Below are positions 1 through 64,000 of a stretch of DNA of 64,000 bases, piece after piece. The stretch lies in the NCBI RefSeq assembly GCF_026241095.1, contig NZ_JAPFGB010000019.1:62001-126000 (forward strand). Reading direction: 5' to 3'. This stretch comes from Saccharopolyspora sp. NFXS83 (lineage in GTDB: Bacteria; Actinomycetota; Actinomycetes; Mycobacteriales; Pseudonocardiaceae). Each line of letters opens with the position of its first letter. Position 1 is the stretch's first letter. Made by a program: the position numbers and the translations under genes. Under the pieces are notes generated by a model. The model had not been told where the DNA came from and made no database searches. It saw nothing but the letters and a program-made list of their open reading frames with translations.

Positions 1-67
1 GGGGTCCGGACGTGACTGCTCCTGCGCATTGATCATGACCGTTTTCCGATATCGGGAGGTAGACGCC

Positions 68-943
68 ATGTCATCGCAGGAGATCACCGTGCAGGGGCAG
101 GAACTGGGCATGTGGTTGCGGGAATTCCGCGTCGAATCGGGAATGCCGCTGGCCGAGGTGGCCGCTCGCATCGACGTCACGGCCGGTCAGCTCAGCAGGG
201 TCGAGCACGGGCGTCGTCACCCTCGAGTGGAGACGGTCACCGCGCTGCTGGCGATCTACGGGATCACCGGTGCGCGGCGCAGGAGCACGGTGGCGTTGGC
301 GCGGGAGGACGGCGGGGACGGCTGGTGGCACCGGGACCGGCCGGACTTCCCGGAACGTCAGCGCACGCTGATCTCGTTGGAGTCGCGGGCCGCGAGCATC
401 GTTGGTTTCGAGGGGATGCTCGTGCCGGGCCTGTTGCAGACCGGCGAGTACACCCGTGCGTTGATGTCGCAGTCGGGCCTGGTGGCGCCGGATGAGGTGG
501 AGCGGCGGATGGTGACGCGCCTGCACCGGCACCGGGTGCTGCGCCGCGACGATGCGCCGACGCTGGTCGCGATCATCGACGAGTTGGCGCTGCGGCGGGT
601 GGTCGGCGGGGTCGACGTGCAGCGCCGCCAGCTCGAACATCTGCTGGAGTTGGCGCAGTGGCCGCGCATCCGGATCCACGTCGTCACGAACTCGGGCGCG
701 CACGCGGGGGTGAACGGGTCGTTCTCGTTGCTGCGACAGCCGGAAGGGCCGGACGTGGTGTTCTTGGAGAACTTGACGTGCAGCTTGTTCGTCGAGGATC
801 CGGTGGAGATCGCGACGTACGAGACGGCCGTCCGGGAACTGTTGACCCAGGCCCTCACTCAGACACAATCGAGTGAGGTGATTGCCAGCCTGGCAACAGC
901 GATGGACGCGGAGGCCGACAGCACGTGGAGCCCACCGATTTAA
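68..943 (+). CDS. XRE-family regulator with DUF5753 domain (WhiJ-like)
   Basis: Probable DNA-binding regulator of 291 residues. Residues about 12-66 form an XRE helix-turn-helix (LREFRVESGMPLAEVAARI followed by a GQLSRVEHGRRHP recognition region). The rest matches the DUF5753 ligand-binding-like domain, including FEGMLVPGLLQTGEYTRALM near residue 115. I chose the ATG at 68 because GGGAGGT lies just before it; an earlier in-frame start at 29 has no such site. The next gene overlaps the 3' end and encodes a DUF397 protein, the pairing seen in the WhiJ systems of streptomycetes that influence development. The partner and target are not known here. Confidence 0.93.
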   Translation: MSSQEITVQGQELGMWLREFRVESGMPLAEVAARIDVTAGQLSRVEHGRRHPRVETVTALLAIYGITGARRRSTVALAREDGGDGWWHRDRPDFPERQRTLISLESRAASIVGFEGMLVPGLLQTGEYTRALMSQSGLVAPDEVERRMVTRLHRHRVLRRDDAPTLVAIIDELALRRVVGGVDVQRRQLEHLLELAQWPRIRIHVVTNSGAHAGVNGSFSLLRQPEGPDVVFLENLTCSLFVEDPVEIATYETAVRELLTQALTQTQSSEVIASLATAMDAEADSTWSPPI

Positions 944-1134
944 CGCACCTGACCTGGCACAAGAGCAGCCACAGCGGGACGCAGGAGAACTGCGTCGAAG
1001 TGGCCCGCACGCCGAGCTTCGCGGCCGTGCGCGATTCGAAGGACCCCAACGGAACGGCATTGCGGTTCGCCCCGCACTCGTTCGCGGTGTTCCTCCAAGA
1101 CCTCCAGACCCGCGACGAGGACACCCGCACCTGA
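925..1134 (+). CDS. DUF397 small protein
   Basis: A 69-residue protein starting at GTG and overlapping the upstream XRE/DUF5753 gene by 19 bases, which implies translational coupling. It shows the DUF397 pattern: LTWHKSSHSGTQENCVEVA, then a VRDSKDPNG segment and a hydrophobic end with FAVFLQDL. In actinomycetes these small proteins are encoded next to WhiJ-type regulators and are thought to work with them or antagonise them, much like an antitoxin-like partner. That role is known for the family and only inferred here. Confidence 0.9.
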   Translation: MEPTDLTHLTWHKSSHSGTQENCVEVARTPSFAAVRDSKDPNGTALRFAPHSFAVFLQDLQTRDEDTRT

Positions 1135-1183
1135 TCACCGGCCGCGGCGTGAAGGCCGCTCCCGATCACGGGCATCGGATGAA

Positions 1184-1230
1184 GTGAACGGGCCGTTCGT
1201 CCAGTCTCGTTGGGCGAACGGTCCGTTCAC
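1184..1230. repeat. Nested inverted repeat GTGAACGGNCCGTTCxC
   Basis: GTGAACGGGCCGTTCG at 1184-1199 pairs with CGAACGGTCCGTTCAC at 1215-1230 with one G-U type mismatch and a 15-base loop. Each arm is itself palindromic around GAACGGNCCGTTC. It lies between the DUF397 gene and convergent minus-strand genes, so it may act as a bidirectional terminator, but the nested symmetry also suits a protein site or a dispersed intergenic repeat. Confidence 0.6.
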
Positions 1231-1261
1231 TCGCTCCGGCGGAGCTCGGCGTGCCGGAGTG

Positions 1262-1468
1262 CTACTGGATGCTGGAGTGCACGGTTCTTTCGCCGCCTTT
1301 TCCGGTGAGGGAATCGCCGACGGCTCGGGGTGGTGCTGTCGTGTCCGGCTCGGTCGAGCTGGAGGCGACACCGGAAATCGCGTTGGGTTCGGGTTCGGCG
1401 TCGGCGGGTGCTCCGGTGGCGGCGAGAAGCAGGGGCGCTGCGACCAGCGCGGACAGGACGTGTCGCAC
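1262..1468 (-). CDS. Small predicted secreted protein
   Basis: A 68-residue reading frame starting at GTG with GAGGA four bases upstream. The first 24 residues look like a signal peptide: MRH, a hydrophobic core VLSALVAAPLLLAA, and a probable cleavage after ADA. The mature part would be about 44 residues, rich in Pro, Glu, Thr and Ser, without cysteines. No family is recognised. The strong signal peptide and plausible ribosome site argue for a real gene, but it could be a chance frame in GC-rich DNA. Confidence 0.45.
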   Translation of the reverse strand: MRHVLSALVAAPLLLAATGAPADAEPEPNAISGVASSSTEPDTTAPPRAVGDSLTGKGGERTVHSSIQ

Positions 1469-1513
1469 GGAATCCTCACACCTGCCGGCCGCCGCCGGGC
1501 TCGCCTGGGCGGA

Positions 1514-1774
1514 TCAGCGCTCGGTCGCGGTGTGCTGCAGGCGCAGGGCGAGCAGGCCGCCGATGGCGGGCAGGAACGCGGCGAGCTTCGCTCGGGTGGG
1601 GGCGCCGGTGGTGAAGGTGGCGGCGATGGTGATCAGGTAGGCGCAGCCGTGGATGGGTCCGGTCGCCGAGGACACCGCGGGCCAGTGCACGGTGGCGAGG
1701 TTGGCCAGCAGCACCAGCAGCGACGCGGCTTCGGCGTAGGCGGCGGTGCGCAGCAGGCGGAGATCTCCGCGCAT
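1514..1774 (-). CDS. DUF3817-type integral membrane protein
   Basis: An 86-residue membrane protein with about three hydrophobic segments. The pattern RTAAYAEAASLLVLLANLA, then a GPIHGCAYL segment, matches the small DUF3817 family, whose function is unknown. The ATG at 1774 lies only 5 bases after the stop of the upstream membrane-protein gene, so the two are probably co-transcribed. A longer frame through this region exists but is arginine-rich and is an artefact of the opposite codon phase. Confidence 0.8.
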   Translation of the reverse strand: MRGDLRLLRTAAYAEAASLLVLLANLATVHWPAVSSATGPIHGCAYLITIAATFTTGAPTRAKLAAFLPAIGGLLALRLQHTATER

Positions 1775-1779
1775 GGTGG

Positions 1780-2238
1780 TCACGCTCCCGTCGTCGAACC
1801 GGGGCGGATGATCATGAGTACGGTCACGGTGGCCCACAGCAGGTTGAAGATTCCGGTGCTCGTGCCGAGTTTCGCGGGCAGCCGGGACGCGGTGAGCGCT
1901 TCGGTGTCGGCGGTGAGGTCGAGGGCGCGGCGCTGCGCGGGCAGGATCGAGGCGGCGAGCACGGCGGCAGCGGCGGCGGTCAGGGCGATCGAGGTGATCA
2001 GCCACGCGTCGCCGAGCACGCCGAGTTGCAGGGCGGTCGCCAGGCCGAACACGGGTACGGCGATGCCCAGCAGCGAGTACGCGCGGCACAGGCGGTGCAG
2101 GGCGCGCAGCACGGTGATCGCGCCGGGGTCGGTGGCGGCTTGGCGCAGGTAGCGGGGGAACGCGCTGCCGGCGACGGCGACGGGGCCGACGGCCACGATC
2201 GCGGCGATCACGTGCACGCTGAGCAGGAACTTCGTCAC
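1780..2238 (-). CDS. DUF2269-like integral membrane protein
   Basis: A 152-residue protein with four predicted membrane segments, starting at GTG (VTKFLLSVHVIAAIVAVG). The hydrophobic organisation and the early conserved-looking histidine resemble the DUF2269 family of predicted membrane proteins. An in-frame extension upstream is charged and unlike membrane protein, so I trimmed the start to 2238; the purine stretch GAAAGAG before it is only a weak ribosome site. The next gene begins 5 bases downstream. Function is unknown. Confidence 0.7.
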   Translation of the reverse strand: MTKFLLSVHVIAAIVAVGPVAVAGSAFPRYLRQAATDPGAITVLRALHRLCRAYSLLGIAVPVFGLATALQLGVLGDAWLITSIALTAAAAAVLAASILPAQRRALDLTADTEALTASRLPAKLGTSTGIFNLLWATVTVLMIIRPGSTTGA

Positions 2239-2412
2239 GGGGGCTCTTTCTTCCGGTGGGGACGGAAAGAAACCTAGCCAGTCGCGGGAGTGCTTCGGCA
2301 GTGGCGTGATCGCCAGGAACCACCGGATTCCGGCCAGGGACGGTTCGCTGCGGTGTTGGGGGAGCCGATCGTGTCGGCCGGGCATGGGGTGCGCGGCCGA
2401 CACGGTGCCGTC

Positions 2413-3042
2413 TCAGGGCAGGCGGCGGATCTTCACGGTGCTGTCGATGCGGGTGGTGTCGGTGCCGTCGGGGCCGGTTTGGGTGCGTTCGTGTTCGGCG
2501 CACACCTGCACGTCCCACTGGCCTTCGGGCAGGTGCAGGGCGTCGAGGACTTCCTGCGGGGTGGGGAAGTGCACGTCGGGGTGCGGGTCGGTCTCCCATG
2601 CGGGCACGCCGCAGTGGCTTTCGACGAGCAGCGTGCCGCCGGGGGCGACGGCGTCGGCGGCTTTGCGCAGGACTTCCTCGCGGGGCAGGTCTCCCCAGGA
2701 GTGCAGGAACTGCGCGGAGACGAGGTCGTACTCGCCGTCGGGGAAGTCGGTGGCGAGGTCGAGTTCGCGCCACTGGATGCGGTCGTCGAGGCCTGCTTCG
2801 GCGCTGCGGGTCCGGGCGCGTTCGAGGGCGACGGCAGAGAGGTCGACGGCGGTGACCTGCCAGCCGCGGGCGGCGAACCAGAGGGCGTCGCCACCTTCGC
2901 CGCTGCCGAGGTCGAGCACTCGGCCCGGGGACAGGTCGGCTGTTTCGCTGACGAGGGCGGTGTTGGCCTGCCCGCTCCAGCGGTGCTCGTTGCCTTCGTA
3001 CATCTCGTTCCAGCGCTGCACTTCGGCGGTGCGGTCGTTCAT
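2413..3042 (-). CDS. Class I SAM-dependent methyltransferase
   Basis: A 209-residue cytosolic methyltransferase with a Rossmann-like fold. Motif I is VLDLGSGEGGDALWFA near residue 42, followed by an acidic residue in TAVDLS that should bind the SAM ribose, and motif IV near DLVSAQFLHSW. The length and the early WNEMYEG segment resemble the TehB/thiopurine-type group. AGGAGACGACC precedes the ATG. The gene follows a flavin oxidoreductase by 25 bases in the same direction, so the pair probably forms one operon, perhaps for detoxification or thiol chemistry (inference). Confidence 0.85.
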   Translation of the reverse strand: MNDRTAEVQRWNEMYEGNEHRWSGQANTALVSETADLSPGRVLDLGSGEGGDALWFAARGWQVTAVDLSAVALERARTRSAEAGLDDRIQWRELDLATDFPDGEYDLVSAQFLHSWGDLPREEVLRKAADAVAPGGTLLVESHCGVPAWETDPHPDVHFPTPQEVLDALHLPEGQWDVQVCAEHERTQTGPDGTDTTRIDSTVKIRRLP

Positions 3043-3067
3043 GGTCGTCTCCTGTTCGGGGTGGTGG

Positions 3068-4090
3068 TCAGAGGCCGTGGCGGCGGTCGGCGAGGACGCG
3101 GCGACTGACGTCGCGTTCCTGCCGGGCGCCGAAGGGTTCGGTGGTCAGGGCAGTTCGGGTGTCGGTGTCGACGAGGTCGGCGTTGATGGCCATGGCGGCG
3201 CGCACTCCGGCGGCGGCGGAGCCGATGACGGTGTCCATGGGATCGGTGACGTTGCCCGCCGCCCACACGCCGGGCACGCGGGTCGCGCCGGTGGCGTCGG
3301 TGGGGATCCGGTCGCCGAGCACGACGCCGTCGCGTTCGACGGGTTCGGTGTGGAGGCCGAGGCCGGTGAACGGGTCGGCTCGGACGGTGAAGCGCGGCGC
3401 GGTGACCACCGCGTCGCAGGTGAGGATCTCGCCGTCGACGACGATGCCCCTGAGGTGGTCGTCGGTGGTGACGACGCGTTCGGCCGTTCCGGGGCGCGTG
3501 GTGATGCCGCGCGCGTGCAGGCGGGCGTGGTCGTCGGTGGTGAGTTCGGCGGTGTGCAGCAGCGTGATCCGGGGGCTCCACTGCCGCCACAGCAGGGCTT
3601 GGTGGGCGGCGAGCGGGCCGGTGCCGAGCACGACGATGTGCTGGTCGCGGGCTTCCCAGCCGTGGCAGTACGGGCAGTGCAGCACGTCGCGCCCCCACCG
3701 CGGGGCGAGGCCGTCGATGTCGGGCAGGTCGTCGGCGAGACCGGTGGTGATCAGCAGCCGTGCGGTGGTGATCGTGGTGGCATCGTCGAGTGCGACCTGG
3801 ATGGTGCCGCCGGGGGTGCGGGTGGTGGTGGTCGCGGTGGCGTCGGTGAACTCGGCGCCGTAGCCGGTGGCTTCGGCGCGGCCGTCGGCGACGAGTTCGC
3901 GGGGCGGGGTGCCTTCGCGTCCGAGGTAGTTGTGCACGTGCCCGGCGGGGGCGTTGCGGGGTGCGCCGGAGTCGATGACCAGCACTCGGCGGCGTGCCCG
4001 CGCGAGGGTGAGGGCCGCGCTCGCGCCTGCGGCACCGCCTCCGATGATCACCGCGTCGTAGCGGCCGGATCTGGTTGTCTGCTCGCTCAT
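3068..4090 (-). CDS. NAD(P)/FAD-dependent oxidoreductase, thioredoxin-reductase-like
   Basis: A 340-residue flavoprotein. The FAD-binding GGGAAGASA motif is at residues 17-25, a second dinucleotide motif follows LGTGPLA, and CPYCHGWE at 139-146 provides a redox-active cysteine pair of the thioredoxin-reductase type, though spaced within a CPYC box. A GVWAAGN segment near residue 290 is typical of the family. It lacks a thioredoxin domain and no thioredoxin gene is adjacent, so its partner is unknown. The ATG at 4090 has an excellent AGAGGAGG site. A methyltransferase gene lies immediately downstream. Confidence 0.88.
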   Translation of the reverse strand: MSEQTTRSGRYDAVIIGGGAAGASAALTLARARRRVLVIDSGAPRNAPAGHVHNYLGREGTPPRELVADGRAEATGYGAEFTDATATTTTRTPGGTIQVALDDATTITTARLLITTGLADDLPDIDGLAPRWGRDVLHCPYCHGWEARDQHIVVLGTGPLAAHQALLWRQWSPRITLLHTAELTTDDHARLHARGITTRPGTAERVVTTDDHLRGIVVDGEILTCDAVVTAPRFTVRADPFTGLGLHTEPVERDGVVLGDRIPTDATGATRVPGVWAAGNVTDPMDTVIGSAAAGVRAAMAINADLVDTDTRTALTTEPFGARQERDVSRRVLADRRHGL

Positions 4091-4130
4091 GTGGGGTTCC
4101 TCCTCTACCGGCGAATACTCCACACCTGAC

Positions 4131-4170
4131 CCGAATTTGACAAAGGTTCTTGCCGAACCCGCAAATTCGG
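4131..4170. promoter_or_regulatory. AT-rich inverted repeat in divergent promoter region
   Basis: CCGAATTTG at 4131-4139 is repeated in inverted form as CAAATTCGG at 4162-4170, separated by 22 bases. A perfect TTGACA hexamer at 4137-4142 overlaps the left arm. The repeat sits between the flavin oxidoreductase and the divergent secreted-protein gene and is notably AT-rich for this genome, as expected for an operator or promoter core. No -10 box can be chosen with confidence. Confidence 0.5.
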
Positions 4171-4253
4171 AGTTGGCGCGTAGATCGGAACCGCGCGTGC
4201 CGCTGCTGCGTCGTAGTGGTGCACGAGCAGGACATCCGTCAAGGGGAGACGTC

Positions 4254-5249
4254 ATGAAGTCCGCACTCCGCACCACCGCCACCGCCGCGGTGGGCACCGC
4301 CCTGGCGTTGAGCACCGTCACGTTCGTGCCGGTGTCCGCCGCGGTCGCCGCGCCCGCGGCGATCAGCTGCAACACCGATGCGGGTGGTGATTCCGGGTTC
4401 TACGACGGCGCCTCGGCGGGCGAGGTCTACAACGGCAAGTTCAGCCGAGGCCCCGGCATTCCCGGGCTCGGTTCGTACGTGCCCCAAGGGCTCACGACGT
4501 GGCACGGCTGGGACGGTGACGAGGACCTGCTGCTGATCACCGAGTACGGCCCGGACGGGCAGCACGCGCGCATCTACGGTGTCGATCCCGCCACCGGCGA
4601 GCGCGCCGGCACGGTCAACATCGCCGAATCCCACGTGGGCGGTATCGCCGTGGCACGGGGCTGGGTGTTCGTGTCGGGGCGCCAGACCGGCGACGGCGGG
4701 CACACCATCCGCAAGTACAAGACCAGCGAGGTCGCACAGGCGCTCAAGGCCGACGACGGGACCGTGCTCGCCCAGACCGGCGAGGCCCGCGAGGTCTACG
4801 GCGCGTCGTTCCTCGCCGCCGACGGCGACACCCTCTACGCCGGGAAGTTCAACGACTCCGGCCGCGACAGCATGCACGCCTACGCGGTGGCCGCCGACGG
4901 CACGCTGACCACCGGCACGAAGTACGAGGTGCCGACCAAGACGCAGGGGCTTTCGGTCGCGGCCGGGCACTTCTTCTACAGCACCTCCTACGGGCGCCCG
5001 AACCGCAGCAACATCTACGTCGTCGACGAAGGCGCCACCGACATCGACGTGGCGTCGACGAAGTGCTTCCGCGCGCCGAGCCTCACCGAAGGCATCACCG
5101 ACCACGACGGCACCACGTACCTGCTGTTCGAGTCCGGTGCAGACGAGTACGCCGACACCGCCTGCAGCGGCGGCGCCCCCGACCCCTGCACCCGCAACGT
5201 CATCCCGAACCTGCACACCGCGAAGACCTCGGCGCTGCCGGACTTCTGA
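4254..5249 (+). CDS. Secreted protein, probable beta-propeller
   Basis: A 331-residue protein with a signal peptide (MKSALRTT, then a long Ala/Val/Leu core, probable cleavage near VAAPA at about residue 33). The mature part has repeated strand-rich segments such as LLLITEYGPDG, GGIAVARGWVFVSG and GASFLAADGDTLYAG, which look like propeller blades. Cysteines near the start and in the C-terminal TACSGGAPDPCTRN could form disulfides. AAGGGGAG precedes the ATG. No catalytic motif was recognised. A strong terminator follows at 5321. Confidence 0.75.
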   Translation: MKSALRTTATAAVGTALALSTVTFVPVSAAVAAPAAISCNTDAGGDSGFYDGASAGEVYNGKFSRGPGIPGLGSYVPQGLTTWHGWDGDEDLLLITEYGPDGQHARIYGVDPATGERAGTVNIAESHVGGIAVARGWVFVSGRQTGDGGHTIRKYKTSEVAQALKADDGTVLAQTGEAREVYGASFLAADGDTLYAGKFNDSGRDSMHAYAVAADGTLTTGTKYEVPTKTQGLSVAAGHFFYSTSYGRPNRSNIYVVDEGATDIDVASTKCFRAPSLTEGITDHDGTTYLLFESGADEYADTACSGGAPDPCTRNVIPNLHTAKTSALPDF

Positions 5250-5320
5250 GCCGCGCCCCAGCCCGTGTGCGGGAGGGGACCGAACACGGGCTCCGGCGGC
5301 GGGCCCCGGTCCTGGGACGA

Positions 5321-5357
5321 CGGAGGGGCCCTACCGGAATCCGGTAGGGCCCCTCCG
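5321..5357. terminator. Bidirectional hairpin terminator
   Basis: An 18-base arm at 5321-5338 pairs perfectly with 5340-5357 around one central base. The stem is GC-rich (GGAGGGGCCC core) and separates the secreted-protein gene from the convergent mdh gene. There is no long T-run, which is usual for actinomycete terminators. Confidence 0.85.
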
Positions 5358-5369
5358 TCAACGCACTGC

Positions 5370-6356
5370 TCAGACGAGGCCGAGGCCGCGCACCGCGTCG
5401 CGCTCTTCGACGAGCTCGTTGACGGAAGCGTCGATGCGCTGCCGGGAGAACTCGTCGATGTCGAGGCCCTGGACGATCTCGAAGCGGCCGTCCTTGGCGG
5501 TGACCGGGAACGACGAGATGATGCCTTCGGGCACGCCGTAGGAGCCGTCGGACACGACGCCCGCCGAGGTCCAGTCCCCTTCAGGGGTGCCGTTGACCCA
5601 GGTGTGGACGTGGTCGATCGCCGCGTTCGCCGCGGACGCCGCCGAGGACGCGCCGCGGGCCTCGATGATCGCCGCGCCGCGCTTGGCGACGGTCGGGATG
5701 AACTCGTCGGCCAGCCAGGACCGCTCGACCTGCTCGGCGGCGATCTTCCCGCCGACCTCGGCGTGGAACAGGTCCGGGTACTGCGTCGCCGAGTGGTTGC
5801 CCCAGATCGTGAGCTTCTTGATGTCGGTGACCGTGGTGTCCAGCTTCTGCGCCAGCTGCGACAGCGCCCGGTTGTGGTCCAGGCGGGTCATCGCGGTGAA
5901 GCGCTCCGCGGGGACGTCCGGGGCGTGGGACTGGGCGATCAGCGCGTTGGTGTTGGCGGGGTTGCCCACCACCAGCACCTTCACGTCGTCGGCGGCACCG
6001 GCGTTGATCGCCTCGCCCTGGGGCTTGAAGATGCCGCCGTTGGCCTCGAGCAGGTCGCCGCGCTCCATGCCCTTCGTGCGGGGCCGCGCACCGACCAGCA
6101 GCGCCACGTTGGTGCCCTCGAACGCGGCACGCGCGTCGTCGAACACGTCCACACTGCTCAGCAGGGGGAACGCGCAGTCGTCGAGCTCCATCGCGGTGCC
6201 CTGCGCGGCCTTGACGGCCTGCGGGATCTCCAGCAAGCGGAGCTTGATCGGGGTGTCAGCCCCGATGAGCTGCCCGGAAGCGATCCGGAACAGCAGCGCG
6301 TAGCCGATCTGGCCAGCGGCACCGGTGACGGTGACGGTGACGGGCGCTTTGGTCAT
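5370..6356 (-). CDS. mdh: Malate dehydrogenase
   Basis: Oxidises L-malate to oxaloacetate with NAD in the citric acid cycle; cytosolic. The 328-residue length is normal for the actinobacterial LDH/MDH-type enzyme. The NAD-binding motif GAAGQIG is at 12-18, the substrate-binding arginines lie around [11 protein letters not shown], and the catalytic histidine is H188 in [13 protein letters not shown], with the partner aspartate upstream in TRLDHNR. The ATG at 6356 ([10 protein letters not shown]) is preferred over an upstream in-frame ATG at 6410, because AGGAAAG lies upstream and it agrees with family N-termini. Confidence 0.97.
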
Positions 6357-6718
6357 AGGAGTGTCTTTCCTGCTCGCCGGACGGTTACCGACCGCGATGC
6401 TATCCCGCACCGACGCGCCCGCACGCGCGCCCGCAACGGATCACAACCCGCGTGTCCCCGAACCGATTCAGGCTGCGCTGACCGCACCGGCCGCCGCGGT
6501 GCTCACGACCACGCGCCCGCCGTGGCGAAGCCGCGACGCGGCCGACGAGCCAGGCGAGTGGCGCATCGCTGCGCCGCACGCGTGCGCTGCGCCGAGGGCG
6601 TGCGCTCGCCGCCGTCCACGGTCGAACGCCGGTTCCACCACGCGTGGAGAACGGCACGAGCTGGCAGCATCATCAGTACGGCTCGGCGACCCGAGCGGCG
6701 AGGAAGGGGAGGGCGCCG
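6357..6718. other. Intergenic region between mdh and the GGDEF/EAL gene
   Basis: No convincing coding sequence is present. The segment must hold the divergent promoters of mdh and the signalling operon. A TAGCAT hexamer on the minus strand (6397-6402) could be the mdh -10 box, but no matching -35 was found. An in-frame GTG at 6644 could extend the plus-strand gene, but it lacks a ribosome site. Confidence 0.5.
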
Positions 6719-8791
6719 GTGTGTGACTCTGCCGCTGAAGCGCGCGCGGCCCTGGTGGAGGTCGCGAACGACCTGTGGCTGCCGGACGTGGCCGCGCTCG
6801 TCAGCGGGCCGGACGGCACGGTGCTGCGCGCCAGCGAGCAGGCCGCGGAACTCGCCGGCGAAGCCTTCCCCGAGGAGCTGGTCGGGCGGCGGCTGACCGA
6901 ACTGCTGGTGCCCGACGGCGCGGCGTGGCGGCTGCGTTCGCGCGGCCCGAGCGTCAGCCTGGTCCGCACAGCCGTGTGGCCGCACGCGGAAGACGAACGG
7001 CTGCTGGTGACCGTCCTGCTGGACGTGTCCGACCTGGCGAGCGCACCAGCCCGACCGTCCTCGGACCAGCGGGTCTTGCTGACCGGGGCGCAGCGCAACG
7101 CCGGGCCGGAAGACCTGTCGCTGCAAGACGTGCAGCGACTGGCCCGCATCGGAACGTGGCAGTGGGAGCCGGACACCAACGTCGTGCTCCTGTCCCCGAC
7201 GTTGCGCGAACTCACCGGCCACACCGCGGGCACGCGCATGTCGTTCGACGACTACCTGGACGCCGTGCACCCCGACGATCGAGCGTGGGTGCGCGACACC
7301 TGGTACTCGTTCGTCGCCCACCACCACCCGGTCGAGGTCGAACACCGGTACGTGCGGCCCGACGGCACGACGCGGATCTTCCGGTCGCACGGCTCGGCCA
7401 CCAGGGACTCCGACGGCAACGTGATCCTGACCGGGACCACGCAGGACATCACCGAACAACGGGAGTCCGTCCCGGCGCTGCGATACCGGGCCACCCACGA
7501 CGTCGTGACCGGACTGCCCAACCGCGCCGCCGTGCACGAACTGCTCACCACCCTGCTCGGCCGGTCCGACGCCGAAAGCCTCGCAGTGCTCGCCTGCCGC
7601 ATCGACAACTTCAAACGCATCATCACCTCACTGGGCCACGACGCTGGAGACGAGCTGCTGGTCCTGCTGTCCCGGCGCCTCATCGACGGGCTCGGCGCGG
7701 AATGCACCGTCGCCCGCATCACCGGCGAAGACGAATTCCTCATCATCTGCTCGGACCTGGCCGCAGCAGGCGGGCTGGAGGCCTTGACCGGCCGCGTATC
7801 CGGACTCGTGCGCACCCCCGTGCCGGTGCGCGGCCACCTCCTGCACGTCTCGGCCGCGATCGGCGCCGCCATCCGCGACGACCCCCGAGGCGACGTCGAG
7901 GGGCTGCTGCGATTCGCCACCGCCGCGATGAGCCAAGCGACCCAGCACGGCATCGACCAGGTCCGCCGGGCCGAGCCCGCGCTGATGGCCTCAGCGGACC
8001 AACAGGTCCGCGTCGAAGGACAACTGCGCGAAGCGGTCCACCACGACGGGCTGCGACTGCACTACCAGCCGGTGCTGGCCGCCGACGGATCGATCATCGC
8101 CGCGGAAGCGCTGGTCCGATGGCCGCACCCCGAACGCGGCCTGCTCACCCCGGGCGCGTTCCTGCCGGTCGCCGAACGAGGCGGCCTGCTGCGCGAACTC
8201 GACCAGTGGGTGCTGCGCACGGCGCTGCGCGACGCCGCCCGCTGGCCGCGTCCGCACGGCACGCCCGTGAACATCGCCGTCAACCTCACCGGTCTCGTGC
8301 CCGGTGACCCCGCGTTCGGCGATGTCGTCGCCGAAGCCGTCGCCGAAGCCGGCATCGACTGGCACCGCGTCATCTTCGAACTGGTCGAGACCGAACTGGC
8401 CGACCCGCGCACGAACACCCGTCAAGGAATGCTGCGCATGGTCCGGCGCGGAGCCCACTTCGCCATCGACGACTTCGGCACCGGCCACTCCTCGCTGGCA
8501 CGCCTCAAGCACCTGCCCGCCCAGCTGATCAAAATCGACCGCCAGTTCGTCGCCGGAATCGAACACGACGCCGCGGACCGGTCCATGACCCGCGCCATCA
8601 TCGACATGGGCCACGCGCTGGACCGCCGGTGCATCGCCGAAGGCGTGGAAACCGCCGGGCAGTTCCACGTGCTGCGCGACCTCGGCGCCGACGCCTACCA
8701 AGGGTGGCTGTTCGCCCACGCGCTCCCCGAATCCGAGTTCGCCACCCTGCTCGGCCACACACCCCTGTACGTGCCTCCACCCAGCACCTGA
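6719..8791 (+). CDS. PAS-PAS-GGDEF-EAL cyclic-di-GMP signalling protein
   Basis: A 690-residue soluble sensor. Residues about 12-90 form a PAS-like domain, about 137-250 a PAS_3 domain (LARIGTWQWEP, HPDDRAWV, ending in TEQRES), about 257-430 a GGDEF domain and about 440-690 an EAL domain. The cyclase signature reads GEDEF at 336-340, with Glu replacing the second Gly, so diguanylate cyclase activity is doubtful. The phosphodiesterase motifs EALVRW (463-468) and DDFGTG (584-589) are intact, which suggests net cyclic-di-GMP hydrolysis (inference). The GTG at 6719 was chosen for its GGGGAGGG site. Two GAF-ANTAR genes follow closely. Confidence 0.92.
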   Translation: MCDSAAEARAALVEVANDLWLPDVAALVSGPDGTVLRASEQAAELAGEAFPEELVGRRLTELLVPDGAAWRLRSRGPSVSLVRTAVWPHAEDERLLVTVLLDVSDLASAPARPSSDQRVLLTGAQRNAGPEDLSLQDVQRLARIGTWQWEPDTNVVLLSPTLRELTGHTAGTRMSFDDYLDAVHPDDRAWVRDTWYSFVAHHHPVEVEHRYVRPDGTTRIFRSHGSATRDSDGNVILTGTTQDITEQRESVPALRYRATHDVVTGLPNRAAVHELLTTLLGRSDAESLAVLACRIDNFKRIITSLGHDAGDELLVLLSRRLIDGLGAECTVARITGEDEFLIICSDLAAAGGLEALTGRVSGLVRTPVPVRGHLLHVSAAIGAAIRDDPRGDVEGLLRFATAAMSQATQHGIDQVRRAEPALMASADQQVRVEGQLREAVHHDGLRLHYQPVLAADGSIIAAEALVRWPHPERGLLTPGAFLPVAERGGLLRELDQWVLRTALRDAARWPRPHGTPVNIAVNLTGLVPGDPAFGDVVAEAVAEAGIDWHRVIFELVETELADPRTNTRQGMLRMVRRGAHFAIDDFGTGHSSLARLKHLPAQLIKIDRQFVAGIEHDAADRSMTRAIIDMGHALDRRCIAEGVETAGQFHVLRDLGADAYQGWLFAHALPESEFATLLGHTPLYVPPPST

Positions 8792-8838
8792 CCCGATACC
8801 GGGAACGGACGTACCGTCGAAAGCAGGAGCGTGAAGGG

Positions 8839-9555
8839 ATGACCAGACAGGGACGCACCCGGCTGCAAGCACTGCTCGCGCTGGGCGACGACGACCACTC
8901 CAGCTCCATGCTGGAGCTGATCTGCACGCACGCGGTGTCCACGCTCGCGGTGTCCGGAGCCGGAATCACCGCGCTGTCCCACTTGGCCGACCGAACGCTG
9001 CCCCAACGCGGCCTGGTGCACGCGACGAACACGATCAGCCACCAGCTCGACAGCCTTCAACTCACCGTCGGTGAAGGTCCTTGCCTCGACGCGTTCAGCT
9101 CCCACGCTCCCGTCCTGGTCGCCGACCTCGCCGCCGACGGGGCGCGCTGGCCCGGATTCACCCCGGCGGCCCGCGAACTCGGTGCGGCTGCGGTGTTCTC
9201 CTTCCCCCTGCTCGTCGGCGCCGTGCGGCTGGGCTCGTTCAACGTGTACCGCGGCACGGCAGGCGCCCTCGGTGAACAAGAACTCACCGACGCGCTGCTG
9301 CTGGCCGAAGCCGCCACCCAGGCGCTGCTGGAACAGATCGGGGGACGCGGCACCGAAGACGCGATGTGGCTGACCGACACCCACACCGCCGTCCACGAAG
9401 CCACCGGCATGGCCGCCGCACAACTCGCCGTCACGATGGACGTGGCCCTGCTGCGCCTGCGCGCCCACGCCTACACCCACGAGCTGCTGGTCACCGACGT
9501 CGCCAAGCAGGTCACCGATCGGACGCTGCGCTTCGGCTCGGACAGGACCGGATGA
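8839..9555 (+). CDS. GAF and ANTAR domain protein
   Basis: A 238-residue cytosolic regulator. Residues about 20-165 form a GAF-type sensor domain (LTVGEGPCLDAFSSHAPVLV is typical of this actinobacterial group) and the C-terminal 55 residues form an ANTAR RNA-binding domain (HEATGMAAAQLAVTMDVALL). ANTAR proteins bind paired hairpins in nascent RNA and prevent termination. GCAGGAGCGTGAAGGG precedes the ATG, and only 47 bases separate it from the GGDEF/EAL gene, so co-transcription is likely. Which RNA it targets cannot be told. Confidence 0.88.
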   Translation: MTRQGRTRLQALLALGDDDHSSSMLELICTHAVSTLAVSGAGITALSHLADRTLPQRGLVHATNTISHQLDSLQLTVGEGPCLDAFSSHAPVLVADLAADGARWPGFTPAARELGAAAVFSFPLLVGAVRLGSFNVYRGTAGALGEQELTDALLLAEAATQALLEQIGGRGTEDAMWLTDTHTAVHEATGMAAAQLAVTMDVALLRLRAHAYTHELLVTDVAKQVTDRTLRFGSDRTG

Positions 9556-9595
9556 GGCCGCCCCGTCACGCATGACGTGGAAAGGAAGACCCGTG

Positions 9596-10393
9596 ATGAA
9601 CGCGGAGCACGAACAACGCTTGGCGGAAGCCTTCGTCACCTTGGCCGACACCCTCGTCGACGACTTCGACACCCTCGATTTCCTCGGCACCCTCGCCGAA
9701 CAGGCCGCCGAACTGCTCAGCGTCTCAGCAGCCGGGGTCGTGCTCTCCGACCAACGCGGCGGCATGGCCACCACGGCCGCCTCCTCCGAGCAGGCGCGCG
9801 TGCTCGAACTCGTCGCCGTCCAAACCGACGACGGGCCCTGCCGGGATTGCCTGCGCACCGGCACCAAGGTGACCAGTTCCGACTCAAGCGCCGAAACCGA
9901 CCGGTGGCCCCGGTTCGCCGCCGCCGCCGAACAGCACGGCTGCCGGGCAGCCGCAGCCATGCCGATGCGGCTGCGCGACCAGGTCATCGGCGCCCTGACC
10001 TTGCTCAACGCCGAAGCCCAGGGCGTTGACGACACGAGCACCCGGCTCGGTCAAGCCCTCGCCGACGTCGCCACGATCAGCATCCTGCAGCAACGCGCCG
10101 TCGATCGAACCGAAATCCTCTCCGAACAGCTCCAAGCCACCCTCAACCACAACGTCGCCCTCGCCCAAGCCCGCGGGGTGCTCGCCGAACGCGGCGGCAT
10201 CAGCCTGGCCGAAGCGCACGTCCTGCTGCGCCGGTACGCACGTGAGCACGATCAGCGGCTCTCCGAACTCGCCTACGGCGTCGCCGCAGGCGACATCCAC
10301 GCCACCGCCCTGCTCGACCCCGTCGCACAGCCGTCCCGGCAACGCGCCGAAGCGGCACGGCCGGCCGCTCACCGCGACATCCGACCGGGATGA
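9596..10393 (+). CDS. GAF and ANTAR domain protein (second copy)
   Basis: A 265-residue protein with the same two-domain plan as its upstream neighbour but only distantly similar to it. The GAF domain covers about 20-170 (QTDDGPCRDCLRTG) and the ANTAR domain about 180-240 (NVALAQARGVLAERGGISLAEAH). The cysteines in the DGPCRDC segment are common in this family. Start choice: AAAGGAAG lies 8 bases before ATG 9596; GTG 9593 and an upstream ATG at 9572 are alternatives. The gap to the previous gene is 40 bases, suggesting one signalling operon. Confidence 0.87.
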   Translation: MNAEHEQRLAEAFVTLADTLVDDFDTLDFLGTLAEQAAELLSVSAAGVVLSDQRGGMATTAASSEQARVLELVAVQTDDGPCRDCLRTGTKVTSSDSSAETDRWPRFAAAAEQHGCRAAAAMPMRLRDQVIGALTLLNAEAQGVDDTSTRLGQALADVATISILQQRAVDRTEILSEQLQATLNHNVALAQARGVLAERGGISLAEAHVLLRRYAREHDQRLSELAYGVAAGDIHATALLDPVAQPSRQRAEAARPAAHRDIRPG

Positions 10394-10583
10394 TCACACC
10401 CGTCGTCGGGGGCAGGTCGCGCTCACCGAGGCGGGGAGCAACCCCGCGCGGACCGGGATCACTCCGGTCGCGGCGGCTACCGGGGGCGTCGCCCGTCGTT
10501 CACGCCGCGCCCAACCGGCGAACACCGCACTTCGCACCGCCCCGCCTCACCCGGCCGGAGACCGCGCGCCGCGCGACCGGCCG

Positions 10584-11816
10584 CTAGCGTTCGAGACCGC
10601 CCTCGGCCAGCACGAAATCGCTGGGGCGCACTCGCGGCACCTGCAACACCGCGTCGAAAGCGTCGACAACCGGTGTGGGCACGAACGAATCCGCGTGCCG
10701 GATCGACTGCGGGCCCTCGGACAAGCCCCGCAAGTCCGCCCCTGCCGCGCCCGCATCCGCCAGCCACGCCTCCGCGCTGCCCACGGCCGGGGAGGGCAGC
10801 GGCGACTCGTGCAGCCACAACCCGCCGGGCGCCGCGGCGTCCACCGACAGCCCCGTGGTGGTGCCCGCACCGCAGGTCACCGCCACCGGCCGGTAGCGCG
10901 TACCGAGCTCCGCGGCCAGGTGCATGCCCATCGGCACCATCGGATGCGGCATCCCTTCGAACGCCACGGGTGTGCGCTGCAGGTGCCCGTTGTGGACGAG
11001 CACCACGATCCGCGCGTCCGGGCCGTGCCGCTCCAGCAGCCACCGCACCGTTTCGGCCATGTGCGCGTCGCGCGAGGCCAACCGCCCGTGACCGGCGCCG
11101 ACGGCGAGCAGTTCGCGCATGAACTGGTCGAGCCGCCAGGCGCCGCGCACCGCGTGCGCGGCCACCGCGTACCGGTCCCGGGCCGGTGCGGGCACGGTCG
11201 GGGCGAGACCGTCGAGGCGGGTGAGCAGTTCGGTGACGGCGGCGGTGGCCGCGTCACGGCCGGCGCGGTCGAGCCCGGCGTAGCGCCCCATCGCCAAGCC
11301 GCTGTGCACGGCCGCGTAGCGCGCCATGGCCTGCCGCGCCTCCGCCAGCAGCGGCAGCGCGTCCTGGTCGAGGTCCCGCAGCACGTCCTCGGCCAGTGAC
11401 CACGCCTGTTCGGCGTTGCCCGCCGATCCGGGGACGTCGAGCCCGGCGAAGGTGACGTCGCCCCGGGACCGCACCCAGCTCAGCAGGTCTTGGACTTCGC
11501 GGGCCTCACCGAACCGGTACCCGAGGCCTCGGGTGGCGACGTCGGCCACGACGCCGGGGCCGCCACGCACCCACGGGTCGAGCGCGCGGGCATCGGCGAA
11601 TCCCGATTCGATCGCGACCACGTCGAACCCGGCGCGCTCCACCAGCAGCCGCGCCACGCGGTGGCGCAGCAGCCCGAACTCGCGCACGTCGTGGTTGCTC
11701 TCGCCGACCGCGACGACGCGCGCGTCCCCGACGATGTCCAGCAACGGCGCGAGGTCGTCGAGCGGCGCCGCCGGATCCAGCGACTCCCACGCGAAACGAG
11801 CACCCGTCGAACTCAT
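10584..11816 (-). CDS. Erythromycin esterase family protein
   Basis: A 410-residue protein of the Ere/EreA-like hydrolase fold. Family motifs are visible: VVAVGESNHDVREF near residue 35 (catalytic-type Glu and His), SRDAHMAETVRW, and IVVLVHNGHLQRT near residue 265, all of which build the active site in this family. Known members hydrolyse the macrolide ring, but most chromosomal homologues are uncharacterised, so resistance should not be assumed. I used ATG 11816 (MSSTGARFAW), with GTGGGG next to it; an upstream GTG would add 11 residues. Confidence 0.85.
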   Translation of the reverse strand: MSSTGARFAWESLDPAAPLDDLAPLLDIVGDARVVAVGESNHDVREFGLLRHRVARLLVERAGFDVVAIESGFADARALDPWVRGGPGVVADVATRGLGYRFGEAREVQDLLSWVRSRGDVTFAGLDVPGSAGNAEQAWSLAEDVLRDLDQDALPLLAEARQAMARYAAVHSGLAMGRYAGLDRAGRDAATAAVTELLTRLDGLAPTVPAPARDRYAVAAHAVRGAWRLDQFMRELLAVGAGHGRLASRDAHMAETVRWLLERHGPDARIVVLVHNGHLQRTPVAFEGMPHPMVPMGMHLAAELGTRYRPVAVTCGAGTTTGLSVDAAAPGGLWLHESPLPSPAVGSAEAWLADAGAAGADLRGLSEGPQSIRHADSFVPTPVVDAFDAVLQVPRVRPSDFVLAEGGLER

Positions 11817-12182
11817 CCCCACCAGCTTCCCGCCGCCGCGCACGCGCACGGCGGCCCACCGCGAACAACCACCCGAAAAACCTGCTCGAACCTTGCTCGC
11901 CCCCGTGCGATCTCACGAGAGATCGCGGCGCCGGGCCACCCCGCGAGGAGCACATCAGTGCAGGTGAACCGGTGCTCGTGCTGGTCGACGGCGCTCGGGA
12001 CGCGCTCGCGATTCCTCGCGAAAGCGCGGAATCCTCCGCAGGTGGCGCGGGGCCGCGAATCGGCGGGGGCCGGGTTCCTGCCGGACGCCCCTTCCCCTCC
12101 GGGCTCGCGATAGCGGAGGCTTGAAGATCCGTTCAGCTCGTCATGCCCGGTACTCAAACGCGCCGCGGCGTGGCGGCGCAAC
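11817..12182. other. Intergenic region with small hairpin
   Basis: No supported gene. GCGATCTC at 11907-11914 pairs with GAGATCGC at 11919-11926 around a 4-base loop, a compact hairpin that could be an operator or a terminator. A GAGGAG site at 11945-11950 precedes GTG 11958, which opens a 51-codon frame ending near 12113. Its composition is not protein-like and I do not call it. Confidence 0.45.
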
Positions 12183-12464
12183 TCATTTGTCGCGGCCCGC
12201 CAAGTAGGCGGCGCCGCGCTCGGACAACCAGTAGGCCTGCCCGGAACGCACCAGCAGGTCCAGCTCCGCCAGCGACCACGCCTGCGATTTCAGCCGGGAC
12301 ACCGGGCGGTCGAGCTGCGCGGCCAGTTCGGCGGCCCGCACGCCGGGGCGGTCGCGCACCGATTCCAAGAACCACCGGGTCCACGGGCCGCGCGCCGAGG
12401 ACACGTCCCAGCTCGCCAGCTGCCGGTCGATCGCAATCCGCTCGCGCGGACCCAACATCACCAC
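12183..12464 (-). CDS. Small winged-helix-like hypothetical protein
   Basis: A 93-residue cytosolic protein. The middle (RPGVRAAELAAQLDRPVSRL, then KSQAWSLAELDLLV) reads as helix-turn-helix followed by a strand segment SGQAYWLSERG, like a small winged-helix domain. This suggests DNA binding, but no named family was recognised. Start is uncertain: GTG 12464, GTG 12461 or ATG 12458, none with a strong ribosome site. It stands alone between two intergenic stretches. Confidence 0.6.
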   Translation of the reverse strand: MVMLGPRERIAIDRQLASWDVSSARGPWTRWFLESVRDRPGVRAAELAAQLDRPVSRLKSQAWSLAELDLLVRSGQAYWLSERGAAYLAGRDK

Positions 12465-12755
12465 ACCACCACGCTAACGAGTGCGCGCGCGGCAGGTTGC
12501 GCGGCGGGGTGGTGGTACATCGGCGCACGTTCCCGATCTCGCGTCCGGGATCGCCAGTCGAGGTGCCGCCAGGCCGGTGACCGGCGGAACCGGCACCGCC
12601 GATGTTGCGCCGCCGCCACCCACCGCTGTCAGACCGAGGTCGCCGGTTCGGCCGGGACCGGTCGCCTCCGGGAACTGATCACGACACGCCACCAGCACGG
12701 CAACGACCCAGCGCACCGAATACCCCACCCCGCCGAAAACCGACACAATCGACGC

Positions 12756-13472
12756 ATGCTGCAGGCCTGCCTCAACGGCGCCCGATCCCCGCGCGAGCAC
12801 CACCACCTGCCCGTGCACCCCGAACAGCTCGCCGCCGCCGCGGCGGCCTGCACGGCGGCCGGAGCCACCGAGCTGCACCTGCACCCGAAGTACCCCGACG
12901 GCACCGACAGCGTCGATCCGCAGATCCTGGCCGCCGCGCTGCTCGCGGTTCGTGCGGCAGCGCCCGGAGTTCCCGTCGGCGTCACCACGGGGGCCTGGAC
13001 CGCACCGGACCCGCACGATCGCATCGCCGCCATCCGAGGCTGGACCGTGCTGCCCGATCACGCCTCGGTGAACTGGCACGAACCCGGCGCCGACGACATC
13101 GCCCGCGCCCTGCTCGAACGCGGTGTCGCCGTGGAAGCGGGCCTGCGCTCGGGCACCGACGGTCCCGCGCACTTCCAGGACTCCCCGGCACGCGGGGAGG
13201 TGCTGCGGATCCTCGCCGAGATCACCGACCCCACCGCGCGCGGCGCGGCCACGACCGCGCGGGCGCACCTCGACCAGATCGGCCCCACCCGCACCCCGGT
13301 CCTGCTCCACGGCGCGTCCGCGGGGGCGTGGCCGGTGCTGGCGCTGGCGGTGCGCGAGAACCACGAGGTGCGCATCGGCCTGGAGGACACGCTGCAGCTG
13401 CCCGACGGCGACATCGCCCCGGACAACGCGGCGCTGGTCACGGCGGCACTGGCGCTCATCGGCCAGCGCTGA
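12756..13472 (+). CDS. BKACE-family (DUF849) beta-keto acid cleavage enzyme
   Basis: A 238-residue TIM-barrel-type enzyme of the family named after 3-keto-5-aminohexanoate cleavage enzyme, which condenses beta-keto acids with acetyl-CoA. The zinc-ligand pair lies in TELHLHPKYPDG, and VPVGVTTGAW and RIGLEDTL match conserved family segments. It is shorter than the usual 270-310 residues. There is no clear ribosome site before the ATG and a CACAAT box lies 6 bases upstream, so the message may be leaderless. No pathway partners are adjacent, so the substrate is open. Confidence 0.82.
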   Translation: MLQACLNGARSPREHHHLPVHPEQLAAAAAACTAAGATELHLHPKYPDGTDSVDPQILAAALLAVRAAAPGVPVGVTTGAWTAPDPHDRIAAIRGWTVLPDHASVNWHEPGADDIARALLERGVAVEAGLRSGTDGPAHFQDSPARGEVLRILAEITDPTARGAATTARAHLDQIGPTRTPVLLHGASAGAWPVLALAVRENHEVRIGLEDTLQLPDGDIAPDNAALVTAALALIGQR

Positions 13473-13522
13473 ACCGCCGCCCCACCGCACCCGCGCATCG
13501 GGTTCACCGGAACCGTGCGCGC

Positions 13523-13912
13523 TCAAGCTCCGGTACGCGGTGCGACCAGGGCATCGAGCACCCTGCCGCGCAGCAACGCGTACTGCTCGTGCATCCGCGT
13601 CAACGGTCCCCGCACGATCACCACGCCCGCGCCGACGATCTCGTCGGCGGCGAACTGCTCGCGGGTCAGGTCCACTTCGACGCCACCGCCGAGCAGGTTC
13701 CACCAGTGGTAGTCCACCCACTCGCCACCCACCCGCACCTCGCCGCGCAGCAGGTCGCCGCCGAGCAGGTCGTGCAGCACCAGCGCCGTCACCCCGCACT
13801 GGCCGCGAGCGGGGTTGCGCGTCGACCACTTCGGCAGGTCCTCCGGCGCGCACGTGTCCGCGCCCCAACCCGCCCGCACCGCCCGTTCGAGGTCGCTCAA
13901 GGTCCACACCAT
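13523..13912 (-). CDS. YunG-like protein
   Basis: A 129-residue protein matching the small YunG family of unknown function. Characteristic features are WSTRNPARGQCGVTALVLHD with a central QCG cysteine, a DYHWWNLLGG segment, and VDLTREQF. The arrangement of Cys, His and Gln/Asp resembles a papain-like fold, but enzymatic activity has not been shown as far as I know. It converges on the BKACE-type gene and has no operon partner. Confidence 0.75.
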   Translation of the reverse strand: MVWTLSDLERAVRAGWGADTCAPEDLPKWSTRNPARGQCGVTALVLHDLLGGDLLRGEVRVGGEWVDYHWWNLLGGGVEVDLTREQFAADEIVGAGVVIVRGPLTRMHEQYALLRGRVLDALVAPRTGA

Positions 13913-13949
13913 GCGACCGTCCTAGCACCACGCCCCGACAACGCGAGGC

Positions 13950-14600
13950 TCACGCCGGGGGTCGTGCCACGCCCGCCACGAAGTTCCCGCACACCGGCCG
14001 CACCCGCGCCGACCAGCCCCAGCCGGTGAGGACGTCGGTGAGGGCGTCAGCGTCGTGGAACACCTTCACCACGCGGTGCTCACCGCCGTCGGCGAGCCGC
14101 CGCCGCACCAGCGGCACGTCCCCGTCGAGGACGTCCTCGAACGCGGCCTCCGGAGGTCCGTCGTCGACGAAGATCGCCGCGCCGCCCGGCACGAGCATCG
14201 ACGCGACCCGCTCCCACCACCGCGCCAGCAGCGCCGGAGGCACGTGGGAGAGCCAGAACGCGAAGAAAACCACGTCATAGCGCCGCGGCGGCGACCACTC
14301 GAACAGATCGGCCTGGACGAACCGCACCCCGTCGGCGGCGCACCGGGCGCGCGCCACGGCCAGCGGTTCGGCCGCCGCGTCGACCCCGGTCACCGATCGC
14401 GCCCGAGCCGCCAGCCGCGCGGTCCACTGGCCCGTTCCGCACGCCGCTTCGAGCACGTCACCGGAGACGGGGAACTCGTCGAGCACGCCCAGCAACGCGC
14501 GCAGGTCGGCGCGTTCGGCGTAGGGCCGGTCGTACTCGGTGGCCGCCGCCCGGTAGTAGGCGAGCCGCTCGGCCAGCAGAGCGTCGTCATCGCTACCCAC
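13950..14600 (-). CDS. Class I SAM-dependent methyltransferase
   Basis: A 216-residue methyltransferase. Motif I is VLEAACGTGQWTARLA, the ribose-binding acidic residue is in VTGVDAAAEPL, and the later motifs read FVQADLFEW and DVVFFAFWLSHVP. The N-terminal LAYYRAAATEYDRPYAERAD segment is common in actinobacterial methyltransferases acting on small molecules. The start is uncertain: GTG 14600 begins the conserved part, while a GTG at 14654 adds an unconserved-looking extension. The substrate is unknown. Confidence 0.82.
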   Translation of the reverse strand: MGSDDDALLAERLAYYRAAATEYDRPYAERADLRALLGVLDEFPVSGDVLEAACGTGQWTARLAARARSVTGVDAAAEPLAVARARCAADGVRFVQADLFEWSPPRRYDVVFFAFWLSHVPPALLARWWERVASMLVPGGAAIFVDDGPPEAAFEDVLDGDVPLVRRRLADGGEHRVVKVFHDADALTDVLTGWGWSARVRPVCGNFVAGVARPPA

Positions 14601-14918
14601 ATCCCGTGAGCGTAGGACGCGGTCCGCGCCGGGCGTTGCACCGATCGGCACCACCGGGCCCCCGGACGCCTGCGGGGCCGAGGAAATCGCGCATCGGGTC
14701 CAGCGGTGAGCAGCACCGACGCACTCCCGGAGAAAAGTCCGGGAATCACCTCTGGTTCCGCGGCGGTGATGCGCCTACCGTGCCCCGTCATGCGCATCGC
14801 CTCGCCGCGCCGGTGGGCCCCGGCGAACCGGCTGCCCGCAGCCCACGCGCCACCACCGGCCCGCACCTGATCGCCACCACGTCCCACGCCCACCCTGGCG
14901 TTCCCGGCAGGAGCCCGC
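14601..14918. other. Intergenic region upstream of the permease
   Basis: No supported gene. TCCCGGA at 14725-14731 and TCCGGGA at 14738-14744 form a 7-base hairpin with loop GAAAAG, about 180 bases before the permease start, which might be a leader structure or an operator. The segment also holds the promoter of the minus-strand methyltransferase. Confidence 0.4.
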
Positions 14919-16352
14919 ATGTCCCACGACACCCCACCCGCACCTGAGCCCGCCTCCGGCGGCGCGCTCACCACCGGCCTCAAGGGCCGCCAGATCACGA
15001 TGCTCTCGATCGGAGGCGTGATCGGCGCCGGCCTGTTCGTGGGCTCCTCGGCCGCGATCGCCGAAGCCGGCCCCGGAGTGCTGGTGTCCTTCCTCATCGC
15101 CGCGACCCTGGTGGTGCTGGTGATGAAGATGCTGGGGGAGATGGCGGTGGCCAACCCCGACACCGGTTCGTTCTCCACCTACGCGGACCGGGCGCTGGGC
15201 CGGTGGGCGGGGTTCTCCATCGGCTGGCTGTACTGGTGGTTCTACGTGCTGGTGATCCCGATCGAGGCGATCGCGGCGGGCAACATCATCGGGGCGTCGC
15301 TGTCAGTGCCGACGTGGATCCCGGCGTTCGTCGTCATCGCCGTGCTCGCGGGCACGAACCTGCTGTCGGTGCGCAACTACGGCGAGATCGAGTACTGGTT
15401 CGCGCTGCTGAAAGTGGTGGCGATCATCGGGTTCATCGTGCTGGGACTGACCGCGATCCTCGGCTTGCTGCCGAGTTCGGAGGTCTCCGGCCCGGCGAAC
15501 CTGTGGGCCCACGGCGGGTTCCTGCCCAACGGGAGCATCGCGGTGCTCGCCGGGCTGCTGACCGCGATGTTCGCGTTCCAGGGCAGCGAGATCGTCACCA
15601 TCGCCGCCGCCGAATCCGCCGAACCCAAGCGCAACATCCGCAAGGCCATCAACGCCGTCGTGTGGCGCCTGGCGCTGTTCTACATCGGTTCGGTGCTCGT
15701 CGTGGTCCTGCTCGTGCCGTGGAACGCGCCCGGCCTGGAAGCGGGCGGCTCCTACCAGGCCGCGCTGGAGACCATGAACATCCCCGGCGCCGCGGTGATC
15801 ATGGACGTGGTCGTGCTCGTCGCCGTGTGCAGCTGCCTGAACTCCGCCGTCTACACCGGGTCGCGCATGCTGTTCTCCCTCGCCCGCAGGGGAGACGCGC
15901 CGCGGTTCGCAGGCACCACCGGACCCAACGGCACTCCGCGGGCGGCGGTGCTGGCCTCCACGGTGATCGGCGCGGTCGCGGTCGTCGTCAACTACGTCGT
16001 GCCCGAGCTGTTCGGCTACCTGCTGGCCTCCAGCGGCGCCATCGTGCTGATGATGTACCTCGTCATCGCCGTCACCCAGCTCGCCACCCGGCGGGCGATG
16101 CGGGCGCGAGGCACCGAATCGCGGCTCGAATCACCGATGTGGGCGTTCCCGTACCTCACGGTGCTCACGATCGCCGGCATCTCGGGGATCCTGCTGGCGA
16201 TGGCGATCCTGCCGGGCAAGCGCCTGGAGCTGTGGCTGTCCATCGGCCTGGCAGTGGTGCTGGTCGTGTGGGGCGTCGTGCTGCAACGACGCGGGCAACC
16301 GACCACCCCGGCACCGGCCGCCGTGGCCCCGGAACGCACCGGCACCGCCTGA
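14919..16352 (+). CDS. Amino acid permease, GabP-like (APC superfamily)
   Basis: A 477-residue inner-membrane transporter with about 12 hydrophobic segments. The first helix carries the substrate-site motif GGVIGAGLFVGSS and is preceded by LKGRQITMLS, typical of the amino acid transporter (AAT) family that includes GABA permease. It probably imports an amino acid with protons. GGCAGGAG precedes the ATG. The window also carries a GABA-type aminotransferase and aldehyde dehydrogenase at 54-57 kb, so GABA is a reasonable but unproven substrate. A strong terminator follows. Confidence 0.9.
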   Translation: MSHDTPPAPEPASGGALTTGLKGRQITMLSIGGVIGAGLFVGSSAAIAEAGPGVLVSFLIAATLVVLVMKMLGEMAVANPDTGSFSTYADRALGRWAGFSIGWLYWWFYVLVIPIEAIAAGNIIGASLSVPTWIPAFVVIAVLAGTNLLSVRNYGEIEYWFALLKVVAIIGFIVLGLTAILGLLPSSEVSGPANLWAHGGFLPNGSIAVLAGLLTAMFAFQGSEIVTIAAAESAEPKRNIRKAINAVVWRLALFYIGSVLVVVLLVPWNAPGLEAGGSYQAALETMNIPGAAVIMDVVVLVAVCSCLNSAVYTGSRMLFSLARRGDAPRFAGTTGPNGTPRAAVLASTVIGAVAVVVNYVVPELFGYLLASSGAIVLMMYLVIAVTQLATRRAMRARGTESRLESPMWAFPYLTVLTIAGISGILLAMAILPGKRLELWLSIGLAVVLVVWGVVLQRRGQPTTPAPAAVAPERTGTA

Positions 16353-16356
16353 CCCC

Positions 16357-16398
16357 GGTCCGGGTTCCGCGCCGCGCACCCGCCGCGGAACCCGGACC
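16357..16398. terminator. Bidirectional hairpin terminator
   Basis: GGTCCGGGTTCCGCG at 16357-16371 pairs perfectly with CGCGGAACCCGGACC at 16384-16398 across a 12-base loop. It lies between the convergent permease and LysR genes. Confidence 0.85.
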
Positions 16399-16407
16399 AC
16401 GCCGGAC

Positions 16408-17316
16408 TCACCGGTCGCCGTCTCCGCGGTGCAGGATCATGCGCTGAGCGAGGCGGGCCAGTTCGCGCGTCGCGGGCGACAGCGCCGTCGACTGCTTGCG
16501 CACCAGCGCGATCGTGTCGTGCACCGGTTCGCGGAACCCCACGATGTGCAGGTTCGCCGGGCACGCCGGGCTCTCCGCGACCGCGCCCGCCACCACGGTG
16601 TCACCGACGCCGCGCTGCGCCAGCGACAACGCCGACTCGACGTGCTCGACCTCGATCCACGGTTCGAGCTTGAGCCCGGCCAGCTGGGCCCGGTCGGCCA
16701 GCTGCCGCCGCGTCGGATCCGACCAGCCGTAGTGCGCGTCGTAGAGGATCAACCGGCTCTCCGCGAGATCCGCGATCCCCAGCGGTTCCCGAGCGCGGGC
16801 GGCATCGGCGGTGGCGAAGTACACCTCGTCGCGCAGCAGCGGAGTGACCTCGAGACCTTCGTCATCGATGGGCAGCACCACCAGCCCCGCCTCCACCGTG
16901 CCCGCCGCGACCGCCGCGGCGACCTCCACCGAGTTCAACCCGATCAACCGGATCCGCACGTCGGGGTAGCGGTCGTGGAACCGCTGCGCCAGATCCGACA
17001 GCAAGTAGTACCCGGCGTTGCGCAGCAACCCGAACGTCGCGACACCACCGTGCAACGACCGCACCGAACGCAGCGCCTGCGCCCCCTCATCAGCGGCGGC
17101 CACCGCCTGCTCCGCATGCCCCAGCAGCGCCTCACCCGCCGCGGTCAGCACCAGCCGCCGCGCACCCCTGGTGAACAACCGGGTCGCGTGCTCGTCCTCA
17201 AGCTTGCGGATCAACTCCGACACCGACGCCTGCGCGATGCCCATCGTGGCCGCAGCCGTGGTGAACGAACCGGTCCGCGCGGCGAGCACGAACGCCCGCA
17301 ACTGCTTCAACGTCAC
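16408..17316 (-). CDS. LysR-family transcriptional regulator
   Basis: A 302-residue regulator. The winged helix-turn-helix covers residues 1-60 (LKQLRAFVLAARTGSFTTAA, then IAQASVSELIRKLE), and the effector-binding domain about 90-295. It starts at GTG. It is divergent from a HisD-like dehydrogenase gene with only 72 bases between them, the classic arrangement in which a LysR protein controls the neighbouring catabolic operon and itself. An inverted repeat in that gap is a likely binding site. The inducer is unknown. Confidence 0.93.
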   Translation of the reverse strand: MTLKQLRAFVLAARTGSFTTAAATMGIAQASVSELIRKLEDEHATRLFTRGARRLVLTAAGEALLGHAEQAVAAADEGAQALRSVRSLHGGVATFGLLRNAGYYLLSDLAQRFHDRYPDVRIRLIGLNSVEVAAAVAAGTVEAGLVVLPIDDEGLEVTPLLRDEVYFATADAARAREPLGIADLAESRLILYDAHYGWSDPTRRQLADRAQLAGLKLEPWIEVEHVESALSLAQRGVGDTVVAGAVAESPACPANLHIVGFREPVHDTIALVRKQSTALSPATRELARLAQRMILHRGDGDR

Positions 17317-17328
17317 AGGAAAACCCTA

Positions 17329-17365
17329 TGGCACGCGCAGGAACTTCTCATCTTGTCCTGTGCCA
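17329..17365. promoter_or_regulatory. Candidate LysR operator
   Basis: In the 72-base gap between the LysR gene and the HisD-like gene, TGGCACGCGCAGGA (17329-17342) is mirrored by TCCTGTGCCA (17356-17365). The CAGGA/TCCTG pair is exact and the outer TGGCA/TGCCA pair is offset by four bases. Position and imperfect dyad symmetry fit a LysR binding site. Confidence 0.55.
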
Positions 17366-17388
17366 GGACGGTTCGTAGTGTTCGCGCC

Positions 17389-18723
17389 ATGCGCTTCGCC
17401 CCCTCCCTGCTCAGCGAACTCGGCGGCTCCCACCGCATCCTCAAAGCACCCGCCCACGACGGCCCCGCCGCCCAACGCGAACCGGCCGTGGTGCAACGCG
17501 TCTCCGACATGCTCACCACCATCGAACGCGACGGCATGGACGCCGTGCTGCGCTACGCCCGCGAACTCGACGGCTGGACCGACACCCAGGTGGAGCTCGA
17601 CGCCGCCACCATCAAGCGCAGCGGCGACCACCTCACCCCGGCCCACCGCGAAGCGCTCGAACTCGGCGCCCAACGCACCCGCGCCTTCGCCCAAGCCCAA
17701 CGCGACCACCTCCAAGACTTCGAAACCGAACTCGCCCCCGGCCTGATCACCGGCCACCGCTACGTGCCCGTGCAGCGCGTCGGCGCCTACCTGCCCGCCG
17801 GACGATTCCCCCTGACCGCAGGCGCGTTCATGACCGTCGGCGTGCCCAAGGTCGCCGGAGTCGACACCGTCCTGGCCTGCCTGCCACCCGGCCGCGACGG
17901 CACCCCCGACCCCGCCGTGCTCTACTCCGCGCACCTCTCCGGCGCCGACCACGTCTACGTCCTCGGCGGCGTGCAAGCACTCGCCGCGATGGCCTTCGGA
18001 CTCCTCGGCGAACGCCCCGTCGACATCCTCGTCGGCGCGGGCAACGCCTACGTCGCCGAAGCCAAACGCCAACTGTTCGGCACCGTCGGCATCGACCTGC
18101 TCGCCGGCCCCTCCGAAGTGGCCGTGCTCGCCGACGACACCGCCGACCCCGAACTCGTCGCCGCCGACCTGCTCGGCCAAGCCGAACACGGCATCAACTC
18201 CCCGGCAGCGCTGATCACCACCTCCGAAACCCTCGGCCACGCCGTGATCACCGAAGTCGAACGCCAGCTCACCACCCTGACCACCGCCGAAATCGCCGGG
18301 CCCGCCTGGCGCGACCACGGCTCGGTCACCTGGGCCGCCGACGCCGACACCGCCGTCGCCCTCATGGACGACCTCGCCCCCGAACACCTCGAAGTCATCA
18401 CCGCCGACGACGCCCACTACCACCGGGCACTGCGCAACTACGGCTCGATCTTCCTCGGCCCGTGGAGCACCGTCGCCTACTCCGACAAAGGCATGGCAGG
18501 CACCAACCACGTGCTGCCCACCGCCGGCGGCGCCAAGCACAGCGCAGGCCTGTCGGTCTCCCGATTCCTCAAACCGCTGACCTACCAGCGCATCGCCGAA
18601 CACGCCACACCACTGCTGGCCGACGCCGTCGACGTCATCTCCGACTACGAGCAGATGAGCGCCCACCGCGCCACCGCCACCATCCGCACCGAACGCCACC
18701 AGAAGGGAAAAGACCAGAAATGA
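17389..18723 (+). CDS. HisD-like NAD-dependent dehydrogenase (catabolic paralogue)
   Basis: A 444-residue member of the histidinol dehydrogenase family. Visible family motifs are the NAD segment VGAGNAYVAEAKRQLFG, zinc-ligand region GQAEHG, catalytic APEHLEVIT with Glu-His, and GTNHVLPTAGG. No his genes are nearby; the gene heads an operon with an NTF2-fold protein and a nitrilase under a divergent LysR. Family members in such settings oxidise other diols or amino alcohols, for example sulfopropanediol dehydrogenase HpsN. The second gene overlaps by 4 bases (ATGA). There is no clear ribosome site at ATG 17389. Confidence 0.88.
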   Translation: MRFAPSLLSELGGSHRILKAPAHDGPAAQREPAVVQRVSDMLTTIERDGMDAVLRYARELDGWTDTQVELDAATIKRSGDHLTPAHREALELGAQRTRAFAQAQRDHLQDFETELAPGLITGHRYVPVQRVGAYLPAGRFPLTAGAFMTVGVPKVAGVDTVLACLPPGRDGTPDPAVLYSAHLSGADHVYVLGGVQALAAMAFGLLGERPVDILVGAGNAYVAEAKRQLFGTVGIDLLAGPSEVAVLADDTADPELVAADLLGQAEHGINSPAALITTSETLGHAVITEVERQLTTLTTAEIAGPAWRDHGSVTWAADADTAVALMDDLAPEHLEVITADDAHYHRALRNYGSIFLGPWSTVAYSDKGMAGTNHVLPTAGGAKHSAGLSVSRFLKPLTYQRIAEHATPLLADAVDVISDYEQMSAHRATATIRTERHQKGKDQK

Positions 18724-19919
18724 GCGGCAAGTCCGACGAGCACAACACCGAGACCGCCGCCCTGGTGGCCTCCGCGCCGCGCACCACCGGGCGCGGCGCA
18801 CCCGAAGGCACCATGCACCCGCCCGCACGCACCATGCCCACCGACCACAGCATCCGCGTCGACTCCGGCCACGGCGCCGACGAACCCCAGCGCGTGGCAG
18901 GGGAGCGCAGGCAACCGATGCGCGGGTTCGAAGACACCTACACCGACATCGTCGACTACATCGTCCGGATCACCCACCGCATCTGGGAAGACCAGGACGT
19001 CGGCTACATCTACGACACCTACAGCCCCGGCTGCCGCCTGCACGGCGACAACGGCTACTCCTACGGCGTCGAACAGCTCGTCGACGGCACCATGCAGTCC
19101 ATCAACGCGTTCCCCGACTGCCGCCACTACGCCGACGACGTCATCTGGGCAGGCGACCAGGACCAAGGATTCGTCACCTCCCACCGCGCCATCAACATCG
19201 GCCACCACACCGGCCCGTGGCGCTGGGGACCCCCGACCGGCCGCAAACTCGACACCTGGGTCATGGCCAACTGCGTGGTGCGCGACAACGAGATCTACGA
19301 GGAGTGGGTCCTCTACAACACCGCCGCCAAACTCCAGCAACTCGGCATCAACGTCGTCGACGCCGCCCGCACCTACGGCAGCGAAGGCGGCATCGCCCCG
19401 CTGACCGCCCGCCAGTTCAGCGAACCGCTGCGCCTGACCGGAGGCCGCAAACCCGAACCGCTACCACTGCCCACCGGCGCGTTCGACGTGGAGCAGACCG
19501 TGCGCGCCCTGTTCCACAACGTCTACAACCGCCGCGACCTGAGCATGTTCGACCGCGTCTACGCCGACGCGGTGCGCTGGCACGGCACCACCAACCGCAC
19601 CGGCCGCAACCGCTCCGACGTGCGCGGCATGGCCCGTTCCCTGCTGGCCACGTTCCCCGACCTCGGCGTCGCCGTCGACGAGGTGTACTGGATGGGCAAC
19701 GAAGCCGACGGCTTCAGCGTCTCGGTCCGCTGGTCGGGCACCGGCACCCACCGCGGCTACGGCCTCTACGGCACCCCCACCGGGCGCCGCGCCCACCTGT
19801 GGGGCATGTCCCAGCTGTACTTCTCCGGCGGGCGCATCGTCGAGGAGTGGTCGCTGTTCAACGAATTCGACGTCCTCGCCCAACTGCTCGCCGACGAACC
19901 ACCGGCGCAACTCGGATGA
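18720..19919 (+). CDS. Tandem NTF2/SnoaL-like domain protein
   Basis: A 399-residue protein with a disordered, charged first 70 residues and then two NTF2-fold domains. Domain one runs about 75-215 (ITHRIWEDQDVGYIYDTYSP, ending in EEWVLYNTAAKLQQLG); domain two about 255-390 (LFHNVYNRRDLSMFDRVYA, ending in EEWSLFNEFDVLAQL). This doubled layout resembles ester-cyclase or polyketide-cyclase-like proteins, but no catalytic assignment is safe. Its ATG overlaps the stop of the HisD-like gene (ATGA), so the two are translationally coupled. A nitrilase gene follows after 22 bases. Confidence 0.8.
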   Translation: MSGKSDEHNTETAALVASAPRTTGRGAPEGTMHPPARTMPTDHSIRVDSGHGADEPQRVAGERRQPMRGFEDTYTDIVDYIVRITHRIWEDQDVGYIYDTYSPGCRLHGDNGYSYGVEQLVDGTMQSINAFPDCRHYADDVIWAGDQDQGFVTSHRAINIGHHTGPWRWGPPTGRKLDTWVMANCVVRDNEIYEEWVLYNTAAKLQQLGINVVDAARTYGSEGGIAPLTARQFSEPLRLTGGRKPEPLPLPTGAFDVEQTVRALFHNVYNRRDLSMFDRVYADAVRWHGTTNRTGRNRSDVRGMARSLLATFPDLGVAVDEVYWMGNEADGFSVSVRWSGTGTHRGYGLYGTPTGRRAHLWGMSQLYFSGGRIVEEWSLFNEFDVLAQLLADEPPAQLG

Positions 19920-19941
19920 CCCCACGACACCCGAGGCGACC

Positions 19942-20736
19942 ATGACCCGGGTGCACTGCGCCCAGCTGGCCCCGCGCGTGGCCGACCTGCCGCACAACCG
20001 CGAGTTGTCGGCAGCGGCCGTGCGCGGGGCCGCCGCGCGCGGCGCCGACGTCATCGTCCTGCCCGAACTCGTCACCTCCGGATACCGGCTCAACTCCGTC
20101 ACCGAAGCCGAATCCGTCGCAATCGACGCCGACGACCCGCTGTTCACCGAATGGGGCCGAGCCGCCCCGAACTCCGTGGTCGTGGGCGGATTCTGCGAAC
20201 GCGGCCCCGACGGGACGCTGCACAACAGCGCCGCCGTCCTCGACCACGGCACGCTCGTCGCCGTCTACCGCAAAACCCACCTGTGGGACGAGGAAAAACT
20301 CCTGTTCACCCCAGGAACGACCCCACCACCCGTGCTCGACACCGGCCACGGCCGCATCGGCGTGCTCATCTGCTACGACCTCGAATTCCCCGAACTCACC
20401 CGGAAACTCGCCCTCGACGGCGCCGAACTGCTCGCAGTACCGACCAACTGGCCACTGCTGCCACGCCCCACCGCCGAACGCGCCCCCGAAGTCGTCATCG
20501 CCATGGCCGCCGCCCGCGTCAACCACCTCGCCATCGCCTGCTGCGACCGCACCGGAACCGAACGCGGCACCCACTGGACCGAAGGCACCGCCATCATCGA
20601 CCAGCAAGGCTGGGTCCGCGCCGAAGCCGACACCACCGACGCCGCCCACACCGACCTGGACCTGCCCGCCTCCCGGGACAAACGGCTCACCCCGCACGCC
20701 GACCTGTTCGCCGACCGCCGCCCCGAACTCTACTGA
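19942..20736 (+). CDS. Carbon-nitrogen hydrolase (nitrilase superfamily)
   Basis: A 264-residue hydrolase with the complete catalytic triad: E42 in VLPELVTSGY, K111 in VYRKTHLWDEE and C144 in VLICYDLEFPE. The length fits amidase or omega-amidase branches rather than plant-type nitrilases. It should release ammonia from an amide or a related C-N bond in the cytosol. It is the third gene of the LysR-linked operon, 22 bases after the NTF2-fold gene, and a terminator follows at 20750. The presence of an amidase suggests the substrate of this operon contains nitrogen (inference). Confidence 0.9.
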   Translation: MTRVHCAQLAPRVADLPHNRELSAAAVRGAAARGADVIVLPELVTSGYRLNSVTEAESVAIDADDPLFTEWGRAAPNSVVVGGFCERGPDGTLHNSAAVLDHGTLVAVYRKTHLWDEEKLLFTPGTTPPPVLDTGHGRIGVLICYDLEFPELTRKLALDGAELLAVPTNWPLLPRPTAERAPEVVIAMAAARVNHLAIACCDRTGTERGTHWTEGTAIIDQQGWVRAEADTTDAAHTDLDLPASRDKRLTPHADLFADRRPELY

Positions 20737-20749
20737 CCCCGCACGACGA

Positions 20750-20792
20750 AAACGGCCCACCGGAACGCACCGAGCGATCCGATGGGCCGTTT
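20750..20792. terminator. Bidirectional hairpin terminator
   Basis: AAACGGCCCACCGGA (20750-20764) pairs with TCCGATGGGCCGTTT (20778-20792) with one mismatch and a 13-base loop. It separates the convergent nitrilase and aldolase operons and ends in T residues on both strands. Confidence 0.85.
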
Positions 20793-20803
20793 CCACGCCC
20801 ACC

Positions 20804-21541
20804 TCAGCCCGACTCCGAACCCGGCCGCAACGACCGGAACGCGTCCAACAAGATGTGCGCGAGGTTGTACACCACGAAATCCGCATCCTCACCCGCACCC
20901 GCCCGCGCGCTGGACACGATGCTCATCACCGCCGCACCCGCCTCCCGCGCCCGCCGATGCACCTGCTCCTTCGCCCGCCCCACAGCGGCATCACCCGGCG
21001 GCACCCCGAGCGACACCGCGAGATCGGCCGGACCGACCCACACCGCATCCACCCCGTCCACCGCCACGATCTCCGCCGCGTTCTCCACACCCAACGCGGT
21101 CTCCACCATCGCGATCACCAGCACGTCCTGCGCGGCACGCAGATGCTCCGCCGCCGTGACCGCACCAAAACGACCGGCCCTGCTGTAAGTCGCGAAACCC
21201 CGCTCCCCACGCGGCGGATAATGCGCCGAACGCACCACCTCCCGCGCCTCGGACGCCGACTCCACGTGCGGCACCACAATGCCCTCGGCACCCAGATCGA
21301 GCACCCGCAACACCTGGTTCGCATCCGCACGCCCCACCCGCACCAACACCGGCACGCCATGCGCCTGCGCCAACGCGATGTGCTGCTGCAACACCACCAG
21401 ATCGTCCGGACCGTGCTCGCAATCCACCAACACGTAATCCAACTCGGCGATCCCCGACAACTCCACCAGCATCTCAGCGGGCAACCGCAGAATCCCACCG
21501 CGCAACCGGACCCCCGAGCGCAGCTTCGACTTCAACTTCAT
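20804..21541 (-). CDS. HpcH/HpaI-family aldolase
   Basis: A 245-residue class II aldolase-type enzyme, similar in plan to 2-dehydro-3-deoxyglucarate or 4-hydroxy-2-oxoheptanedioate aldolase, which cleave 2-keto-4-hydroxy acids to pyruvate or oxaloacetate plus an aldehyde. Motifs include YVLVDCEHGPDD, GIVVPHVES, the RGERGFATYSRAGRFG segment, MVETALGVENA with the metal-binding glutamate, and VWVGPADLAVSLG. It is the last gene of the five-gene operon; its ATG overlaps the stop of the upstream short-chain dehydrogenase (ATGA), and an alternative upstream start at 21583 lies inside that gene. Confidence 0.9.
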   Translation of the reverse strand: MKLKSKLRSGVRLRGGILRLPAEMLVELSGIAELDYVLVDCEHGPDDLVVLQQHIALAQAHGVPVLVRVGRADANQVLRVLDLGAEGIVVPHVESASEAREVVRSAHYPPRGERGFATYSRAGRFGAVTAAEHLRAAQDVLVIAMVETALGVENAAEIVAVDGVDAVWVGPADLAVSLGVPPGDAAVGRAKEQVHRRAREAGAAVMSIVSSARAGAGEDADFVVYNLAHILLDAFRSLRPGSESG

Positions 21542-22305
21542 CGACCCACCATCCCCGCCGACAGATCGACATCGGCCGCGCACAACCCCGGCATCCGCAG
21601 CATCGCCACCAACGCCGCACCCACCTCGTCCTCGGTGACCATCCGGCCCAACGCGGCACGCGACACGAACTCCGCCTCCGCCCGCTCGACCGTCGTCCCG
21701 GTCCGCTCGGCCTCCAACCGGAAGTTCCGCTCCATCCGCGGCCCCTCCACCGGACCGGGCGACAACGAGTTCACCGCAACACCCAGCGGCCCGACCTCCG
21801 CCGCCAACGTCGTGGTCAACCCGAGCACCGCCATCTTCGACGCGCAGTACGGCGTGCGACGCGCCAACGGCCGCTTGCCCGACACCGACGCCACGTTGAC
21901 CACATCACCCACACCACGCGCCGTCATCGCAGGCAGAAAAGCCCGGCACATCAGGAAAGTGCCGCGCACGTTCGCCGCGAACACCTCATCCCACTCATCC
22001 GGCTCGACCTCCGTCAACGCAGCCACCGGACCGGCGATCCCGGCGTTGTTCACCAACACCGACACCTCCTCGTCCCCGAGCCGCCCGGCCAGCTCGGCCA
22101 CCGAATCCGGATCAGCGACATCGCAGGTCACCGCCAACCCATCACCCGCCAACCCGGCGACCGTCCCCTCCAACGACCCACGCGTGCGACCCACGGCGAT
22201 CACCCGAACACCCTCGGCCGACAACGCCCGGCACATCGCCCGGCCGAGCCCGTTGCCGCCCCCGGTCACCAGCGCCGTGCGCCCAGCCAGCTCAGGCGCG
22301 GACAT
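21538..22305 (-). CDS. Short-chain dehydrogenase/reductase
   Basis: A 255-residue classical SDR. The cofactor motif TGGGNGLG is at 14-21, NNAG at 86-89, and the catalytic Ser140-Tyr153-Lys157 set is seen in NVAS and YCASK. R40 after the second strand suggests NADP preference, but that is only a guess. The gene overlaps the upstream HisD-like gene by 14 bases and the downstream aldolase by 4, so it is embedded in a translationally coupled operon. The expected role is oxidation or reduction of a hydroxy intermediate between the HisD-like step and the aldolase step. Confidence 0.92.
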   Translation of the reverse strand: MSAPELAGRTALVTGGGNGLGRAMCRALSAEGVRVIAVGRTRGSLEGTVAGLAGDGLAVTCDVADPDSVAELAGRLGDEEVSVLVNNAGIAGPVAALTEVEPDEWDEVFAANVRGTFLMCRAFLPAMTARGVGDVVNVASVSGKRPLARRTPYCASKMAVLGLTTTLAAEVGPLGVAVNSLSPGPVEGPRMERNFRLEAERTGTTVERAEAEFVSRAALGRMVTEDEVGAALVAMLRMPGLCAADVDLSAGMVGR

Positions 22306-23599
22306 GATCGGCCCACTCCAACGCCGCGTCGCCGAACTTCGCCGCCCGCACATCACCGGACCGCGCATGCCCCTCGAACAACTCCACCCGAGCCGCCCGA
22401 CCGCACACCGCACCGAGCTCCGCGCTCGCCACCGGATCCGTCACCTCCTGGTAGGTCACCGTCTTCAAGTACTTCCCGACCCACAACCCGCCCGTGTACC
22501 GCGCGGCGCCCTTCGTCGGCAGCACGTGATTCGTCCCGATCACCTTGTCCCCGTAGGACACGCACGTGCCCTCACCCAGGAACAACGCGCCGTAGTTGCG
22601 CATCCGCTCCAACGCCAGCCGCGGCTGCTCCGTGAGCACCTGCACGTGCTCGCTCGCATACGAATCGGCCACCTCGAACGCCTCGTCGATCGACTCCACC
22701 AGCACCACCTCGCCGTGATCACGCCACGCCGGACCCGCGAAATCGACCGTCGGCATCCCCGGCAGCAACTTCTCCACGTGCTCGACCACCTGCGCCGCCA
22801 CCGTCCGCGACGTCGTGACCAGCACGGCAGGGGAGTCGGGGCCGTGCTCGGCCTGCGACAGCAGATCCACCGCCACCACGAACGGATCCGCGTGCTCATC
22901 GGCGATCACCAAGATCTCCGTCGGACCCGCGAACAAGTCGATCCCGACCTCACCGAACAGCTGCCGCTTCGCCTCCGCCACGTACGCGTTGCCCGGCCCC
23001 GCCAGCAGATCCACCGAACCCACCGACTCCGTGCCCACCGCCATCGCCGCCACCGCCTGCACACCACCGAGCAGCTGGATCTCGTCCGCCCCCGCCAAGT
23101 GCATCGCCGCCACCGTCGCCGCCGGCACCTCACCACGGATCGGCGGCGTCGCCGCCACCACCCGCGGCACACCCGCGACCTTCGCCGTCACGATCGTCAT
23201 GTGCGCCGACGCCGTCAGCGGATACCGCCCACCCGGCACGTACGCGCCCACCGCGTCGATCGGAACGTGCCGGTGCCCCAAACGCACCCCCGGCAACGTC
23301 TCCACCTCGACATCGCGCAACGATTCCCGCTGGTGCTCGGCGAAACCCCGCACCTGCTCCTGCACGAACCGGATGTCGTCGAGCACCTGCTGCGGCACCG
23401 ACGCCACGATCCGCTCGATCTCCTCCGGCGACAGCCGGAACGACTCCGGGCTCCACCCGTCGAACCGCTCCGAGCACTCCCGCACCGCCACGTCACCGCG
23501 GGCCCGGACGTCATCGATGATCCCGCGAACCCGATCGCGCAACGCGGAATCATCGGTGGCGGTCGGCTTCGGCACCGCTCGCTTCAACACTTCGGACAA
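22292..23599 (-). CDS. HisD-like NAD-dependent dehydrogenase (second catabolic paralogue)
   Basis: A 435-residue histidinol-dehydrogenase-family protein. It has AGPGNAYVAEAKRQLFGEVG, the zinc-ligand SQAEHG, Glu-His in SYASEHVQVLT, and GTNHVLPTKGAARYTGG. Start choice: TTG 23599 lies six bases after a perfect GGAGG, while GTG 23590 is too far from it. No histidine genes are nearby. It is the third gene of an operon with a bicupin, a hydrolase, an SDR and an aldolase, which suggests a role in carbon catabolism. It is clearly related to, but distinct from, the paralogue at 17389. Confidence 0.88.
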   Translation of the reverse strand: MSEVLKRAVPKPTATDDSALRDRVRGIIDDVRARGDVAVRECSERFDGWSPESFRLSPEEIERIVASVPQQVLDDIRFVQEQVRGFAEHQRESLRDVEVETLPGVRLGHRHVPIDAVGAYVPGGRYPLTASAHMTIVTAKVAGVPRVVAATPPIRGEVPAATVAAMHLAGADEIQLLGGVQAVAAMAVGTESVGSVDLLAGPGNAYVAEAKRQLFGEVGIDLFAGPTEILVIADEHADPFVVAVDLLSQAEHGPDSPAVLVTTSRTVAAQVVEHVEKLLPGMPTVDFAGPAWRDHGEVVLVESIDEAFEVADSYASEHVQVLTEQPRLALERMRNYGALFLGEGTCVSYGDKVIGTNHVLPTKGAARYTGGLWVGKYLKTVTYQEVTDPVASAELGAVCGRAARVELFEGHARSGDVRAAKFGDAALEWADHVRA

Positions 23600-23610
23600 C
23601 GTCGTCCTCC

Positions 23611-24330
23611 TCAATTCGCAGATGAGCTCTGATTCGCAGCCGGGGGAGCGCACCGGCGCACCAACCCGGCGAGCAGTCCAGCGATGACCTCGGGAACTTC
23701 CAACGGCAACAAATGCCCCGCGCCCGCCACCAGGTGCAGCTCCGAACCGGGCAACCCCGCCGCGATCTCGCGGTGGAACTCCGGCGGGCACAACGCGTCC
23801 TCGACACCGCCCACCACCAACGACGGCACCCGGATCGAGCCCAGCGCCTCGCGCGCGTCGACCCGCGTGCCCTGCGCGGCCAGCTGGCCCAGGAAACGCC
23901 GCGGGCCGATCCGCTCGGCCATCCCGCGGAACTCCTGCTCCAACCCCGCCGACGGCCGCGAGTACATGGTCGGCAGGACCTCCTCGACGACACCGGCGAA
24001 ATCACCCGCCCGCGTCCGCCGAGCCATCCACGACCACCCCTGGTGCTGCTCCGGGCGGGGAGCGGCGGCGTTGGTGGCCAACGCCGCGAAACCCGCCACC
24101 CGCTCCGGAACCAGCCGCGCGACCTCGAACCCGACGATCGCACCCAAGCTCAGCCCGACCACCAGCAGCGGACCGTCCACGGCCGCCAGCACCTGCTCGG
24201 CCATGCCGGTGATGCTCGGGGCGTCGACCCGCGCGTGCACCACCGGCAGCTCCAGCGCGCCCTCGACCCGCGCCCACAGCGCCGCATCGCAGAGCATGCC
24301 GGGCACCAGCAGCACCGTCGGATCAGCCAC
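23611..24330 (-). CDS. Alpha/beta hydrolase
   Basis: A 239-residue alpha/beta hydrolase with a complete triad: nucleophile S61 in VVGLSLGAIVG, acid D178 in GGVEDALCP and H206 in GAGHLLPLE. The oxyanion segment is LLVPGMLCD at 7-15. The length and MLCDAALW start resemble carboxylesterase or lactonase-like members. It overlaps the upstream bicupin gene by 8 bases and ends 11 bases before the HisD-like gene, so it belongs to the same operon. It may open a lactone or ester made in the pathway (inference). Confidence 0.9.
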   Translation of the reverse strand: MADPTVLLVPGMLCDAALWARVEGALELPVVHARVDAPSITGMAEQVLAAVDGPLLVVGLSLGAIVGFEVARLVPERVAGFAALATNAAAPRPEQHQGWSWMARRTRAGDFAGVVEEVLPTMYSRPSAGLEQEFRGMAERIGPRRFLGQLAAQGTRVDAREALGSIRVPSLVVGGVEDALCPPEFHREIAAGLPGSELHLVAGAGHLLPLEVPEVIAGLLAGLVRRCAPPAANQSSSAN

Positions 24331-25462
24331 GAGCGCGCGGCACCAGCGCGTACGGCGCCACGTAACCGTTGTGGTCGATCGAGTACCCGGCGTCCGCGGC
24401 TGCCTTGACGACCTCCTCGTCCCAGTCGACGCGCACCCGCCCGTCCCCGGAGTTGATCACCACGAGCTTGCCGGTGTCCTCACCGACGTTGCGGATGCTG
24501 CGCCACGCGCCCGGCGGCACCGAGAGCATGTCCCACTCACCGAGCTCCACCGTGACCGGCTCGTGGTCGTTGAGCGTGACCTCCCAGCGACCGTCCTTGA
24601 CCATGAGCACCTGCGTCTGCTCCACGCGGTGCCCGAGCATCCCCGCACCCGGCTCGGCGCGCAGCCACGCGATGTTGTGCCCGTGCGGGTTGAAGATCCG
24701 CGGCTCCTGGTCGAGGTCCTCGGTCATGCCGAACCCGACGACCAGCGCCAGCTCCGCACCGCCACCGGTGACCACCGAGTCCAGGAACGGCTGCGAGCAC
24801 CACTCCAGGTCGTCCTGGGTCACCACGCGCCGACGCATCTTCTCCGCGGAGAACGACCGCAGCCGCGCCAGGTCCTGCTCGGCCATCGGCCGCACCAGCT
24901 CCACGTCCTCCGGCGGTTCGTCACCGGCGACCGTGTCGATGAGCTGCCCGTCCTCCGTCAGGTGCAGCCCGTACCCGGCGGCGTCGCGCAGCACCGTGGG
25001 GCCCCAGATGATGCCGCCGGTGTCGTCGTGGCCGAGCGAGGTGAACAACCAGCCGTCGTCCGGGCCGATGTTGGTGAACCCGCGGAAGATCCACGTCGGG
25101 ATCGAGGCGATGTCGCCCTCCCGCAGCACCAGCTCGCCCTCGTTGCCGTCGGAGCCCCAGCGCAGCAGGAACTCGCCGCGGAAGCACAGGAACACCTCGG
25201 CGGTGAAGTGCAGGTGCAGGTTGTTGACGACGCCGTTGGGCATCGCCGCCGCACCGATGTTGTAGCCGTGCGGCTCGCGGAGGTTGATGACCTGCTTGGA
25301 GTTCTGCGACACCCCCGGCCCGATCATCGCGTAGTTCTCCTTGCGCTCCGAACCCGGAGTGCGGCAGTCGATGAACGCCTGGTCGCAGGACACGAAGTCG
25401 CTGCGGCGGATCGTCCTGCGCGCGATCTCCTCCTCGTTGACCCGTACCGATCCCTGCTGCAT
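24323..25462 (-). CDS. Bicupin protein, putative dioxygenase-like
   Basis: A 379-residue protein with two cupin domains. The first (about 75-170) has the metal-ligand pattern NNLHLHFTAEVFLCFRG, then IPTWIFRGF. The second (about 240-350) has GHRVEQTQVLMVKDGRWEV and LSVPPGAWRSIRN. Overall length and layout recall homogentisate-dioxygenase-like or other ring-cleaving bicupins, but no family was matched with certainty. GGAGGTGCACGG precedes ATG 25462. As first gene of the operon, next to the LacI gene and with an operator 21 bases upstream, it is probably the committed enzyme of the pathway. Confidence 0.72.
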   Translation of the reverse strand: MQQGSVRVNEEEIARRTIRRSDFVSCDQAFIDCRTPGSERKENYAMIGPGVSQNSKQVINLREPHGYNIGAAAMPNGVVNNLHLHFTAEVFLCFRGEFLLRWGSDGNEGELVLREGDIASIPTWIFRGFTNIGPDDGWLFTSLGHDDTGGIIWGPTVLRDAAGYGLHLTEDGQLIDTVAGDEPPEDVELVRPMAEQDLARLRSFSAEKMRRRVVTQDDLEWCSQPFLDSVVTGGGAELALVVGFGMTEDLDQEPRIFNPHGHNIAWLRAEPGAGMLGHRVEQTQVLMVKDGRWEVTLNDHEPVTVELGEWDMLSVPPGAWRSIRNVGEDTGKLVVINSGDGRVRVDWDEEVVKAAADAGYSIDHNGYVAPYALVPRARG

Positions 25463-25482
25463 CCGTGCACCTCCGCAATTGA

Positions 25483-25496
25483 TGACTACGTATGCA
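25483..25496. promoter_or_regulatory. LacI-type operator, site 1
   Basis: TGACTACGTATGCA lies between the bicupin operon and the divergent LacI gene. It has the central CG and near-dyad symmetry (TACGTA core) typical of LacI-family sites. The identical 14 bases occur at 30073 and a variant at 28186, each before a gene likely to belong to the same regulon. Confidence 0.75.
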
Positions 25497-25608
25497 TTAC
25501 AGCACCGGCGCGGATGCCGGTCAATGAGTCCCGCAGGTGAAAGCCGCCGCCGATCCGTCCAGATCACCCCGCGCGCACCCGACTAGAATCCGTATACCGG
25601 GAGGTCGA

Positions 25609-26628
25609 ATGTCGATCACGAGTCATGATGTCGCCAGGTTCGCCGGGGTGTCGCAAGCGACGGTCTCGCGCGCCCTGCGCGGAGACCCGCGGGTGTCCGA
25701 GGCGACGCAACAACGCGTCCGCAACGCCGCCGAGGCGCTCAACTACGTCCCCAGCGAAGCGGGCCGCAGCCTCTCCACGCGCTCCACGCGCCGAATCGGA
25801 GTGCTGGTCAGCGACCTGGCCAACCCGTTCTACCCGTACCTCGTCGGCCCGCTGCACGACGAACTCGAACAGCGCGGCTACCGCATGATGCTGCTGACCG
25901 AACGCTCCGACGACGCCCTCGCCACCGAACGGCTGCTCGACCACTCCATCGACGGCGCGGTGCTCACGACCGCCACCAGCGGATCAGGACTGCCCGACGC
26001 GCTGCGGCGCAAGCAAGTCCCGTTCGTGTTCCTCAACCGCGTCGACGGACGCGACGGCGCCGACTCGGCCGTCGTCGACAACGAACGCGGCGGCCAGATC
26101 GTCGCCGGCGAACTCGCCGAACTGGGCCACCGCAAAGTCGCCCTGCTCGGCGGATCGACCGACACCAGCTCCGGACGCGACCGCGAACACGGGTTCGTCG
26201 GCGGACTCGCCGACGCCGGCATCACCCTGCCCGCCACCCGCATCCGGCGCGGACCCTACGACTTCGACACCGGCTACCGAGGACTCACCGAACTCCTCGA
26301 CGCCGACCCCGACCTCACCGCCGTGTTCTGCGGCAACGACGTCGTCGCCATCGGCGCCTACAACGCCGCGCTGCGCGAAGGACTCCGCATCCCCGACGAC
26401 CTCACCCTGATCGGCTTCGACGACCTGCCGATGGCCTCGTGGGAAGCGTTCTCGCTCACCACGATCCGCTACGACCTCCCCGAAATGGCCAGAGCCGCCG
26501 CCCGCCTGCTCGTCGAACGGCTCTCCGGCGAAGCGAACCGATCCGCCCGCCAGGTCGCCTTCGCCCCGGAACTCGTGCGCCGCGGCACCCACGCGCCGCC
26601 CACCCTGCGCCGAGCGTGGCGGGTGTGA
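25609..26628 (+). CDS. LacI-family transcriptional regulator
   Basis: A 339-residue repressor-type protein. The helix-turn-helix is at 5-24 (HDVARFAGVSQATVSRAL), the hinge helix follows (VPSEAGRSLSTRSTRRIG), and the rest is a periplasmic-binding-protein-like effector domain with VLVSDLANPFYPYLV and LIGFDDLPMASW. GGGAGGTCGA precedes the ATG, and TAGAAT at 25584-25589 could be the -10 box. It is divergent from the bicupin operon and convergent with the MHS transporter, and the operator family described at 25483 is the natural candidate target. The effector is unknown. Confidence 0.94.
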   Translation: MSITSHDVARFAGVSQATVSRALRGDPRVSEATQQRVRNAAEALNYVPSEAGRSLSTRSTRRIGVLVSDLANPFYPYLVGPLHDELEQRGYRMMLLTERSDDALATERLLDHSIDGAVLTTATSGSGLPDALRRKQVPFVFLNRVDGRDGADSAVVDNERGGQIVAGELAELGHRKVALLGGSTDTSSGRDREHGFVGGLADAGITLPATRIRRGPYDFDTGYRGLTELLDADPDLTAVFCGNDVVAIGAYNAALREGLRIPDDLTLIGFDDLPMASWEAFSLTTIRYDLPEMARAAARLLVERLSGEANRSARQVAFAPELVRRGTHAPPTLRRAWRV

Positions 26629-26643
26629 CCTCGCCACACCCGC
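26619..26643. terminator. Hairpin overlapping the LacI stop codon
   Basis: GCGGGTGTG (26619-26627) pairs with CACACCCGC (26635-26643) around a 7-base loop. It spans the stop codon of the LacI gene and probably ends that transcript before the convergent transporter gene. Confidence 0.6.
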
Positions 26644-26771
26644 GGCACCACCGACCCGAGCGACCAGCCGACAGACCCCGGACGGCACTCGGCGGCCCCC
26701 TCGCCGGGACCGTCCGCCTGCGGCGCAGCCACAACCGAAAACGGCGAGGAAACCGCCGAAGCCCACCCGGC

Positions 26772-28148
26772 CTACCGGCCGGACCCGACCGGTTCCTCCT
26801 TGGCGAACTTGTCCGCACCGAGATCGCTGCGGTAGGTCTCCTTCATGAACACCGTGATCACGACCAGGGCCAGCACCGCCGCCACGGCCAAGTACGCCCA
26901 CACCGCGTAGATCGTGCCGAAAGTGCTCACCAGCACCGCCGCGACGAACGGCGTGATGCCCATGAACACCGAGAACGAGCTGTTGTACGCGATGGCGCTC
27001 GCGCTGAACCGGGTGCGCGTCGCGAACAACTCCGCCGAACACGTCGTCACGATCCCGGTCAGGAAGAACTCCGGGATGATGTAGACCAGCTGGCTCCACA
27101 CCGCCGACTCGAAACTGCCCTGCTCACCGATCGCGAACGCCACCGGCACCAGCACGATGCACGCGACCGCACCGCTGATCAGCATCGGCTTGCGACCGAT
27201 CCGGTCCGAGAGCTTGCCCGCCAGCGGCAGCAGCGGCATCAGCACCGCCACCGAGATCAAGTTCGACAGCAACGCCTCCGACCTCGTCAGACCGAGCTCG
27301 CTGACCAGGTACTCCGGGTAGTAGGTCACCCAGGTGTAGGACAAGATCGCCAACATGATCGAAGCACCGCAGAAGACCAGGATCGGCCGCCACTGCTCGC
27401 GCAGCGCCTCCCGGACGGGAGCCTTGACGATCTTCGTGCCGCCCTCGGTCTCACGCATGAACTCCGGGGTCTCCTCGATGCGGCTGCGCAGCCACAACCC
27501 CACCAGCGACAGCGGCAACACCGCCAAGAACGGAATCCGCCAACCCCACGACTCCAGCTGCGGCTGCTCGAAAACAGCGCTCACCAGAGCCGCGACACCC
27601 GCACCGCAGAGGATGCCGAGGAAGCAGCTGTTCGACGCGTAGGAGGTGTAGTAGGCCCGCTGGTTCGGCTTCGCCCACTCCACGATGAACGCGACGGCGC
27701 CCACGTACTCGCCACCGGAGATCATCCCCTGGAACGTCCGGATCACCACGAGCAGCAGCGGCGCCAAGAACCCGACCTGCTGGTACGTCGGCAGCACGCC
27801 GATCAAGGCCGTGGACACGCCCATCATGATGATGGTCCACAGCAGGGCCTTCTTGCGCCCGACCCGGTCACCCCAGCGACCGACGAGCGTGCCGCCCAAG
27901 GGCCGGAACACGCAGGCCACGGCCAGAACCGCGTACGTGCTCATCACCGCCGCGGCGCTGTTGCCGCCCGGGAAGAACGACGAGGCCAGCATCGGCGCCA
28001 TGTAGCCGTAGAGGCCGTAGTCGAACTGCTCGACGAAGTTCCCGACACCGCCGGCGTAAACCGCTCTGCGGATCTTCTTCTTCGGCGTCGTCTGCTCCGG
28101 TTCCGCCGCAGCGGTGGGAGCGGGTGATCCCGGTACTCCGATGGACAT
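26772..28148 (-). CDS. MFS transporter of the metabolite:H+ symporter (MHS) type
   Basis: A 458-residue inner-membrane symporter with 12 hydrophobic segments. MFS motif A is seen as GRWGDRVGRKKAL after the second helix, the N-terminus carries a KKKIRRAVYAGGVGNFVEQFDYGLYGY segment typical of MHS proteins (split here: VGNFVEQFDYGLYGY), and the middle loop contains RSRIEETPEF, also characteristic. Relatives import shikimate, alpha-ketoglutarate, proline or aromatic acids. The ATG at 28148 sits six bases after GGAG; two upstream ATGs are worse placed. The operator variant at 28186 lies just upstream, tying uptake to the LacI regulon. Confidence 0.9.
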   Translation of the reverse strand: MSIGVPGSPAPTAAAEPEQTTPKKKIRRAVYAGGVGNFVEQFDYGLYGYMAPMLASSFFPGGNSAAAVMSTYAVLAVACVFRPLGGTLVGRWGDRVGRKKALLWTIIMMGVSTALIGVLPTYQQVGFLAPLLLVVIRTFQGMISGGEYVGAVAFIVEWAKPNQRAYYTSYASNSCFLGILCGAGVAALVSAVFEQPQLESWGWRIPFLAVLPLSLVGLWLRSRIEETPEFMRETEGGTKIVKAPVREALREQWRPILVFCGASIMLAILSYTWVTYYPEYLVSELGLTRSEALLSNLISVAVLMPLLPLAGKLSDRIGRKPMLISGAVACIVLVPVAFAIGEQGSFESAVWSQLVYIIPEFFLTGIVTTCSAELFATRTRFSASAIAYNSSFSVFMGITPFVAAVLVSTFGTIYAVWAYLAVAAVLALVVITVFMKETYRSDLGADKFAKEEPVGSGR

Positions 28149-28185
28149 GGGCATCTCCAGTGGTCGCGGCCCCAGTGCACGCTTA

Positions 28186-28199
28186 TGCATACGTATGAA
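28186..28199. promoter_or_regulatory. LacI-type operator, site 2 (variant)
   Basis: TGCATACGTATGAA on the plus strand reads TTCATACGTATGCA on the minus strand. It shares TACGTATGCA with the sites at 25483 and 30073 and is the most symmetrical of the three around CG. It lies 38 bases upstream of the MHS transporter start. Confidence 0.68.
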
Positions 28200-28355
28200 G
28201 GTTGTCGGAGGCTAGCTTCCGGCTGCAGGGGCGTCAAGAAGCACCGGCCGCCACCGGCCGCCACCGGGCGAACCGCGCGGCGACGCCGAGCACGCGGAGG
28301 AGGGCAGCCTGCGTCCGCCGTGCGCACGAGCGCAAGACCCGATTCCCACGAGGAC

Positions 28356-28384
28356 GTGGGCGACCCGCGACGCGGGCCGCCCAC
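28356..28384. terminator. Hairpin terminator after the GH13 gene
   Basis: GTGGGCGACCCGC (28356-28368) pairs with GCGGGCCGCCCAC (28372-28384) with one mismatch and a 3-base loop. It begins 8 bases after the stop of the minus-strand GH13 gene. Confidence 0.75.
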
Positions 28385-28391
28385 GCGCCGC

Positions 28392-30047
28392 TCAGCCCTG
28401 CAAGTCCAAGATCGCGTAACCGAATCCCGGCACCGTGATCACCTCGCCCTCCACCCGCACACCGCTGTCCTCGACCGGCCGCGCCCCGGCGAGCCGCTCA
28501 TCGGCCACGGTCACCGCGGCCTCCTCCCGCCGCGGGTTGGCGGTGACCAGGAAACGACCACCGCGCAGGTAGGTCAGCGGATAACCATCGGAGAACACCT
28601 GCACGTCGGCCCGCGTGCCGAGCTCCGGATGCTGCTTGCGCAACGCCAGCAGCCGCCGCACGAAGTGCAGCAACGAACCAGGATCCTCCCGCTGCGCCTG
28701 CACGTTCGGCCGATCCGAGGACGGATCGATCGGGATGTAGAGGTCATCGGCGGGAGCGCTGGAGAACCCGGCGTTCGGGCCGTCGTTCCACTGCATCGGC
28801 GTGCGGTTGCGCTGACGCCCGGCGCTTCCCTCGACCTCCGGGAGGTCCTCGATCATGCGCATCCCGATCTCCTCGCCGTAGTACAGCGAAGGCACGGTCG
28901 GCCAGGTCAGCAGGAACGCGAACGCGACGGGCAGCTCCTCCGGCGTGCGCACCCCGTCGTTGAGCCGGTTGGCGCTGTCGTGGTTGGCCGTCGGCAGCAT
29001 GATGCGGCCCGGCCCGATCTTCTCCGTCGCCGTCGTCCAGGCGTCCACGAAGATCTTCGCCGTCCCGGTGCCCTCAGCGCCGAAGAACGGGTTCTCGTGC
29101 CACAACGACTTCCACGGCGCCCCGTCACCAGGACCGTTGACCGGCAGGTAGAAGTCCGCGTCGAAACCAGCGGGCACCGACGTCTCCGGGTCGCCCCACT
29201 CGGAGATGAGCACCGCCTCCGGGTGGCTCTGAGCGACCCGCTCGCGCAGCTCACCCCACAACCTGCTCGTCTCCACCCAGCCCGGGTCGTCCTTGACCAG
29301 GGTGGCCGCCAGATCGCACCGGAACCCCGAGATGCCCAGTCGCAGCCAGTGGTCCATGACCTGGAAGATCGCCTCGCGGTTGCGCCGCGGCCCCTCGTCG
29401 TCGACGCCCTGGCGCCACGGCTCCGCCGGATCCATCCGCGCGTAGCCGTAGTTGATCGCGGGCTGGGTCTCGTAGTAGTTCTTGCGGAACGCCCCCTGGC
29501 GCGGACCGGGGGAGGCCACGAACTCCTCCGGCAGCGAACCGTCCTCGGGCAGCTGCTCCGGCGTCGCCCAGATGTAGTTGTGGTCCTGGTCGTCCTGCAA
29601 CGAGTCCAGGAACCACGGGTGCTGGTCGGAGGTGTGGCCCGCGACCAGGTCGAACAGCACCCGCATGCCGCGCTTGCGCGCCTGCTCCACCAGCTCGGCC
29701 ACGTCCTGCTCGTCGCCGTAGCGCGGGTGCACGCCCGTGTAGTCGGCGATGTCGTAGCCGGCATCGGTCAGCGGCGACGGGAACACCGGGTTCACCCAGA
29801 TCGCGCCGACACCGAGCCACTGCAGGTGGTCCAAGTGCTCGATGATGCCGCGCAGGTCGCCGATGCCGTTGCCGTCGGTGTCGGCGAAGCTCTGCGGGTA
29901 GAGCTGGTAGAGGACCGAGTCGGCCAGCCACGAGGGCGTGCCCCCGGCCGCGGACGCCCCCGGCGCGGCGAGCACGGACGGAGCGAACGCCACCCCTGTC
30001 AACGCCGCACCCGTCCCGAGCATGAACGATCGCCTGGACACCACCAT
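28392..30047 (-). CDS. Exported GH13 alpha-glucosidase/amylase-family enzyme
   Basis: A 551-residue glycoside hydrolase. The N-terminus has a twin-arginine signal (SRRSFMLGTG at 4-13, cleavage likely near SASAAG about 34). Catalytic residues are in place: nucleophile D245 in GFRCDLA, acid E283 in ISEWGD and D357 in ANHDSANR. The segment VLYQLYPQSFADTDGNGIGD is typical of oligo-alpha-glucosidases and trehalose-related enzymes. ATG 30047 has GGGAGTGGG upstream. The exact LacI-type operator word lies 26 bases upstream, so it seems co-regulated with the bicupin operon, which suggests the natural substrate is a glycosylated compound (inference). Confidence 0.9.
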   Translation of the reverse strand: MVVSRRSFMLGTGAALTGVAFAPSVLAAPGASAAGGTPSWLADSVLYQLYPQSFADTDGNGIGDLRGIIEHLDHLQWLGVGAIWVNPVFPSPLTDAGYDIADYTGVHPRYGDEQDVAELVEQARKRGMRVLFDLVAGHTSDQHPWFLDSLQDDQDHNYIWATPEQLPEDGSLPEEFVASPGPRQGAFRKNYYETQPAINYGYARMDPAEPWRQGVDDEGPRRNREAIFQVMDHWLRLGISGFRCDLAATLVKDDPGWVETSRLWGELRERVAQSHPEAVLISEWGDPETSVPAGFDADFYLPVNGPGDGAPWKSLWHENPFFGAEGTGTAKIFVDAWTTATEKIGPGRIMLPTANHDSANRLNDGVRTPEELPVAFAFLLTWPTVPSLYYGEEIGMRMIEDLPEVEGSAGRQRNRTPMQWNDGPNAGFSSAPADDLYIPIDPSSDRPNVQAQREDPGSLLHFVRRLLALRKQHPELGTRADVQVFSDGYPLTYLRGGRFLVTANPRREEAAVTVADERLAGARPVEDSGVRVEGEVITVPGFGYAILDLQG

Positions 30048-30072
30048 GTGACCCACTCCCGTCATCATCAAC

Positions 30073-30086
30073 TGACTACGTATGCA
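30073..30086. promoter_or_regulatory. LacI-type operator, site 3
   Basis: TGACTACGTATGCA, identical over 14 bases to the site at 25483, lies 26 bases before the start of the exported GH13 enzyme. Chance recurrence of a 14-base AT-richer word twice in 64 kb of GC-rich DNA is very unlikely. Confidence 0.75.
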
Positions 30087-30259
30087 GAGTGGATCAATTT
30101 ACGCATTCCGCGGCCGGAGCGGAACACGCGGTGCGAAGTCCGTCCCACCGATCCGCGCCGGCACCGCCGCGCGGAGCAACGCCGGCGGGGGAGCAGGACC
30201 ATGATCCGCCACGCGGGCCGCACCGGAAGGGACTTGTCCGGAACTCGAAGAAGCCCGGC

Positions 30260-30577
30260 TCAGTCCTGGGCGAGAACGGCGGCGAGCAGGCCGGGGAAGC
30301 GCTGCTCGAACTCCGGGCGCAGCGAATGCCAGCAGCGGGTGCCTTCCGGCCGGATGAACACCACGCCGGCGCCGCGCAGCGTCGTGAAGTGGTGGCTCAA
30401 CGTCGACTGGGAGACCCGCACCTCGAACTGCGCTCCCTGGTGCTCCTCGCCGTCGCTGAGCCCGCGCACGATCGCGAGCCGGACGGGATCGCCCAGCGCG
30501 GACAGGGCCTTGGCCAGCGGGACGTCGTCGAGGTTCGGGTGGTCGAGGCGGCGCACGCCGAGAAGTGTAGCGTTCAT
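30260..30577 (-). CDS. ArsR-family winged-helix regulator
   Basis: A 105-residue repressor-type protein. The winged helix covers about 20-90: LAKALSALGDPVRLAIVRGL, then VSQSTLSHHFTTLRGAGVV as recognition helix and turn. No obvious metal-binding cysteine pair of the ArsR/SmtB type is present, so it probably senses something other than a heavy metal, or a redox or small-molecule signal. It is divergent from an NmrA-like reductase with 36 bases between the starts; a perfect palindrome in that gap is its likely operator. Confidence 0.9.
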   Translation of the reverse strand: MNATLLGVRRLDHPNLDDVPLAKALSALGDPVRLAIVRGLSDGEEHQGAQFEVRVSQSTLSHHFTTLRGAGVVFIRPEGTRCWHSLRPEFEQRFPGLLAAVLAQD

Positions 30578-30589
30578 CTATGTTCGACG

Positions 30590-30601
30590 TTCATCGATGA
30601 A
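30590..30601. promoter_or_regulatory. Perfect palindrome TTCATCGATGAA, likely ArsR operator
   Basis: A perfect 12-base palindrome in the 36-base gap between the divergent ArsR and NmrA-like genes. A related half TTCAT also occurs at 30573-30577. Its position would let one bound repressor block both promoters. Confidence 0.65.
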
Positions 30602-30613
30602 AGCAGGCCGTTC

Positions 30614-31489
30614 ATGCTCTTGCTCACGGGAGCCACCGGAACCATCGGCGGTGCCCTCGCCCGCCTCCTCGCCGCCCACGAGGTGCCCTTCCGCGCCCTG
30701 GTGCGCCGCGACGGCATCACCCTCCCCGGAGCCGAAGTCGTCCTCGGCGACCTCGACGACCCCGCGACCCTTCCCGCGGCGTTCGACGGGATCGACCAGC
30801 TCTTCCTCAACACCGCCGGGCCCTACCCGGCGGAGGAGCCGGTCATCGCTCAGCAGCGCGCCGCGATCGACGCCGCCGCAGCCGCCGGGGTCGAGCACGT
30901 CGTCAAGATCTCCGCGGTGGGCACGCGGACCGGTGGGCCCATGCCGTTCGGCACCCACGCCGCGATCGAGGCCCACCTCGCCGACTCCGGCTTCGCCGCG
31001 ACCGTGCTGCGGCCCAACACCGTCATGCAGAACCTCGTCCGCGGGATCTCGGGCATCACGCCCGAGGGCCGGTTCTTCGAGCCCTTCGGAGGGAAGATCG
31101 CCCACGTCGACGCCCGCGACGTCGCCGACAGCGCCTTCGCGGTGCTCACCGGCGCGGCGCCCAGGGGAGGGGCGCACGACCTCACTGGGCCCGCCGCGCT
31201 GACCGCGGCGGAACTGACCGCAGCGCTCTCGACGGCCCTGGGCCGCGAGATCGAGCTCGTGCAGCCCGGGCTCGACGAGCTCGCGCCGATCATGGTCGAG
31301 CGGGGGATGCCGGAGTCGTACGTGCGGCACTTCGTCGAGCTCGCCGGTCTCGTCACCGATGGCGCGCTCGCTCAGGTCACCACGGCGGTCACCGACCTCA
31401 CCGGGAACCCGCCGCGCTCGATCGAGGCGTTCCTCGCCGAGCACCGCGAGCAGCTGCTGGCCCCGGTGAAGTCGTACTTCCAGGTGTAG
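30614..31489 (+). CDS. NmrA-like NAD(P)-binding protein
   Basis: A 291-residue atypical short-chain dehydrogenase of the NmrA/HSCARG or quinone-reductase-like group. The dinucleotide motif LLTGATGTIGGALARLL starts at residue 3, followed by VLGDLDDPATL and a NTAGPYP segment; there is no classical YxxxK pair, as is usual for the group. Members sense the NADP redox state or reduce quinones and flavins. ATG 30614 follows AAAGCAGG. The divergent ArsR gene probably represses it. No downstream operon gene is apparent. Confidence 0.87.
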   Translation: MLLLTGATGTIGGALARLLAAHEVPFRALVRRDGITLPGAEVVLGDLDDPATLPAAFDGIDQLFLNTAGPYPAEEPVIAQQRAAIDAAAAAGVEHVVKISAVGTRTGGPMPFGTHAAIEAHLADSGFAATVLRPNTVMQNLVRGISGITPEGRFFEPFGGKIAHVDARDVADSAFAVLTGAAPRGGAHDLTGPAALTAAELTAALSTALGREIELVQPGLDELAPIMVERGMPESYVRHFVELAGLVTDGALAQVTTAVTDLTGNPPRSIEAFLAEHREQLLAPVKSYFQV

Positions 31490-32120
31490 GCGACAGGAGG
31501 GGGAAGTGCGGCCCGATCCCCGTTACTTAACATAATGTAGATTATCGGCACTTCGTCGACCTGGGGTCATCGGTACGAGAGGGGCCGAAATCCCGCTGCC
31601 GACCGACTCGGCGCCACACCGCCGACGATGGCCGTCCGCCGAACCCGGGCGGCCTTCGGTGTGCAGGCGCCGACTCGGCCGAGGCGCGCCGTTCGGGTCG
31701 CGACGGCGAACGTCGTCGCGGGCGCTGCGCGGGCCGGATCGGCGCGGCGGCGGATGACGGGCGGCGATCCACGCGCCCAAGCGCGGTGCCATGTCGATCC
31801 GAGCCGAGTACCCCACCTGAACTGCGCTTCCCCTTACCCGCCCTCATTCCGTCACAGTGACGTTTTCAGGGTTTGCGGAGGGCTGTCGATCGTCGACGAG
31901 CAAGGTGGATCCAACGCCGCTCAAGATCCATGAGGCCGTCGTGGATCAAGGAACGATCGGCCCAGCAGGTCGCCGGGACGAGCCCTCGGCGCTCCGGCAT
32001 CATCACGATGACGCAGGTTCGGAGACGCGGATGCCGACGCGTGGAGCGGACGTCGTGCCGACGGAGGCCCGGCAGCGGCGAGCAGGTCCCCTGGGCCGAG
32101 AGCCCTCATCCCCTTCTCCA

Positions 32121-32150
32121 TTTGATGGATAATCAACGTTATCCATCAAA
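32121..32150. repeat. AT-rich palindrome in gene-poor region
   Basis: TTTGATGGATAA (32121-32132) and TTATCCATCAAA (32139-32150) are perfect inverted copies around TCAACG. The arms have about 25 percent GC in DNA of roughly 70 percent GC. A further ACGTTGAT lies just after. The structure looks like an operator for a dimeric regulator, but the nearest downstream gene begins 300 bases away. Confidence 0.6.
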
Positions 32151-32369
32151 TCACGTTGATCAACTTCGAGATGCGTCCGTGCTCGCCGACCGGGTCACCT
32201 GACGTCCCGCTCCCCGGTCTCCGCTATCCCGCGAAGCCGCTCTCGCCCGCGCTCCTCGCTCGACCCGAGCCGCCCCTCCGGGGCCTGGCGGCTCCCTGGC
32301 AGCTCGCTGCCGCCTCCACTCCCCTCTCCCGGCACCCACCCGACCCGCGAAGGTACCCCCTGTTCGGGG

Positions 32370-32417
32370 GTTTCCGTTCGCCGCGCGCGGGTGTAGCGAT
32401 CTCCTGGGGCCGGGTAC
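32370..32417 (+). promoter_or_regulatory. Possible SigB/SigH-type promoter elements
   Basis: GTTT at 32370-32373 followed after 15 bases by GGGTGT, and GGGTAC at 32412-32417, resemble the GTTT-N15-GGGTAC pattern of actinobacterial general-stress sigma factors. They lie 34-80 bases before the DUF3040 gene. The match is partial and GC-rich DNA yields such words by chance. Confidence 0.3.
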
Positions 32418-32450
32418 TCCCTCACCAGTCCACTGCAGGGAGGTCGAGGG

Positions 32451-32711
32451 ATGCTGCCCAGGCACGAACGTCGCCGTATCGCGGAGATCGAGAAGGGCCT
32501 GAGCTTGCAGGACCCTGATTTCGCCCATCGCCTGCGGGAGGCGGAGCTGCCGGAGAGGTCCCGGCCGGGCGTGCGGGTGGTGCTGGGCATCGTGGCGGTG
32601 GTGGTAGCGGTGCTGTGCATGCTGCTCGGAGAGGTGGCCGGGTTCCTGCTGGCGGGGCTGTTGGCGACGTTGCTGCTGGCGTGCGGCGGCTGGCGGTTGC
32701 TGACCTCCTGA
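32451..32711 (+). CDS. DUF3040 membrane protein
   Basis: An 86-residue membrane protein with the DUF3040 layout: a basic-acidic N-terminus (LPRHERRRIAEIEKGLSLQDP, split as HERRRIAEIEKGL), then two hydrophobic segments (VVLGIVAVVVAVLCMLL and VAGFLLAGLLATLLLACGG). GGGAGG precedes the ATG. The family is common and often abundant in actinobacteria, with no defined function. Confidence 0.9.
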   Translation: MLPRHERRRIAEIEKGLSLQDPDFAHRLREAELPERSRPGVRVVLGIVAVVVAVLCMLLGEVAGFLLAGLLATLLLACGGWRLLTS

Positions 32712-32720
32712 CCCGGCCGT

Positions 32721-33032
32721 TCAGGGACGCCAGCGCGCGCGGTAGCCGGGCCGGTCGGAGTAAGGCAGGCCGAGCAGGGCGCGGGTGGTGCAGCCGCGTT
32801 CGTCTTCGGGCGGATAGGTCTGGCCGAGCTCGTCGCACGGGCCGCCGCCGACGCCGCAGTGCTGGTGCAGCCGCAGCAGGCGGGTTTTGAGCTCGCACTC
32901 GCGGAATCCGCGGAACACGCTGCCGCCGCAGCGGGTGGTCGTGGTGCCCGCTTCCAAGTCCTCGCGTGCCCAGCGCAGCAGTTCCAGGTCGATGTCGATC
33001 TGGCGCCGCAGGAACTCGGCGAAGCGGTTCAT
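32721..33032 (-). CDS. DUF6221-like protein
   Basis: A 103-residue protein. The start MNRFAEFLRRQIDIDLELLRWA and the C-terminal LPYSDRPGYRARWRP match the DUF6221 family of small actinobacterial proteins, whose ends typically read like ALPYADHPDYREEWRP. Four cysteines (CGG, REC, HCG, PCDE) lie in the middle and a fifth in RGCTTRA, which could bind metal. GTGGGGGAC precedes ATG 33032; a GTG lies one codon upstream. Function unknown. Confidence 0.78.
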   Translation of the reverse strand: MNRFAEFLRRQIDIDLELLRWAREDLEAGTTTTRCGGSVFRGFRECELKTRLLRLHQHCGVGGGPCDELGQTYPPEDERGCTTRALLGLPYSDRPGYRARWRP

Positions 33033-33141
33033 CACTGTCCCCCACCGCTGGTGCGCGGCGTCGCCCGCCGCGCGGGGCCGGTTCTCGGCCCGCTTCGAAG
33101 GGGACGCGGTGGGCGGTGGGGTGTGACGTGAGGTGGGGCGT

Positions 33142-33957
33142 TCATGTTGCGGTGTGGGCCCATCCGAGCAGCCGGTGGGCTTTGGTGCAGTCGTAGAAGC
33201 CGCGGTTGCCGGTGAGGTCGCCGCGCAGTTCGACGTCGGGCCAGTGGACTCGGGCGAGGTCGAGCGACGGCCGGTCGCTGATGGTGTCGGGGGCGACGAT
33301 GTTGAACGTTTCGTGGCCGTGCCAGGTGGCGTGCAGGACGGCTTCGAAGGCGCGGCCGACGTCGTCGGCGCGCACGTACCCCCACAGGTGGTTGATGGCC
33401 ATGGTGGAGTCGGTGGGGCCGAGCCGGGTGCGGGCGATGTCGCGGGAGTCGGTGACGCCGTGCAGGCGCAGGCTGGCGATGGTCATGCGCGGGTGGCGGC
33501 GGGCGATGCTGTCGGCTTGGGCTTCGGCGATCCACTTCGAGAGGCTGTAGGGGTCTTCGTTGTAGGTCGGGTGCCGTTCGTCGACGGGGAATCGGTCGTA
33601 GTGGGCGCGTCGGCTGAAGGCGCCGCCGAGGGCGTTGATGCTGGAGGCGAGCGCGATCGTGGTGATGCCGCATTCGACGGCGGCGTGCAGAGCGTTGTAG
33701 CAGGCCACGACGTTGGTGTTGTGCACGGTGGGCGCGTCGGCGGCGTGCGGGTTGGGGATGCCGGCGAGGTGGATGAGGGCGTCGGTGCCGTCGAGGGCGT
33801 CGCGTAGTCGCGGGTAGTCGCAGGCGTCGGCGATGACCACGTCGGGGTCGGTCGTGGCGTTGCGGTCGATGGGGCGGGTCCGGTGCCCGGCGTGGGCCAG
33901 GGCTGCGATGACCGCGCGTCCGACGAGGCCTTGCGCGCCGGTGACTGCCACGAACAC
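33142..33957 (-). CDS. NAD-dependent epimerase/dehydratase family protein
   Basis: A 271-residue extended SDR. The cofactor motif VTGAQGLVG is at residues 5-13, a DALIHLAG segment near 62, and the catalytic-type YSLSK near 140 with SSIN upstream. The sequence resembles uronate dehydrogenase-like and UDP-sugar epimerase-like members. GGAGGTAACCC precedes the GTG start. The gene lies alone between small genes, so the sugar substrate is unknown. Confidence 0.88.
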   Translation of the reverse strand: MFVAVTGAQGLVGRAVIAALAHAGHRTRPIDRNATTDPDVVIADACDYPRLRDALDGTDALIHLAGIPNPHAADAPTVHNTNVVACYNALHAAVECGITTIALASSINALGGAFSRRAHYDRFPVDERHPTYNEDPYSLSKWIAEAQADSIARRHPRMTIASLRLHGVTDSRDIARTRLGPTDSTMAINHLWGYVRADDVGRAFEAVLHATWHGHETFNIVAPDTISDRPSLDLARVHWPDVELRGDLTGNRGFYDCTKAHRLLGWAHTAT

Positions 33958-34104
33958 GGGTTACCTCCGCGGGTTCTCGGTTGACCGTCCGACGGTACCC
34001 ATCGGCGGGTGTGAAGATCACCCCACAACATCACGGTGGGCGAGCAACGATTGATGGCGGGTTTTAGCCAGGAATTCACATCCGGTGGGTGCAGCAGGCA
34101 CGCT

Positions 34105-34140
34105 GCGGTTCTTAGGTTCACCAGCACGATCAAGAACCGC
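34105..34140 (+). promoter_or_regulatory. Stem-loop just before the amidase ribosome site
   Basis: GCGGTTCTT (34105-34113) pairs with AAGAACCGC (34132-34140) across an 18-base loop, ending 4 bases before GGGAGG of the amidase gene. A stem so close to the ribosome site could influence translation or be an operator. It does not match the cyclic-di-AMP riboswitch consensus I know. Confidence 0.45.
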
Positions 34141-34154
34141 ACTGGGAGGAATTC

Positions 34155-35273
34155 ATGTCGCGTCATCCTGAACTCGCCCGCCGCGCGCTGTTGAGCGCCG
34201 GGCTCGCCGTGACCGCCGCCGGGGCGCTGGGGGCGCCCGCGTTCGCGGCGGGTTCGCGTTCCGCGCGCGGCGGGTTGGCGGCGCCGTCGATCTCGGGTAC
34301 GGGGGCGTGGGACGCCCGCAGTGCCAACGGGAGCATCGATGTTCTCGATTCGAAGCCCAGCAAGATCATCGTGCATCACACGGCTACGGCGAACAGTTCC
34401 GACACGTCGCAGTCGCACGCGTTCGCGTTGTCCCGGCAGATCCAGGACTACCACATGGACTCCAACGGCTGGATCGACACGGGGCAGAACTTCACCAACA
34501 GCCGGGGCGGGCATCTCACCGAGGGCCGGCACAAGAGCCTCGCGGCGTTGCAGGGCGGGTCGCAGCACGTGCTGGGTGCGCATGCGGGTGAGCAGAACGA
34601 CGTGGCGCTGGGGATCGAGAACGAGGGCACCTACACCGATGCGTCGGTGCCGGACGCGTTGTGGGAGTCGTTGGTGGAGTTGTGCTCCTACATGGTTTCG
34701 CAGTACGGCATCGAGGCCGGGGCGATCTACGGGCATCGGGACTTCATGGCCACGGCGTGCCCTGGTGATGTGCTCTACGCGCGGTTGCCGGATCTGCGGT
34801 CGGCGGTGGGGTCGGCGACGGGCAGCGTGGTGGTGCAGCCCGTGGTGTGGCCGTTGGTGCGTCCGGGGGCGACGGGTCCGGTGGTTTCGGCGTTGCAGTT
34901 GTTGCTGCGCGCGTGGGGTGCGGGTGGTGTGGTGGTCAACGGGGTGTTCGATGCGGTGACCGGGGATGCGGTGGGGCGGTTCCGGCGAAAGCGGGGTGCG
35001 CCGGGGGCGTCGTGCTACGCGTCGAGGGTGGCCGAGCCGGATGTGTTCGGCGGGTCGGATTGGGCGCGGTTGGCGCCGGTGCTGGGGGTGGATGCTTCGG
35101 GTGATGCGGTGCAGGCCGTGCAGGTGTTGTTGACGGCGCGGGGTGTGCGTTCCGGTGAGCAGGATCGGTTCGGGGTGCGCACGGCCGGGTCGGTGCGGGA
35201 GTTCCAGGCGGCGCGGGGGTTGCGGGTGAGCGGGGTGTGCGATCACGAGACGTGGTTGCGGTTGTTGGGGTGA
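34155..35273 (+). CDS. Exported N-acetylmuramoyl-L-alanine amidase with peptidoglycan-binding domains
   Basis: A 372-residue cell-wall hydrolase that cuts the amide between N-acetylmuramic acid and the stem peptide. A signal peptide with twin arginines (ARRALLSAG, cleavage near AFAAG at about 32) precedes an amidase_2/PGRP domain at about 50-215: zinc histidines near IVHHTATAN (H74, H75), GIENEGTYTDA, IYGHRDFMATACPGD. Two C-terminal segments (RPGATGPVVSALQLLLRAWG and DASGDAVQAVQVLL) match peptidoglycan-binding domain type 1. GGGAGGAATTC precedes the ATG. A strong intrinsic terminator follows. Confidence 0.94.
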   Translation: MSRHPELARRALLSAGLAVTAAGALGAPAFAAGSRSARGGLAAPSISGTGAWDARSANGSIDVLDSKPSKIIVHHTATANSSDTSQSHAFALSRQIQDYHMDSNGWIDTGQNFTNSRGGHLTEGRHKSLAALQGGSQHVLGAHAGEQNDVALGIENEGTYTDASVPDALWESLVELCSYMVSQYGIEAGAIYGHRDFMATACPGDVLYARLPDLRSAVGSATGSVVVQPVVWPLVRPGATGPVVSALQLLLRAWGAGGVVVNGVFDAVTGDAVGRFRRKRGAPGASCYASRVAEPDVFGGSDWARLAPVLGVDASGDAVQAVQVLLTARGVRSGEQDRFGVRTAGSVREFQAARGLRVSGVCDHETWLRLLG

Positions 35274-35281
35274 TGTGGGGA

Positions 35282-35321
35282 GGGGATCGTCCGAGCCGAT
35301 GTGGCGGCTCGGACGATCCCC
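35282..35321 (+). terminator. Intrinsic terminator with T-run
   Basis: GGGGATCGTCCGAGCC (35282-35297) pairs perfectly with GGCTCGGACGATCCCC (35306-35321), followed directly by TTTTTTCTTTC. It is the clearest rho-independent terminator in the window and ends the amidase transcript. Confidence 0.95.
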
Positions 35322-35325
35322 TTTT

Positions 35326-35819
35326 TTCTTTCGCGCCGTCGGTGCGGGACCGGCGGCACCGGTGCGCTGGTGTCGGCCCGCCTGGGCGGGTCTCACTGGC
35401 GCACCGGCAATCATGCGCACTTCGGTGTTGCGGGGCGCGGCGGCGATCACCGGAGCGGGCGGTGTGTCACCCGGCTGTGCCGAGGGTGTGCCCTGGGGGG
35501 TTACCGGGTCGGGGGACGGTGTTGCGTCCTGGGCCGGTGGTCGGTGGTGAGTGCGCGGCGGTGGGGATGTGGGTGTCCCTCGTGGTGTTCGGTTCCCCAG
35601 TGCTGGGGGAATTTTTCATCGCCGGGTCGGTCTCGGCAATAGTCCGTTCGATCGAGGGAATGGTGTGGTTGGTCTTTTCCGGGTGGCGTTCGATTGATTT
35701 CGTCGTTGCGGGGCAACCCTCGGCCGGGTGGGTGCGAGTGGTGCGTTGCGGGCCGTTCCTGGGAATGCGGGAGTCCGCGTTCGCGCGGTATCGGTGAATG
35801 CGGACTCCCCTGGTTCGGG
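35326..35819. other. Intergenic region before the mannosidase stop
   Basis: No supported gene on either strand. The 3' end holds an inverted repeat, GGGAGTCCGC (35769-35778) with GCGGACTCCC (35800-35809), which probably terminates the minus-strand alpha-mannosidase gene whose stop is at 35820. The remainder is without recognisable elements. Confidence 0.5.
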
Positions 35820-38819
35820 TCAGGTTCGGGTGAAGCGGACGGTGACGATTTCGAAGGGGCGCAGCCGCAGTGGGCTGGGTTCGTGCCACGTCTCCCCCGT
35901 CGGCCGTTCGAGCAGGTCGGTGCGCACTGCTGCGGAGGTGTCGAACGTGGGGGTGAGGGTGGCGGTGGCTCGGCCGCCGCGGGATTCGTAGAGGCGTACG
36001 ACGACGTCGCCGGATCGGTCTTCGGCGAGTTTCACCGATTCCACGATCACGGCGTCGGAGTCGACGGTGACCAGGGGTGTGATGTGCGCGGAGCCGGGGA
36101 TGTCGCGTGGGGGCAGGTTGATCCGGTAGCCCTCGCGCACGGCGTCGCCGATGTCGGCGCCGACGACCAGGGCGTAGCGCAGGCGGTGTCGGCCGTGGTC
36201 GGTGTCGGGGTCGGGGAATCGGGGTGCGCGCAGCAGGGAGAGCCGGACGGTGGTGGTGGTGCCGCCGTCGTCGCGGGTGTCGCGGGTGACGTCGTGGCCG
36301 TAGGTGGAGTCGTTGACCAAGGCGTGGCCGTAGCCGTGTTCGCCGACGTGCAGCCAGCGGTGTGCGCAGATCTCGAATTTGGCGGCGTCCCACGAGGTGT
36401 TGGTGTGGGTGGCGCGGTGGACGTGGCCGAATTGGGTTTCGGCGGCGGAGCGGTCGGCGTGGACGTCGAGCGGGAAGGCGACTTTGAGGATTTTTTCGGT
36501 TTCGTGCCAGTCGATGTCGGCGTGCACTTCGATGTTGCGGCCGTGGAGGCTGATGCGTTGTTCGATGGTGGAGTCGCCGAAGGTGCGGTGTACGACGGCG
36601 GTGGTGCCGTCGAGGGTGAGGTGGTCGGTGGTGGTGAGGTCGTGGCCTTGGTGGCGGTAGAACTCGTCGAGGTCCCAGGCGTCCCAGGCGTTGGGGTGGT
36701 CGGGGTGCAGTTGCAGGAGGTTCGCGGGTCGGCCGGGTGGGAGTGCTTCGCGTCCGGTGGTGAGGTCGGTGATGGAGCTCAGGAGTCCTCGTTGGTCGAG
36801 GGTGGCGCGGATGAGTCCGTTGTCGAGCACGAGGGTGTTGTCGGGGTGTTCGGTGGCGGTGGTGGCCGCGGTGCGGGTGGGGGTGCCGGCGCCGAGGGCG
36901 GGGATGTCGTCGCGGGTGTGGGGTGTGGCGTTGAAGGTGGTGCGGCCGGTGCCGGGTCCGGCGAGGGCGCGTTGGGCTTGGTCGATGAGTTCGTGGAGTT
37001 CGGCGGCGACGCGTTGGTAGGTCTGTTCGGCTTCGCGGTGGACCCAGGCGATGGAGGATCCGGGCAGGATGTCGTGGAATTGGTGGAGCAGGACGGTTTT
37101 CCACAGCGCATCGAGTTGGTCGTGGGGGTAGTCGCGGCCGAGGGCGACGGTGGCGGTGGTGCTCCAGAGTTCGGCTTCGCGCAGGAGGTGTTCGCTGCGG
37201 CGGTTGCCTTGTTTGGTGCGGGCTTGGGAGGTGTAGGTGCCGCGGTGGAATTCGAGGTAGAGCTCGCCGGACCACACGGCGGGGTCGTGGTGGTCGGCTT
37301 CGGCGGCGGCGAAGAACTCGGCGGGTGAGTCGAGTTGGACGGTGGGTGATCCTTCGAGGTCGGTGAGGCGTTGGGCGCGGGCGAGCATGTCGCGGGTGGG
37401 TCCGCCGCCGCCGTCGCCGTAGCCGAAGGGGACGAGGGATCGGGTGGCGTGTCCGTGTTCGGCGAAGTTGCGGGAGGCGTGGGCGAGTTCGGCTCCGGAC
37501 AGTTCGGAGTTGTAGGTGTCGATGGGTGGGAAGTGGGTGAACACGCGGGTGCCGTCGATGCCTTCCCAGTGGAAGGTGTGGTGCGGGAATCGGTTGGTCT
37601 GGTTCCAGGAGATCTTCTGGGTGAGGAACCAGCGCGATCCGGACAGTCGTACGAGTTGTGGGAGTGCGCCGCTGTAGCCGAAGGAGTCGGGTAGCCACAC
37701 TTCTGGGGTGTCGATGCCGAATTCGTCGAGGTAGAAGCGTTTGCCGTGCAGGAATTGGCGGGCCATGGCTTCGGCGCCGGGCATGTTGGTGTCGGATTCG
37801 ACCCACATGCCGCCGACGGGGACGAATTGGCCGGTGCGGACGTGGTGGCGGACTCGGTCGAACAGGGCGGGTTGGTGTTCTTTGAGCCAGGCGAGTTGTT
37901 GGGCTTGGCTCATGGCGAAGCGGAAGTCGGGGTGGTCGGTCATGAGGTCGGTGACGTTGGCGACGGTGCGGGCGACTTTGCGGACGGTTTCGCGCAGTGG
38001 CCACAGCCATGCGGAGTCGATGTGGGCGTGGCCGATGGCGCTGAGGCGGTGTGCGCTGGTGTGGGCGGGGGCGGCGAGGGTGGTGGTGAGTTCGGCGCGG
38101 GCGGCGGGTGCGGTGGTGTGGACGTCGTGGAGGTCTAGTCGGTCGAGCATGCGTTCGAGGGCGCGGAGGATGTCGTGGCGGCGTGGGGAGTTGGTGGGCA
38201 GTTCTCGCATGAGTTGGGTGAGTACTTCGGTGTCGTGCACGAGGTTCCACACGTCGAGGTCGCGGATGGCGAGGTCGGCGCGGGTGAGGCGGTAGAGGGG
38301 TTTTCCGGTGGTGGGGTGTCCGTGGAGCCAGGGTGGTGGGTCGCCGAGGGCGGTGGGTTTGTAGCCGTCGTCGCCGAGGATGAGGGGGTTGGCGGCGGCT
38401 TCGACGTAGAAGAGCAGTTCTTGGCCGGGTGGGGTGGTGATGGGGATGTGGGTGTTGCGGGGGTTGAGTCCTTTGATCGGGGTGCCGTCGGCGGTGTGGA
38501 CGAGGCCTTCGCAGTGGAATCCGGGGCGGTCGAGGTCGAAGCCGAGGTCGATGACGGCTTCGATGGGGTGTCCTGCCCAGTCTTGGGGGATGGTTCCGGT
38601 GATGCGGAACCAGGTGGTGCCCCAGGGTGGTCCCCATTCGTGGCCGGTTTGGGCGGGGCTGTAGCGGGCGTGGAGGGCTTGGGTGGCGGGGACGGGTTCT
38701 CCGGGTACTTGCCAGGTGGCGATGTCGAGGGGGTGCGTTCGTGCGTGCACGGCGGGGCGCAGGCGTTCGGCGAGGACTCGGTCCAGTCGTTTTTCCACTA
38801 CGGCGCGATCGTCGTGCAT
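35820..38819 (-). CDS. GH38 alpha-mannosidase
   Basis: A 999-residue glycoside hydrolase removing alpha-mannose residues. The zinc site begins with GHAHIDSAWLWP at 263-274, the nucleophile is D378 in EVWLPDSFGYSG, and further family segments are GGMWVESDTNMP near 337, FPPIDTYNSE, and LLHQFHDILPGSS near 590 with a zinc histidine. There is no signal peptide, so it should act in the cytosol on imported oligosaccharides or on turnover products. AGGGGAGAACAC precedes ATG 38819; an upstream in-frame start at 38858 lacks support. No transporter or sugar regulator is adjacent. Confidence 0.95.
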   Translation of the reverse strand: MHDDRAVVEKRLDRVLAERLRPAVHARTHPLDIATWQVPGEPVPATQALHARYSPAQTGHEWGPPWGTTWFRITGTIPQDWAGHPIEAVIDLGFDLDRPGFHCEGLVHTADGTPIKGLNPRNTHIPITTPPGQELLFYVEAAANPLILGDDGYKPTALGDPPPWLHGHPTTGKPLYRLTRADLAIRDLDVWNLVHDTEVLTQLMRELPTNSPRRHDILRALERMLDRLDLHDVHTTAPAARAELTTTLAAPAHTSAHRLSAIGHAHIDSAWLWPLRETVRKVARTVANVTDLMTDHPDFRFAMSQAQQLAWLKEHQPALFDRVRHHVRTGQFVPVGGMWVESDTNMPGAEAMARQFLHGKRFYLDEFGIDTPEVWLPDSFGYSGALPQLVRLSGSRWFLTQKISWNQTNRFPHHTFHWEGIDGTRVFTHFPPIDTYNSELSGAELAHASRNFAEHGHATRSLVPFGYGDGGGGPTRDMLARAQRLTDLEGSPTVQLDSPAEFFAAAEADHHDPAVWSGELYLEFHRGTYTSQARTKQGNRRSEHLLREAELWSTTATVALGRDYPHDQLDALWKTVLLHQFHDILPGSSIAWVHREAEQTYQRVAAELHELIDQAQRALAGPGTGRTTFNATPHTRDDIPALGAGTPTRTAATTATEHPDNTLVLDNGLIRATLDQRGLLSSITDLTTGREALPPGRPANLLQLHPDHPNAWDAWDLDEFYRHQGHDLTTTDHLTLDGTTAVVHRTFGDSTIEQRISLHGRNIEVHADIDWHETEKILKVAFPLDVHADRSAAETQFGHVHRATHTNTSWDAAKFEICAHRWLHVGEHGYGHALVNDSTYGHDVTRDTRDDGGTTTTVRLSLLRAPRFPDPDTDHGRHRLRYALVVGADIGDAVREGYRINLPPRDIPGSAHITPLVTVDSDAVIVESVKLAEDRSGDVVVRLYESRGGRATATLTPTFDTSAAVRTDLLERPTGETWHEPSPLRLRPFEIVTVRFTRT

Positions 38820-39029
38820 GTGTTCTCCCCTTGAAGCCGACCGGTTGGTGCAGACCACTTCAGAGCGTCGATCATCGTGGCACAGCGGTGTGGCGGCGGG
38901 CAGCCCCCAACTGAGCAGGGCGGGTATCGCTGCAGGTCACGGCTGGCTGGTGCGGTTGCCGAGGGGTGCGGGTCGCCGCATGCTGGGGCCTTCGTTGAAA
39001 GTCATTTCCTGTGTATGCGGAGGCGTGTC

Positions 39030-39290
39030 ATGGCGACCTGTGAAGTCTGCGGCAACGAGTACTGGATGAGCTTCGAGGTCCACACGACCGGCGGGAACGT
39101 GCACACCTTCGATTCGTTCGAGTGCGCGGCGCAGCGGCTGGCTCCGCAGTGCGAGCACTGCGGTTGCCGCATTCTGGGTCATGGTGTGGAGGTCAGCGGC
39201 CGGTTCTTCTGTTGCGCGCATTGCGCGCGGGAGTCGGGGATGTCGATGGTGTCCGAGATCCGCGATGCGGTGGGGAGTCACCCGGTGTGA
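39030..39290 (+). CDS. Small zinc-ribbon protein
   Basis: An 86-residue protein with eight or more cysteines in zinc-ribbon arrangement: CEVCGNEY at the start, FECAA, CEHCGCRILGHGV in the middle and FFCCAHCARESG. Histidines nearby could add ligands. Proteins of this type are conserved in actinobacteria and resemble TRASH or prokaryotic metallothionein-like zinc domains, with no proven role. GCGGAGGC precedes ATG 39030; an upstream in-frame start at 38877 gives a non-conserved extension. Confidence 0.82.
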   Translation: MATCEVCGNEYWMSFEVHTTGGNVHTFDSFECAAQRLAPQCEHCGCRILGHGVEVSGRFFCCAHCARESGMSMVSEIRDAVGSHPV

Positions 39291-39315
39291 TCGGGTGGGT
39301 GCTGCGCGCGGCGGT

Positions 39316-39327
39316 TGAAACGTTTCA
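39316..39327. promoter_or_regulatory. Palindrome TGAAACGTTTCA
   Basis: A perfect 12-base palindrome with the central CG characteristic of LacI-family operators (catabolite-responsive type). No LacI gene or sugar gene is adjacent. It lies 26 bases after the zinc-ribbon stop, about 45 bases upstream of a possible -10 box TATGTT. Confidence 0.5.
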
Positions 39328-39516
39328 TCCGGTCGTTGAGCGGCCAAACCCGCCTTCCGGTTCCTTCGTTATGTTTTCGTGACCTCATGGGTGAAACACG
39401 GCGCTCACCAGTGACGACTACGGGGATGGCACCGCACGTTCACCCGGGGGCACACCAGTCCGCGAACCCTGGACGAGCGGTGGCGGCTGGACCACTACGT
39501 GTGAAGGGACGCCGAA

Positions 39517-39636
39517 ATGGCAGGTCTGGTTCGTTGGCTGGGTGACATGGCACGAGAGATGGGCCGGGCTCGCACCGTGATGCGACACCCCCACTCGCAA
39601 GCCTTGAGCTCAGCCGCCCGTCGCGGTCAGAGCTGA
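39517..39636 (+). CDS. Possible 39-residue cationic peptide
   Basis: ATG 39517 opens a 39-codon frame ending with TGA at 39636. The translation begins MAGLVRWLGDMAREMGRA and is basic, with an amphipathic helix in the first 20 residues. GAAGGGA lies 8 bases before the ATG. It has no family match I know. A promoter-like region upstream and hairpins downstream make a real small gene plausible, but length alone does not prove it. Confidence 0.35.
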   Translation: MAGLVRWLGDMAREMGRARTVMRHPHSQALSSAARRGQS

Positions 39637-39796
39637 CTCGTCGGTTCTGTTCGTCAGCCCTAGGGGACAACGGCTGAACGTGGCGCCCACACCGGGTCGC
39701 GGACCGGGTCACCACCGCTTCGGCGGTGTCTCACCGGCGAGCACGGTCAACGCCACATCAAGTGAGACCTGGCGACCCATGCAGGCTTGCTGAATC

Positions 39797-39837
39797 GTGC
39801 CGTGGTCCCACCCCGAGCAGGGGAGGGACCACGGCAC
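39797..39837. terminator. Bidirectional hairpin terminator
   Basis: GTGCCGTGGTCCC (39797-39809) pairs perfectly with GGGACCACGGCAC (39825-39837) with a 15-base loop. It lies after the carbonic anhydrase stop on the minus strand and after the small-ORF region on the plus strand. Confidence 0.85.
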
Positions 39838-39889
39838 TTCGCATTTCCCCGGCCCCGCCGGGCGGGTCTCCCCCGGCGGCTGCCGCGGG

Positions 39890-40438
39890 TCAGTCGCTGA
39901 GGGCCTCGCGGTGGCGGGCGGCGTTGGCGACGTAGGTCTGCGCGGAGATCCGCAGCGCGGCCTGCTCGTCCTCGGTCAGTTCACGGCGGACCTTGCCGGG
40001 AGTGCCGGCGACCATGGATCCTGGTGGCACCTCGGTGCCCTCCAGCACGACCGCGCCCGCGGCGACCAGCGAGCCCGCGCCGATCACGGCACCGTTGAGC
40101 ACGACCGCGCCCATGCCGATCAGGCTGTCGTCGCCGACGGTGCAGCCGTGCAGCACCGCCCGGTGCCCCACCGTGACCCCTGCCCCGACCGTCGCGGGGA
40201 ATCCGGGGTCGGCGTGGATGACGCAGCCGTCCTGGACGTTGCTGCCCTGCCCGACGGTGATGTGCTCGGTGTCGCCGCGCAGCACCGACCCGTACCAGAC
40301 GTTCGCGTCGGGCTCCAGGTGCACTCTGCCGATCAGCGTGGCGCCCGGAGCGGCCCATGCTCCCTCGTCCAGGTTCGGCCGGTGGTCGTCGATGACGATG
40401 GTGCGAACCTCACCTGCGGTGTTGTCTGGGGCGTTCAC
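39890..40438 (-). CDS. Gamma carbonic anhydrase family protein
   Basis: A 182-residue left-handed beta-helix protein of the PaaY/CaiE/gamma carbonic anhydrase type. Hexapeptide repeats fill most of it (ATLIGRVHLE, ANVWYGSVLRGD, SNVQDGCVIHAD, VTVGHRAVLHGC). The three zinc histidines expected in the family are in VIHAD, VGHRAVLHG. It may hydrate carbon dioxide or act as a thioesterase-like accessory in CoA metabolism. GGGAGGATCA precedes the GTG start, which overlaps the stop of the upstream GntR gene by four bases (GTGA), so the two are coupled. Confidence 0.92.
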   Translation of the reverse strand: MNAPDNTAGEVRTIVIDDHRPNLDEGAWAAPGATLIGRVHLEPDANVWYGSVLRGDTEHITVGQGSNVQDGCVIHADPGFPATVGAGVTVGHRAVLHGCTVGDDSLIGMGAVVLNGAVIGAGSLVAAGAVVLEGTEVPPGSMVAGTPGKVRRELTEDEQAALRISAQTYVANAARHREALSD

Positions 40439-41244
40439 TGATCCTCCCGATTCGCGCGTTCCCGGCGCAGCCATTGCACCGCCTCTTCGGAATGGCCGCC
40501 GACGGTCGATTCGATGCCGTCGAACATGCTCGGATCGGTGCAGCGGGCCAGTTCCGCCAGCACCGTATCCGCATCGCCGTCTTCGATCACCGCCACCAGG
40601 CGTCGTTGCCTGCTGAGGTCGGTCTCCAGCAGCGCCCGGTCGGGTGCGCGGTGGTTGAGGGTCATCGCCAGCATCAGCTGCAGTCCCAGGGAGCGGCAGC
40701 CGTCTTCGAGGCGCCGGTTGCCTGCCAGGCCGACCACGGCCAGCCGCAGCCGCAGGGTGCGTTCGGCGAACAGGGCGGCGTCGCCGTCCTCGGCGGCCTC
40801 GGTCAGCAGTGCCAGCGCCGAGCGGCAGCGCCGCAAGCGCGCTGGGTCGCGCACCGGCACCCCCAGGCGCACGGCGAGGCGTTCCAGTTCGCGGCGCAGC
40901 GTGACGATCTCGTAGACGTCGTGCAGCGTCAGCGGGGTGACGATCACGCCTTTGCGAGGCAGTTGGCGCACCAGGCCTTCTCGTTCCAGCATGCGCAGCG
41001 CTTCCCGCAGCGGTGGGCGGCTGATGCCGAGTTCCTGGGTGAGGCGGTTTTCGATGATCCGTTCCCCGCAGCGCAGCGCGCCGCGGACGATCATGCGGCG
41101 CACGGTGCTCGCCGCGAGCTCCACCAGGCTCGGCGGGTCGGTGATGCTGGGGGCTCGGGACGCGACGGGCCGATCTTCCACTGATCCGGTCACCGGGCCA
41201 GTCTGCCCTGCGCAGGGGGCCGGCGGTGCGGGTTCCATCGTCAT
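40435..41244 (-). CDS. GntR-family regulator (FCD type)
   Basis: A 269-residue regulator. The winged helix covers about 45-105 (RMIVRGALRCGERIIENRL, then ELGISRPPLREALRMLEREG) and the all-helical FCD ligand domain follows to about 245. Ligand-domain histidines typical of metal-binding FCD members are sparse, so the effector is uncertain. Its stop overlaps the GTG of the gamma carbonic anhydrase gene. The start is ambiguous: ATG 41244, GTG 41259 or a GTG nearer the winged helix; none has a strong ribosome site. Confidence 0.85.
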   Translation of the reverse strand: MTMEPAPPAPCAGQTGPVTGSVEDRPVASRAPSITDPPSLVELAASTVRRMIVRGALRCGERIIENRLTQELGISRPPLREALRMLEREGLVRQLPRKGVIVTPLTLHDVYEIVTLRRELERLAVRLGVPVRDPARLRRCRSALALLTEAAEDGDAALFAERTLRLRLAVVGLAGNRRLEDGCRSLGLQLMLAMTLNHRAPDRALLETDLSRQRRLVAVIEDGDADTVLAELARCTDPSMFDGIESTVGGHSEEAVQWLRRERANREDQ

Positions 41245-41309
41245 ACCGACGAAGGCCACACCTCGGGGGCGAATTCGGTTGCCGCGGTTGCCCGTGTCGG
41301 GAAGGCTGC

Positions 41310-41816
41310 GTGCTCGTGCGGATCCGGGACGCTCGTGGCGGTGAGGTGGCGTTGCTGCCCGAGGTCGAGCGCGAATCCGGCAGGTGGTTCCGGGATGTCG
41401 GGATGGGCCACGTCGCCGACGATCCGCCGATGCCGGTGCCGATGTTGAACGGCTACCGCGACTCCGGGGGCCTGTGGGTGGCGGTGGAGGCGGTGGGCCC
41501 GGTGGCGTTCCTGGCCGCCGAGGACCTCGACGGCGCGGTGCACGTGGCGCAGCTGAGCGTGCATCCGGTGTGGGCTCGCCGCCGCATCGGGGCCGCGCTG
41601 CTCGCCCACGCCGCCCGGCGCGCGGCCGGGCGCGGCGTGGGGGCGTTGACGTTGACGACGTTTCGCGACGTGGCCTGGAACGCCCCGTACTACGCGCGGC
41701 TGGGTTTCCGCGCGATCGAGACCGGTGAGCTCACGCCGGGGCTGGTGGCGCGGCTGGCTGCCGAGGCCGAGTTGTTGCCGGGTGATGCGCGGGTCGCGAT
41801 GCGCCGCGACCTCTGA
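41310..41816 (+). CDS. GNAT-family N-acetyltransferase
   Basis: A 168-residue acetyltransferase. The acetyl-CoA loop is seen in VHPVWARRRIGAALLAHAA (the Q/RxxGxG/A motif reads RRRIGA), preceded by the strand VAQLSVHP and followed by LTLTTFRDVAWNAPYYARLGF, the usual C-terminal GNAT signature. The substrate is unknown; the motif pattern is close to small-molecule or amino acid acetylating members. GGGAAGG lies upstream of GTG 41310. It converges on the STAS gene. Confidence 0.88.
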   Translation: MLVRIRDARGGEVALLPEVERESGRWFRDVGMGHVADDPPMPVPMLNGYRDSGGLWVAVEAVGPVAFLAAEDLDGAVHVAQLSVHPVWARRRIGAALLAHAARRAAGRGVGALTLTTFRDVAWNAPYYARLGFRAIETGELTPGLVARLAAEAELLPGDARVAMRRDL

Positions 41817-41825
41817 GGTGGGGCG

Positions 41826-42320
41826 TCAGCCGTGGTGGCGGCGGATGGCGGCGACGGCTTCGGTGGCGGTGTCGCGGCTGGTGAAGCGGTCGGTGAGCCC
41901 GGTCAGCAGGATCAGCCGGCGCACCGCTCCGGTGCCGAACACGACGTAGAGGGGTGTTCGGCGGCCTTCTGCGCGGCGTTGGGCGTGCAGCAGCAGTTCC
42001 AGTCCGGCCGAGCCGAAGAACGTCACTTCGGAGAGGTCGAGCACGACGGCGCGCAGCGTGGCGGCGGTGAGGCGTTGCCGCACCAGTTCGGCCAGGCGGG
42101 GTGCTGAGGACAGGTCGATTTCGCCGCCGACGCGGACCACGACGACGCCCGGGTCGGGTCGCTGCACCGACAGGCGCAGCGACCTGGTGTGGGCGGGGGT
42201 GCCGGTGATCGGTTCTCCCGCGTCCCGAGGCGGTGCGATCGTGCCGTGCCGTGGCGTGCCGACCGGGGGGCGCCGGTGTTGCGCCGTGCGGTCGCTGTTG
42301 CCGGTGTTCGCGAGAATCAC
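41826..42320 (-). CDS. STAS-domain anti-sigma factor antagonist
   Basis: A 164-residue protein whose last 110 residues form a STAS domain: VVVVRVGGEIDLSSAPRLAE, LDLSEVTFFGSAGLELLLHA with the conserved phosphorylatable serine in FFGSAG, and a C-terminal LTDRF. The first 50 residues are disordered and basic. Such proteins, when unphosphorylated, capture an anti-sigma kinase and release a stress sigma factor. GGGGAGG precedes the GTG at 42320. The kinase partner is not in the window. Confidence 0.92.
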   Translation of the reverse strand: MILANTGNSDRTAQHRRPPVGTPRHGTIAPPRDAGEPITGTPAHTRSLRLSVQRPDPGVVVVRVGGEIDLSSAPRLAELVRQRLTAATLRAVVLDLSEVTFFGSAGLELLLHAQRRAEGRRTPLYVVFGTGAVRRLILLTGLTDRFTSRDTATEAVAAIRRHHG

Positions 42321-42560
42321 ACTGCCTCCCCTTGGTCGACGTGGTGCCGCGGTCGCGGGCCGCTGCCGGTCGCCGACGGGGCCGCGGCGCGCAGCGAGGG
42401 CATCGGCGATCACGCCGAGTACACCGGGTGGTGCGGGGCCTCCCGCGACGCCGCGGATCGAGGGCGGCCAGTGCTGTCGTGGCCTGGTGCTCAACCGCGT
42501 TTTCCCACCGTAGGAGCGCTAGTCCAACCGAAACAAGGGTGGCCACCATCGTGTGAAGAC

Positions 42561-44504
42561 TTACGGGGAGGCCGCCAACAGAGGGATGAGTCCGCCCGCG
42601 AGGACCGCCTGCACCTGTCGCTCGGACAGGTGATGGAAGGCGGTGAAAATGTCACCGCGCGTGGTGTTGCGGACGGTGATGTGGCCGCCGTCGGCGACGG
42701 CGGAGCGCGCGGCGTCGATGCGCAGCACGTCGCCGGTGCCGATCCGGTCGTGATCGGCCGGGTCGGTGAAGCGCAGCGGCAGGATGCCGAAGTTGACCAG
42801 GTTCTGCCAGTGGATGCGGGCGAACGACTTCGCCAGCACGACCTGCGCCCCCAGGTAGCGGGGTGTGATCGCGGCGTGCTCGCGCGACGAGCCCTGCCCG
42901 TAGTTGTCGCCGCCGACGATGATGTGCTCGCCGGTGCGTTCGGCGCGGTCCGGGTAGTCGGGGTCGATGCGGGTGAAGGTGAACCGGGCCAGTTCGGGGA
43001 TGTTGGAGCGCAGCGGCAGCGCACGGGCGCCCGCCGGGGAGATCTCGTCGGTGGACACGTCGTCGCCGGTGATCAGCAGCACCGGTGCCTCGATGCTCTC
43101 GGGCAGCGCGGTGAACTCCGGCAGCGCGGAGATGTTGGGGCCTTTCACCGGCTGGACCTGCGCGGCTTCGCCGGGCGGTGGTGGGGCCACGAGCATGGCG
43201 GTGTTGACCGAGGCCCGGTCGGGCAGCGCGACCTCGTGGGTCAGTCCGAGCCGGTCGGCGAGGTCGCGGGGGTCGGTGATCCGGCCGGTCAGCGCGGCGG
43301 CGGTGGCGGTCTCCGGGGAGCACAGCCACACCGAGTCCTGCGGGGTGCCGGAGCGTCCGGGGAAGTTGCGGGGGAAGGTGCGCAGCGAGTTCTGCCCGGA
43401 CGCGGGGGCTTGGCCCATGCCGATGCAGCCCAGGCAGCCCGTTTGGTGCAGGCGGGCGCCCGCCGTGATCAGGTCGCTGAGGGCGCCGATGCGGGCGAGG
43501 TCGGTGAGGATCTCCCGCGAGGTGGGGTTCACGTCGAAGCTGACCTGCGGGGCGGTGTGGTGGCCGCGGACCATGGCCGCGGCCACCGCGAAGTCCCGCA
43601 GCCCCGGGTTCGCCGAGGACCCGATGACGACCTGGCCGACGTCGGTGCCCGCGACCTCCCGCACGGCCACCACGTCACCCGGCGACGAGGGGCGTGCGAT
43701 CAGCGGTTCGAGCCGGGACAGGTCGATGTCCTCGGTGAGGTCGTAGGTGGCGTCGTCGTCGGCGGCCCACTCGGTGAAGTCGGTGTCGCGGTCCTCGGCG
43801 CGTAGGAAGTCCCGCACGGCGTCGTCGGCGGGGAACACGCTGGTCGTGGCGCCCAGTTCGGCGCCCATGTTCGCGATGACGTGGCGGTCCATCGCCGAGA
43901 GCGACGCCAGGCCCGGCCCGTGGTATTCGATGATGCGGCCCGCGCCGCCGGACACGCCGTGGCGGCGCAGCATCTCCAGCACCACGTCCTTGGCCGACAC
44001 CCACGGTGGTGGTGCGCCGGTGAGCCGCACGCCCCACACCCGCGGCATCCGCAGCCGCAGCGGCTGGCCGGTGATGGCCAGTGCCACTTCCAATCCGCCG
44101 ACGCCGATCGCGAGCATCCCCAGGGAGCCGGCGGCGCAGGTGTGGGAGTCGGATCCGGCGAGGGTCTTGCCCGGTGCCCCGAACCGCTGCATGTGGGTGG
44201 GGTGGGAGACGCCGTTGCCGGGGCGGGAGAACCACAGCCCGTAGCGGGCGCAGGCGGTGCGCAGGTAGGTGTGGTCTTCGGCGTTCTTCTCGTCGGCCTG
44301 CAGCAGGTTGTGGTCGACGTATTGGGCGCTGAGCTCGGTGCGGGCCCGGTCCAGGCCGAACGCCTCCAGTTCCTGCATGACCAGGGTGCCGGTGGCGTCC
44401 TGGGTGAGGGTCTGGTCGACGCGCAGCGCGATCTCCGCGTCGGGCGTGGTTTCGCCGTCGACGAGGTGCGCGTCGATGAGTTTGTGCGCCAGCGTCCGCG
44501 GCAT
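42561..44504 (-). CDS. Aconitate hydratase
   Basis: Interconverts citrate and isocitrate through cis-aconitate, using a 4Fe-4S cluster, in the citric acid cycle. The 647-residue length matches the shorter bacterial form related to mitochondrial aconitase and isopropylmalate isomerase rather than the 900-residue AcnA. Cluster cysteines are in SDSHTCAAGSLG and GCLGCIGMGQAPASG; the swivel-domain signature is NYGQGSSREHAA. AGGGGAGGCGCG precedes the ATG. Other substrates within the superfamily are possible, such as 2-methylaconitate or homoaconitate, but no pathway genes next to it indicate one. Confidence 0.9.
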   Translation of the reverse strand: MPRTLAHKLIDAHLVDGETTPDAEIALRVDQTLTQDATGTLVMQELEAFGLDRARTELSAQYVDHNLLQADEKNAEDHTYLRTACARYGLWFSRPGNGVSHPTHMQRFGAPGKTLAGSDSHTCAAGSLGMLAIGVGGLEVALAITGQPLRLRMPRVWGVRLTGAPPPWVSAKDVVLEMLRRHGVSGGAGRIIEYHGPGLASLSAMDRHVIANMGAELGATTSVFPADDAVRDFLRAEDRDTDFTEWAADDDATYDLTEDIDLSRLEPLIARPSSPGDVVAVREVAGTDVGQVVIGSSANPGLRDFAVAAAMVRGHHTAPQVSFDVNPTSREILTDLARIGALSDLITAGARLHQTGCLGCIGMGQAPASGQNSLRTFPRNFPGRSGTPQDSVWLCSPETATAAALTGRITDPRDLADRLGLTHEVALPDRASVNTAMLVAPPPPGEAAQVQPVKGPNISALPEFTALPESIEAPVLLITGDDVSTDEISPAGARALPLRSNIPELARFTFTRIDPDYPDRAERTGEHIIVGGDNYGQGSSREHAAITPRYLGAQVVLAKSFARIHWQNLVNFGILPLRFTDPADHDRIGTGDVLRIDAARSAVADGGHITVRNTTRGDIFTAFHHLSERQVQAVLAGGLIPLLAASP

Positions 44505-44599
44505 CGCGCCTCCCCTGCCCTGTCGTGGCCGATCACCGTCGGTCTCCGGCGGACTACCCGCTCGGCGGCGTGGCGAAACGATCTACCGGGGTGGTGCGG

Positions 44600-46981
44600 T
44601 CAAGCGGGGGCGCCGGTGCGGCGGTGGGCGGGCGCGGCGTGGCGTCCGCCTGCCGCGCCGTGGCGGGCGGCGGAGACGTGCAGGGACAGTTCGCCGCCGA
44701 GAACTTCGACGAGGACTTCGCTGCCTTCGGTCAGGGATCCGTCGAGCAGCAGCGACGCCAGGCGGGTGTCGAGTTCCCGCTGGATCACCCGCCGCAGCGG
44801 TCTGGCGCCGTACTCGCCGCCGGCGCCGCGTTCGGTCAACCACGCCACCGCGGCCGTCGACACCTCCAGGCGCACCCCCTTGTCGTGCAGTTGCGCGGCG
44901 GTGCGTTCCAGCAGCAGCGCGGTGATCTCGCCGAGTTCTCGTTCGCCGAGGGCGCGGAAGACGGTGACCTCGTCGATGCGGTTGAGGAATTCGGGGCGGA
45001 AGAAGCCGCGCAGGTCCTCCAGCAGCAGGGTGGCGAGTTCGTCGGCGGGCGCGGCGGAGTCGAGGATCCGGTCGGAGCCGATGTTGGAGGTCATGATGAT
45101 CACGGTGTTGCGGAAGTCGACCGCGCGGCCTTGGGAGTCGGTCAGCCGTCCGGCGTCGAGGACCTGCAGCAACGTGTTGAACACGTCGGGGTGTGCTTTT
45201 TCGACTTCGTCGAGCAGCACCACCGAGTACGGCTGCCTGCGCACCCGTTCGGTCAGCTGCCCCGCTTCGCCGTAGCCGACGTAGCCCGGTGGGGCGCCGA
45301 TGAGGCGGGAAACGGTGTGCTTGTCCTGGAATTCGCCCATGTCGAACCGGGTCATGCGTTCGGCGTCGCCGAACAGCACCCGCGACAGGGCGCGGGCCAG
45401 TTCGGTCTTGCCGACGCCGGTGGGGCCGAGGAACAGGAAGCTGCCGATGGGGCGTTCCGGGTCGGCCAGGCCCGCTCGGGCGCGGCGCACCGCCTCGGCG
45501 ACCGAGCGCACCGCGACGTCTTGGCCCACGACCCGTTCGGTGAGTCGTTTCTCCAGGTCCAGCAGTCGCCGCCGGTCTTGGGCGGACACTTCGTCGACGG
45601 GGATGCCGGTGCGGCGGGCCACCACGTCGGCGACGTCGGAGGCGCCCACGAGCGGTTCCGGTCCCCACGAGGATCCGCCGCGGCGCATCCGCACCCGCGA
45701 GCAGGCCTGGTCGAGCAGGTCGACGGCCTTGTCGGGCAGGAACCGGTCGGTGAGGTAGCGGTCGGAGAGGTGCGCGGCGGCGTCGAGGGCTTCCGGGGCG
45801 ATCCGCACTCGGTGGTGGGTGCGGTACTTCTCGGCGACGCCTTCGAGGACCCGCACCGTGTCGGGCACGGACGGTTCGGGCACGAGGATCGGCTGGAACC
45901 GGCGTTCCAGCGCCGGGTCCTTCTCGACGTGCTTGCGGTACTCCTCGACGGTGGTGGCGCCGATCAGGTGCAGTTCGCCGCGGGCCAGGGCCGGTTTGAG
46001 CATGGTGCCCGCGTCCATGGAGCCTTCACCGGCGCCCGCTCCGACGATGGAGTGCATCTCGTCGATGAACACGACGACCTCGTCGCGGTGCGAGCGCAGT
46101 TCGGTGAGCACATCGCGGAACCGCTGTTCGAACTCGCCGCGGAACTTCGCGCCCGCGACCATGCCCGCCAGGTCCAGCGACACGAGGCGTTTGCCGGCCA
46201 GGGGCCACGGCACTTCGCGGTCCACGATGCGCTGCGCCAAGCCCTCCACGAGCGCGGTCTTGCCCACCCCGGGGTCGCCGATGAACACCGGGTTGTTCTT
46301 GGAGCGCCGCCCCAGCACTTCCACGGCCTGGTCGATCTCCTCGCCGCGGCCGATCACCGGGTCCAGGCGGCCCGCGCGGGCCAGTTCGGTCATGTCCAGG
46401 CCGAACTCGTCGAGGCGCGGCGTGGCGCTGAGCGCCGAGTTCGACGTGCGGGATCCGCGTGCCCGGTCGCCGCCGCCTTCCATCGCGCGCGCCAGGGCGC
46501 GGCCTGCGACGGATTCGGGGTCGGTGGCCAGGCCCAGCAGCACGTGGCGGGCCCCGACGACTTCGGCGCCCTCCCCCAGCGCCTGCTGGTGGGCGCCGAG
46601 CAGGGCGCGGCGCGCCGAGGACGACAGGATCGGGGCGCGGCGGGCGCCTCCGGACACGGCGTCGACGGTGCCTGCCACGGTGCGCACTCCGGCGGCGAGG
46701 TCGGTGACGCGCACCCCGGAGTCCGACAGCATTTGGGAGGTCGACTCGACCTGGGTCACGGCCCACAGCAGGTGGGTGCTGTCGAGTTCGCGGCTGCCCC
46801 AGTCGACGGTGGCTCGGATCGCTTTGGACACCACGTCGTGGGCTTCGGGGTCGAGCAGGTTCGCCAAGCCGAGCCCACCCGGGCCCGCCTCGGCGCGCCG
46901 CTGCTCACCGCCGCCTTCGACGAGGCTGTTGAGCAGCGAATCGAATGCGGCCGACGCATCGCCTGCACTGCCCCGATCCAC
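44600..46981 (-). CDS. Clp-family AAA+ ATPase lacking the middle domain
   Basis: A 793-residue unfoldase with two AAA modules. The Clp N-domain covers about 38-165. The first module has Walker A GDPGVGKT (235-242) and Walker B VFIDE (304-308); the second has GPTGVGKT (519-526) and VLLDE. The linker between modules (about 428-480) is short and shows neither the long coiled-coil M-domain of ClpB nor the UVR helix of ClpC. The second module also lacks an [ILV]GF loop before FRPEFLNRID, which ClpP-binding partners carry, so ClpP may not be involved. GGAGGTGTACCG precedes the GTG. Confidence 0.9.
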   Translation of the reverse strand: MDRGSAGDASAAFDSLLNSLVEGGGEQRRAEAGPGGLGLANLLDPEAHDVVSKAIRATVDWGSRELDSTHLLWAVTQVESTSQMLSDSGVRVTDLAAGVRTVAGTVDAVSGGARRAPILSSSARRALLGAHQQALGEGAEVVGARHVLLGLATDPESVAGRALARAMEGGGDRARGSRTSNSALSATPRLDEFGLDMTELARAGRLDPVIGRGEEIDQAVEVLGRRSKNNPVFIGDPGVGKTALVEGLAQRIVDREVPWPLAGKRLVSLDLAGMVAGAKFRGEFEQRFRDVLTELRSHRDEVVVFIDEMHSIVGAGAGEGSMDAGTMLKPALARGELHLIGATTVEEYRKHVEKDPALERRFQPILVPEPSVPDTVRVLEGVAEKYRTHHRVRIAPEALDAAAHLSDRYLTDRFLPDKAVDLLDQACSRVRMRRGGSSWGPEPLVGASDVADVVARRTGIPVDEVSAQDRRRLLDLEKRLTERVVGQDVAVRSVAEAVRRARAGLADPERPIGSFLFLGPTGVGKTELARALSRVLFGDAERMTRFDMGEFQDKHTVSRLIGAPPGYVGYGEAGQLTERVRRQPYSVVLLDEVEKAHPDVFNTLLQVLDAGRLTDSQGRAVDFRNTVIIMTSNIGSDRILDSAAPADELATLLLEDLRGFFRPEFLNRIDEVTVFRALGERELGEITALLLERTAAQLHDKGVRLEVSTAAVAWLTERGAGGEYGARPLRRVIQRELDTRLASLLLDGSLTEGSEVLVEVLGGELSLHVSAARHGAAGGRHAAPAHRRTGAPA

Positions 46982-47038
46982 CGGTACACCTCCACATCGG
47001 CGGGCGCCGTCCGCGCCCGCCGCACGCCACCCTAGTGA

Positions 47039-48463
47039 TCAACTGTGCGCGGTCGGGGACCGCCGCCCGCCGCGGCGGTGACCGAGCACCTGTTCCAGCA
47101 GCGCACCGGCCAGCAGTGCCGCGCTGATCACGGCGACGACGGTACCGAGCCGGTGCAGCCCGTCATCGGCGGCGGGCCCGGCGAAGCCGAGTTCGATCAC
47201 GGCCGCCGCGATGTTGGCACCAACATACTGCGAGGTCCGGTACAGCCCGGAGGCCATCCCGGCGTCGGAGGCATCGGCCTGGCGGTACATCGCGGCCTGG
47301 TTGCCGATGTTGTTGAACCCGTTGGGCACGCCCAGCACCGCAGCCACCAGCAGCAGCCACACCAGGGGGCTGGCCGAGTGCAGCCAGGTGAGTCCGAGGC
47401 CACCGGCCAGCAGCGCCACCGATCCGGCGACCAGCACCGGGTGGTGGCCGCGACGGCGCATCACCGGGCCCGCCGCCGCGACCGACACCATCGCCAGCAC
47501 CGCGATCGGCAGCACGACCAGGCCCGCGCCGTCCGGGCTGAGCCCCCGGGCGTTCTGCAACCACATGGGGTAGCCGTAGAACACGGTGTAGAACGCCACG
47601 TAGGTCAGCGCGGTGCGCAGGTAGGTGGCGCTCAGCGCCCGGTTGCGGGCGAGCATCCGCACGTCGGCGAACGGGTCGGGCACCCGCGCTTCGAACGCGA
47701 CGAACGCGGCCACGAGCACGACCAGCGCCGCGGCGAGCCACCAGTTCGGGGTGGCGGTCAGCGACAGCAGGAACAGCATCAGCACCGCCGCGGCCCCGGT
47801 GAACAGCGCCGCGCCCGGCAGGTCGAGGCCGCGCAGCACCTCGGTGATCGAGGCGCGTTCGCGGGGTTCGTCGGCGGGCAGGTACCTCCAGGCGAGCACG
47901 GCGACTCCGACGCCCAGCGGCACGTTGATCAGGAAGATCGACTGCCAGCCCTGCCAGGTCACCAGCACTCCGCCGAGGACGGGGCCGAACGCGACCATCA
48001 CCTGCCCGGCGATGGCCAGCAGGCTCAGCGCCCCTGCGGGCAGCGCCATGCCGCGCCGGTCCGATTCGGCACGCAGCATCGCGACGCCGGCCGGGAACGC
48101 CGCGCAGGTGCCCAGTCCGAGCAGGATGCGCAGCGCGATCAGCCAGCCCAGGTCCGGTGCCAGCGGCGCGAGCAGCGAGCTGAGCACGGTCAGCGCCAGC
48201 GCCACGAGGAACACGCGGCGCGCGCCGACGCGGTCGGCGAGCCTGCCCGCGGTGGGTGAGCCGACGGCGGTGGCCAGGTACAGCCCGGAGATCACCCAGG
48301 ACGCGGCGGCGCCCGCGTCGAACGCGTCCCGGATGTCGATCATCGCGACGGTCATGGTGGAGGCGTTGAGGGCCTGGAGCACGGAGCCGGCGGCGATGGT
48401 CAGCACGAAACCCCGGGGCAGGTGCCGTCCGCCTTCGCGGGTGTCTGCGGGTGGGGCGGTCAC
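47039..48463 (-). CDS. MFS drug:H+ antiporter-type efflux transporter
   Basis: A 474-residue membrane protein with about 14 hydrophobic segments, of the EmrB/QacA-like drug antiporter branch. Typical segments are ISGLYLATAVGSPTAGRLADRVGARRVFL (helix 2 and motif A, shown split as GRLADRVGARR) and GPVLGGVLVTWQGWQSIF, the antiporter motif C. It starts at GTG. Its promoter region contains a symmetric AT-rich element that may be a MarR- or TetR-type operator. The substrate cannot be predicted; a plain efflux pump is the simplest reading. Confidence 0.9.
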   Translation of the reverse strand: MTAPPADTREGGRHLPRGFVLTIAAGSVLQALNASTMTVAMIDIRDAFDAGAAASWVISGLYLATAVGSPTAGRLADRVGARRVFLVALALTVLSSLLAPLAPDLGWLIALRILLGLGTCAAFPAGVAMLRAESDRRGMALPAGALSLLAIAGQVMVAFGPVLGGVLVTWQGWQSIFLINVPLGVGVAVLAWRYLPADEPRERASITEVLRGLDLPGAALFTGAAAVLMLFLLSLTATPNWWLAAALVVLVAAFVAFEARVPDPFADVRMLARNRALSATYLRTALTYVAFYTVFYGYPMWLQNARGLSPDGAGLVVLPIAVLAMVSVAAAGPVMRRRGHHPVLVAGSVALLAGGLGLTWLHSASPLVWLLLVAAVLGVPNGFNNIGNQAAMYRQADASDAGMASGLYRTSQYVGANIAAAVIELGFAGPAADDGLHRLGTVVAVISAALLAGALLEQVLGHRRGGRRSPTAHS

Positions 48464-48482
48464 GTCACGCCAGCCTAGTTCT

Positions 48483-48495
48483 TTAGTTTGCCTAA
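48483..48495. promoter_or_regulatory. Candidate operator TTAGTTTGCCTAA
   Basis: TTAG (48483-48486) and CTAA (48492-48495) form a dyad around TTTGC, and AGTT/AACT give a second overlapping dyad in the same spot. It lies about 20 bases upstream of the efflux pump start, in an AT-rich patch. The pattern suits MarR or TetR repressors of pumps; no such regulator is adjacent. Confidence 0.4.
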
Positions 48496-48592
48496 CTTCA
48501 AAGGTTCGGGGTGCGGATCACCGCGGCGCCGGGTGGTTGTTGCGCGCCCGCAGCACGCGGGGCGCGGAAACCGACGTGAGGACGTGAGCACG

Positions 48593-48775
48593 ATGCAACG
48601 CGGCAGCGACAAGCACGGCTCGCTGCAGGACGACGCGATGGAAAGCGACGTGCGCGGCATGCTCCAGGACAACCACCCCACGCGGGCGCGGGAGGAGCTC
48701 GACGCCGAACCGCCCGCCGACGACGATCCCGCGGTGCTGGACTCCCCCGCTCCGGAGGACGACGAGAACGCCTGA
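48593..48775 (+). CDS. Small acidic protein resembling the N-terminus of DUF2795 proteins
   Basis: A 60-residue acidic protein beginning MQRGSDKHGSLQDDAMESDV. Such a start, followed by MLQDNHPTRAREELDAEPP, resembles the conserved N-terminal half of actinobacterial DUF2795 proteins, which normally continue with the 60-residue DUF2795 domain. Here the frame stops after a DDDPAVLDSPAPEDDEN tail, so the domain is missing. It may be a natural short form or a truncation. GTGAGGACG lies upstream of ATG 48593; a GTG three codons earlier is an alternative. Confidence 0.68.
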   Translation: MQRGSDKHGSLQDDAMESDVRGMLQDNHPTRAREELDAEPPADDDPAVLDSPAPEDDENA

Positions 48776-48785
48776 GCGCCCTGGT

Positions 48786-49178
48786 TCAGGCCGGGTGTTC
48801 GGCGGCGTCGACGGCATCGGCCAGCCGCGCGAGTTCGCGGCTGATGTGGCTGAGCCGTTCGGACATGACGCTGGCGTGCCCGGACAGCGCCCCGGCGTGC
48901 CCGGCGGCGCGCAGCCATTCGGTGATGCCCGCGACTCCGGCGGACATGCCCTCGACGGTGGTGGCGAAGCCGCGGGTGACGTGTTCGAGGTCCTCGACGC
49001 TGTGCGGCATCGCGGGGTCTTGGAGGCGTTCGCCGAGGACCTGGGCGGCTTCGCCGATCTGGGCGGCGACCTCGGCGGTGTAGCGGCCGTCGTCGTCCCC
49101 GGTGCGCGTGGCGCCGGAGCGAGCGGCGGACCGCTGCGTCGGGGCCGGCGGGTGTTGGGAATGTCCGGGGAGGGTCAT
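48786..49178 (-). CDS. Hypothetical helical protein
   Basis: A 130-residue cytosolic protein without a recognised family. The first 30 residues are disordered; the rest is predicted as three or four amphipathic helices (AEVAAQIGEAAQVLGERL, VEDLEHVTRGFATTVEGM, VMSERLSHISRELARLADAV), which could form a helical bundle or coiled coil. Size and regularity vaguely recall WXG-like secreted-protein chaperones, but there is no WXG motif. The start at 49178 has no strong ribosome site. Confidence 0.55.
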   Translation of the reverse strand: MTLPGHSQHPPAPTQRSAARSGATRTGDDDGRYTAEVAAQIGEAAQVLGERLQDPAMPHSVEDLEHVTRGFATTVEGMSAGVAGITEWLRAAGHAGALSGHASVMSERLSHISRELARLADAVDAAEHPA

Positions 49179-49358
49179 AAGGGCTCAGCCAACCCCACTT
49201 GAGCGGTCGAGACCACACCTTCGGGACGAAAGATCCCGAATCCACCCGTTTCCCGCACAACCTCCTCAGCATGTTGCGCATCGGGAAACACTCGGGGTGG
49301 GTGGTGCGAGCCTTCCTGAGACCACGGCCGACGAGCGCGGAGCGAACCGCGGGCGGGG

Positions 49359-50024
49359 TCAGTCCCGCCCGCCCGTGTCGGGGTCCGCCAGCAGCCGCAG
49401 GATCTCGTCGTCGGTGGTCTCCCGGAAACTGCCGTACCACTGCCCCACCGCGCTGAAGTCCACCGGCCGCAGCACGCACAGCACTTCGTCGGCTTCCTGC
49501 TCGAGCGCCGCCACCGCGTCCGGGGCCCCGACCGGCACGGCCAGCACGATCGAACGCGGCTCGGACTCGCGCAGCATCCGGATCGCCGCGCGCGCGGTGG
49601 CACCGGTGGCCAAGCCGTCGTCGACCAGCAGCACGTCGCGCCCCGCGGGCCGTGGGCCGTCGTGCTGGCCGAACCGGGCCTCCCTGCTGCGGGCCTCGGC
49701 GCGTTCCCGTTCGCACTCCTGCTCCAGCGCGGCCGGATCGAGGTGGAACGCCCGCAGCAGCCGCTGGTCGTAGGTGGGCGGGCCGTGGGCGGTGACCGCG
49801 CCCAGCGCGAGTTCCGCCCGCCCGGGGGCGCCGATCTTGCGGGCCACCGCGACCCGCAGCGGCGCGCCCAGCGCGGCGGCGACCTCGGCGGCGACCGGCA
49901 CGCCCCCGCGCGCCAGCCCCAGCACCAGCGGGCGGTGCCAATCGCGGCCGGTGAGGTGGCGGGCCAGCACCTGACCCGCGTGGCGGCGGTCCCGGTAGCG
50001 ACCGGCCGCGCCGATGCCCGCCAT
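49359..50024 (-). CDS. Phosphoribosyltransferase family protein
   Basis: A 221-residue protein with a type I phosphoribosyltransferase fold. The PRPP-binding signature VLLVDDGLATGAT is at 131-143, with an early RGGVPVA flexible-loop region and LGAVTAHG. Members of this stand-alone actinobacterial group often have an unknown substrate; some are linked to phosphate or purine salvage. GGAGGCTCGTG precedes ATG 50024. A short intergenic stretch separates it from the ABC_ATPase-domain gene. Confidence 0.85.
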   Translation of the reverse strand: MAGIGAAGRYRDRRHAGQVLARHLTGRDWHRPLVLGLARGGVPVAAEVAAALGAPLRVAVARKIGAPGRAELALGAVTAHGPPTYDQRLLRAFHLDPAALEQECERERAEARSREARFGQHDGPRPAGRDVLLVDDGLATGATARAAIRMLRESEPRSIVLAVPVGAPDAVAALEQEADEVLCVLRPVDFSAVGQWYGSFRETTDDEILRLLADPDTGGRD

Positions 50025-50107
50025 CACGAGCCTCCGTCCCACCTAGAGGCGCCCTGCTCCCACCACCGAAGGTGCCCGCCGCGCCGGTACCGGGAAACGT
50101 GGCTCGC

Positions 50108-51883
50108 TCAGTCGCGGAAGGACACCACCCGCAGCAGCCGCAGCCGGTTGAGCGCCGCGGCCAGCTCGAACCGTCGCGGCACCGCGAAGTCGCCCACGTA
50201 GCGGGCGTCGACGGCATCGACCCCGCGTTCGGCGACCTCGGCGCCGTAACCGTCGAGGACCTCGGCGACTGTGCGGGTCCCGTCGAGCAGGCCGGAACGC
50301 GCGCACGTCACCAGCGCCAGCCCGATCCCGGTGACCTGGGACGGGTCGACGATCTGCTCGACGGCCCGCAGCTCCACGGTCGACTCCCCCAGCGTCAGCG
50401 CGTCGGTGCCCCGCGCCCGCACCTTCGGGCGTTCGGTGGGGATCGACCGCGGATCCGGCACCCGCCGGCGCACCGGGGGGAACTCGTCGGCCTCCCGGTT
50501 GCGGCCGGTGGGGGTCGCGGCCAGTTCCCGCGCCCGCCCGGTGACCTCCTTGGCCTGGTAGGAGTCCATCATCAGCACCCGGTCGGCGACGTCCACGTAG
50601 TCCCCGGACCCGCCCATCACCAGCACCGTGGAGACACCGCGGGACCGCGACAGGGGGCGGATCAGGTCGAGGAACGGGGTCAGCGGTTCGGATTCCTTCG
50701 CCACCAGCGCCTGCATGCGGGCGTCGCGGATCATCAGGTTCGTGGCGGCGGTGTCCTCGTCGACCAGCAGCACCCCCGCTCCGGCTTCGACGGACTCGAC
50801 GATGGACGCGGCCTGCGAGGTGGAGCCGGAGGCGTTGTCGGTGGAGAAGTCCGCGGTGTCGGCGCCGGTGGGCAGGTGGCTCACGAACGGGCTCACGTCG
50901 ACCCGGTGCACGCGGCGCCCGTCCTCGGCGCGGACCTTCACGGTGTCCTCGCGGGCCACGACCAGTTCGCGGCCGTCACCGGGCACGTGGTCGTAGACGC
51001 CGTTCTCCAGGGCCCGCAGCAGCGTGGACTTGCCGTGGAAGCCGCCGCCGACGATGAGGGTGATGCCCTCCCCGATGCCCATGCCGGTGATCTCGCCCCG
51101 GTTGGGCAGGGTCACGCGCACCCGCATCGACTCCGGCGACGAGAACGGCACCGCGTCGGTCAAGGGGCGTTCGTCGACTCCGCTGCGCCGAGGCAGCACG
51201 GCCCCGTCGGCGACGAACGCCACCAGGTCGCGGGCGGCCAGTTCCTCCCGCAGCGCGTCGGTGTCCTCCACCGATTCCACGAACTCCCGCATCCGCTGCT
51301 GGTCGGCGGTGTCGTGGCGCAGGGCCGCGGCGACCATGTCGGGCAACCGGTCGCACAGGGCGCGTTCGGCGGCGCGGCCGTCGATGCTGCGGCCCCGGCC
51401 GGGCAGATCGATGCCCAGCCGCAACCGCACCCCGCCACCGGGCAGCAGCTGGCACGAGCTGCGGTCGAGCACCTGCTGGCGGCCGGCGTCGACGCGCAGG
51501 TCGCTGCCGCGCAGCCGGTGCTCGGCGGCGCGCACCAGGAACCCGGCCAGGCCGCGTGCCCGCACCGACGTGGACCACAGCTGTGGTGGTAGTGCGGCGG
51601 TGTCGGGATGAACCCGCACTTCGCAGCGGCTGGCGGGCGCGTAGGGGTCGGGCTGGACGCGCTGGACCTCCAGGTCGAACCCGTCGAACGACCAAGTGCC
51701 GGTGAGGGATTTGTAGCGGCCGTAGCCGGCGCCGTGCAGGTCGCGCAGGGCGCCGCGCAGCCCGTCGGCGTCGCGGGCGCCGGCGTGCCCGCCGGGGTCG
51801 CCGCGGCCGGTGGTGGTGCGGTGTTCGTGGCGGCGGCGCCCGTCGCGCCGGGGGCCGCCGGGGCCGCTGGGTCGTTGTGCCAT
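50108..51883 (-). CDS. ABC_ATPase-domain protein (MRB1590-like)
   Basis: A 591-residue protein of the family whose best-known member is the trypanosome RNA-editing factor MRB1590. After an N-terminal domain of about 230 residues, an ABC-type ATPase domain carries the P-loop GGGFHGKSTLLRALE near residue 277 and a Walker B region in GAGVLLVDEDTAATNL. DNASGSTSQAAS looks like a signature-type loop. The first 40 residues are rich in Gly and Arg and probably disordered. Bacterial members are widespread and largely unstudied. Start at ATG 51883 lacks a clear ribosome site. Confidence 0.8.
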   Translation of the reverse strand: MAQRPSGPGGPRRDGRRRHEHRTTTGRGDPGGHAGARDADGLRGALRDLHGAGYGRYKSLTGTWSFDGFDLEVQRVQPDPYAPASRCEVRVHPDTAALPPQLWSTSVRARGLAGFLVRAAEHRLRGSDLRVDAGRQQVLDRSSCQLLPGGGVRLRLGIDLPGRGRSIDGRAAERALCDRLPDMVAAALRHDTADQQRMREFVESVEDTDALREELAARDLVAFVADGAVLPRRSGVDERPLTDAVPFSSPESMRVRVTLPNRGEITGMGIGEGITLIVGGGFHGKSTLLRALENGVYDHVPGDGRELVVAREDTVKVRAEDGRRVHRVDVSPFVSHLPTGADTADFSTDNASGSTSQAASIVESVEAGAGVLLVDEDTAATNLMIRDARMQALVAKESEPLTPFLDLIRPLSRSRGVSTVLVMGGSGDYVDVADRVLMMDSYQAKEVTGRARELAATPTGRNREADEFPPVRRRVPDPRSIPTERPKVRARGTDALTLGESTVELRAVEQIVDPSQVTGIGLALVTCARSGLLDGTRTVAEVLDGYGAEVAERGVDAVDARYVGDFAVPRRFELAAALNRLRLLRVVSFRD

Positions 51884-52082
51884 GGCACCGAGACCTACCG
51901 GACGCGCCGGTGATTATCCAATCGGGGGAGCCAGATCACGGTTCGGCCACTACGACCCGGCGAGAACGCGATCAAGCGGTTATCGTCGCTGCCCGCACGA
52001 TCTTCGACGCTCCGTGATCTTGGTGATCGATCGGCGTGGGCGTCTACCGCCCGGACGTCCCCCACCTAGGAGGCGAACCGCC

Positions 52083-52931
52083 GTGACCGTTCCCCGCACC
52101 CCGCTCCGATCCCGGCGCCGGTCCCTGCTCTCCTGCGCGGTGGCGACCGCGCTGGGCGGCGCGCTGCTGGCCGGGATACCGCTGCCGGGTGCCGCGGCGC
52201 CCGGCGCGGCACCCTCGCTCGACCGCGCCGACCCCGACGGGGCGTGGGCGGGCTACAGCGTCGGGCGCTCGGCCACCGCCGACACCGAGCGCGGCGCGAC
52301 GCGGGGCGCGGGGGTGGCCGGGATGGACGTCAGCGGACATCAGGGGGCGGTGGACTGGCCGCGCGCCTACGCCGACGGGGCCCGGTTCACCTACGTCAAG
52401 GCCACCGAGGGCATCGGGTTCACCAGCGACAGCTTCCTGCAGCAGTACGAGGGTTCGCACGCGGTGGGCATGACCCGCGGCGCCTACCACTTCGGGTTGC
52501 CCGACAGTTCCACCGGCGCTGAGCAGGCCCACTACTTCGTCGACCACGGCGGCGGCTGGATCCCGGACGGACGGACGTTGCCGGGGGCCCTGGACATCGA
52601 ATCCAACCCCTACGGAGAGATGTGCTACGGCCAGCCCCCGGAGCAGATCTCCGCGTGGATCGCCGATTTCAGCAACACCTACCTGTCCCGCACCGGCCGG
52701 TTCCCCGCGATCTACACCACGACCCGCTGGTGGGACCAGTGCACCGGCGCCAACCCGGACTTCGCGGTGAACAACCCGCTGTGGCTGGCTCGGTTCGCCC
52801 CGGACATGGGCCCGCTGCCCGCGGGCTGGGCGTACCAGGCGATCTGGCAGTTCTCCAACGCCGGGGTGTTCCCCGGTGATCAGAACACCTTCAACGGCGA
52901 CCCCGCCCAGCTGGACCGCTTCGCCCTGTAA
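52083..52931 (+). CDS. Exported GH25 lysozyme
   Basis: A 282-residue muramidase that hydrolyses peptidoglycan. A signal peptide (SRRRSLLSCAVA, cleavage near AAAPG at about 41) has a twin-arginine-like start. The GH25 domain covers about 78-282: GMDVSGHQG with D82, and ALDIESNPYG with D171 and E173, the catalytic cluster. The family keeps two acidic residues at the active site, seen here. TAGGAGGCG eight bases before GTG supports the start. A long perfect hairpin terminates the gene before the convergent LCP gene. Confidence 0.93.
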   Translation: MTVPRTPLRSRRRSLLSCAVATALGGALLAGIPLPGAAAPGAAPSLDRADPDGAWAGYSVGRSATADTERGATRGAGVAGMDVSGHQGAVDWPRAYADGARFTYVKATEGIGFTSDSFLQQYEGSHAVGMTRGAYHFGLPDSSTGAEQAHYFVDHGGGWIPDGRTLPGALDIESNPYGEMCYGQPPEQISAWIADFSNTYLSRTGRFPAIYTTTRWWDQCTGANPDFAVNNPLWLARFAPDMGPLPAGWAYQAIWQFSNAGVFPGDQNTFNGDPAQLDRFAL

Positions 52932-52949
52932 CCGGTACGGGCAACGCGA

Positions 52950-52981
52950 AAGGGGCGCGACGAGTACTCGTCGCGCCCCTT
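52950..52981. terminator. Bidirectional palindromic terminator
   Basis: AAGGGGCGCGACGAGT (52950-52965) is followed directly by its exact inverse (52966-52981), giving a 32-base perfect palindrome with A/T residues at its ends. It separates the convergent lysozyme and LCP genes. Confidence 0.88.
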
Positions 52982-53011
52982 CTCCGCGTGTGCTCGGCGT
53001 CCCCCGGAAGG

Positions 53012-54124
53012 TCAGGGGCCGACGAGGTCTTCGGGGATGGGTTCGCTGTTGGCGATGGCCTCGAACATCCGCGACGCGTCCTGCTTGTCCCACACGATGA
53101 CCGACCCGGCGTCGGTGTCGGCGAAGTCACCGAAGGGCACGCTGGTGGTGACGCCGTTGCCGCCGCTGACGTCGCCGAGCGCCTTGGCCAGCCAGAACAG
53201 GTGCCACACGTGATCGGAGTCGTTGAGCAGGAATGTGGTACCCGCCGCGTTGGCCAGCGGCATCAGCCGGAACGGGTTGAACAGCGTCATGGGGCTCATC
53301 GCCCGGTCCATCAACGCCCCGAGCAGTTTGCGCTGGTTCTCGGCGCGCCCCAGGTCGTCGCCGCTGACCGAGTAGCGGGCCCGCGCGAAGCCCAGTGCCT
53401 GCGGCCCGTCGAGTTCTTGGCAGCCCGCGGGCAGGTGCGCGTTGGCCATGTCGTCGTCCATCGGCTCGTCGAGGCAGATGTCGACGCCGCCGACGGCGTC
53501 GACCAGGGAGGAGAAGCCCCCGAGGCCGATCTCGGCGTAGTGGTCGATGTGCACGTCGGTGACCGTTTCCACGGTCTGGGCCAGCAGCTGCGGGCCGCCG
53601 AAGGAGAACGCCGCGTTGAGCTTGTTGCGGCCGTGGCCGGGAATCGGCACGTAGGAGTCCCGGGGCAGGCTGATCAGCGCCGGTTTCCCGCCGCCGGTGG
53701 GGATGTGCACCAGCATCATCGAGTCGGTGCGCCGCCCGGCGGCGTCGCCCGCCGACAGTTCCTCGCGCTGGGATTCGTCGAGGCCTTCGCGGCTGTCGGA
53801 ACCCACCAGCAGCCAGTTCGTGCCGGGCGTGTCCTGCATGCGGCCCTCGTAGTCCAGCGCGGGTGTGCGTTGCAGGAGGCTGTCGACGTAGAGGCCGAAC
53901 CCGACGACCACCAGCAGCAGCACCAGCAGGGTGATGCCGATGCGTTTCGCCCAGTTCGGCCGTTTGCGCCGCGGCGGAGGAGGAGGCGGCCCGGCCCGCC
54001 GCGTCGGTGGGGGCTGCGGTGGCTGCGGCGGGGCGCCGCCACCCTGACGACCGCGGGCGTAGTAGTCGTAACCGCCCTGCTGCGGCCGTCGGCCCCTCGG
54101 CGGATTCGCCGACCAATCACTCAT
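53012..54124 (-). CDS. LytR-CpsA-Psr (LCP) family protein
   Basis: A 370-residue membrane-anchored phosphotransferase that joins glycopolymers such as arabinogalactan or teichoic acid to peptidoglycan. Residues 1-60 are cytosolic and very rich in Pro, Gly and Arg; a single membrane helix lies at about 62-82 (ITLLVLLLVVVGFGLYV); the LCP domain is outside. Conserved parts include LLVGSDSREGLD, RRTDSMMLVHI, SLPRDSYVPIPGHG and NKLNAAFSFGG, with the arginines that bind polyprenyl diphosphate. Start is ATG 54124 after GAAGG; a GTG three codons upstream is possible. Confidence 0.93.
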   Translation of the reverse strand: MSDWSANPPRGRRPQQGGYDYYARGRQGGGAPPQPPQPPPTRRAGPPPPPPRRKRPNWAKRIGITLLVLLLVVVGFGLYVDSLLQRTPALDYEGRMQDTPGTNWLLVGSDSREGLDESQREELSAGDAAGRRTDSMMLVHIPTGGGKPALISLPRDSYVPIPGHGRNKLNAAFSFGGPQLLAQTVETVTDVHIDHYAEIGLGGFSSLVDAVGGVDICLDEPMDDDMANAHLPAGCQELDGPQALGFARARYSVSGDDLGRAENQRKLLGALMDRAMSPMTLFNPFRLMPLANAAGTTFLLNDSDHVWHLFWLAKALGDVSGGNGVTTSVPFGDFADTDAGSVIVWDKQDASRMFEAIANSEPIPEDLVGP

Positions 54125-54376
54125 GACCTTCACACCTGCGGAGTCGACTCACCGGCACGCTCCGTGCCGACCTGTGCGGTGCAGCATCCCAGAAGGTCTC
54201 CCGCTGGTGGCACACCGCTACCGCAACGGTATGAAAACCACCCGTCCGGCGCCCTCACCCACCCTGCCCGGGGCGCATCGTCGGGGAGATCCCGCACGTG
54301 GCGGAACCAGGCAGCGCGAACGGGGTGCGGCGCGTGCGCCACACCCCGTTCGCCGAACTCCTCCCGCGCCAGGACC

Positions 54377-55633
54377 TCAGCCCGCGACGGCGGCGGCCAC
54401 CGCCTCCGACCACAGGCCCACGGCGTCGTCGACCTGCTGGGAGTCGACGATCAGCGGCGGGATCATCCGCACCACGTTGCCCGCGGGCCCGCAGGTCAGC
54501 AGCAGCAGGCCGCGTTCGGCGGCGGCGGCGTGCGCGCGGGCGGCGGTCGCGCCGTCCGGGGTCCCTTCGGGGGTGGTGAACTCGTTGCCGACCATGAGGC
54601 CCCGGCCGCGGACCTCACCGATCACGGGGTGTTCGGCGGCGACCTTGCGCAGCCCTTCCTGCAGCCGTGCGCCCTGCTCGGCGGCGTTGTCGACGAGGTT
54701 CTCGTCGCGCACCACGTCGAGGGTGGCCAGTGCCGCGGCGGCGGCCACGGCGTTGCCCCCGTAGGTGCCGCCCTGCGAACCGGGCCAGGCCTTGCTCATC
54801 AGCGCGCTGGAGGCGGCGATGCCGGAGATCGGGAAACCACTGGCGAGCCCCTTGGCGGTGATGAGGATGTCGGGTGTGATGGCGGAGTGCTGGTGTCCCC
54901 AGAACTTCCCGGTGCGCCCCACCCCGGTCTGCACCTCGTCGGCGATGAGCAGGATGCCGTGGCGGTCGGCGCGTTCGCGCAGCCCTTCCAGGAACGACGC
55001 GGGCGCTGGGATGTAGCCGCCCTCGCCGAGGACCGGTTCGACGATGACCGCGGCGGTGTCCTTCGGGGAGGTGACCGTCAGCAGCAGCTGGTCCAGTTCG
55101 GCCAGCGCGAAGCGCACCGCTTCGGCTTCCGACCAGCCGTGGCGGTAGGTCTCGGGGAACGGGGTGAACGCCACGCCCGGCATCATCGGCCCGATCCCGG
55201 CGCGCACCTTCACACCCGAGGTCGTCAGGGCCCCGGCGCCCATGGTGCGGCCGTGGAAGCCGCCTTGGAAGGCGACGATGGTCTGCCGCCCGGTGGCGTG
55301 GCGCGCCAGCCGCACCGACGCCTCCACCGCTTCGCTGCCGGAGTTGACGTAGAACATGCGGTCCAGGCCCGCGGGCAGGACGTCGCCGAGCCGTTCGGTG
55401 AGCTGGAGTAGCGGCCGGTGCATGACTGTCGTGTACTGGCCGTGGATCAGGGTCCCCACCTGGCGCTGCGCGGCTTCCACCACGCGCGGGTGGCAGTGTC
55501 CGGTGCTGGTCACCCCGATACCGGCGGTGAAGTCGAGGTAGCGGCGTTCGTCCTCGTCGTAGAGGTAGACGCCCTGTCCGCGGGCGGCCAGCACAGGTGT
55601 CGCCTGCTGCAACACCGGCGAGAGCTCAGCCAT
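54377..55633 (-). CDS. Class III PLP aminotransferase (4-aminobutyrate type)
   Basis: A 418-residue PLP-dependent transaminase of subgroup III. Motifs: YLDFTAGIGVTSTGHCHP, NSGSEAVEASVRLAR for phosphate binding, ILLIADEVQTGVGRTGKFW, and the Schiff-base lysine in LITAKGLASGFP. The closest functional class is 4-aminobutyrate or similar omega-amino acid aminotransferases. TTGGAGTCGAAC precedes ATG 55633. It is divergent from an aldehyde dehydrogenase; a shared operator at 55667 indicates that the pair degrades an omega-amino acid via its semialdehyde. GABA is likely but a related amine is possible. Confidence 0.9.
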   Translation of the reverse strand: MAELSPVLQQATPVLAARGQGVYLYDEDERRYLDFTAGIGVTSTGHCHPRVVEAAQRQVGTLIHGQYTTVMHRPLLQLTERLGDVLPAGLDRMFYVNSGSEAVEASVRLARHATGRQTIVAFQGGFHGRTMGAGALTTSGVKVRAGIGPMMPGVAFTPFPETYRHGWSEAEAVRFALAELDQLLLTVTSPKDTAAVIVEPVLGEGGYIPAPASFLEGLRERADRHGILLIADEVQTGVGRTGKFWGHQHSAITPDILITAKGLASGFPISGIAASSALMSKAWPGSQGGTYGGNAVAAAAALATLDVVRDENLVDNAAEQGARLQEGLRKVAAEHPVIGEVRGRGLMVGNEFTTPEGTPDGATAARAHAAAAERGLLLLTCGPAGNVVRMIPPLIVDSQQVDDAVGLWSEAVAAAVAG

Positions 55634-55666
55634 GTTCGACTCCAAGCTGTCGTGTCCCGAATGTAG

Positions 55667-55680
55667 GATTGTTGACAATC
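55667..55680. promoter_or_regulatory. GntR-type operator, site A
   Basis: GATTGTTGACAATC (arms GATTGT and ACAATC) lies between the divergent aminotransferase and aldehyde dehydrogenase genes. The same 14 bases occur at 63049 and a 12-base variant at 61521. A TTGACA hexamer inside the site (55672-55677) may be the -35 box for the aldehyde dehydrogenase. Confidence 0.75.
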
Positions 55681-55747
55681 GCGTGTGACATGCAACCATC
55701 ACGGCTGCGTCCTGTCCACCCGCCGACACGGAAGGCCCGCTGAACCG

Positions 55748-57241
55748 ATGAGCATCACGAGCAGCTCCCCCGCAGGCACCGAGTCCGAAGAGGCCCGCGT
55801 CGTCGACGCAGCCCCCAAGCAGCTGCTCATCGGCGGCAAGTGGCGAGCGGCCACCGGTGACCGCACCTACGAGGTCGAAGACCCCTCCACCGGTCGCGCG
55901 TTGTGCTCGGTCGCCGACGCCACCCCCGAGGACGGGCTCGCCGCCCTCGCCGCCGCCCACGAAGCCCAGGCGTCCTGGGCCAAGCACCCGCCGCGCGAAC
56001 GCGGCGAGATCCTGCGCCGCGCCTACGAGCTGATCCAGCAGCGCCACGAGGACCTGGCGCTGCTGATGACCCTGGAGATGGGCAAGCCGCTGCCGGAGGC
56101 GCGCGGCGAGGTCACCTACGCCTCGGAGTTCTTCCGCTGGTTCGCCGAAGAGGCCGTGCGCATCGGCGGCGACTACGCCGTGGCCCCCAGCGGCTCCGGC
56201 CGCTTCCTGGTCACCCAGCAGCCGGTGGGCCCCACGCTGCTGATCACGCCGTGGAACTTCCCGATGGCGATGGGAACCCGCAAGATCGGCCCGGCCATCG
56301 CCGCGGGCTGCACGTCGGTGATCAAACCCGCCCACCAGACGCCGCTGTCGATGCTGGCGCTGGCGGAGATCCTCCAGGAGGCGGGCCTGCCCGACGGGGT
56401 CCTCAACGTGGTCACCGCGGTCGGCGCGGGCTCGGTGATGGAACCGATGATCCGCGACGGGCGCGCCCGCAAGCTGTCGTTCACCGGCTCGACGTCGGTG
56501 GGCCGCAAGCTCATCGAGCAGTCCGCCGAGCAGGTCCTCAACGTGTCCATGGAACTCGGCGGCAACGCCCCGTTCCTGGTGTTCGCCGACGCCGACCTCG
56601 ACGTGGCCGTGGACGGCGCGATGCAGGCCAAGATGCGCAACATCGGTGAGGCCTGCACCGCCGCCAACCGGTTCTACGTGCACGAAGACGTCGCCGAGGA
56701 GTTCTCCCGCAAGCTCGCCGACCGGATGGGGGCGCTGCGCATCGGCCGCGGCGTCCGCGACGACGTGGAGGTCGGGCCGCTGATCGACTCCACCCAGCTG
56801 GGCAAGGTCGACGAGCTCGTCACCGACGCCGTGGGCCGCGGCGCGGAGGTCGTCGTCGGCGGCGCGGTCCACGGCGGCGAGGGCTACTTCTACCCGCCGA
56901 CGGTCCTCAAGAACGTGCCGGCCGAGGCCCGGATGACCCGCGAGGAGATCTTCGGGCCCGTCGCGCCGATCAGCACCTTCACCGCCGAGCAGACCGCCAT
57001 CGACGAGGCCAACAACACCGAGTACGGGCTGGTGGCCTACGTCTACACCCAGGACCTGCACCGGGCGCTGCGCGTGTCCGAAGCGCTGGAGAGCGGCATG
57101 ATCGGCCTCAACCAGGGCGTGGTGAGCAACCCGGCGGCCCCGTTCGGCGGGGTGAAGGCCTCCGGCCTGGGCCGGGAGGGCGGCAAGGTCGGCATCAACG
57201 AGTTCCTGGAGACCAAGTACATCGCCATCGGCGGCCTGTGA
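55748..57241 (+). CDS. NAD(P)-dependent aldehyde dehydrogenase (succinate-semialdehyde type)
   Basis: A 497-residue ALDH. Motifs seen are FTGSTSVG in the cofactor site, the catalytic glutamate E269 in SMELGGNAP and the catalytic cysteine C303 in GEACTAANRF; the usual residue before this cysteine is Gln-x-Cys or Gln-Thr-Cys, here Glu-Ala-Cys. TPWNFPMAMGTRKI is typical of the succinate-semialdehyde dehydrogenase branch. It is divergent from a GABA-type aminotransferase gene and shares its GntR operator, so together they should convert an omega-amino acid to a dicarboxylate. GGAAGG precedes ATG 55748 at a slightly long distance. Confidence 0.92.
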   Translation: MSITSSSPAGTESEEARVVDAAPKQLLIGGKWRAATGDRTYEVEDPSTGRALCSVADATPEDGLAALAAAHEAQASWAKHPPRERGEILRRAYELIQQRHEDLALLMTLEMGKPLPEARGEVTYASEFFRWFAEEAVRIGGDYAVAPSGSGRFLVTQQPVGPTLLITPWNFPMAMGTRKIGPAIAAGCTSVIKPAHQTPLSMLALAEILQEAGLPDGVLNVVTAVGAGSVMEPMIRDGRARKLSFTGSTSVGRKLIEQSAEQVLNVSMELGGNAPFLVFADADLDVAVDGAMQAKMRNIGEACTAANRFYVHEDVAEEFSRKLADRMGALRIGRGVRDDVEVGPLIDSTQLGKVDELVTDAVGRGAEVVVGGAVHGGEGYFYPPTVLKNVPAEARMTREEIFGPVAPISTFTAEQTAIDEANNTEYGLVAYVYTQDLHRALRVSEALESGMIGLNQGVVSNPAAPFGGVKASGLGREGGKVGINEFLETKYIAIGGL

Positions 57242-57258
57242 TCGCCTGAAACCCCCGG

Positions 57259-57296
57259 GCAGTGCCCCGCGCGTCCCTGCGAGCGCGGGGCACTGC
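57259..57296 (+). terminator. Hairpin terminator after the aldehyde dehydrogenase
   Basis: GCAGTGCCCCGCGC (57259-57272) pairs perfectly with GCGCGGGGCACTGC (57283-57296) around a 10-base loop. It begins 18 bases after the aldehyde dehydrogenase stop. Confidence 0.85.
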
Positions 57297-57363
57297 GCTG
57301 TCCAGCGCCTCGTCGCGGCGACCGGTCTCGGCGCGTGCGGGCGCGGCTACGGTGGAGGCAGCC

Positions 57364-58131
57364 ATGGACCACCGGACCGCGTCGCGCCACTACCGGGCGC
57401 TCCTCGACGACCACCTGCGCGCGCCCGCACCGCGGTCCGCCGCCCGCGCCGCGTCGCTGTTCACCGAGCCCGTCCGCACGGCCTTCGCCACCGAGCGCGC
57501 CGAGCTGTCCACGATCGAAGGGATGTTGTGGGCCACGTGGCGGCCGGTGGTGCAGGCGGCCCGCTGCTCACGCGCCGCGCAGCGCGACCTGGTGGACCTG
57601 CTGGACGAGATCCGAGACAGCCGGGCCCTCACCCGCGACGACGGGGACCGGTGCGTCATCTGGGGTGAGCAGGTGGTGTTCACCGACCTGCCGTGCTTCG
57701 GCGCGCAACTGCGCGAGGCCTGGGACCTCGACGAGCCGGGCTCCTCGGAGCAGGTGAACCTCAACGCCTTCGCCGCGCGGCTGACCGCGGCCGGCATCGA
57801 CTTCTCCCGCTTCGCGATCTGGACGCTGCGCGAACACCTCGAGGACACCACCGCCGCAGAAGACCTGGGCGCGGTGCTGCCGTGGATGCGGCACTGCGGG
57901 CCGACGCCGGCCCGGCTGTGCCTGCGGCCAGGCCGGCAGGAGCAGGACCGGGGCCCGGCACGCGTGGGGCCGCTGGGCAGGGCCGGCGACCTGGGCGCAG
58001 GAGGGTTCACCCCGCAACGGTGGGTGTTCTGGCACGGCAGGCTCACCGAGCTGGCCACCGGACACGACGCGGTCGCCCACCAAGCGCGCACGGCCCTGCA
58101 GCACATGCCCGCGTTGGAGAGCACCACCTGA
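57364..58131 (+). CDS. Hypothetical protein, DUF3632-like
   Basis: A 255-residue cytosolic protein without a known function. The middle segment VNLNAFAARLTAAGIDFSRFAIW followed by TLREHLEDT (written in two parts) resembles DUF3632, a family better known in fungi, and the C-terminal part contains VFWHGRLTEL. GGTGGAGGCAGCC precedes ATG 57364. It lies between a terminator and a pseudogene and appears monocistronic. The DUF3632 assignment is my recollection of the family pattern and moderately secure. Confidence 0.6.
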   Translation: MDHRTASRHYRALLDDHLRAPAPRSAARAASLFTEPVRTAFATERAELSTIEGMLWATWRPVVQAARCSRAAQRDLVDLLDEIRDSRALTRDDGDRCVIWGEQVVFTDLPCFGAQLREAWDLDEPGSSEQVNLNAFAARLTAAGIDFSRFAIWTLREHLEDTTAAEDLGAVLPWMRHCGPTPARLCLRPGRQEQDRGPARVGPLGRAGDLGAGGFTPQRWVFWHGRLTELATGHDAVAHQARTALQHMPALESTT

Positions 58132-58149
58132 CCCCGCCACCGGTGCGCG

Positions 58150-58500
58150 CTTACGCGCCCGGCGCCCTGCTCGTCGGCCGCCGGGATCAGGGGCAGCAGC
58201 ATGTGCGGGCGCTGGTCGCCGCGGCCGTGCAGGGCAACGCCGCACGTCGCGGTCACCGGGCAGTTCGTGCCAGAACGGTCCGCTGCCCCGCACTCCCCTC
58301 GGGCCGGGCGGCAGCTGGTGGGTGTGGTCCTGGCCGCGCACCGACACCCCGAGGCGGTGATCAGGCGCCACGACGATCGGCAGCGGCCAGATCTCCACAT
58401 CGGCCTTCCAGACCGGCCGGGCCCTGGAGGAATCCTTCGCCGCGTGATCGGCCTCCTGACGTGGTTCCACCACATCGCACGAGCACCGCTTCCGGTGGCG
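58150..58500 (-). pseudogene. C-terminal remnant of a CocE/NonD hydrolase
   Basis: Minus-strand translation of about 58255-58445 gives RPVWKADVEIWPLPIVVAPD, then HRLGVSVRGQDHTHQLP and GSGPFWHEL, the jelly-roll C-terminal part of CocE/NonD (X-Pro dipeptidyl-peptidase C-like) hydrolases. After PGDR at about 58250 the frame is lost; the next frame carries TCGVALHGRGDQRPHMLLPLIP, the usual family ending. No catalytic N-terminal domain is present upstream. The family pattern spread across two frames shows a degraded gene fragment of about 110 codons. Confidence 0.78.
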
Positions 58501-58697
58501 GGTCGTGGTTGTCGGGTGGTGGGGGTGGGTAGTCCACCGGCGGTTCGGGCGCGCGTTATCACCATGTGGAGCGCCGATTGCTCCAGACGGTCGCACGCGA
58601 TCGAATCGGCGCAGGGGCGCACGACGCGGTGCGCCTGATCCGCACCCCGCCACGTCGCCGTCCTCGTGCGGCGAGGGCACGCCAGGAGGGACGTTTG

Positions 58698-59846
58698 ATG
58701 ACCGAGACATCCACAGCGCTGCGCACGATGATCTCCCCCGGCCGCTACGTGCAGGGCCGCGGCGCGCTCGACTCGCTGGGCTCGTACGTGGCGAAGCTGG
58801 GTGAGCGGCCGTTGGTGCTGGCCGATGACGTGGTGCGCGGACTGACCGAGTCCACGATCACCCGGTCCTTCGGGGACGCGGGGCTGCCGGTGGTGTTCGA
58901 GCGGTTCAACGGGGTGCCCACGGCCGCCGAGAGCCGCCGGGTCGCCGGGGTGCTGCGCGAGCAGGGCTGCGACGTCATCGTCGGTGTCGGTGGCGGCGCG
59001 CCCATCGACACCGCGAAGGCCGCCGCCGACGACACCGGGCTGCCGGTGGCCAGCGTGCCGACGGTGGCCTCCACCGATGCGCCCTGCTCGGCGCTGTCGG
59101 TGGTCTACACCGAGCAGGGCGCGTTCGAGTCGTACCGGTTCTACAGCAGCAACCCGCAGCTGGTGCTGGTCGACACGCTGCTGGCGGCGGGTGCCCCGGC
59201 GCGTTTCCTCGTCGCCGGGGTCGGGGACGCGCTGGCCACCTGGATCGAGGCCCGCGCCGTGGAGCAGTCCAACGCCGCCACGATGGCCGGTGGCGCCGCG
59301 ACCCGCGCGGGGCGGGCGTTGGCGAAGCTGTCCTGGGACATCCTGTGGGAATCGGCGATTCCCGCGGTGCGCGCGGTCGAGCACGGCATCGTGACCCCGG
59401 CGGTGGAGGCGGTGGTGGAGGCCAACACGCTGCTGTCGGGGCTGGGTTTCGAATCCGGGGGGCTCGCCGCGGCGCACGCCGTGCACGACGGGCTCACCGC
59501 TGTGGACCACACCCACGGTCTCGCCCACGGCCAGAAGGTCAACATCGGTTCGATCACGCAGCTGATCCTGGAGGGCCGCCCGGCGCGCGAGATCCACGAC
59601 TTCATCGAGTTCACGACCCGCGTGGGCCTGCCCACCACGTTGACCGAAGCCGGTTTGGGCGACGTCGAGGACTCGGTGCTGCGCACCGTCGCCGAGGCCG
59701 CGACGGCCCCGGCCGAGACCATCCACAACCTGCCGTTCCCGGTGACCGTGGACGCCGTCGTCGACGCCCTCAAGGCCGTGGAGGTCACCGGCCGCGCGGT
59801 GCGCGCCGAGGCGGGGCTGCCCGAGCCGGTCGCACCCGCTCACTGA
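58698..59846 (+). CDS. Iron-containing alcohol dehydrogenase, glycerol-dehydrogenase-like
   Basis: A 382-residue dehydrogenase of the group III metal-dependent family. Features: the NAD-binding VGVGGGAPIDTAKAAAD, VPTVASTDAPCSALSVVY, and metal ligands in VGDALATW (Asp) and in AAHAVHDGL and HTHGLAHGQKV (His), matching glycerol dehydrogenase GldA-like enzymes. It probably oxidises a polyol or a hydroxyacid. CAGGAGGGACG precedes ATG. An inverted repeat TGGAGC/GCTCCA at 58567-58585 lies upstream and may be an operator. It sits in the second island but has no copy of the GntR palindrome. Confidence 0.9.
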   Translation: MTETSTALRTMISPGRYVQGRGALDSLGSYVAKLGERPLVLADDVVRGLTESTITRSFGDAGLPVVFERFNGVPTAAESRRVAGVLREQGCDVIVGVGGGAPIDTAKAAADDTGLPVASVPTVASTDAPCSALSVVYTEQGAFESYRFYSSNPQLVLVDTLLAAGAPARFLVAGVGDALATWIEARAVEQSNAATMAGGAATRAGRALAKLSWDILWESAIPAVRAVEHGIVTPAVEAVVEANTLLSGLGFESGGLAAAHAVHDGLTAVDHTHGLAHGQKVNIGSITQLILEGRPAREIHDFIEFTTRVGLPTTLTEAGLGDVEDSVLRTVAEAATAPAETIHNLPFPVTVDAVVDALKAVEVTGRAVRAEAGLPEPVAPAH

Positions 59847-59852
59847 TCACCG

Positions 59853-59919
59853 AAGGCCTGGTGCGCGGAGAACACCGCGGCCGATCTCGGTCCGCGATGA
59901 TCACAGCGCACCAGGCCTT
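59853..59919. terminator. Bidirectional branched terminator
   Basis: AAGGCCTGGTGCGC (59853-59866) pairs perfectly with GCGCACCAGGCCTT (59906-59919), and a smaller CGCGG/CCGCG hairpin lies within the loop. It separates the convergent alcohol dehydrogenase and GntR genes. Confidence 0.8.
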
Positions 59920-59939
59920 GGTGCCGGTTCGGGTTCGGG

Positions 59940-60653
59940 TCAGGTGACGGGGTCGGCCTCCGACAGCAGCGGCGTGAACGCGTTGAGGCGTTCCAGCGCA
60001 TCGTTCATGTGCGCTTCCAGCCGCGACAGCAGCAGCGCCTCGTCACCGGACTCGATGGCGTCGACCAGGCCGCTGTGCTCGTCGACGAGGGTCTGCGGGT
60101 CGGCGGTGTACTTGTCCTGCAGCGCGGTCAGGCACATCCGCTTCTCCACCAGCAGCGTCTGCGCCATCCGCTGCAGGCGGGGGCTGCCGGACACGCGCAC
60201 CAGGGTTTCGTGGAACTCCTGGTCGGCGTCGCTGAGCTCGATCGCGTCGCCGCGGCCCGCTGCCGAGACGATGCGGGCCTGGGCCGCGGTCAGTTCCGCG
60301 ACCGCCTCCACCCGGTGGTGGCGGATGATGCGTTCGCACGCGGCGCGTTCCACCGCCAGTCGCGCCAGGTAGATGTCGGTGACGTCGTCGGCGTCGAGCG
60401 TCGTCACGAACAATCCGCGGTGTGGTTCGCTGTGCAGCAGCCCTTCCTGCACGAGCCGCTGCATCGCCTCCCGCAGCGGCCCGCGGCTCACCCCGAGCCG
60501 CGACGCCAGTTCGGCCTCACCCATCTGGCTGCCCGGCGGCAGCGACCCGTACATGATCGCCGACCGCAGCTGGTCGGCCACGATCGCGGCGGTCGATTTC
60601 CGCTGCACCGGCTCTAACTCGCCGTGCTGGTTCTGCTCGTCGACTCCGAGCAC
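59940..60653 (-). CDS. GntR-family regulator (FCD type)
   Basis: A 237-residue regulator. The winged helix covers about 18-85 (AAIVADQLRSAIMYGSLPPG, then ASRLGVSRGPLREAMQRLVQEG), and the helical FCD domain about 90-225 carries the histidine and aspartate pattern (DADQEFHETLVRVSG, DEHSGLVDAIESGD, EAHMNDALE) that binds a metal and a carboxylate ligand. The start is debatable: GAGGAG directly abuts ATG 60662, so GTG 60653 with 9-base spacing is used. It follows the racemase-like gene at 60678 and probably controls the GATTGTTGACAATC family of sites, including its own promoter. Confidence 0.9.
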   Translation of the reverse strand: MLGVDEQNQHGELEPVQRKSTAAIVADQLRSAIMYGSLPPGSQMGEAELASRLGVSRGPLREAMQRLVQEGLLHSEPHRGLFVTTLDADDVTDIYLARLAVERAACERIIRHHRVEAVAELTAAQARIVSAAGRGDAIELSDADQEFHETLVRVSGSPRLQRMAQTLLVEKRMCLTALQDKYTADPQTLVDEHSGLVDAIESGDEALLLSRLEAHMNDALERLNAFTPLLSEADPVT

Positions 60654-60677
60654 CGACACCATCTCCTCATCGAGTTC

Positions 60678-61436
60678 TCAGCGCGGGGCGGCTCCCCCGA
60701 GCTCACCCCTGTCCGGGCCGGCCTGCCGGAACAGCGCGCCCAGGCCCTCGTGCGGTCCCGGGTCACCGGCCAGCCGAAGCACTTCCCACGCGCTGACCTG
60801 GTTGGCGGTCAGCACCGGTTTGCCCAGGCGCTGCTCCAGCTCGTCGAGCCACGCCGCGGTGTGCAGCGCGGTGTCGGGCATCAGCAGTGCCTGCGCGGTC
60901 GGATCGTCGTTGGCCGCGGCGAAATCCAGCACCTGTTCGCGGGTCAACGTGCCGACCTCCGCGGCGGTGACGATGCCGCGGCTGGACAACCTGGTCACCT
61001 CGATACCGCCGTGGGCCAGGAAATCGGCGAACCGGTCGGCCACGTCGGCCGGATAGGTCGCCGCGACCGCCACCCGGTCCAGCCCGAGGCGCGCCGCGGC
61101 GTGCACGAACGCGAACGACGTGCTCGACGTCGCCAGACCGGTGACGGCTTGCAACTTCTCGACCTGGTCGCGGGCGCCTTCCCAGCCGAAGACGAAGCTG
61201 CCGCTGGTGCACGCCCAGATCACGGCCTGCACGCCGCGGGTCAGCAGTTCACGGGCCCCTTCGGCGAGGACCTCGGCGGAACCGACGTCGAGCAGCGCGT
61301 CCACCCGATGCGCGTCCTCCCGCATCAAGGTGTGCACCAGCGGCAACGCGATCCCCCCGCCGAGCAGGCGTTCCAGGGCCGGGTAATCGTCTTCGGCGCT
61401 GTATCCGGGGTAGAGAATCCCTGCGGTGATCGACAC
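60678..61436 (-). CDS. Asp/Glu racemase-fold protein with a single catalytic cysteine
   Basis: A 252-residue protein of the Asp/Glu/hydantoin racemase superfamily, which includes maleate isomerase and arylmalonate decarboxylase. The first active-site cysteine is C76 in WACTSGSF. The second cysteine position, normally in a CTN motif, reads MPDTALHT with D188, so a classical two-base racemase is unlikely. GGAGGGAG precedes the GTG start. The operator variant at 61521 lies 85 bases upstream, and the GntR gene follows after 15 bases, so the two probably form an autoregulated unit. Confidence 0.85.
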   Translation of the reverse strand: MSITAGILYPGYSAEDDYPALERLLGGGIALPLVHTLMREDAHRVDALLDVGSAEVLAEGARELLTRGVQAVIWACTSGSFVFGWEGARDQVEKLQAVTGLATSSTSFAFVHAAARLGLDRVAVAATYPADVADRFADFLAHGGIEVTRLSSRGIVTAAEVGTLTREQVLDFAAANDDPTAQALLMPDTALHTAAWLDELEQRLGKPVLTANQVSAWEVLRLAGDPGPHEGLGALFRQAGPDRGELGGAAPR

Positions 61437-61520
61437 CGGCAGCTCCCTCCTTGATTCGTTCCCGCGACCCGCCGTGCGAATCGGGGTTGCGGGGGGCGAA
61501 CGACACCGGACCGGCGGTCA

Positions 61521-61532
61521 ATTGTCGACAAT
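61521..61532. promoter_or_regulatory. GntR-type operator, site B (variant)
   Basis: ATTGTCGACAAT is a perfect 12-base palindrome in the 180-base gap upstream of the racemase-like/GntR unit. It shares ATTGT-NN-ACAAT with the sites at 55667 and 63049 and extends to a partial GGT/ACC dyad. Confidence 0.7.
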
Positions 61533-61618
61533 GTTACCGCACGGTTCGGTGCCGCCCGCAGTGGCGGACATGCTTTCGTAATTCGATCGACACGCTCACG
61601 GCGTGCGAACGGCCCAGT

Positions 61619-62380
61619 TCAGGCGGCCGGAACGTCGAACGCTCGCACCAGCCGCTGCTGCGGGGCCACCGCCGGTAACCCCATCGTGCGCAGCGCCGCC
61701 CACATCGTGACCTGATTCGCCGTGAGCACCGGCTTGCCCAATTCCTGCTCCAGCGGGCCGATGATGTCGTAGGTCGGCAGATTCGTGCAGCTGATGAACA
61801 TCGCCTCCGCGTCCGGGCGGTCCGCCGAACGCACGATGTCGACGACCTGACGGTAATCGACCTTCCAAATCCGGCCCAGCAGGCCCAACCCCACGCTGGT
61901 GACCACCTCGACGTCGTGCTCACCGAGGAAACCCACCAGCCGCTCGGTCACGTTCTCCACGTACGGCGTCGCGATCGCCACCCGCCGCACCCCGAGCACC
62001 TCCAGCGCCTCGACCAGCGCACCCGAGGTCGTCACCGCCGCCGGGGCACCGGCCTCCCGCATCACCGTGGTCAGGTTGCGCTCCCCGGCCGCGCCGTCGA
62101 CGAAACTGCCCGACGCGCACGCGTAGGCCACCACCTCCGGCTCCGGCGAGAGCAGGTCGCGCGTGGCGCTGTGCACCGCGGCCTCGTCCGAGATCAGCGA
62201 CGCCATCTCCACGGTCATCGGGACCGGCACGAACGCCGTGCGCGTCACGTACAACGTCACGTTCTCCGGCGTCCAGCGCCACAACTCGCGATCCATCGCC
62301 AGGTCGAACGGCGCGACCACACCCACTCCGCGCTGCGGGGCGGGACCGGACACCGACCCCATGAAGTCCTCCGGCGCCAT
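61619..62380 (-). CDS. Asp/Glu racemase/maleate isomerase-like protein with two cysteines
   Basis: A 253-residue member of the same superfamily as the neighbour at 60678. Both active-site cysteines are present: C88 in AYACASGSF and C198 in FISCTNLPTYD. This pair fits maleate cis-trans isomerase and racemases. Gene order DUF3830 then this gene, with overlap, suggests one transcript from the operator at 63049. ATG 62380 has GGGGG eight bases upstream; a TTG at 62398 overlapping the previous stop is the alternative. With the neighbour it may handle two isomers of one acid (inference). Confidence 0.88.
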   Translation of the reverse strand: MAPEDFMGSVSGPAPQRGVGVVAPFDLAMDRELWRWTPENVTLYVTRTAFVPVPMTVEMASLISDEAAVHSATRDLLSPEPEVVAYACASGSFVDGAAGERNLTTVMREAGAPAAVTTSGALVEALEVLGVRRVAIATPYVENVTERLVGFLGEHDVEVVTSVGLGLLGRIWKVDYRQVVDIVRSADRPDAEAMFISCTNLPTYDIIGPLEQELGKPVLTANQVTMWAALRTMGLPAVAPQQRLVRAFDVPAA

Positions 62381-62394
62381 GCCGCGACCCCCGG

Positions 62395-62889
62395 TCAACC
62401 GGAGTGGCGTTCGTAGCGCAACCGCTCACCGACGCTGCCCGAACGCCACACGTCGTTGCAGGCCTCCGCGAACGCGCCGAGGTTGTCCACGATCGACCCG
62501 TACACGTTGCCCGGCACCCAGCCCACATCGCCGTTGAGCAGCAGGTTGTTGCGCCCGTAGAAGATCGCCAGGTCGATCACGCCCGGCAGGGCCTCGATGT
62601 CCTTCTCCTCCTTGAACCCGCGGTCGAGCATCCCGCTGTCGAAGGAGAAGTACACGAGGTCACCGGGGATCGGCGTCACCGTCGGGTTCTCCTGGCCCGG
62701 TTCCCGCTCGGCGAACCGGGGGACCATGGTGTAGATCTCGTTGCGCGCGTACTTCGCGTGATGCACCGGCCCGGCCTGCGGCAACGACTGCCACACGGCC
62801 TCGCAGGTGCGGGGGGCGTCCTTGTCCAGCAACTCCGCCACGCAGGACACGCCACGCTTCTCCAGCGTGATCGACAGGTACCTGGGCAT
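62395..62889 (-). CDS. DUF3830 family protein
   Basis: A 164-residue protein of the DUF3830 family, whose fold is thought to be cyclophilin-like. Motifs: ITLEKRGVSCVAELLDKDAP, CEAVWQSLPQAGPVHHAKYA, VTPIPGDLVYFSFD and IDLAIFYGRNNLL. DUF3830 genes are often found beside racemase-like, amidase and hydroxyacid dehydrogenase genes in catabolic clusters, but no reaction is established. The ATG at 62889 has only a weak site (GGAAC). It is first gene of the minus-strand unit, divergent from a hydroxyacid dehydrogenase with an operator between. Confidence 0.85.
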   Translation of the reverse strand: MPRYLSITLEKRGVSCVAELLDKDAPRTCEAVWQSLPQAGPVHHAKYARNEIYTMVPRFAEREPGQENPTVTPIPGDLVYFSFDSGMLDRGFKEEKDIEALPGVIDLAIFYGRNNLLLNGDVGWVPGNVYGSIVDNLGAFAEACNDVWRSGSVGERLRYERHSG

Positions 62890-63048
62890 CGTGAAATCCG
62901 TTCCATGAGAGGGCGAGCAGATGTGGATCGGTCTCCGCGGTCTCGGCTCGCGGCCACCAGTGGCCACGCCGTGCCCTGCCCAGGGCCGAAGACCCGCCTC
63001 GCGGACCGGCGCACCGACAGGCGCCGACCCCACCGCGAGATACCTGCG

Positions 63049-63082
63049 GATTGTTGACAATCCTACGAGCGCTTCCTAGCGT
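63049..63082. promoter_or_regulatory. GntR-type operator, site C, with plus-strand promoter
   Basis: GATTGTTGACAATC at 63049-63062 equals site A exactly. Inside it, TTGACA (63054-63059) is followed after 17 bases by TAGCGT (63077-63082), a good sigma-70-like promoter for the dehydrogenase at 63165. A regulator bound here would cover the -35 box. The DUF3830 unit starts in the other direction. Confidence 0.78.
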
Positions 63083-63164
63083 GTCAATCCCCGGCCGCCG
63101 ACAGCCCGGAGATCCACCGCGACGACGCGCGAACCGCTACCCGCCCACCTCCGAAGGCCAGGTC

Positions 63165-64000
63165 ATGACCGACAACACCCCCACCGTCGTCGTCCTCCAC
63201 GGTGGCGACCCGCCACCCGCCATGGACCGCATCGCACGCGTCGCCGAACTCCGCCCCACCACCGAAGACGGCCTCGCCGCCGCACTGCCCGGCGCCGACG
63301 TGCTGTTCGTGTGGGACTTCCGCTCCGACGCCGTCGACGAAGCCTGGCACCACGCCGAAGACCTGCGCTGGGTCCACGCCGCCAGCGCCGGAGTCGACCG
63401 GCTGCTGTTCCCCGCCCTGCTCGACTCCGACGTCGCCCTCACCAACTCCCGCGGCGTCTTCGACGGGCCCATGGCCGAATACGTCCTGGCCACCGTGCTC
63501 GCCTTCGCCAAAGACCTCCACACCAGCGTCCGGCTGCAAGACCAACGGCAATGGCGCCACCGCGAAACCGAACGCATCGCGGGCAAACGCGCCCTCGTCG
63601 TCGGCACCGGCCCCATCGGACGCGCCATCGCAGGCCAGCTGGGCGCCGCCGGACTCCACGTCGAAGGCGCCGGACGCGTCGCCCGCGACCACGACCCCGA
63701 CTTCGGCACCGTGCACGCCTCCGACGAACTGCACGGCGTCCTCGGCGACCACGACTACGTCGTGCTCGCCGCACCCCTGACCGAACAGACCCACGGACTC
63801 ATCGACGCCAAAGCCCTCGCCGAGTTCGCCCCCACCGCACGCCTGATCAACGTCGGCCGCGGCGAACTCGTCGTCCAACCCGACCTCGTCGAAGCACTCG
63901 AAGCCGGACGCCTCGCCGGCGCCGCCCTCGACGTGTTCGACACCGAACCCCTCCCCGAAACCTCCCCCCTGTGGGAGATGCCGAACGTCCTGATCTCCGC
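63165..64000 (+). CDS. D-2-hydroxyacid dehydrogenase (cut by window end)
   Basis: At least 278 residues of a 2-hydroxyacid dehydrogenase, which interconverts a 2-keto acid and a 2-hydroxy acid with NAD(P)H. The Rossmann motif is VGTGPIGRAIAG, the substrate arginine lies in INVGRGELVV, and the catalytic glutamate in DVFDTEPLPETSPLW; the catalytic histidine would follow beyond the window. CCATGGCCGAATACVLATVLA-type dimer helix reads MAEYVLATVLAF. GAAGGCCAGG precedes ATG 63165. It is divergent from the DUF3830 gene and shares its operator, so it belongs to the GntR regulon. Confidence 0.9.
   Translation, partial: MTDNTPTVVVLHGGDPPPAMDRIARVAELRPTTEDGLAAALPGADVLFVWDFRSDAVDEAWHHAEDLRWVHAASAGVDRLLFPALLDSDVALTNSRGVFDGPMAEYVLATVLAFAKDLHTSVRLQDQRQWRHRETERIAGKRALVVGTGPIGRAIAGQLGAAGLHVEGAGRVARDHDPDFGTVHASDELHGVLGDHDYVVLAAPLTEQTHGLIDAKALAEFAPTARLINVGRGELVVQPDLVEALEAGRLAGAALDVFDTEPLPETSPLWEMPNVLIS

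Follow-up and report, generated by a model that had tools for sequence, protein, structure and literature searches.

Gene content of the locus

The window (the whole stretch of 64,000 nucleotides analysed here) carried two groups of genes towards its end, the last of which continued beyond it:

54383..55633, minus strand: class III aminotransferase (PF00202 domain match)
55748..57241, plus strand: aldehyde dehydrogenase (PF00171), nearest to the succinate-semialdehyde type (TIGR01780, 565.6 bits, under the cut-off of 646.35)
59940..60662, minus strand: FCD-type GntR regulator (PF00392 and PF07729), proposed repressor
60678..61436, minus strand: racemase 1, AMDase/EutA-like paralogue
61619..62398, minus strand: racemase 2, AMDase/EutA-like
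62395..62889, minus strand: DUF3830 protein (PF12903) closely resembling PDB 3kop, itself uncharacterised
63165..64000, plus strand: D-2-hydroxyacid dehydrogenase (PF02826), continuing past the window to 64148
C11:126145-127581 (locus L007), beyond the window: amidase, its start overlapped by the end of the hydroxyacid dehydrogenase gene

Both racemases matched PF17645 and had EutA (TIGR02990) as their best NCBIfam model, with scores (107.1 and 116.2 bits) far under the cut-off of 318; they were also under the curated AMDase cut-off. Racemase 2 resembled AMDase structures (e.g. 3ixm) and had both catalytic cysteines (C94 and C204, 84/84 each), whereas racemase 1 kept C76 (85/85) but carried an aspartate at the second catalytic cysteine (D188, 85/85), differing in this from the AMDase/maleate isomerase/Asp-Glu racemase superfamily. 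The catalytic residues of the amidase and the hydroxyacid dehydrogenase, both from general-purpose families, were intact. Identity was 46% between the aldehyde dehydrogenase and its Ssd-type counterpart in a Leisingera eut cluster, and just 30% between the aminotransferase and the Leisingera Atf-type enzyme. Two genes standing between the cluster halves, a Fe-ADH of the glycerol dehydrogenase type (58695-59846) and DUF3632 (57262-58131), were rejected as members: at E ≤ 1e-20 the first turned up in just one of the 42 named loci and the second in none.

The regulator matched PF00392 (64.7 bits, cut-off 27) and PF07729 (76.8 bits, cut-off 24.3), and its residues D147, H151, H196 and H218, which we take to be the Asp/His metal-binding set of the FCD domain, were invariant (73/73). 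Its best NCBIfam model was PhnR of Burkholderia (121.1 bits vs. a cut-off of 271.5).

Predicted operator sites

The palindromes reported at 55667, 61521 and 63049 in the original prediction were confirmed as three exact ATTGTYRACAAT sites, against about 0.001 expected in the window under a first-order Markov model:

55667-55680: operator 1, GATTGTTGACAATC, separating the divergently transcribed genes of the aminotransferase (start 55633, minus strand) and the aldehyde dehydrogenase (start 55748, plus strand)
61521-61532: operator 2, ATTGTCGACAAT, between racemase 2 (end at 61619) and racemase 1-GntR, ahead of the latter in an autoregulatory position
63049-63062: operator 3, GATTGTTGACAATC, separating the divergently transcribed genes of DUF3830 (start 62889, minus strand) and the hydroxyacid dehydrogenase (start 63165, plus strand)

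Only the two middle bases of the 14-mer GATTGTTGACAATC break its palindromic symmetry (TG against CA). Each of the three sites stood in the same gap in 20/20 named loci, these being all those that hold the full Saccharopolyspora-type cluster. The genome motif scan proposed with the original prediction gave five exact ATTGTYRACAAT sites in 6.9 Mb (0.11 expected from the window's composition) and no match to the reversed control pattern; the fourth and fifth sites stood before a glutamate dehydrogenase gene and before another cluster with its own GntR. A looser scan for ATTGTYGACAAT (up to two mismatches, both strands) returned 6 matches against a shuffle mean of 1.65, a number reached in 4 of 100 shuffles, and was weak evidence alone.

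Predicted overlapping divergent promoters at operator 3

Two opposing promoters were predicted at operator 3:

63060..63087, minus strand: predicted promoter P1 for DUF3830-racemase 2 (-35 TTGACA at 63087-63082, 16-base spacer, -10 TAGGAT at 63065-63060)
63054..63082, plus strand: predicted promoter P2 for the hydroxyacid dehydrogenase (-35 TTGACA at 63054-63059, 17-base spacer, -10 TAGCGT at 63077-63082)

The last two bases of the P1 -10 are the first of operator 3, and the P2 -35 sits within it. Counting the window, 51 of 99 loci had the P1 pattern, with 52 instances in all; the spacer was always 16 bases where 11 to 18 bases were allowed, and the P2 element TAnnnT stood at exactly 17 bases in all 52 instances; operator 3 was also the best-conserved site. 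Since P1 and P2 shared the operator in this fixed register (52/52), the linked GntR most likely acts as a repressor.

Conservation of the regulator and its sites

The original prediction would have been refuted by orthologous clusters lacking the palindrome, but those with the GntR kept it: 70 of the 72 fetched loci bearing the GntR had at least one site, the exact site being absent from L070 (4.5 kb) and L076. None of 20 GntR-less clusters from one genus (g95) had a site, while L146 and L148 had sites and no GntR within the stretch fetched. In Nocardia, Georgenia and Mycobacteroides, the sites stayed with their gaps despite rearrangement. The centres of the cluster-locus sites were CA/TG (136) or CG (27), and TA in 0 of 163. 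This conservation upheld the earlier proposal of one regulon with the linked FCD-type GntR as its likely regulator: the sites very probably belong together, and the linked protein is the likely candidate to act at them.

The distant site before glutamate dehydrogenase (C17:19039) was overlooked in the original prediction, as was the amidase gene past the window end. Where the glutamate dehydrogenase orthologue was at least 79% identical, the upstream site was present in 11 of 12 genomes; where identity was 65-74%, it was missing in 13/13. The gene adjoined the GntR in Georgenia loci L068 and L070. The amidase and, in one clade, glutamate dehydrogenase are putative further regulon members. Two other sites (C5:96548 and C5:102018), considered as targets of the linked GntR, have a central TA step and were assigned to the regulon of a paralogous FCD-type GntR on contig C5, which has its own near-identical site, ATTGTTAACAAT. 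Some orphan sites in relatives stood ahead of aminotransferase or glutamate dehydrogenase orthologues, and the rest had no common function by eye.

Linkage to and co-occurrence with ectoine genes

The core shared among relatives (two EutA/AMDase-like proteins, DUF3830, hydroxyacid dehydrogenase and amidase) adjoined EhuBCDA, the importer of ectoine, in 21 of the 98 loci fetched; 20 of these belonged to g95, a genus of another order. EhuB, C, D and A were above their curated cut-offs beside the cluster in G022, from the window's own family, and in both g95 loci tested; by similarity, all four were found in 20/20 g95 loci, which had been picked by DUF3830. No aminotransferase or aldehyde dehydrogenase lay inside the fetched stretch of these 20 loci. 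Ehu was not found in 8/8 f31 loci, nor EhuB (E ≤ 1e-40) in the six genomes of the window's genus, its own included; an EhuC match in L117 was discarded because its best model was a cystine permease. The ectoine biosynthesis genes ectABCD adjoined the core in 6 of 98 loci, all mycobacterial: above cut-offs beside DUF3830 in L073, and by similarity in L075, L077, L078, L167 and L168.

Among 120 relatives, ectoine synthase (EctC) was present in 53/53 genomes with the GntR and in nine of the 67 without (p 5e-25); when each genus of the family was represented by a single genome, the EctC/GntR counts were 32/0/4/10 (p 2.5e-7). EhuB was above its cut-off in 39/53 vs. 6/67 genomes. Urease showed no such association (29/53 vs. 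43/67, p 0.35); it replaced phenylacetate, an uninformative control present in 104/120 genomes, whose mild association (51/53 vs. 53/67, p 0.006) means that shared descent contributes to the co-occurrence. The GntR tracked EctC (53/53) above EctD (50/53), making hydroxyectoine less likely as the sole substrate. In several relatives the cluster was joined by genes for GlcD-like proteins and for a tartrate dehydrogenase (508.3 bits against a cut-off of 470.4), a hint of hydroxyacid chemistry outside the ectoine reading. In Nocardiopsis gilva, ehuABCD is described beside ectD and raised at high salt (PMC5884947), an arrangement that speaks for uptake, not breakdown.

Comparison with known systems

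The published eutABCDE-atf-ssd/enuR clusters (Sinorhizobium meliloti, Ruegeria pomeroyi, doeABCD of Halomonas) resemble the window-type clusters in having a EutA-like protein, enzymes of the class III aminotransferase and semialdehyde dehydrogenase types and, in some members, an Ehu importer, which among the window-type clusters is linked in g95 and G022 while the window's own genome has no EhuB; some of the published clusters also include a hydroxyacid dehydrogenase gene (PMC5924519). EutD/DoeA (TIGR02993, cut-off 613 bits) was above the cut-off in 0 of 120 relatives (56.9 bits at best in the window genome, 328.9 overall), EutD-like proteins in two genomes scoring 326-329 bits, and EutB, EutC and EutE were not found among the cluster proteins scanned. 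What the window-type cluster had instead was a pair of EutA-like paralogues together with DUF3830 and an amidase of the GatA type. One further locus, L131, was picked for its eutA annotation.

The known ectoine regulator EnuR is of the MocR type (PMC5924519), in contrast to the FCD-type GntR found here, which scored 23.7 bits vs. 480 with the EhuR model. The linked GntR is similar to FCD-type regulators with operator-overlapped promoters in its domain architecture, conserved Asp/His set and short inverted-repeat operator. To our knowledge, no FCD-type GntR regulator is known to control ectoine breakdown.

Putative Gram-positive ectoine clusters, with predicted ectoine use in Actinomycetota, were described in 2026 (PMC13188858); they were found via EutD and EutB, a PucR regulator accompanied most of the Bacillota examined, and the main text of that paper mentions no amidase, racemase, maleate or GntR. 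Words starting with ehu, catabol or degrad do not occur in a paper on ectoine in Streptomyces venezuelae (PMC13189361). In the literature searched, no paper was found for the term DUF3830 and, judged by titles and abstract openings, no description of a window-type cluster.

Proposed regulon and alternatives

Computation shows that the sites, the promoter register and the cluster are conserved, that relatives link the cluster to EhuBCDA and EctABCD, that the GntR co-occurs with EctC and that EutD scores stay under the cut-off in 120 relatives; that the GntR binds and represses, which ligand and substrate are involved and what each core enzyme does are inferred. The original interpretation was thus partly supported: the generic pathway that it proposed, of isomerisation, hydroxyacid dehydrogenase, transaminase and semialdehyde dehydrogenase steps, was not supported as stated. 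In its place, the EhuBCDA/EctABCD neighbours in relatives and the co-occurrence with ectoine synthase indicate ectoine/hydroxyectoine breakdown. The substrates are probably of the ectoine type, and the full reading that we favour, with slightly more reserve, is an EutD-independent ectoine/hydroxyectoine breakdown regulon under a GntR/FCD repressor.

Acting at a single operator, ATTGTYRACAAT, the repressor would silence four units of transcription, namely DUF3830 with racemase 2, the hydroxyacid dehydrogenase with the amidase, racemase 1 with gntR, and the aminotransferase/aldehyde dehydrogenase genes, with the distant glutamate dehydrogenase under the same operator in this clade. Because operator 3 covers the end of the P1 -10 and contains the opposing -35 of P2, a single bound dimer would shut both promoters; an inducer would free the operator from the GntR. 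The amidase, the hydroxyacid dehydrogenase, the two EutA-like proteins and DUF3830 would replace EutA-EutE. Diaminobutyrate would pass via aspartate semialdehyde to aspartate through the action of the aminotransferase and the aldehyde dehydrogenase, and glutamate dehydrogenase would pass the amino group back to 2-oxoglutarate. In the window's genome the regulon may recycle internal ectoine, since EhuB is missing there.

A real regulon could serve some other substrate (a hydroxydicarboxylate or a hydroxy-amino acid amide), the ectoine linkage reflecting a halotolerant life-style and common ancestry. The tartrate dehydrogenase and GlcD-like genes of several relatives, the intact general-purpose amidase and hydroxyacid dehydrogenase and the missing EhuB of the window's genus fit this explanation, but it is unlikely, as EhuBCDA in 20/20 g95 loci and G022, EctABCD in six mycobacterial loci and EctC in 53/53 genomes are hard to explain otherwise. 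Somewhat unlikely too is a variant of the ectoine reading in which producers salvage endogenous ectoine/hydroxyectoine or N-acetyl-diaminobutyrate and do not import food: EctC in reverse might open the ring and the amidase strip the gamma-acetyl group. EctC in every GntR genome, a genus without EhuB and EutD above cut-off in 0/120 genomes agree with salvage; against it, Ehu importers lie beside the cluster in 21/98 loci, and ectoine synthesis is generally held to be strongly favoured over hydrolysis.

The palindromes might instead serve another FCD-type GntR, such as the C5 paralogue with its near-identical site, the linked GntR being incidental. FCD regulators share motifs of this kind, and L146 and L148 have sites and no GntR in the fetched stretch; this is nevertheless very unlikely given that the cluster sites have CA/TG or CG centres and never TA, and that sites are gone where the linked GntR is missing (g95, 0/20). 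Chance, with which the weakly unusual two-mismatch scan would be compatible, is a negligible explanation, already refuted by conservation across families and opposed by the exact counts and the fixed promoter register.

Implications for ectoine degraders

A 2018 review restricted ectoine consumers to Proteobacteria, counting them by EutD (PMC5924519), and the 2026 paper widened them through EutD and EutB searches, calling its Gram-positive clusters provisional (PMC13188858). A route lacking EutD would escape both the count and the searches. The favoured EutD-independent reading probably describes actinobacterial ectoine breakdown without the hitherto used marker enzyme of degraders, under a kind of repressor not known in this role. 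If it is true, many ectoine-producing actinobacteria also degrade ectoine, which bears on soil osmolyte turnover and on production strains; DUF3830 would gain its first pathway, and both it and the Cys-to-Asp EutA-like paralogue testable roles. Tentatively, as a real possibility, we propose a second, EutD-independent ectoine/5-hydroxyectoine route in Actinomycetota, with a new ring-opening enzyme among the amidase, DUF3830 and the Cys/Asp EutA-like paralogue; the route would be common in ectoine producers, many of which would have it under FCD-type GntR control through one operator shared by overlapping divergent promoters.

Homologues on plasmids

A plasmid search with DUF3830 gave 5 distant matches (26-30% identity), and the two loci inspected had unrelated settings. 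Of five plasmid loci around racemase homologues, L130, which had no annotation, was left out, and ectoine genes were absent in three of the four inspected; the remaining one, whose homologue was the most similar among the 40 matches listed (39.9% identity), held ehuABCD, an aldehyde dehydrogenase and an aminotransferase annotated as of the diaminobutyrate type.

Proposed operator sites in the window and in the genome

The three palindromes ATTGTYRACAAT claimed for this region, the proposed operator of the linked FCD-type GntR regulator, were present, and each lay between transcription units:

55667: site between aminotransferase and aldehyde dehydrogenase
59940-60662, minus strand: GntR regulator
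60678-61436, minus strand: racemase 1
61521: site between racemase 2 and racemase 1-GntR
61619-62398, minus strand: racemase 2
63049: site between DUF3830 and hydroxyacid dehydrogenase

Three exact copies in the window compare with 0.001 expected. The genome motif scan called for in the original prediction agreed: five exact copies in 6.9 Mb vs. 0.11 expected from the window's composition, and none of a reversed control pattern in the same 6.9 Mb. A two-mismatch scan of one site variant, a weaker test, was mildly unusual. The fourth genomic site was located approximately 270-290 bases upstream of a glutamate dehydrogenase gene, and the fifth, ATTGTTAACAAT, before a different catabolic cluster with its own GntR. 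Past the window edge, the start of an amidase gene was overlapped by the hydroxyacid dehydrogenase gene.

Conservation of the sites and the regulator

Searching with the GntR protein gave 42 named loci, 40 of which carried a GntR orthologue (at least 40% identity over 70%). In the 20 with the complete Saccharopolyspora-type cluster, an exact site occupied all three gaps (20/20). Nocardia, Georgenia and Mycobacteroides showed a changed gene order and kept the sites between aldehyde dehydrogenase and aminotransferase and ahead of racemase 2. As predicted, orthologous clusters that have the GntR keep the palindrome: of 72 GntR loci (98 loci fetched), 70 had one or more exact sites, and L070 (4.5 kb only) and L076 had none. 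The central step of the 163 sites in the 98 loci was CA/TG in 136, CG in 27 and never TA.

Neither a GntR orthologue nor an exact site was found in any of the 20 loci of g95, one genus of another order; a protein beside one of these clusters looked IclR-like by eye and had no NCBIfam match at E up to 1e-25. Six further loci had no GntR. One, L113, with one site, was the aminotransferase half of a cluster whose genome carried its GntR in L112; L079, L081 and L171 had neither GntR nor site in the fetched stretch. L146 (three exact sites) and L148 (one) contained DUF3830 and no GntR orthologue within the fetched stretch; their regulator may be elsewhere in those genomes.

The glutamate dehydrogenase site was upstream of orthologues with at least 79% identity in 11 of 12 genomes and of those with 65-74% identity in 0 of 13. 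In two Georgenia loci (L068, L070) the glutamate dehydrogenase gene adjoined GntR.

Predicted divergent promoters at the proposed operator

At the site between DUF3830 and hydroxyacid dehydrogenase, or ahead of racemase 2, a promoter pattern (TTGACN-N-TAnnAT) extended into the operator. There were 52 instances, spread over 51 of 99 loci (the window being one; loci related by descent), always with a spacer of 16, though 11 to 18 was allowed. On the opposite strand, an operator-internal TTGACA was followed by TAnnnT at exactly 17 bases in 52 of 52 (the same loci, related by descent; the first pattern dictates the last T and leaves the TA free). Given this fixed register of both predicted promoters, one operator would touch the -10 of one as well as the opposing -35, the arrangement that a repressor would need.

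Proteins of the cluster

Pfam and NCBIfam assigned the proteins to a class III aminotransferase, a succinate-semialdehyde type aldehyde dehydrogenase, an FCD-type GntR regulator, two AMDase family proteins, a DUF3830 protein, a D-2-hydroxyacid dehydrogenase and an amidase. The best NCBIfam match of both AMDase family proteins was the ectoine enzyme EutA, at 107 and 116 bits, far under the cut-off of 318. Among the aligned orthologues, racemase 2 kept both catalytic cysteines (84/84); racemase 1 kept the first and had aspartate at the second position (85/85 each), and the two might work as a pair. K95, S171 and S195 of the amidase (85/85) and R232, E261 and H280 of the hydroxyacid dehydrogenase (89/89) were invariant, and we take these polar residues to be the expected catalytic sets. 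Compared with canonical ectoine breakdown, the aminotransferase was not close to Atf (30%) and the aldehyde dehydrogenase was moderately close to Ssd (46%).

Proposed link to ectoine

The link to ectoine was drawn from neighbouring importer (Ehu) genes, neighbouring synthesis (Ect) genes, co-occurrence with EctC and, more weakly than these three, a plasmid locus. In G022, a relative, EhuB, EhuC, EhuD and EhuA, each above its curated cut-off, were encoded upstream of the amidase. DUF3830 turned up in 54 of 394 genomes searched across the class; the 20 of these 54 that belong to g95 were all fetched, and their loci held DUF3830, hydroxyacid dehydrogenase, racemase 2 and, by similarity, the four Ehu genes in 20/20, and amidase and racemase 1 in 19/20 each. 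All eight Ehu proteins of two g95 loci passed the curated models; aminotransferase and aldehyde dehydrogenase orthologues were absent from the g95 stretches fetched. In f31, another group (8 of 18 genomes fetched), GntR and sites were present and none of the 8 loci had Ehu. EctA, EctB, EctC and EctD, all above cut-offs, were encoded immediately before DUF3830 in L073, and EctA-EctD genes also appeared in L075, L077, L078, L167 and L168. Altogether, 21 of the 98 loci had Ehu genes and 6 had Ect genes. Four plasmid loci around racemase homologues were opened: one, from Sinorhizobium (40% identical), had ehuABCD, an aldehyde dehydrogenase and an aminotransferase annotated for diaminobutyrate; the other three had no ectoine genes.

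Among 120 relatives, EctC (E up to 1e-45) was found in 53/53 genomes with the GntR orthologue (E up to 1e-50) and in 9/67 without it; a looser GntR threshold (1e-30) gave 54/56 vs. 8/64. When each genus of the family was represented by a single genome, 32 had both, none GntR only, 4 EctC only and 10 neither (p 2.5e-7). EctD (50/53 vs. 10/67) and EhuB above cut-off (39/53 vs. 6/67) behaved similarly, with EhuB in 0 of 6 genomes of the window's own genus. The urease control showed no such association (29/53 vs. 43/67, p 0.35); phenylacetate was mildly associated (51/53 vs. 53/67, p 0.006) and occurs too widely to serve as a guide.

EutD, whose presence has been used to count ectoine consumers, was above cut-off in none of the 120 genomes (best two 326-329 bits vs. 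613); if the substrate is ectoine, a different ring-opening enzyme would therefore be required. Comparative genomics supports the regulon well, and its most likely role would be EutD-independent breakdown or recycling of ectoine/hydroxyectoine under an FCD-type GntR repressor. The lack of EutD above cut-off, the lack of EhuB in the window's genus, the distance of the aminotransferase from Atf, and the g95 stretches without aminotransferase or aldehyde dehydrogenase fit this reading poorly. L146, L148, the three plasmid loci and the two EutD-like proteins also speak against it and leave its main lines unaffected.

A 2018 review (PMC5924519) restricts ectoine consumers to Proteobacteria, gives inversion of the 5-hydroxyl as the presumed role of EutA, and mentions a hydroxyacid dehydrogenase of undefined role in some ectoine clusters; a 2026 study (PMC13188858) describes provisional clusters based on EutD/EutB in Gram-positive bacteria. 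The term DUF3830 was absent from the literature searched, and among the papers listed no title or abstract start described the GntR/DUF3830 cluster; subscription journals lay mostly outside this search and novelty is unproven.

Additional genes and clusters

In the window's genome, inserted genes for DUF3632 and a glycerol dehydrogenase-like Fe-ADH (57262-59846) split the cluster into two halves; among the 42 named loci, Fe-ADH was found in one and DUF3632 in none. A tartrate dehydrogenase joined the cluster in L067, L069, L071, L074, L105, L107, L109, L110, L111, L114 and others, and a GlcD-like gene in some; neither fits the ectoine reading well. Four Actinopolyspora loci (L057, L058, L059, L080) had GntR and one site with aldehyde dehydrogenase alone, the core genes being absent from the fetched stretch, possibly a remnant or a different use.

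A second, paralogous GntR regulon carried ATTGTTAACAAT at 96548 and 102018 of contig C5 of the window's genome, G000 (6548 and 12018 of L009). Its cluster, labelled by eye, comprised PrpF-like, two amidohydrolase, aldolase-like, MFS and GntR genes, and its chemistry is probably aromatic ring cleavage.
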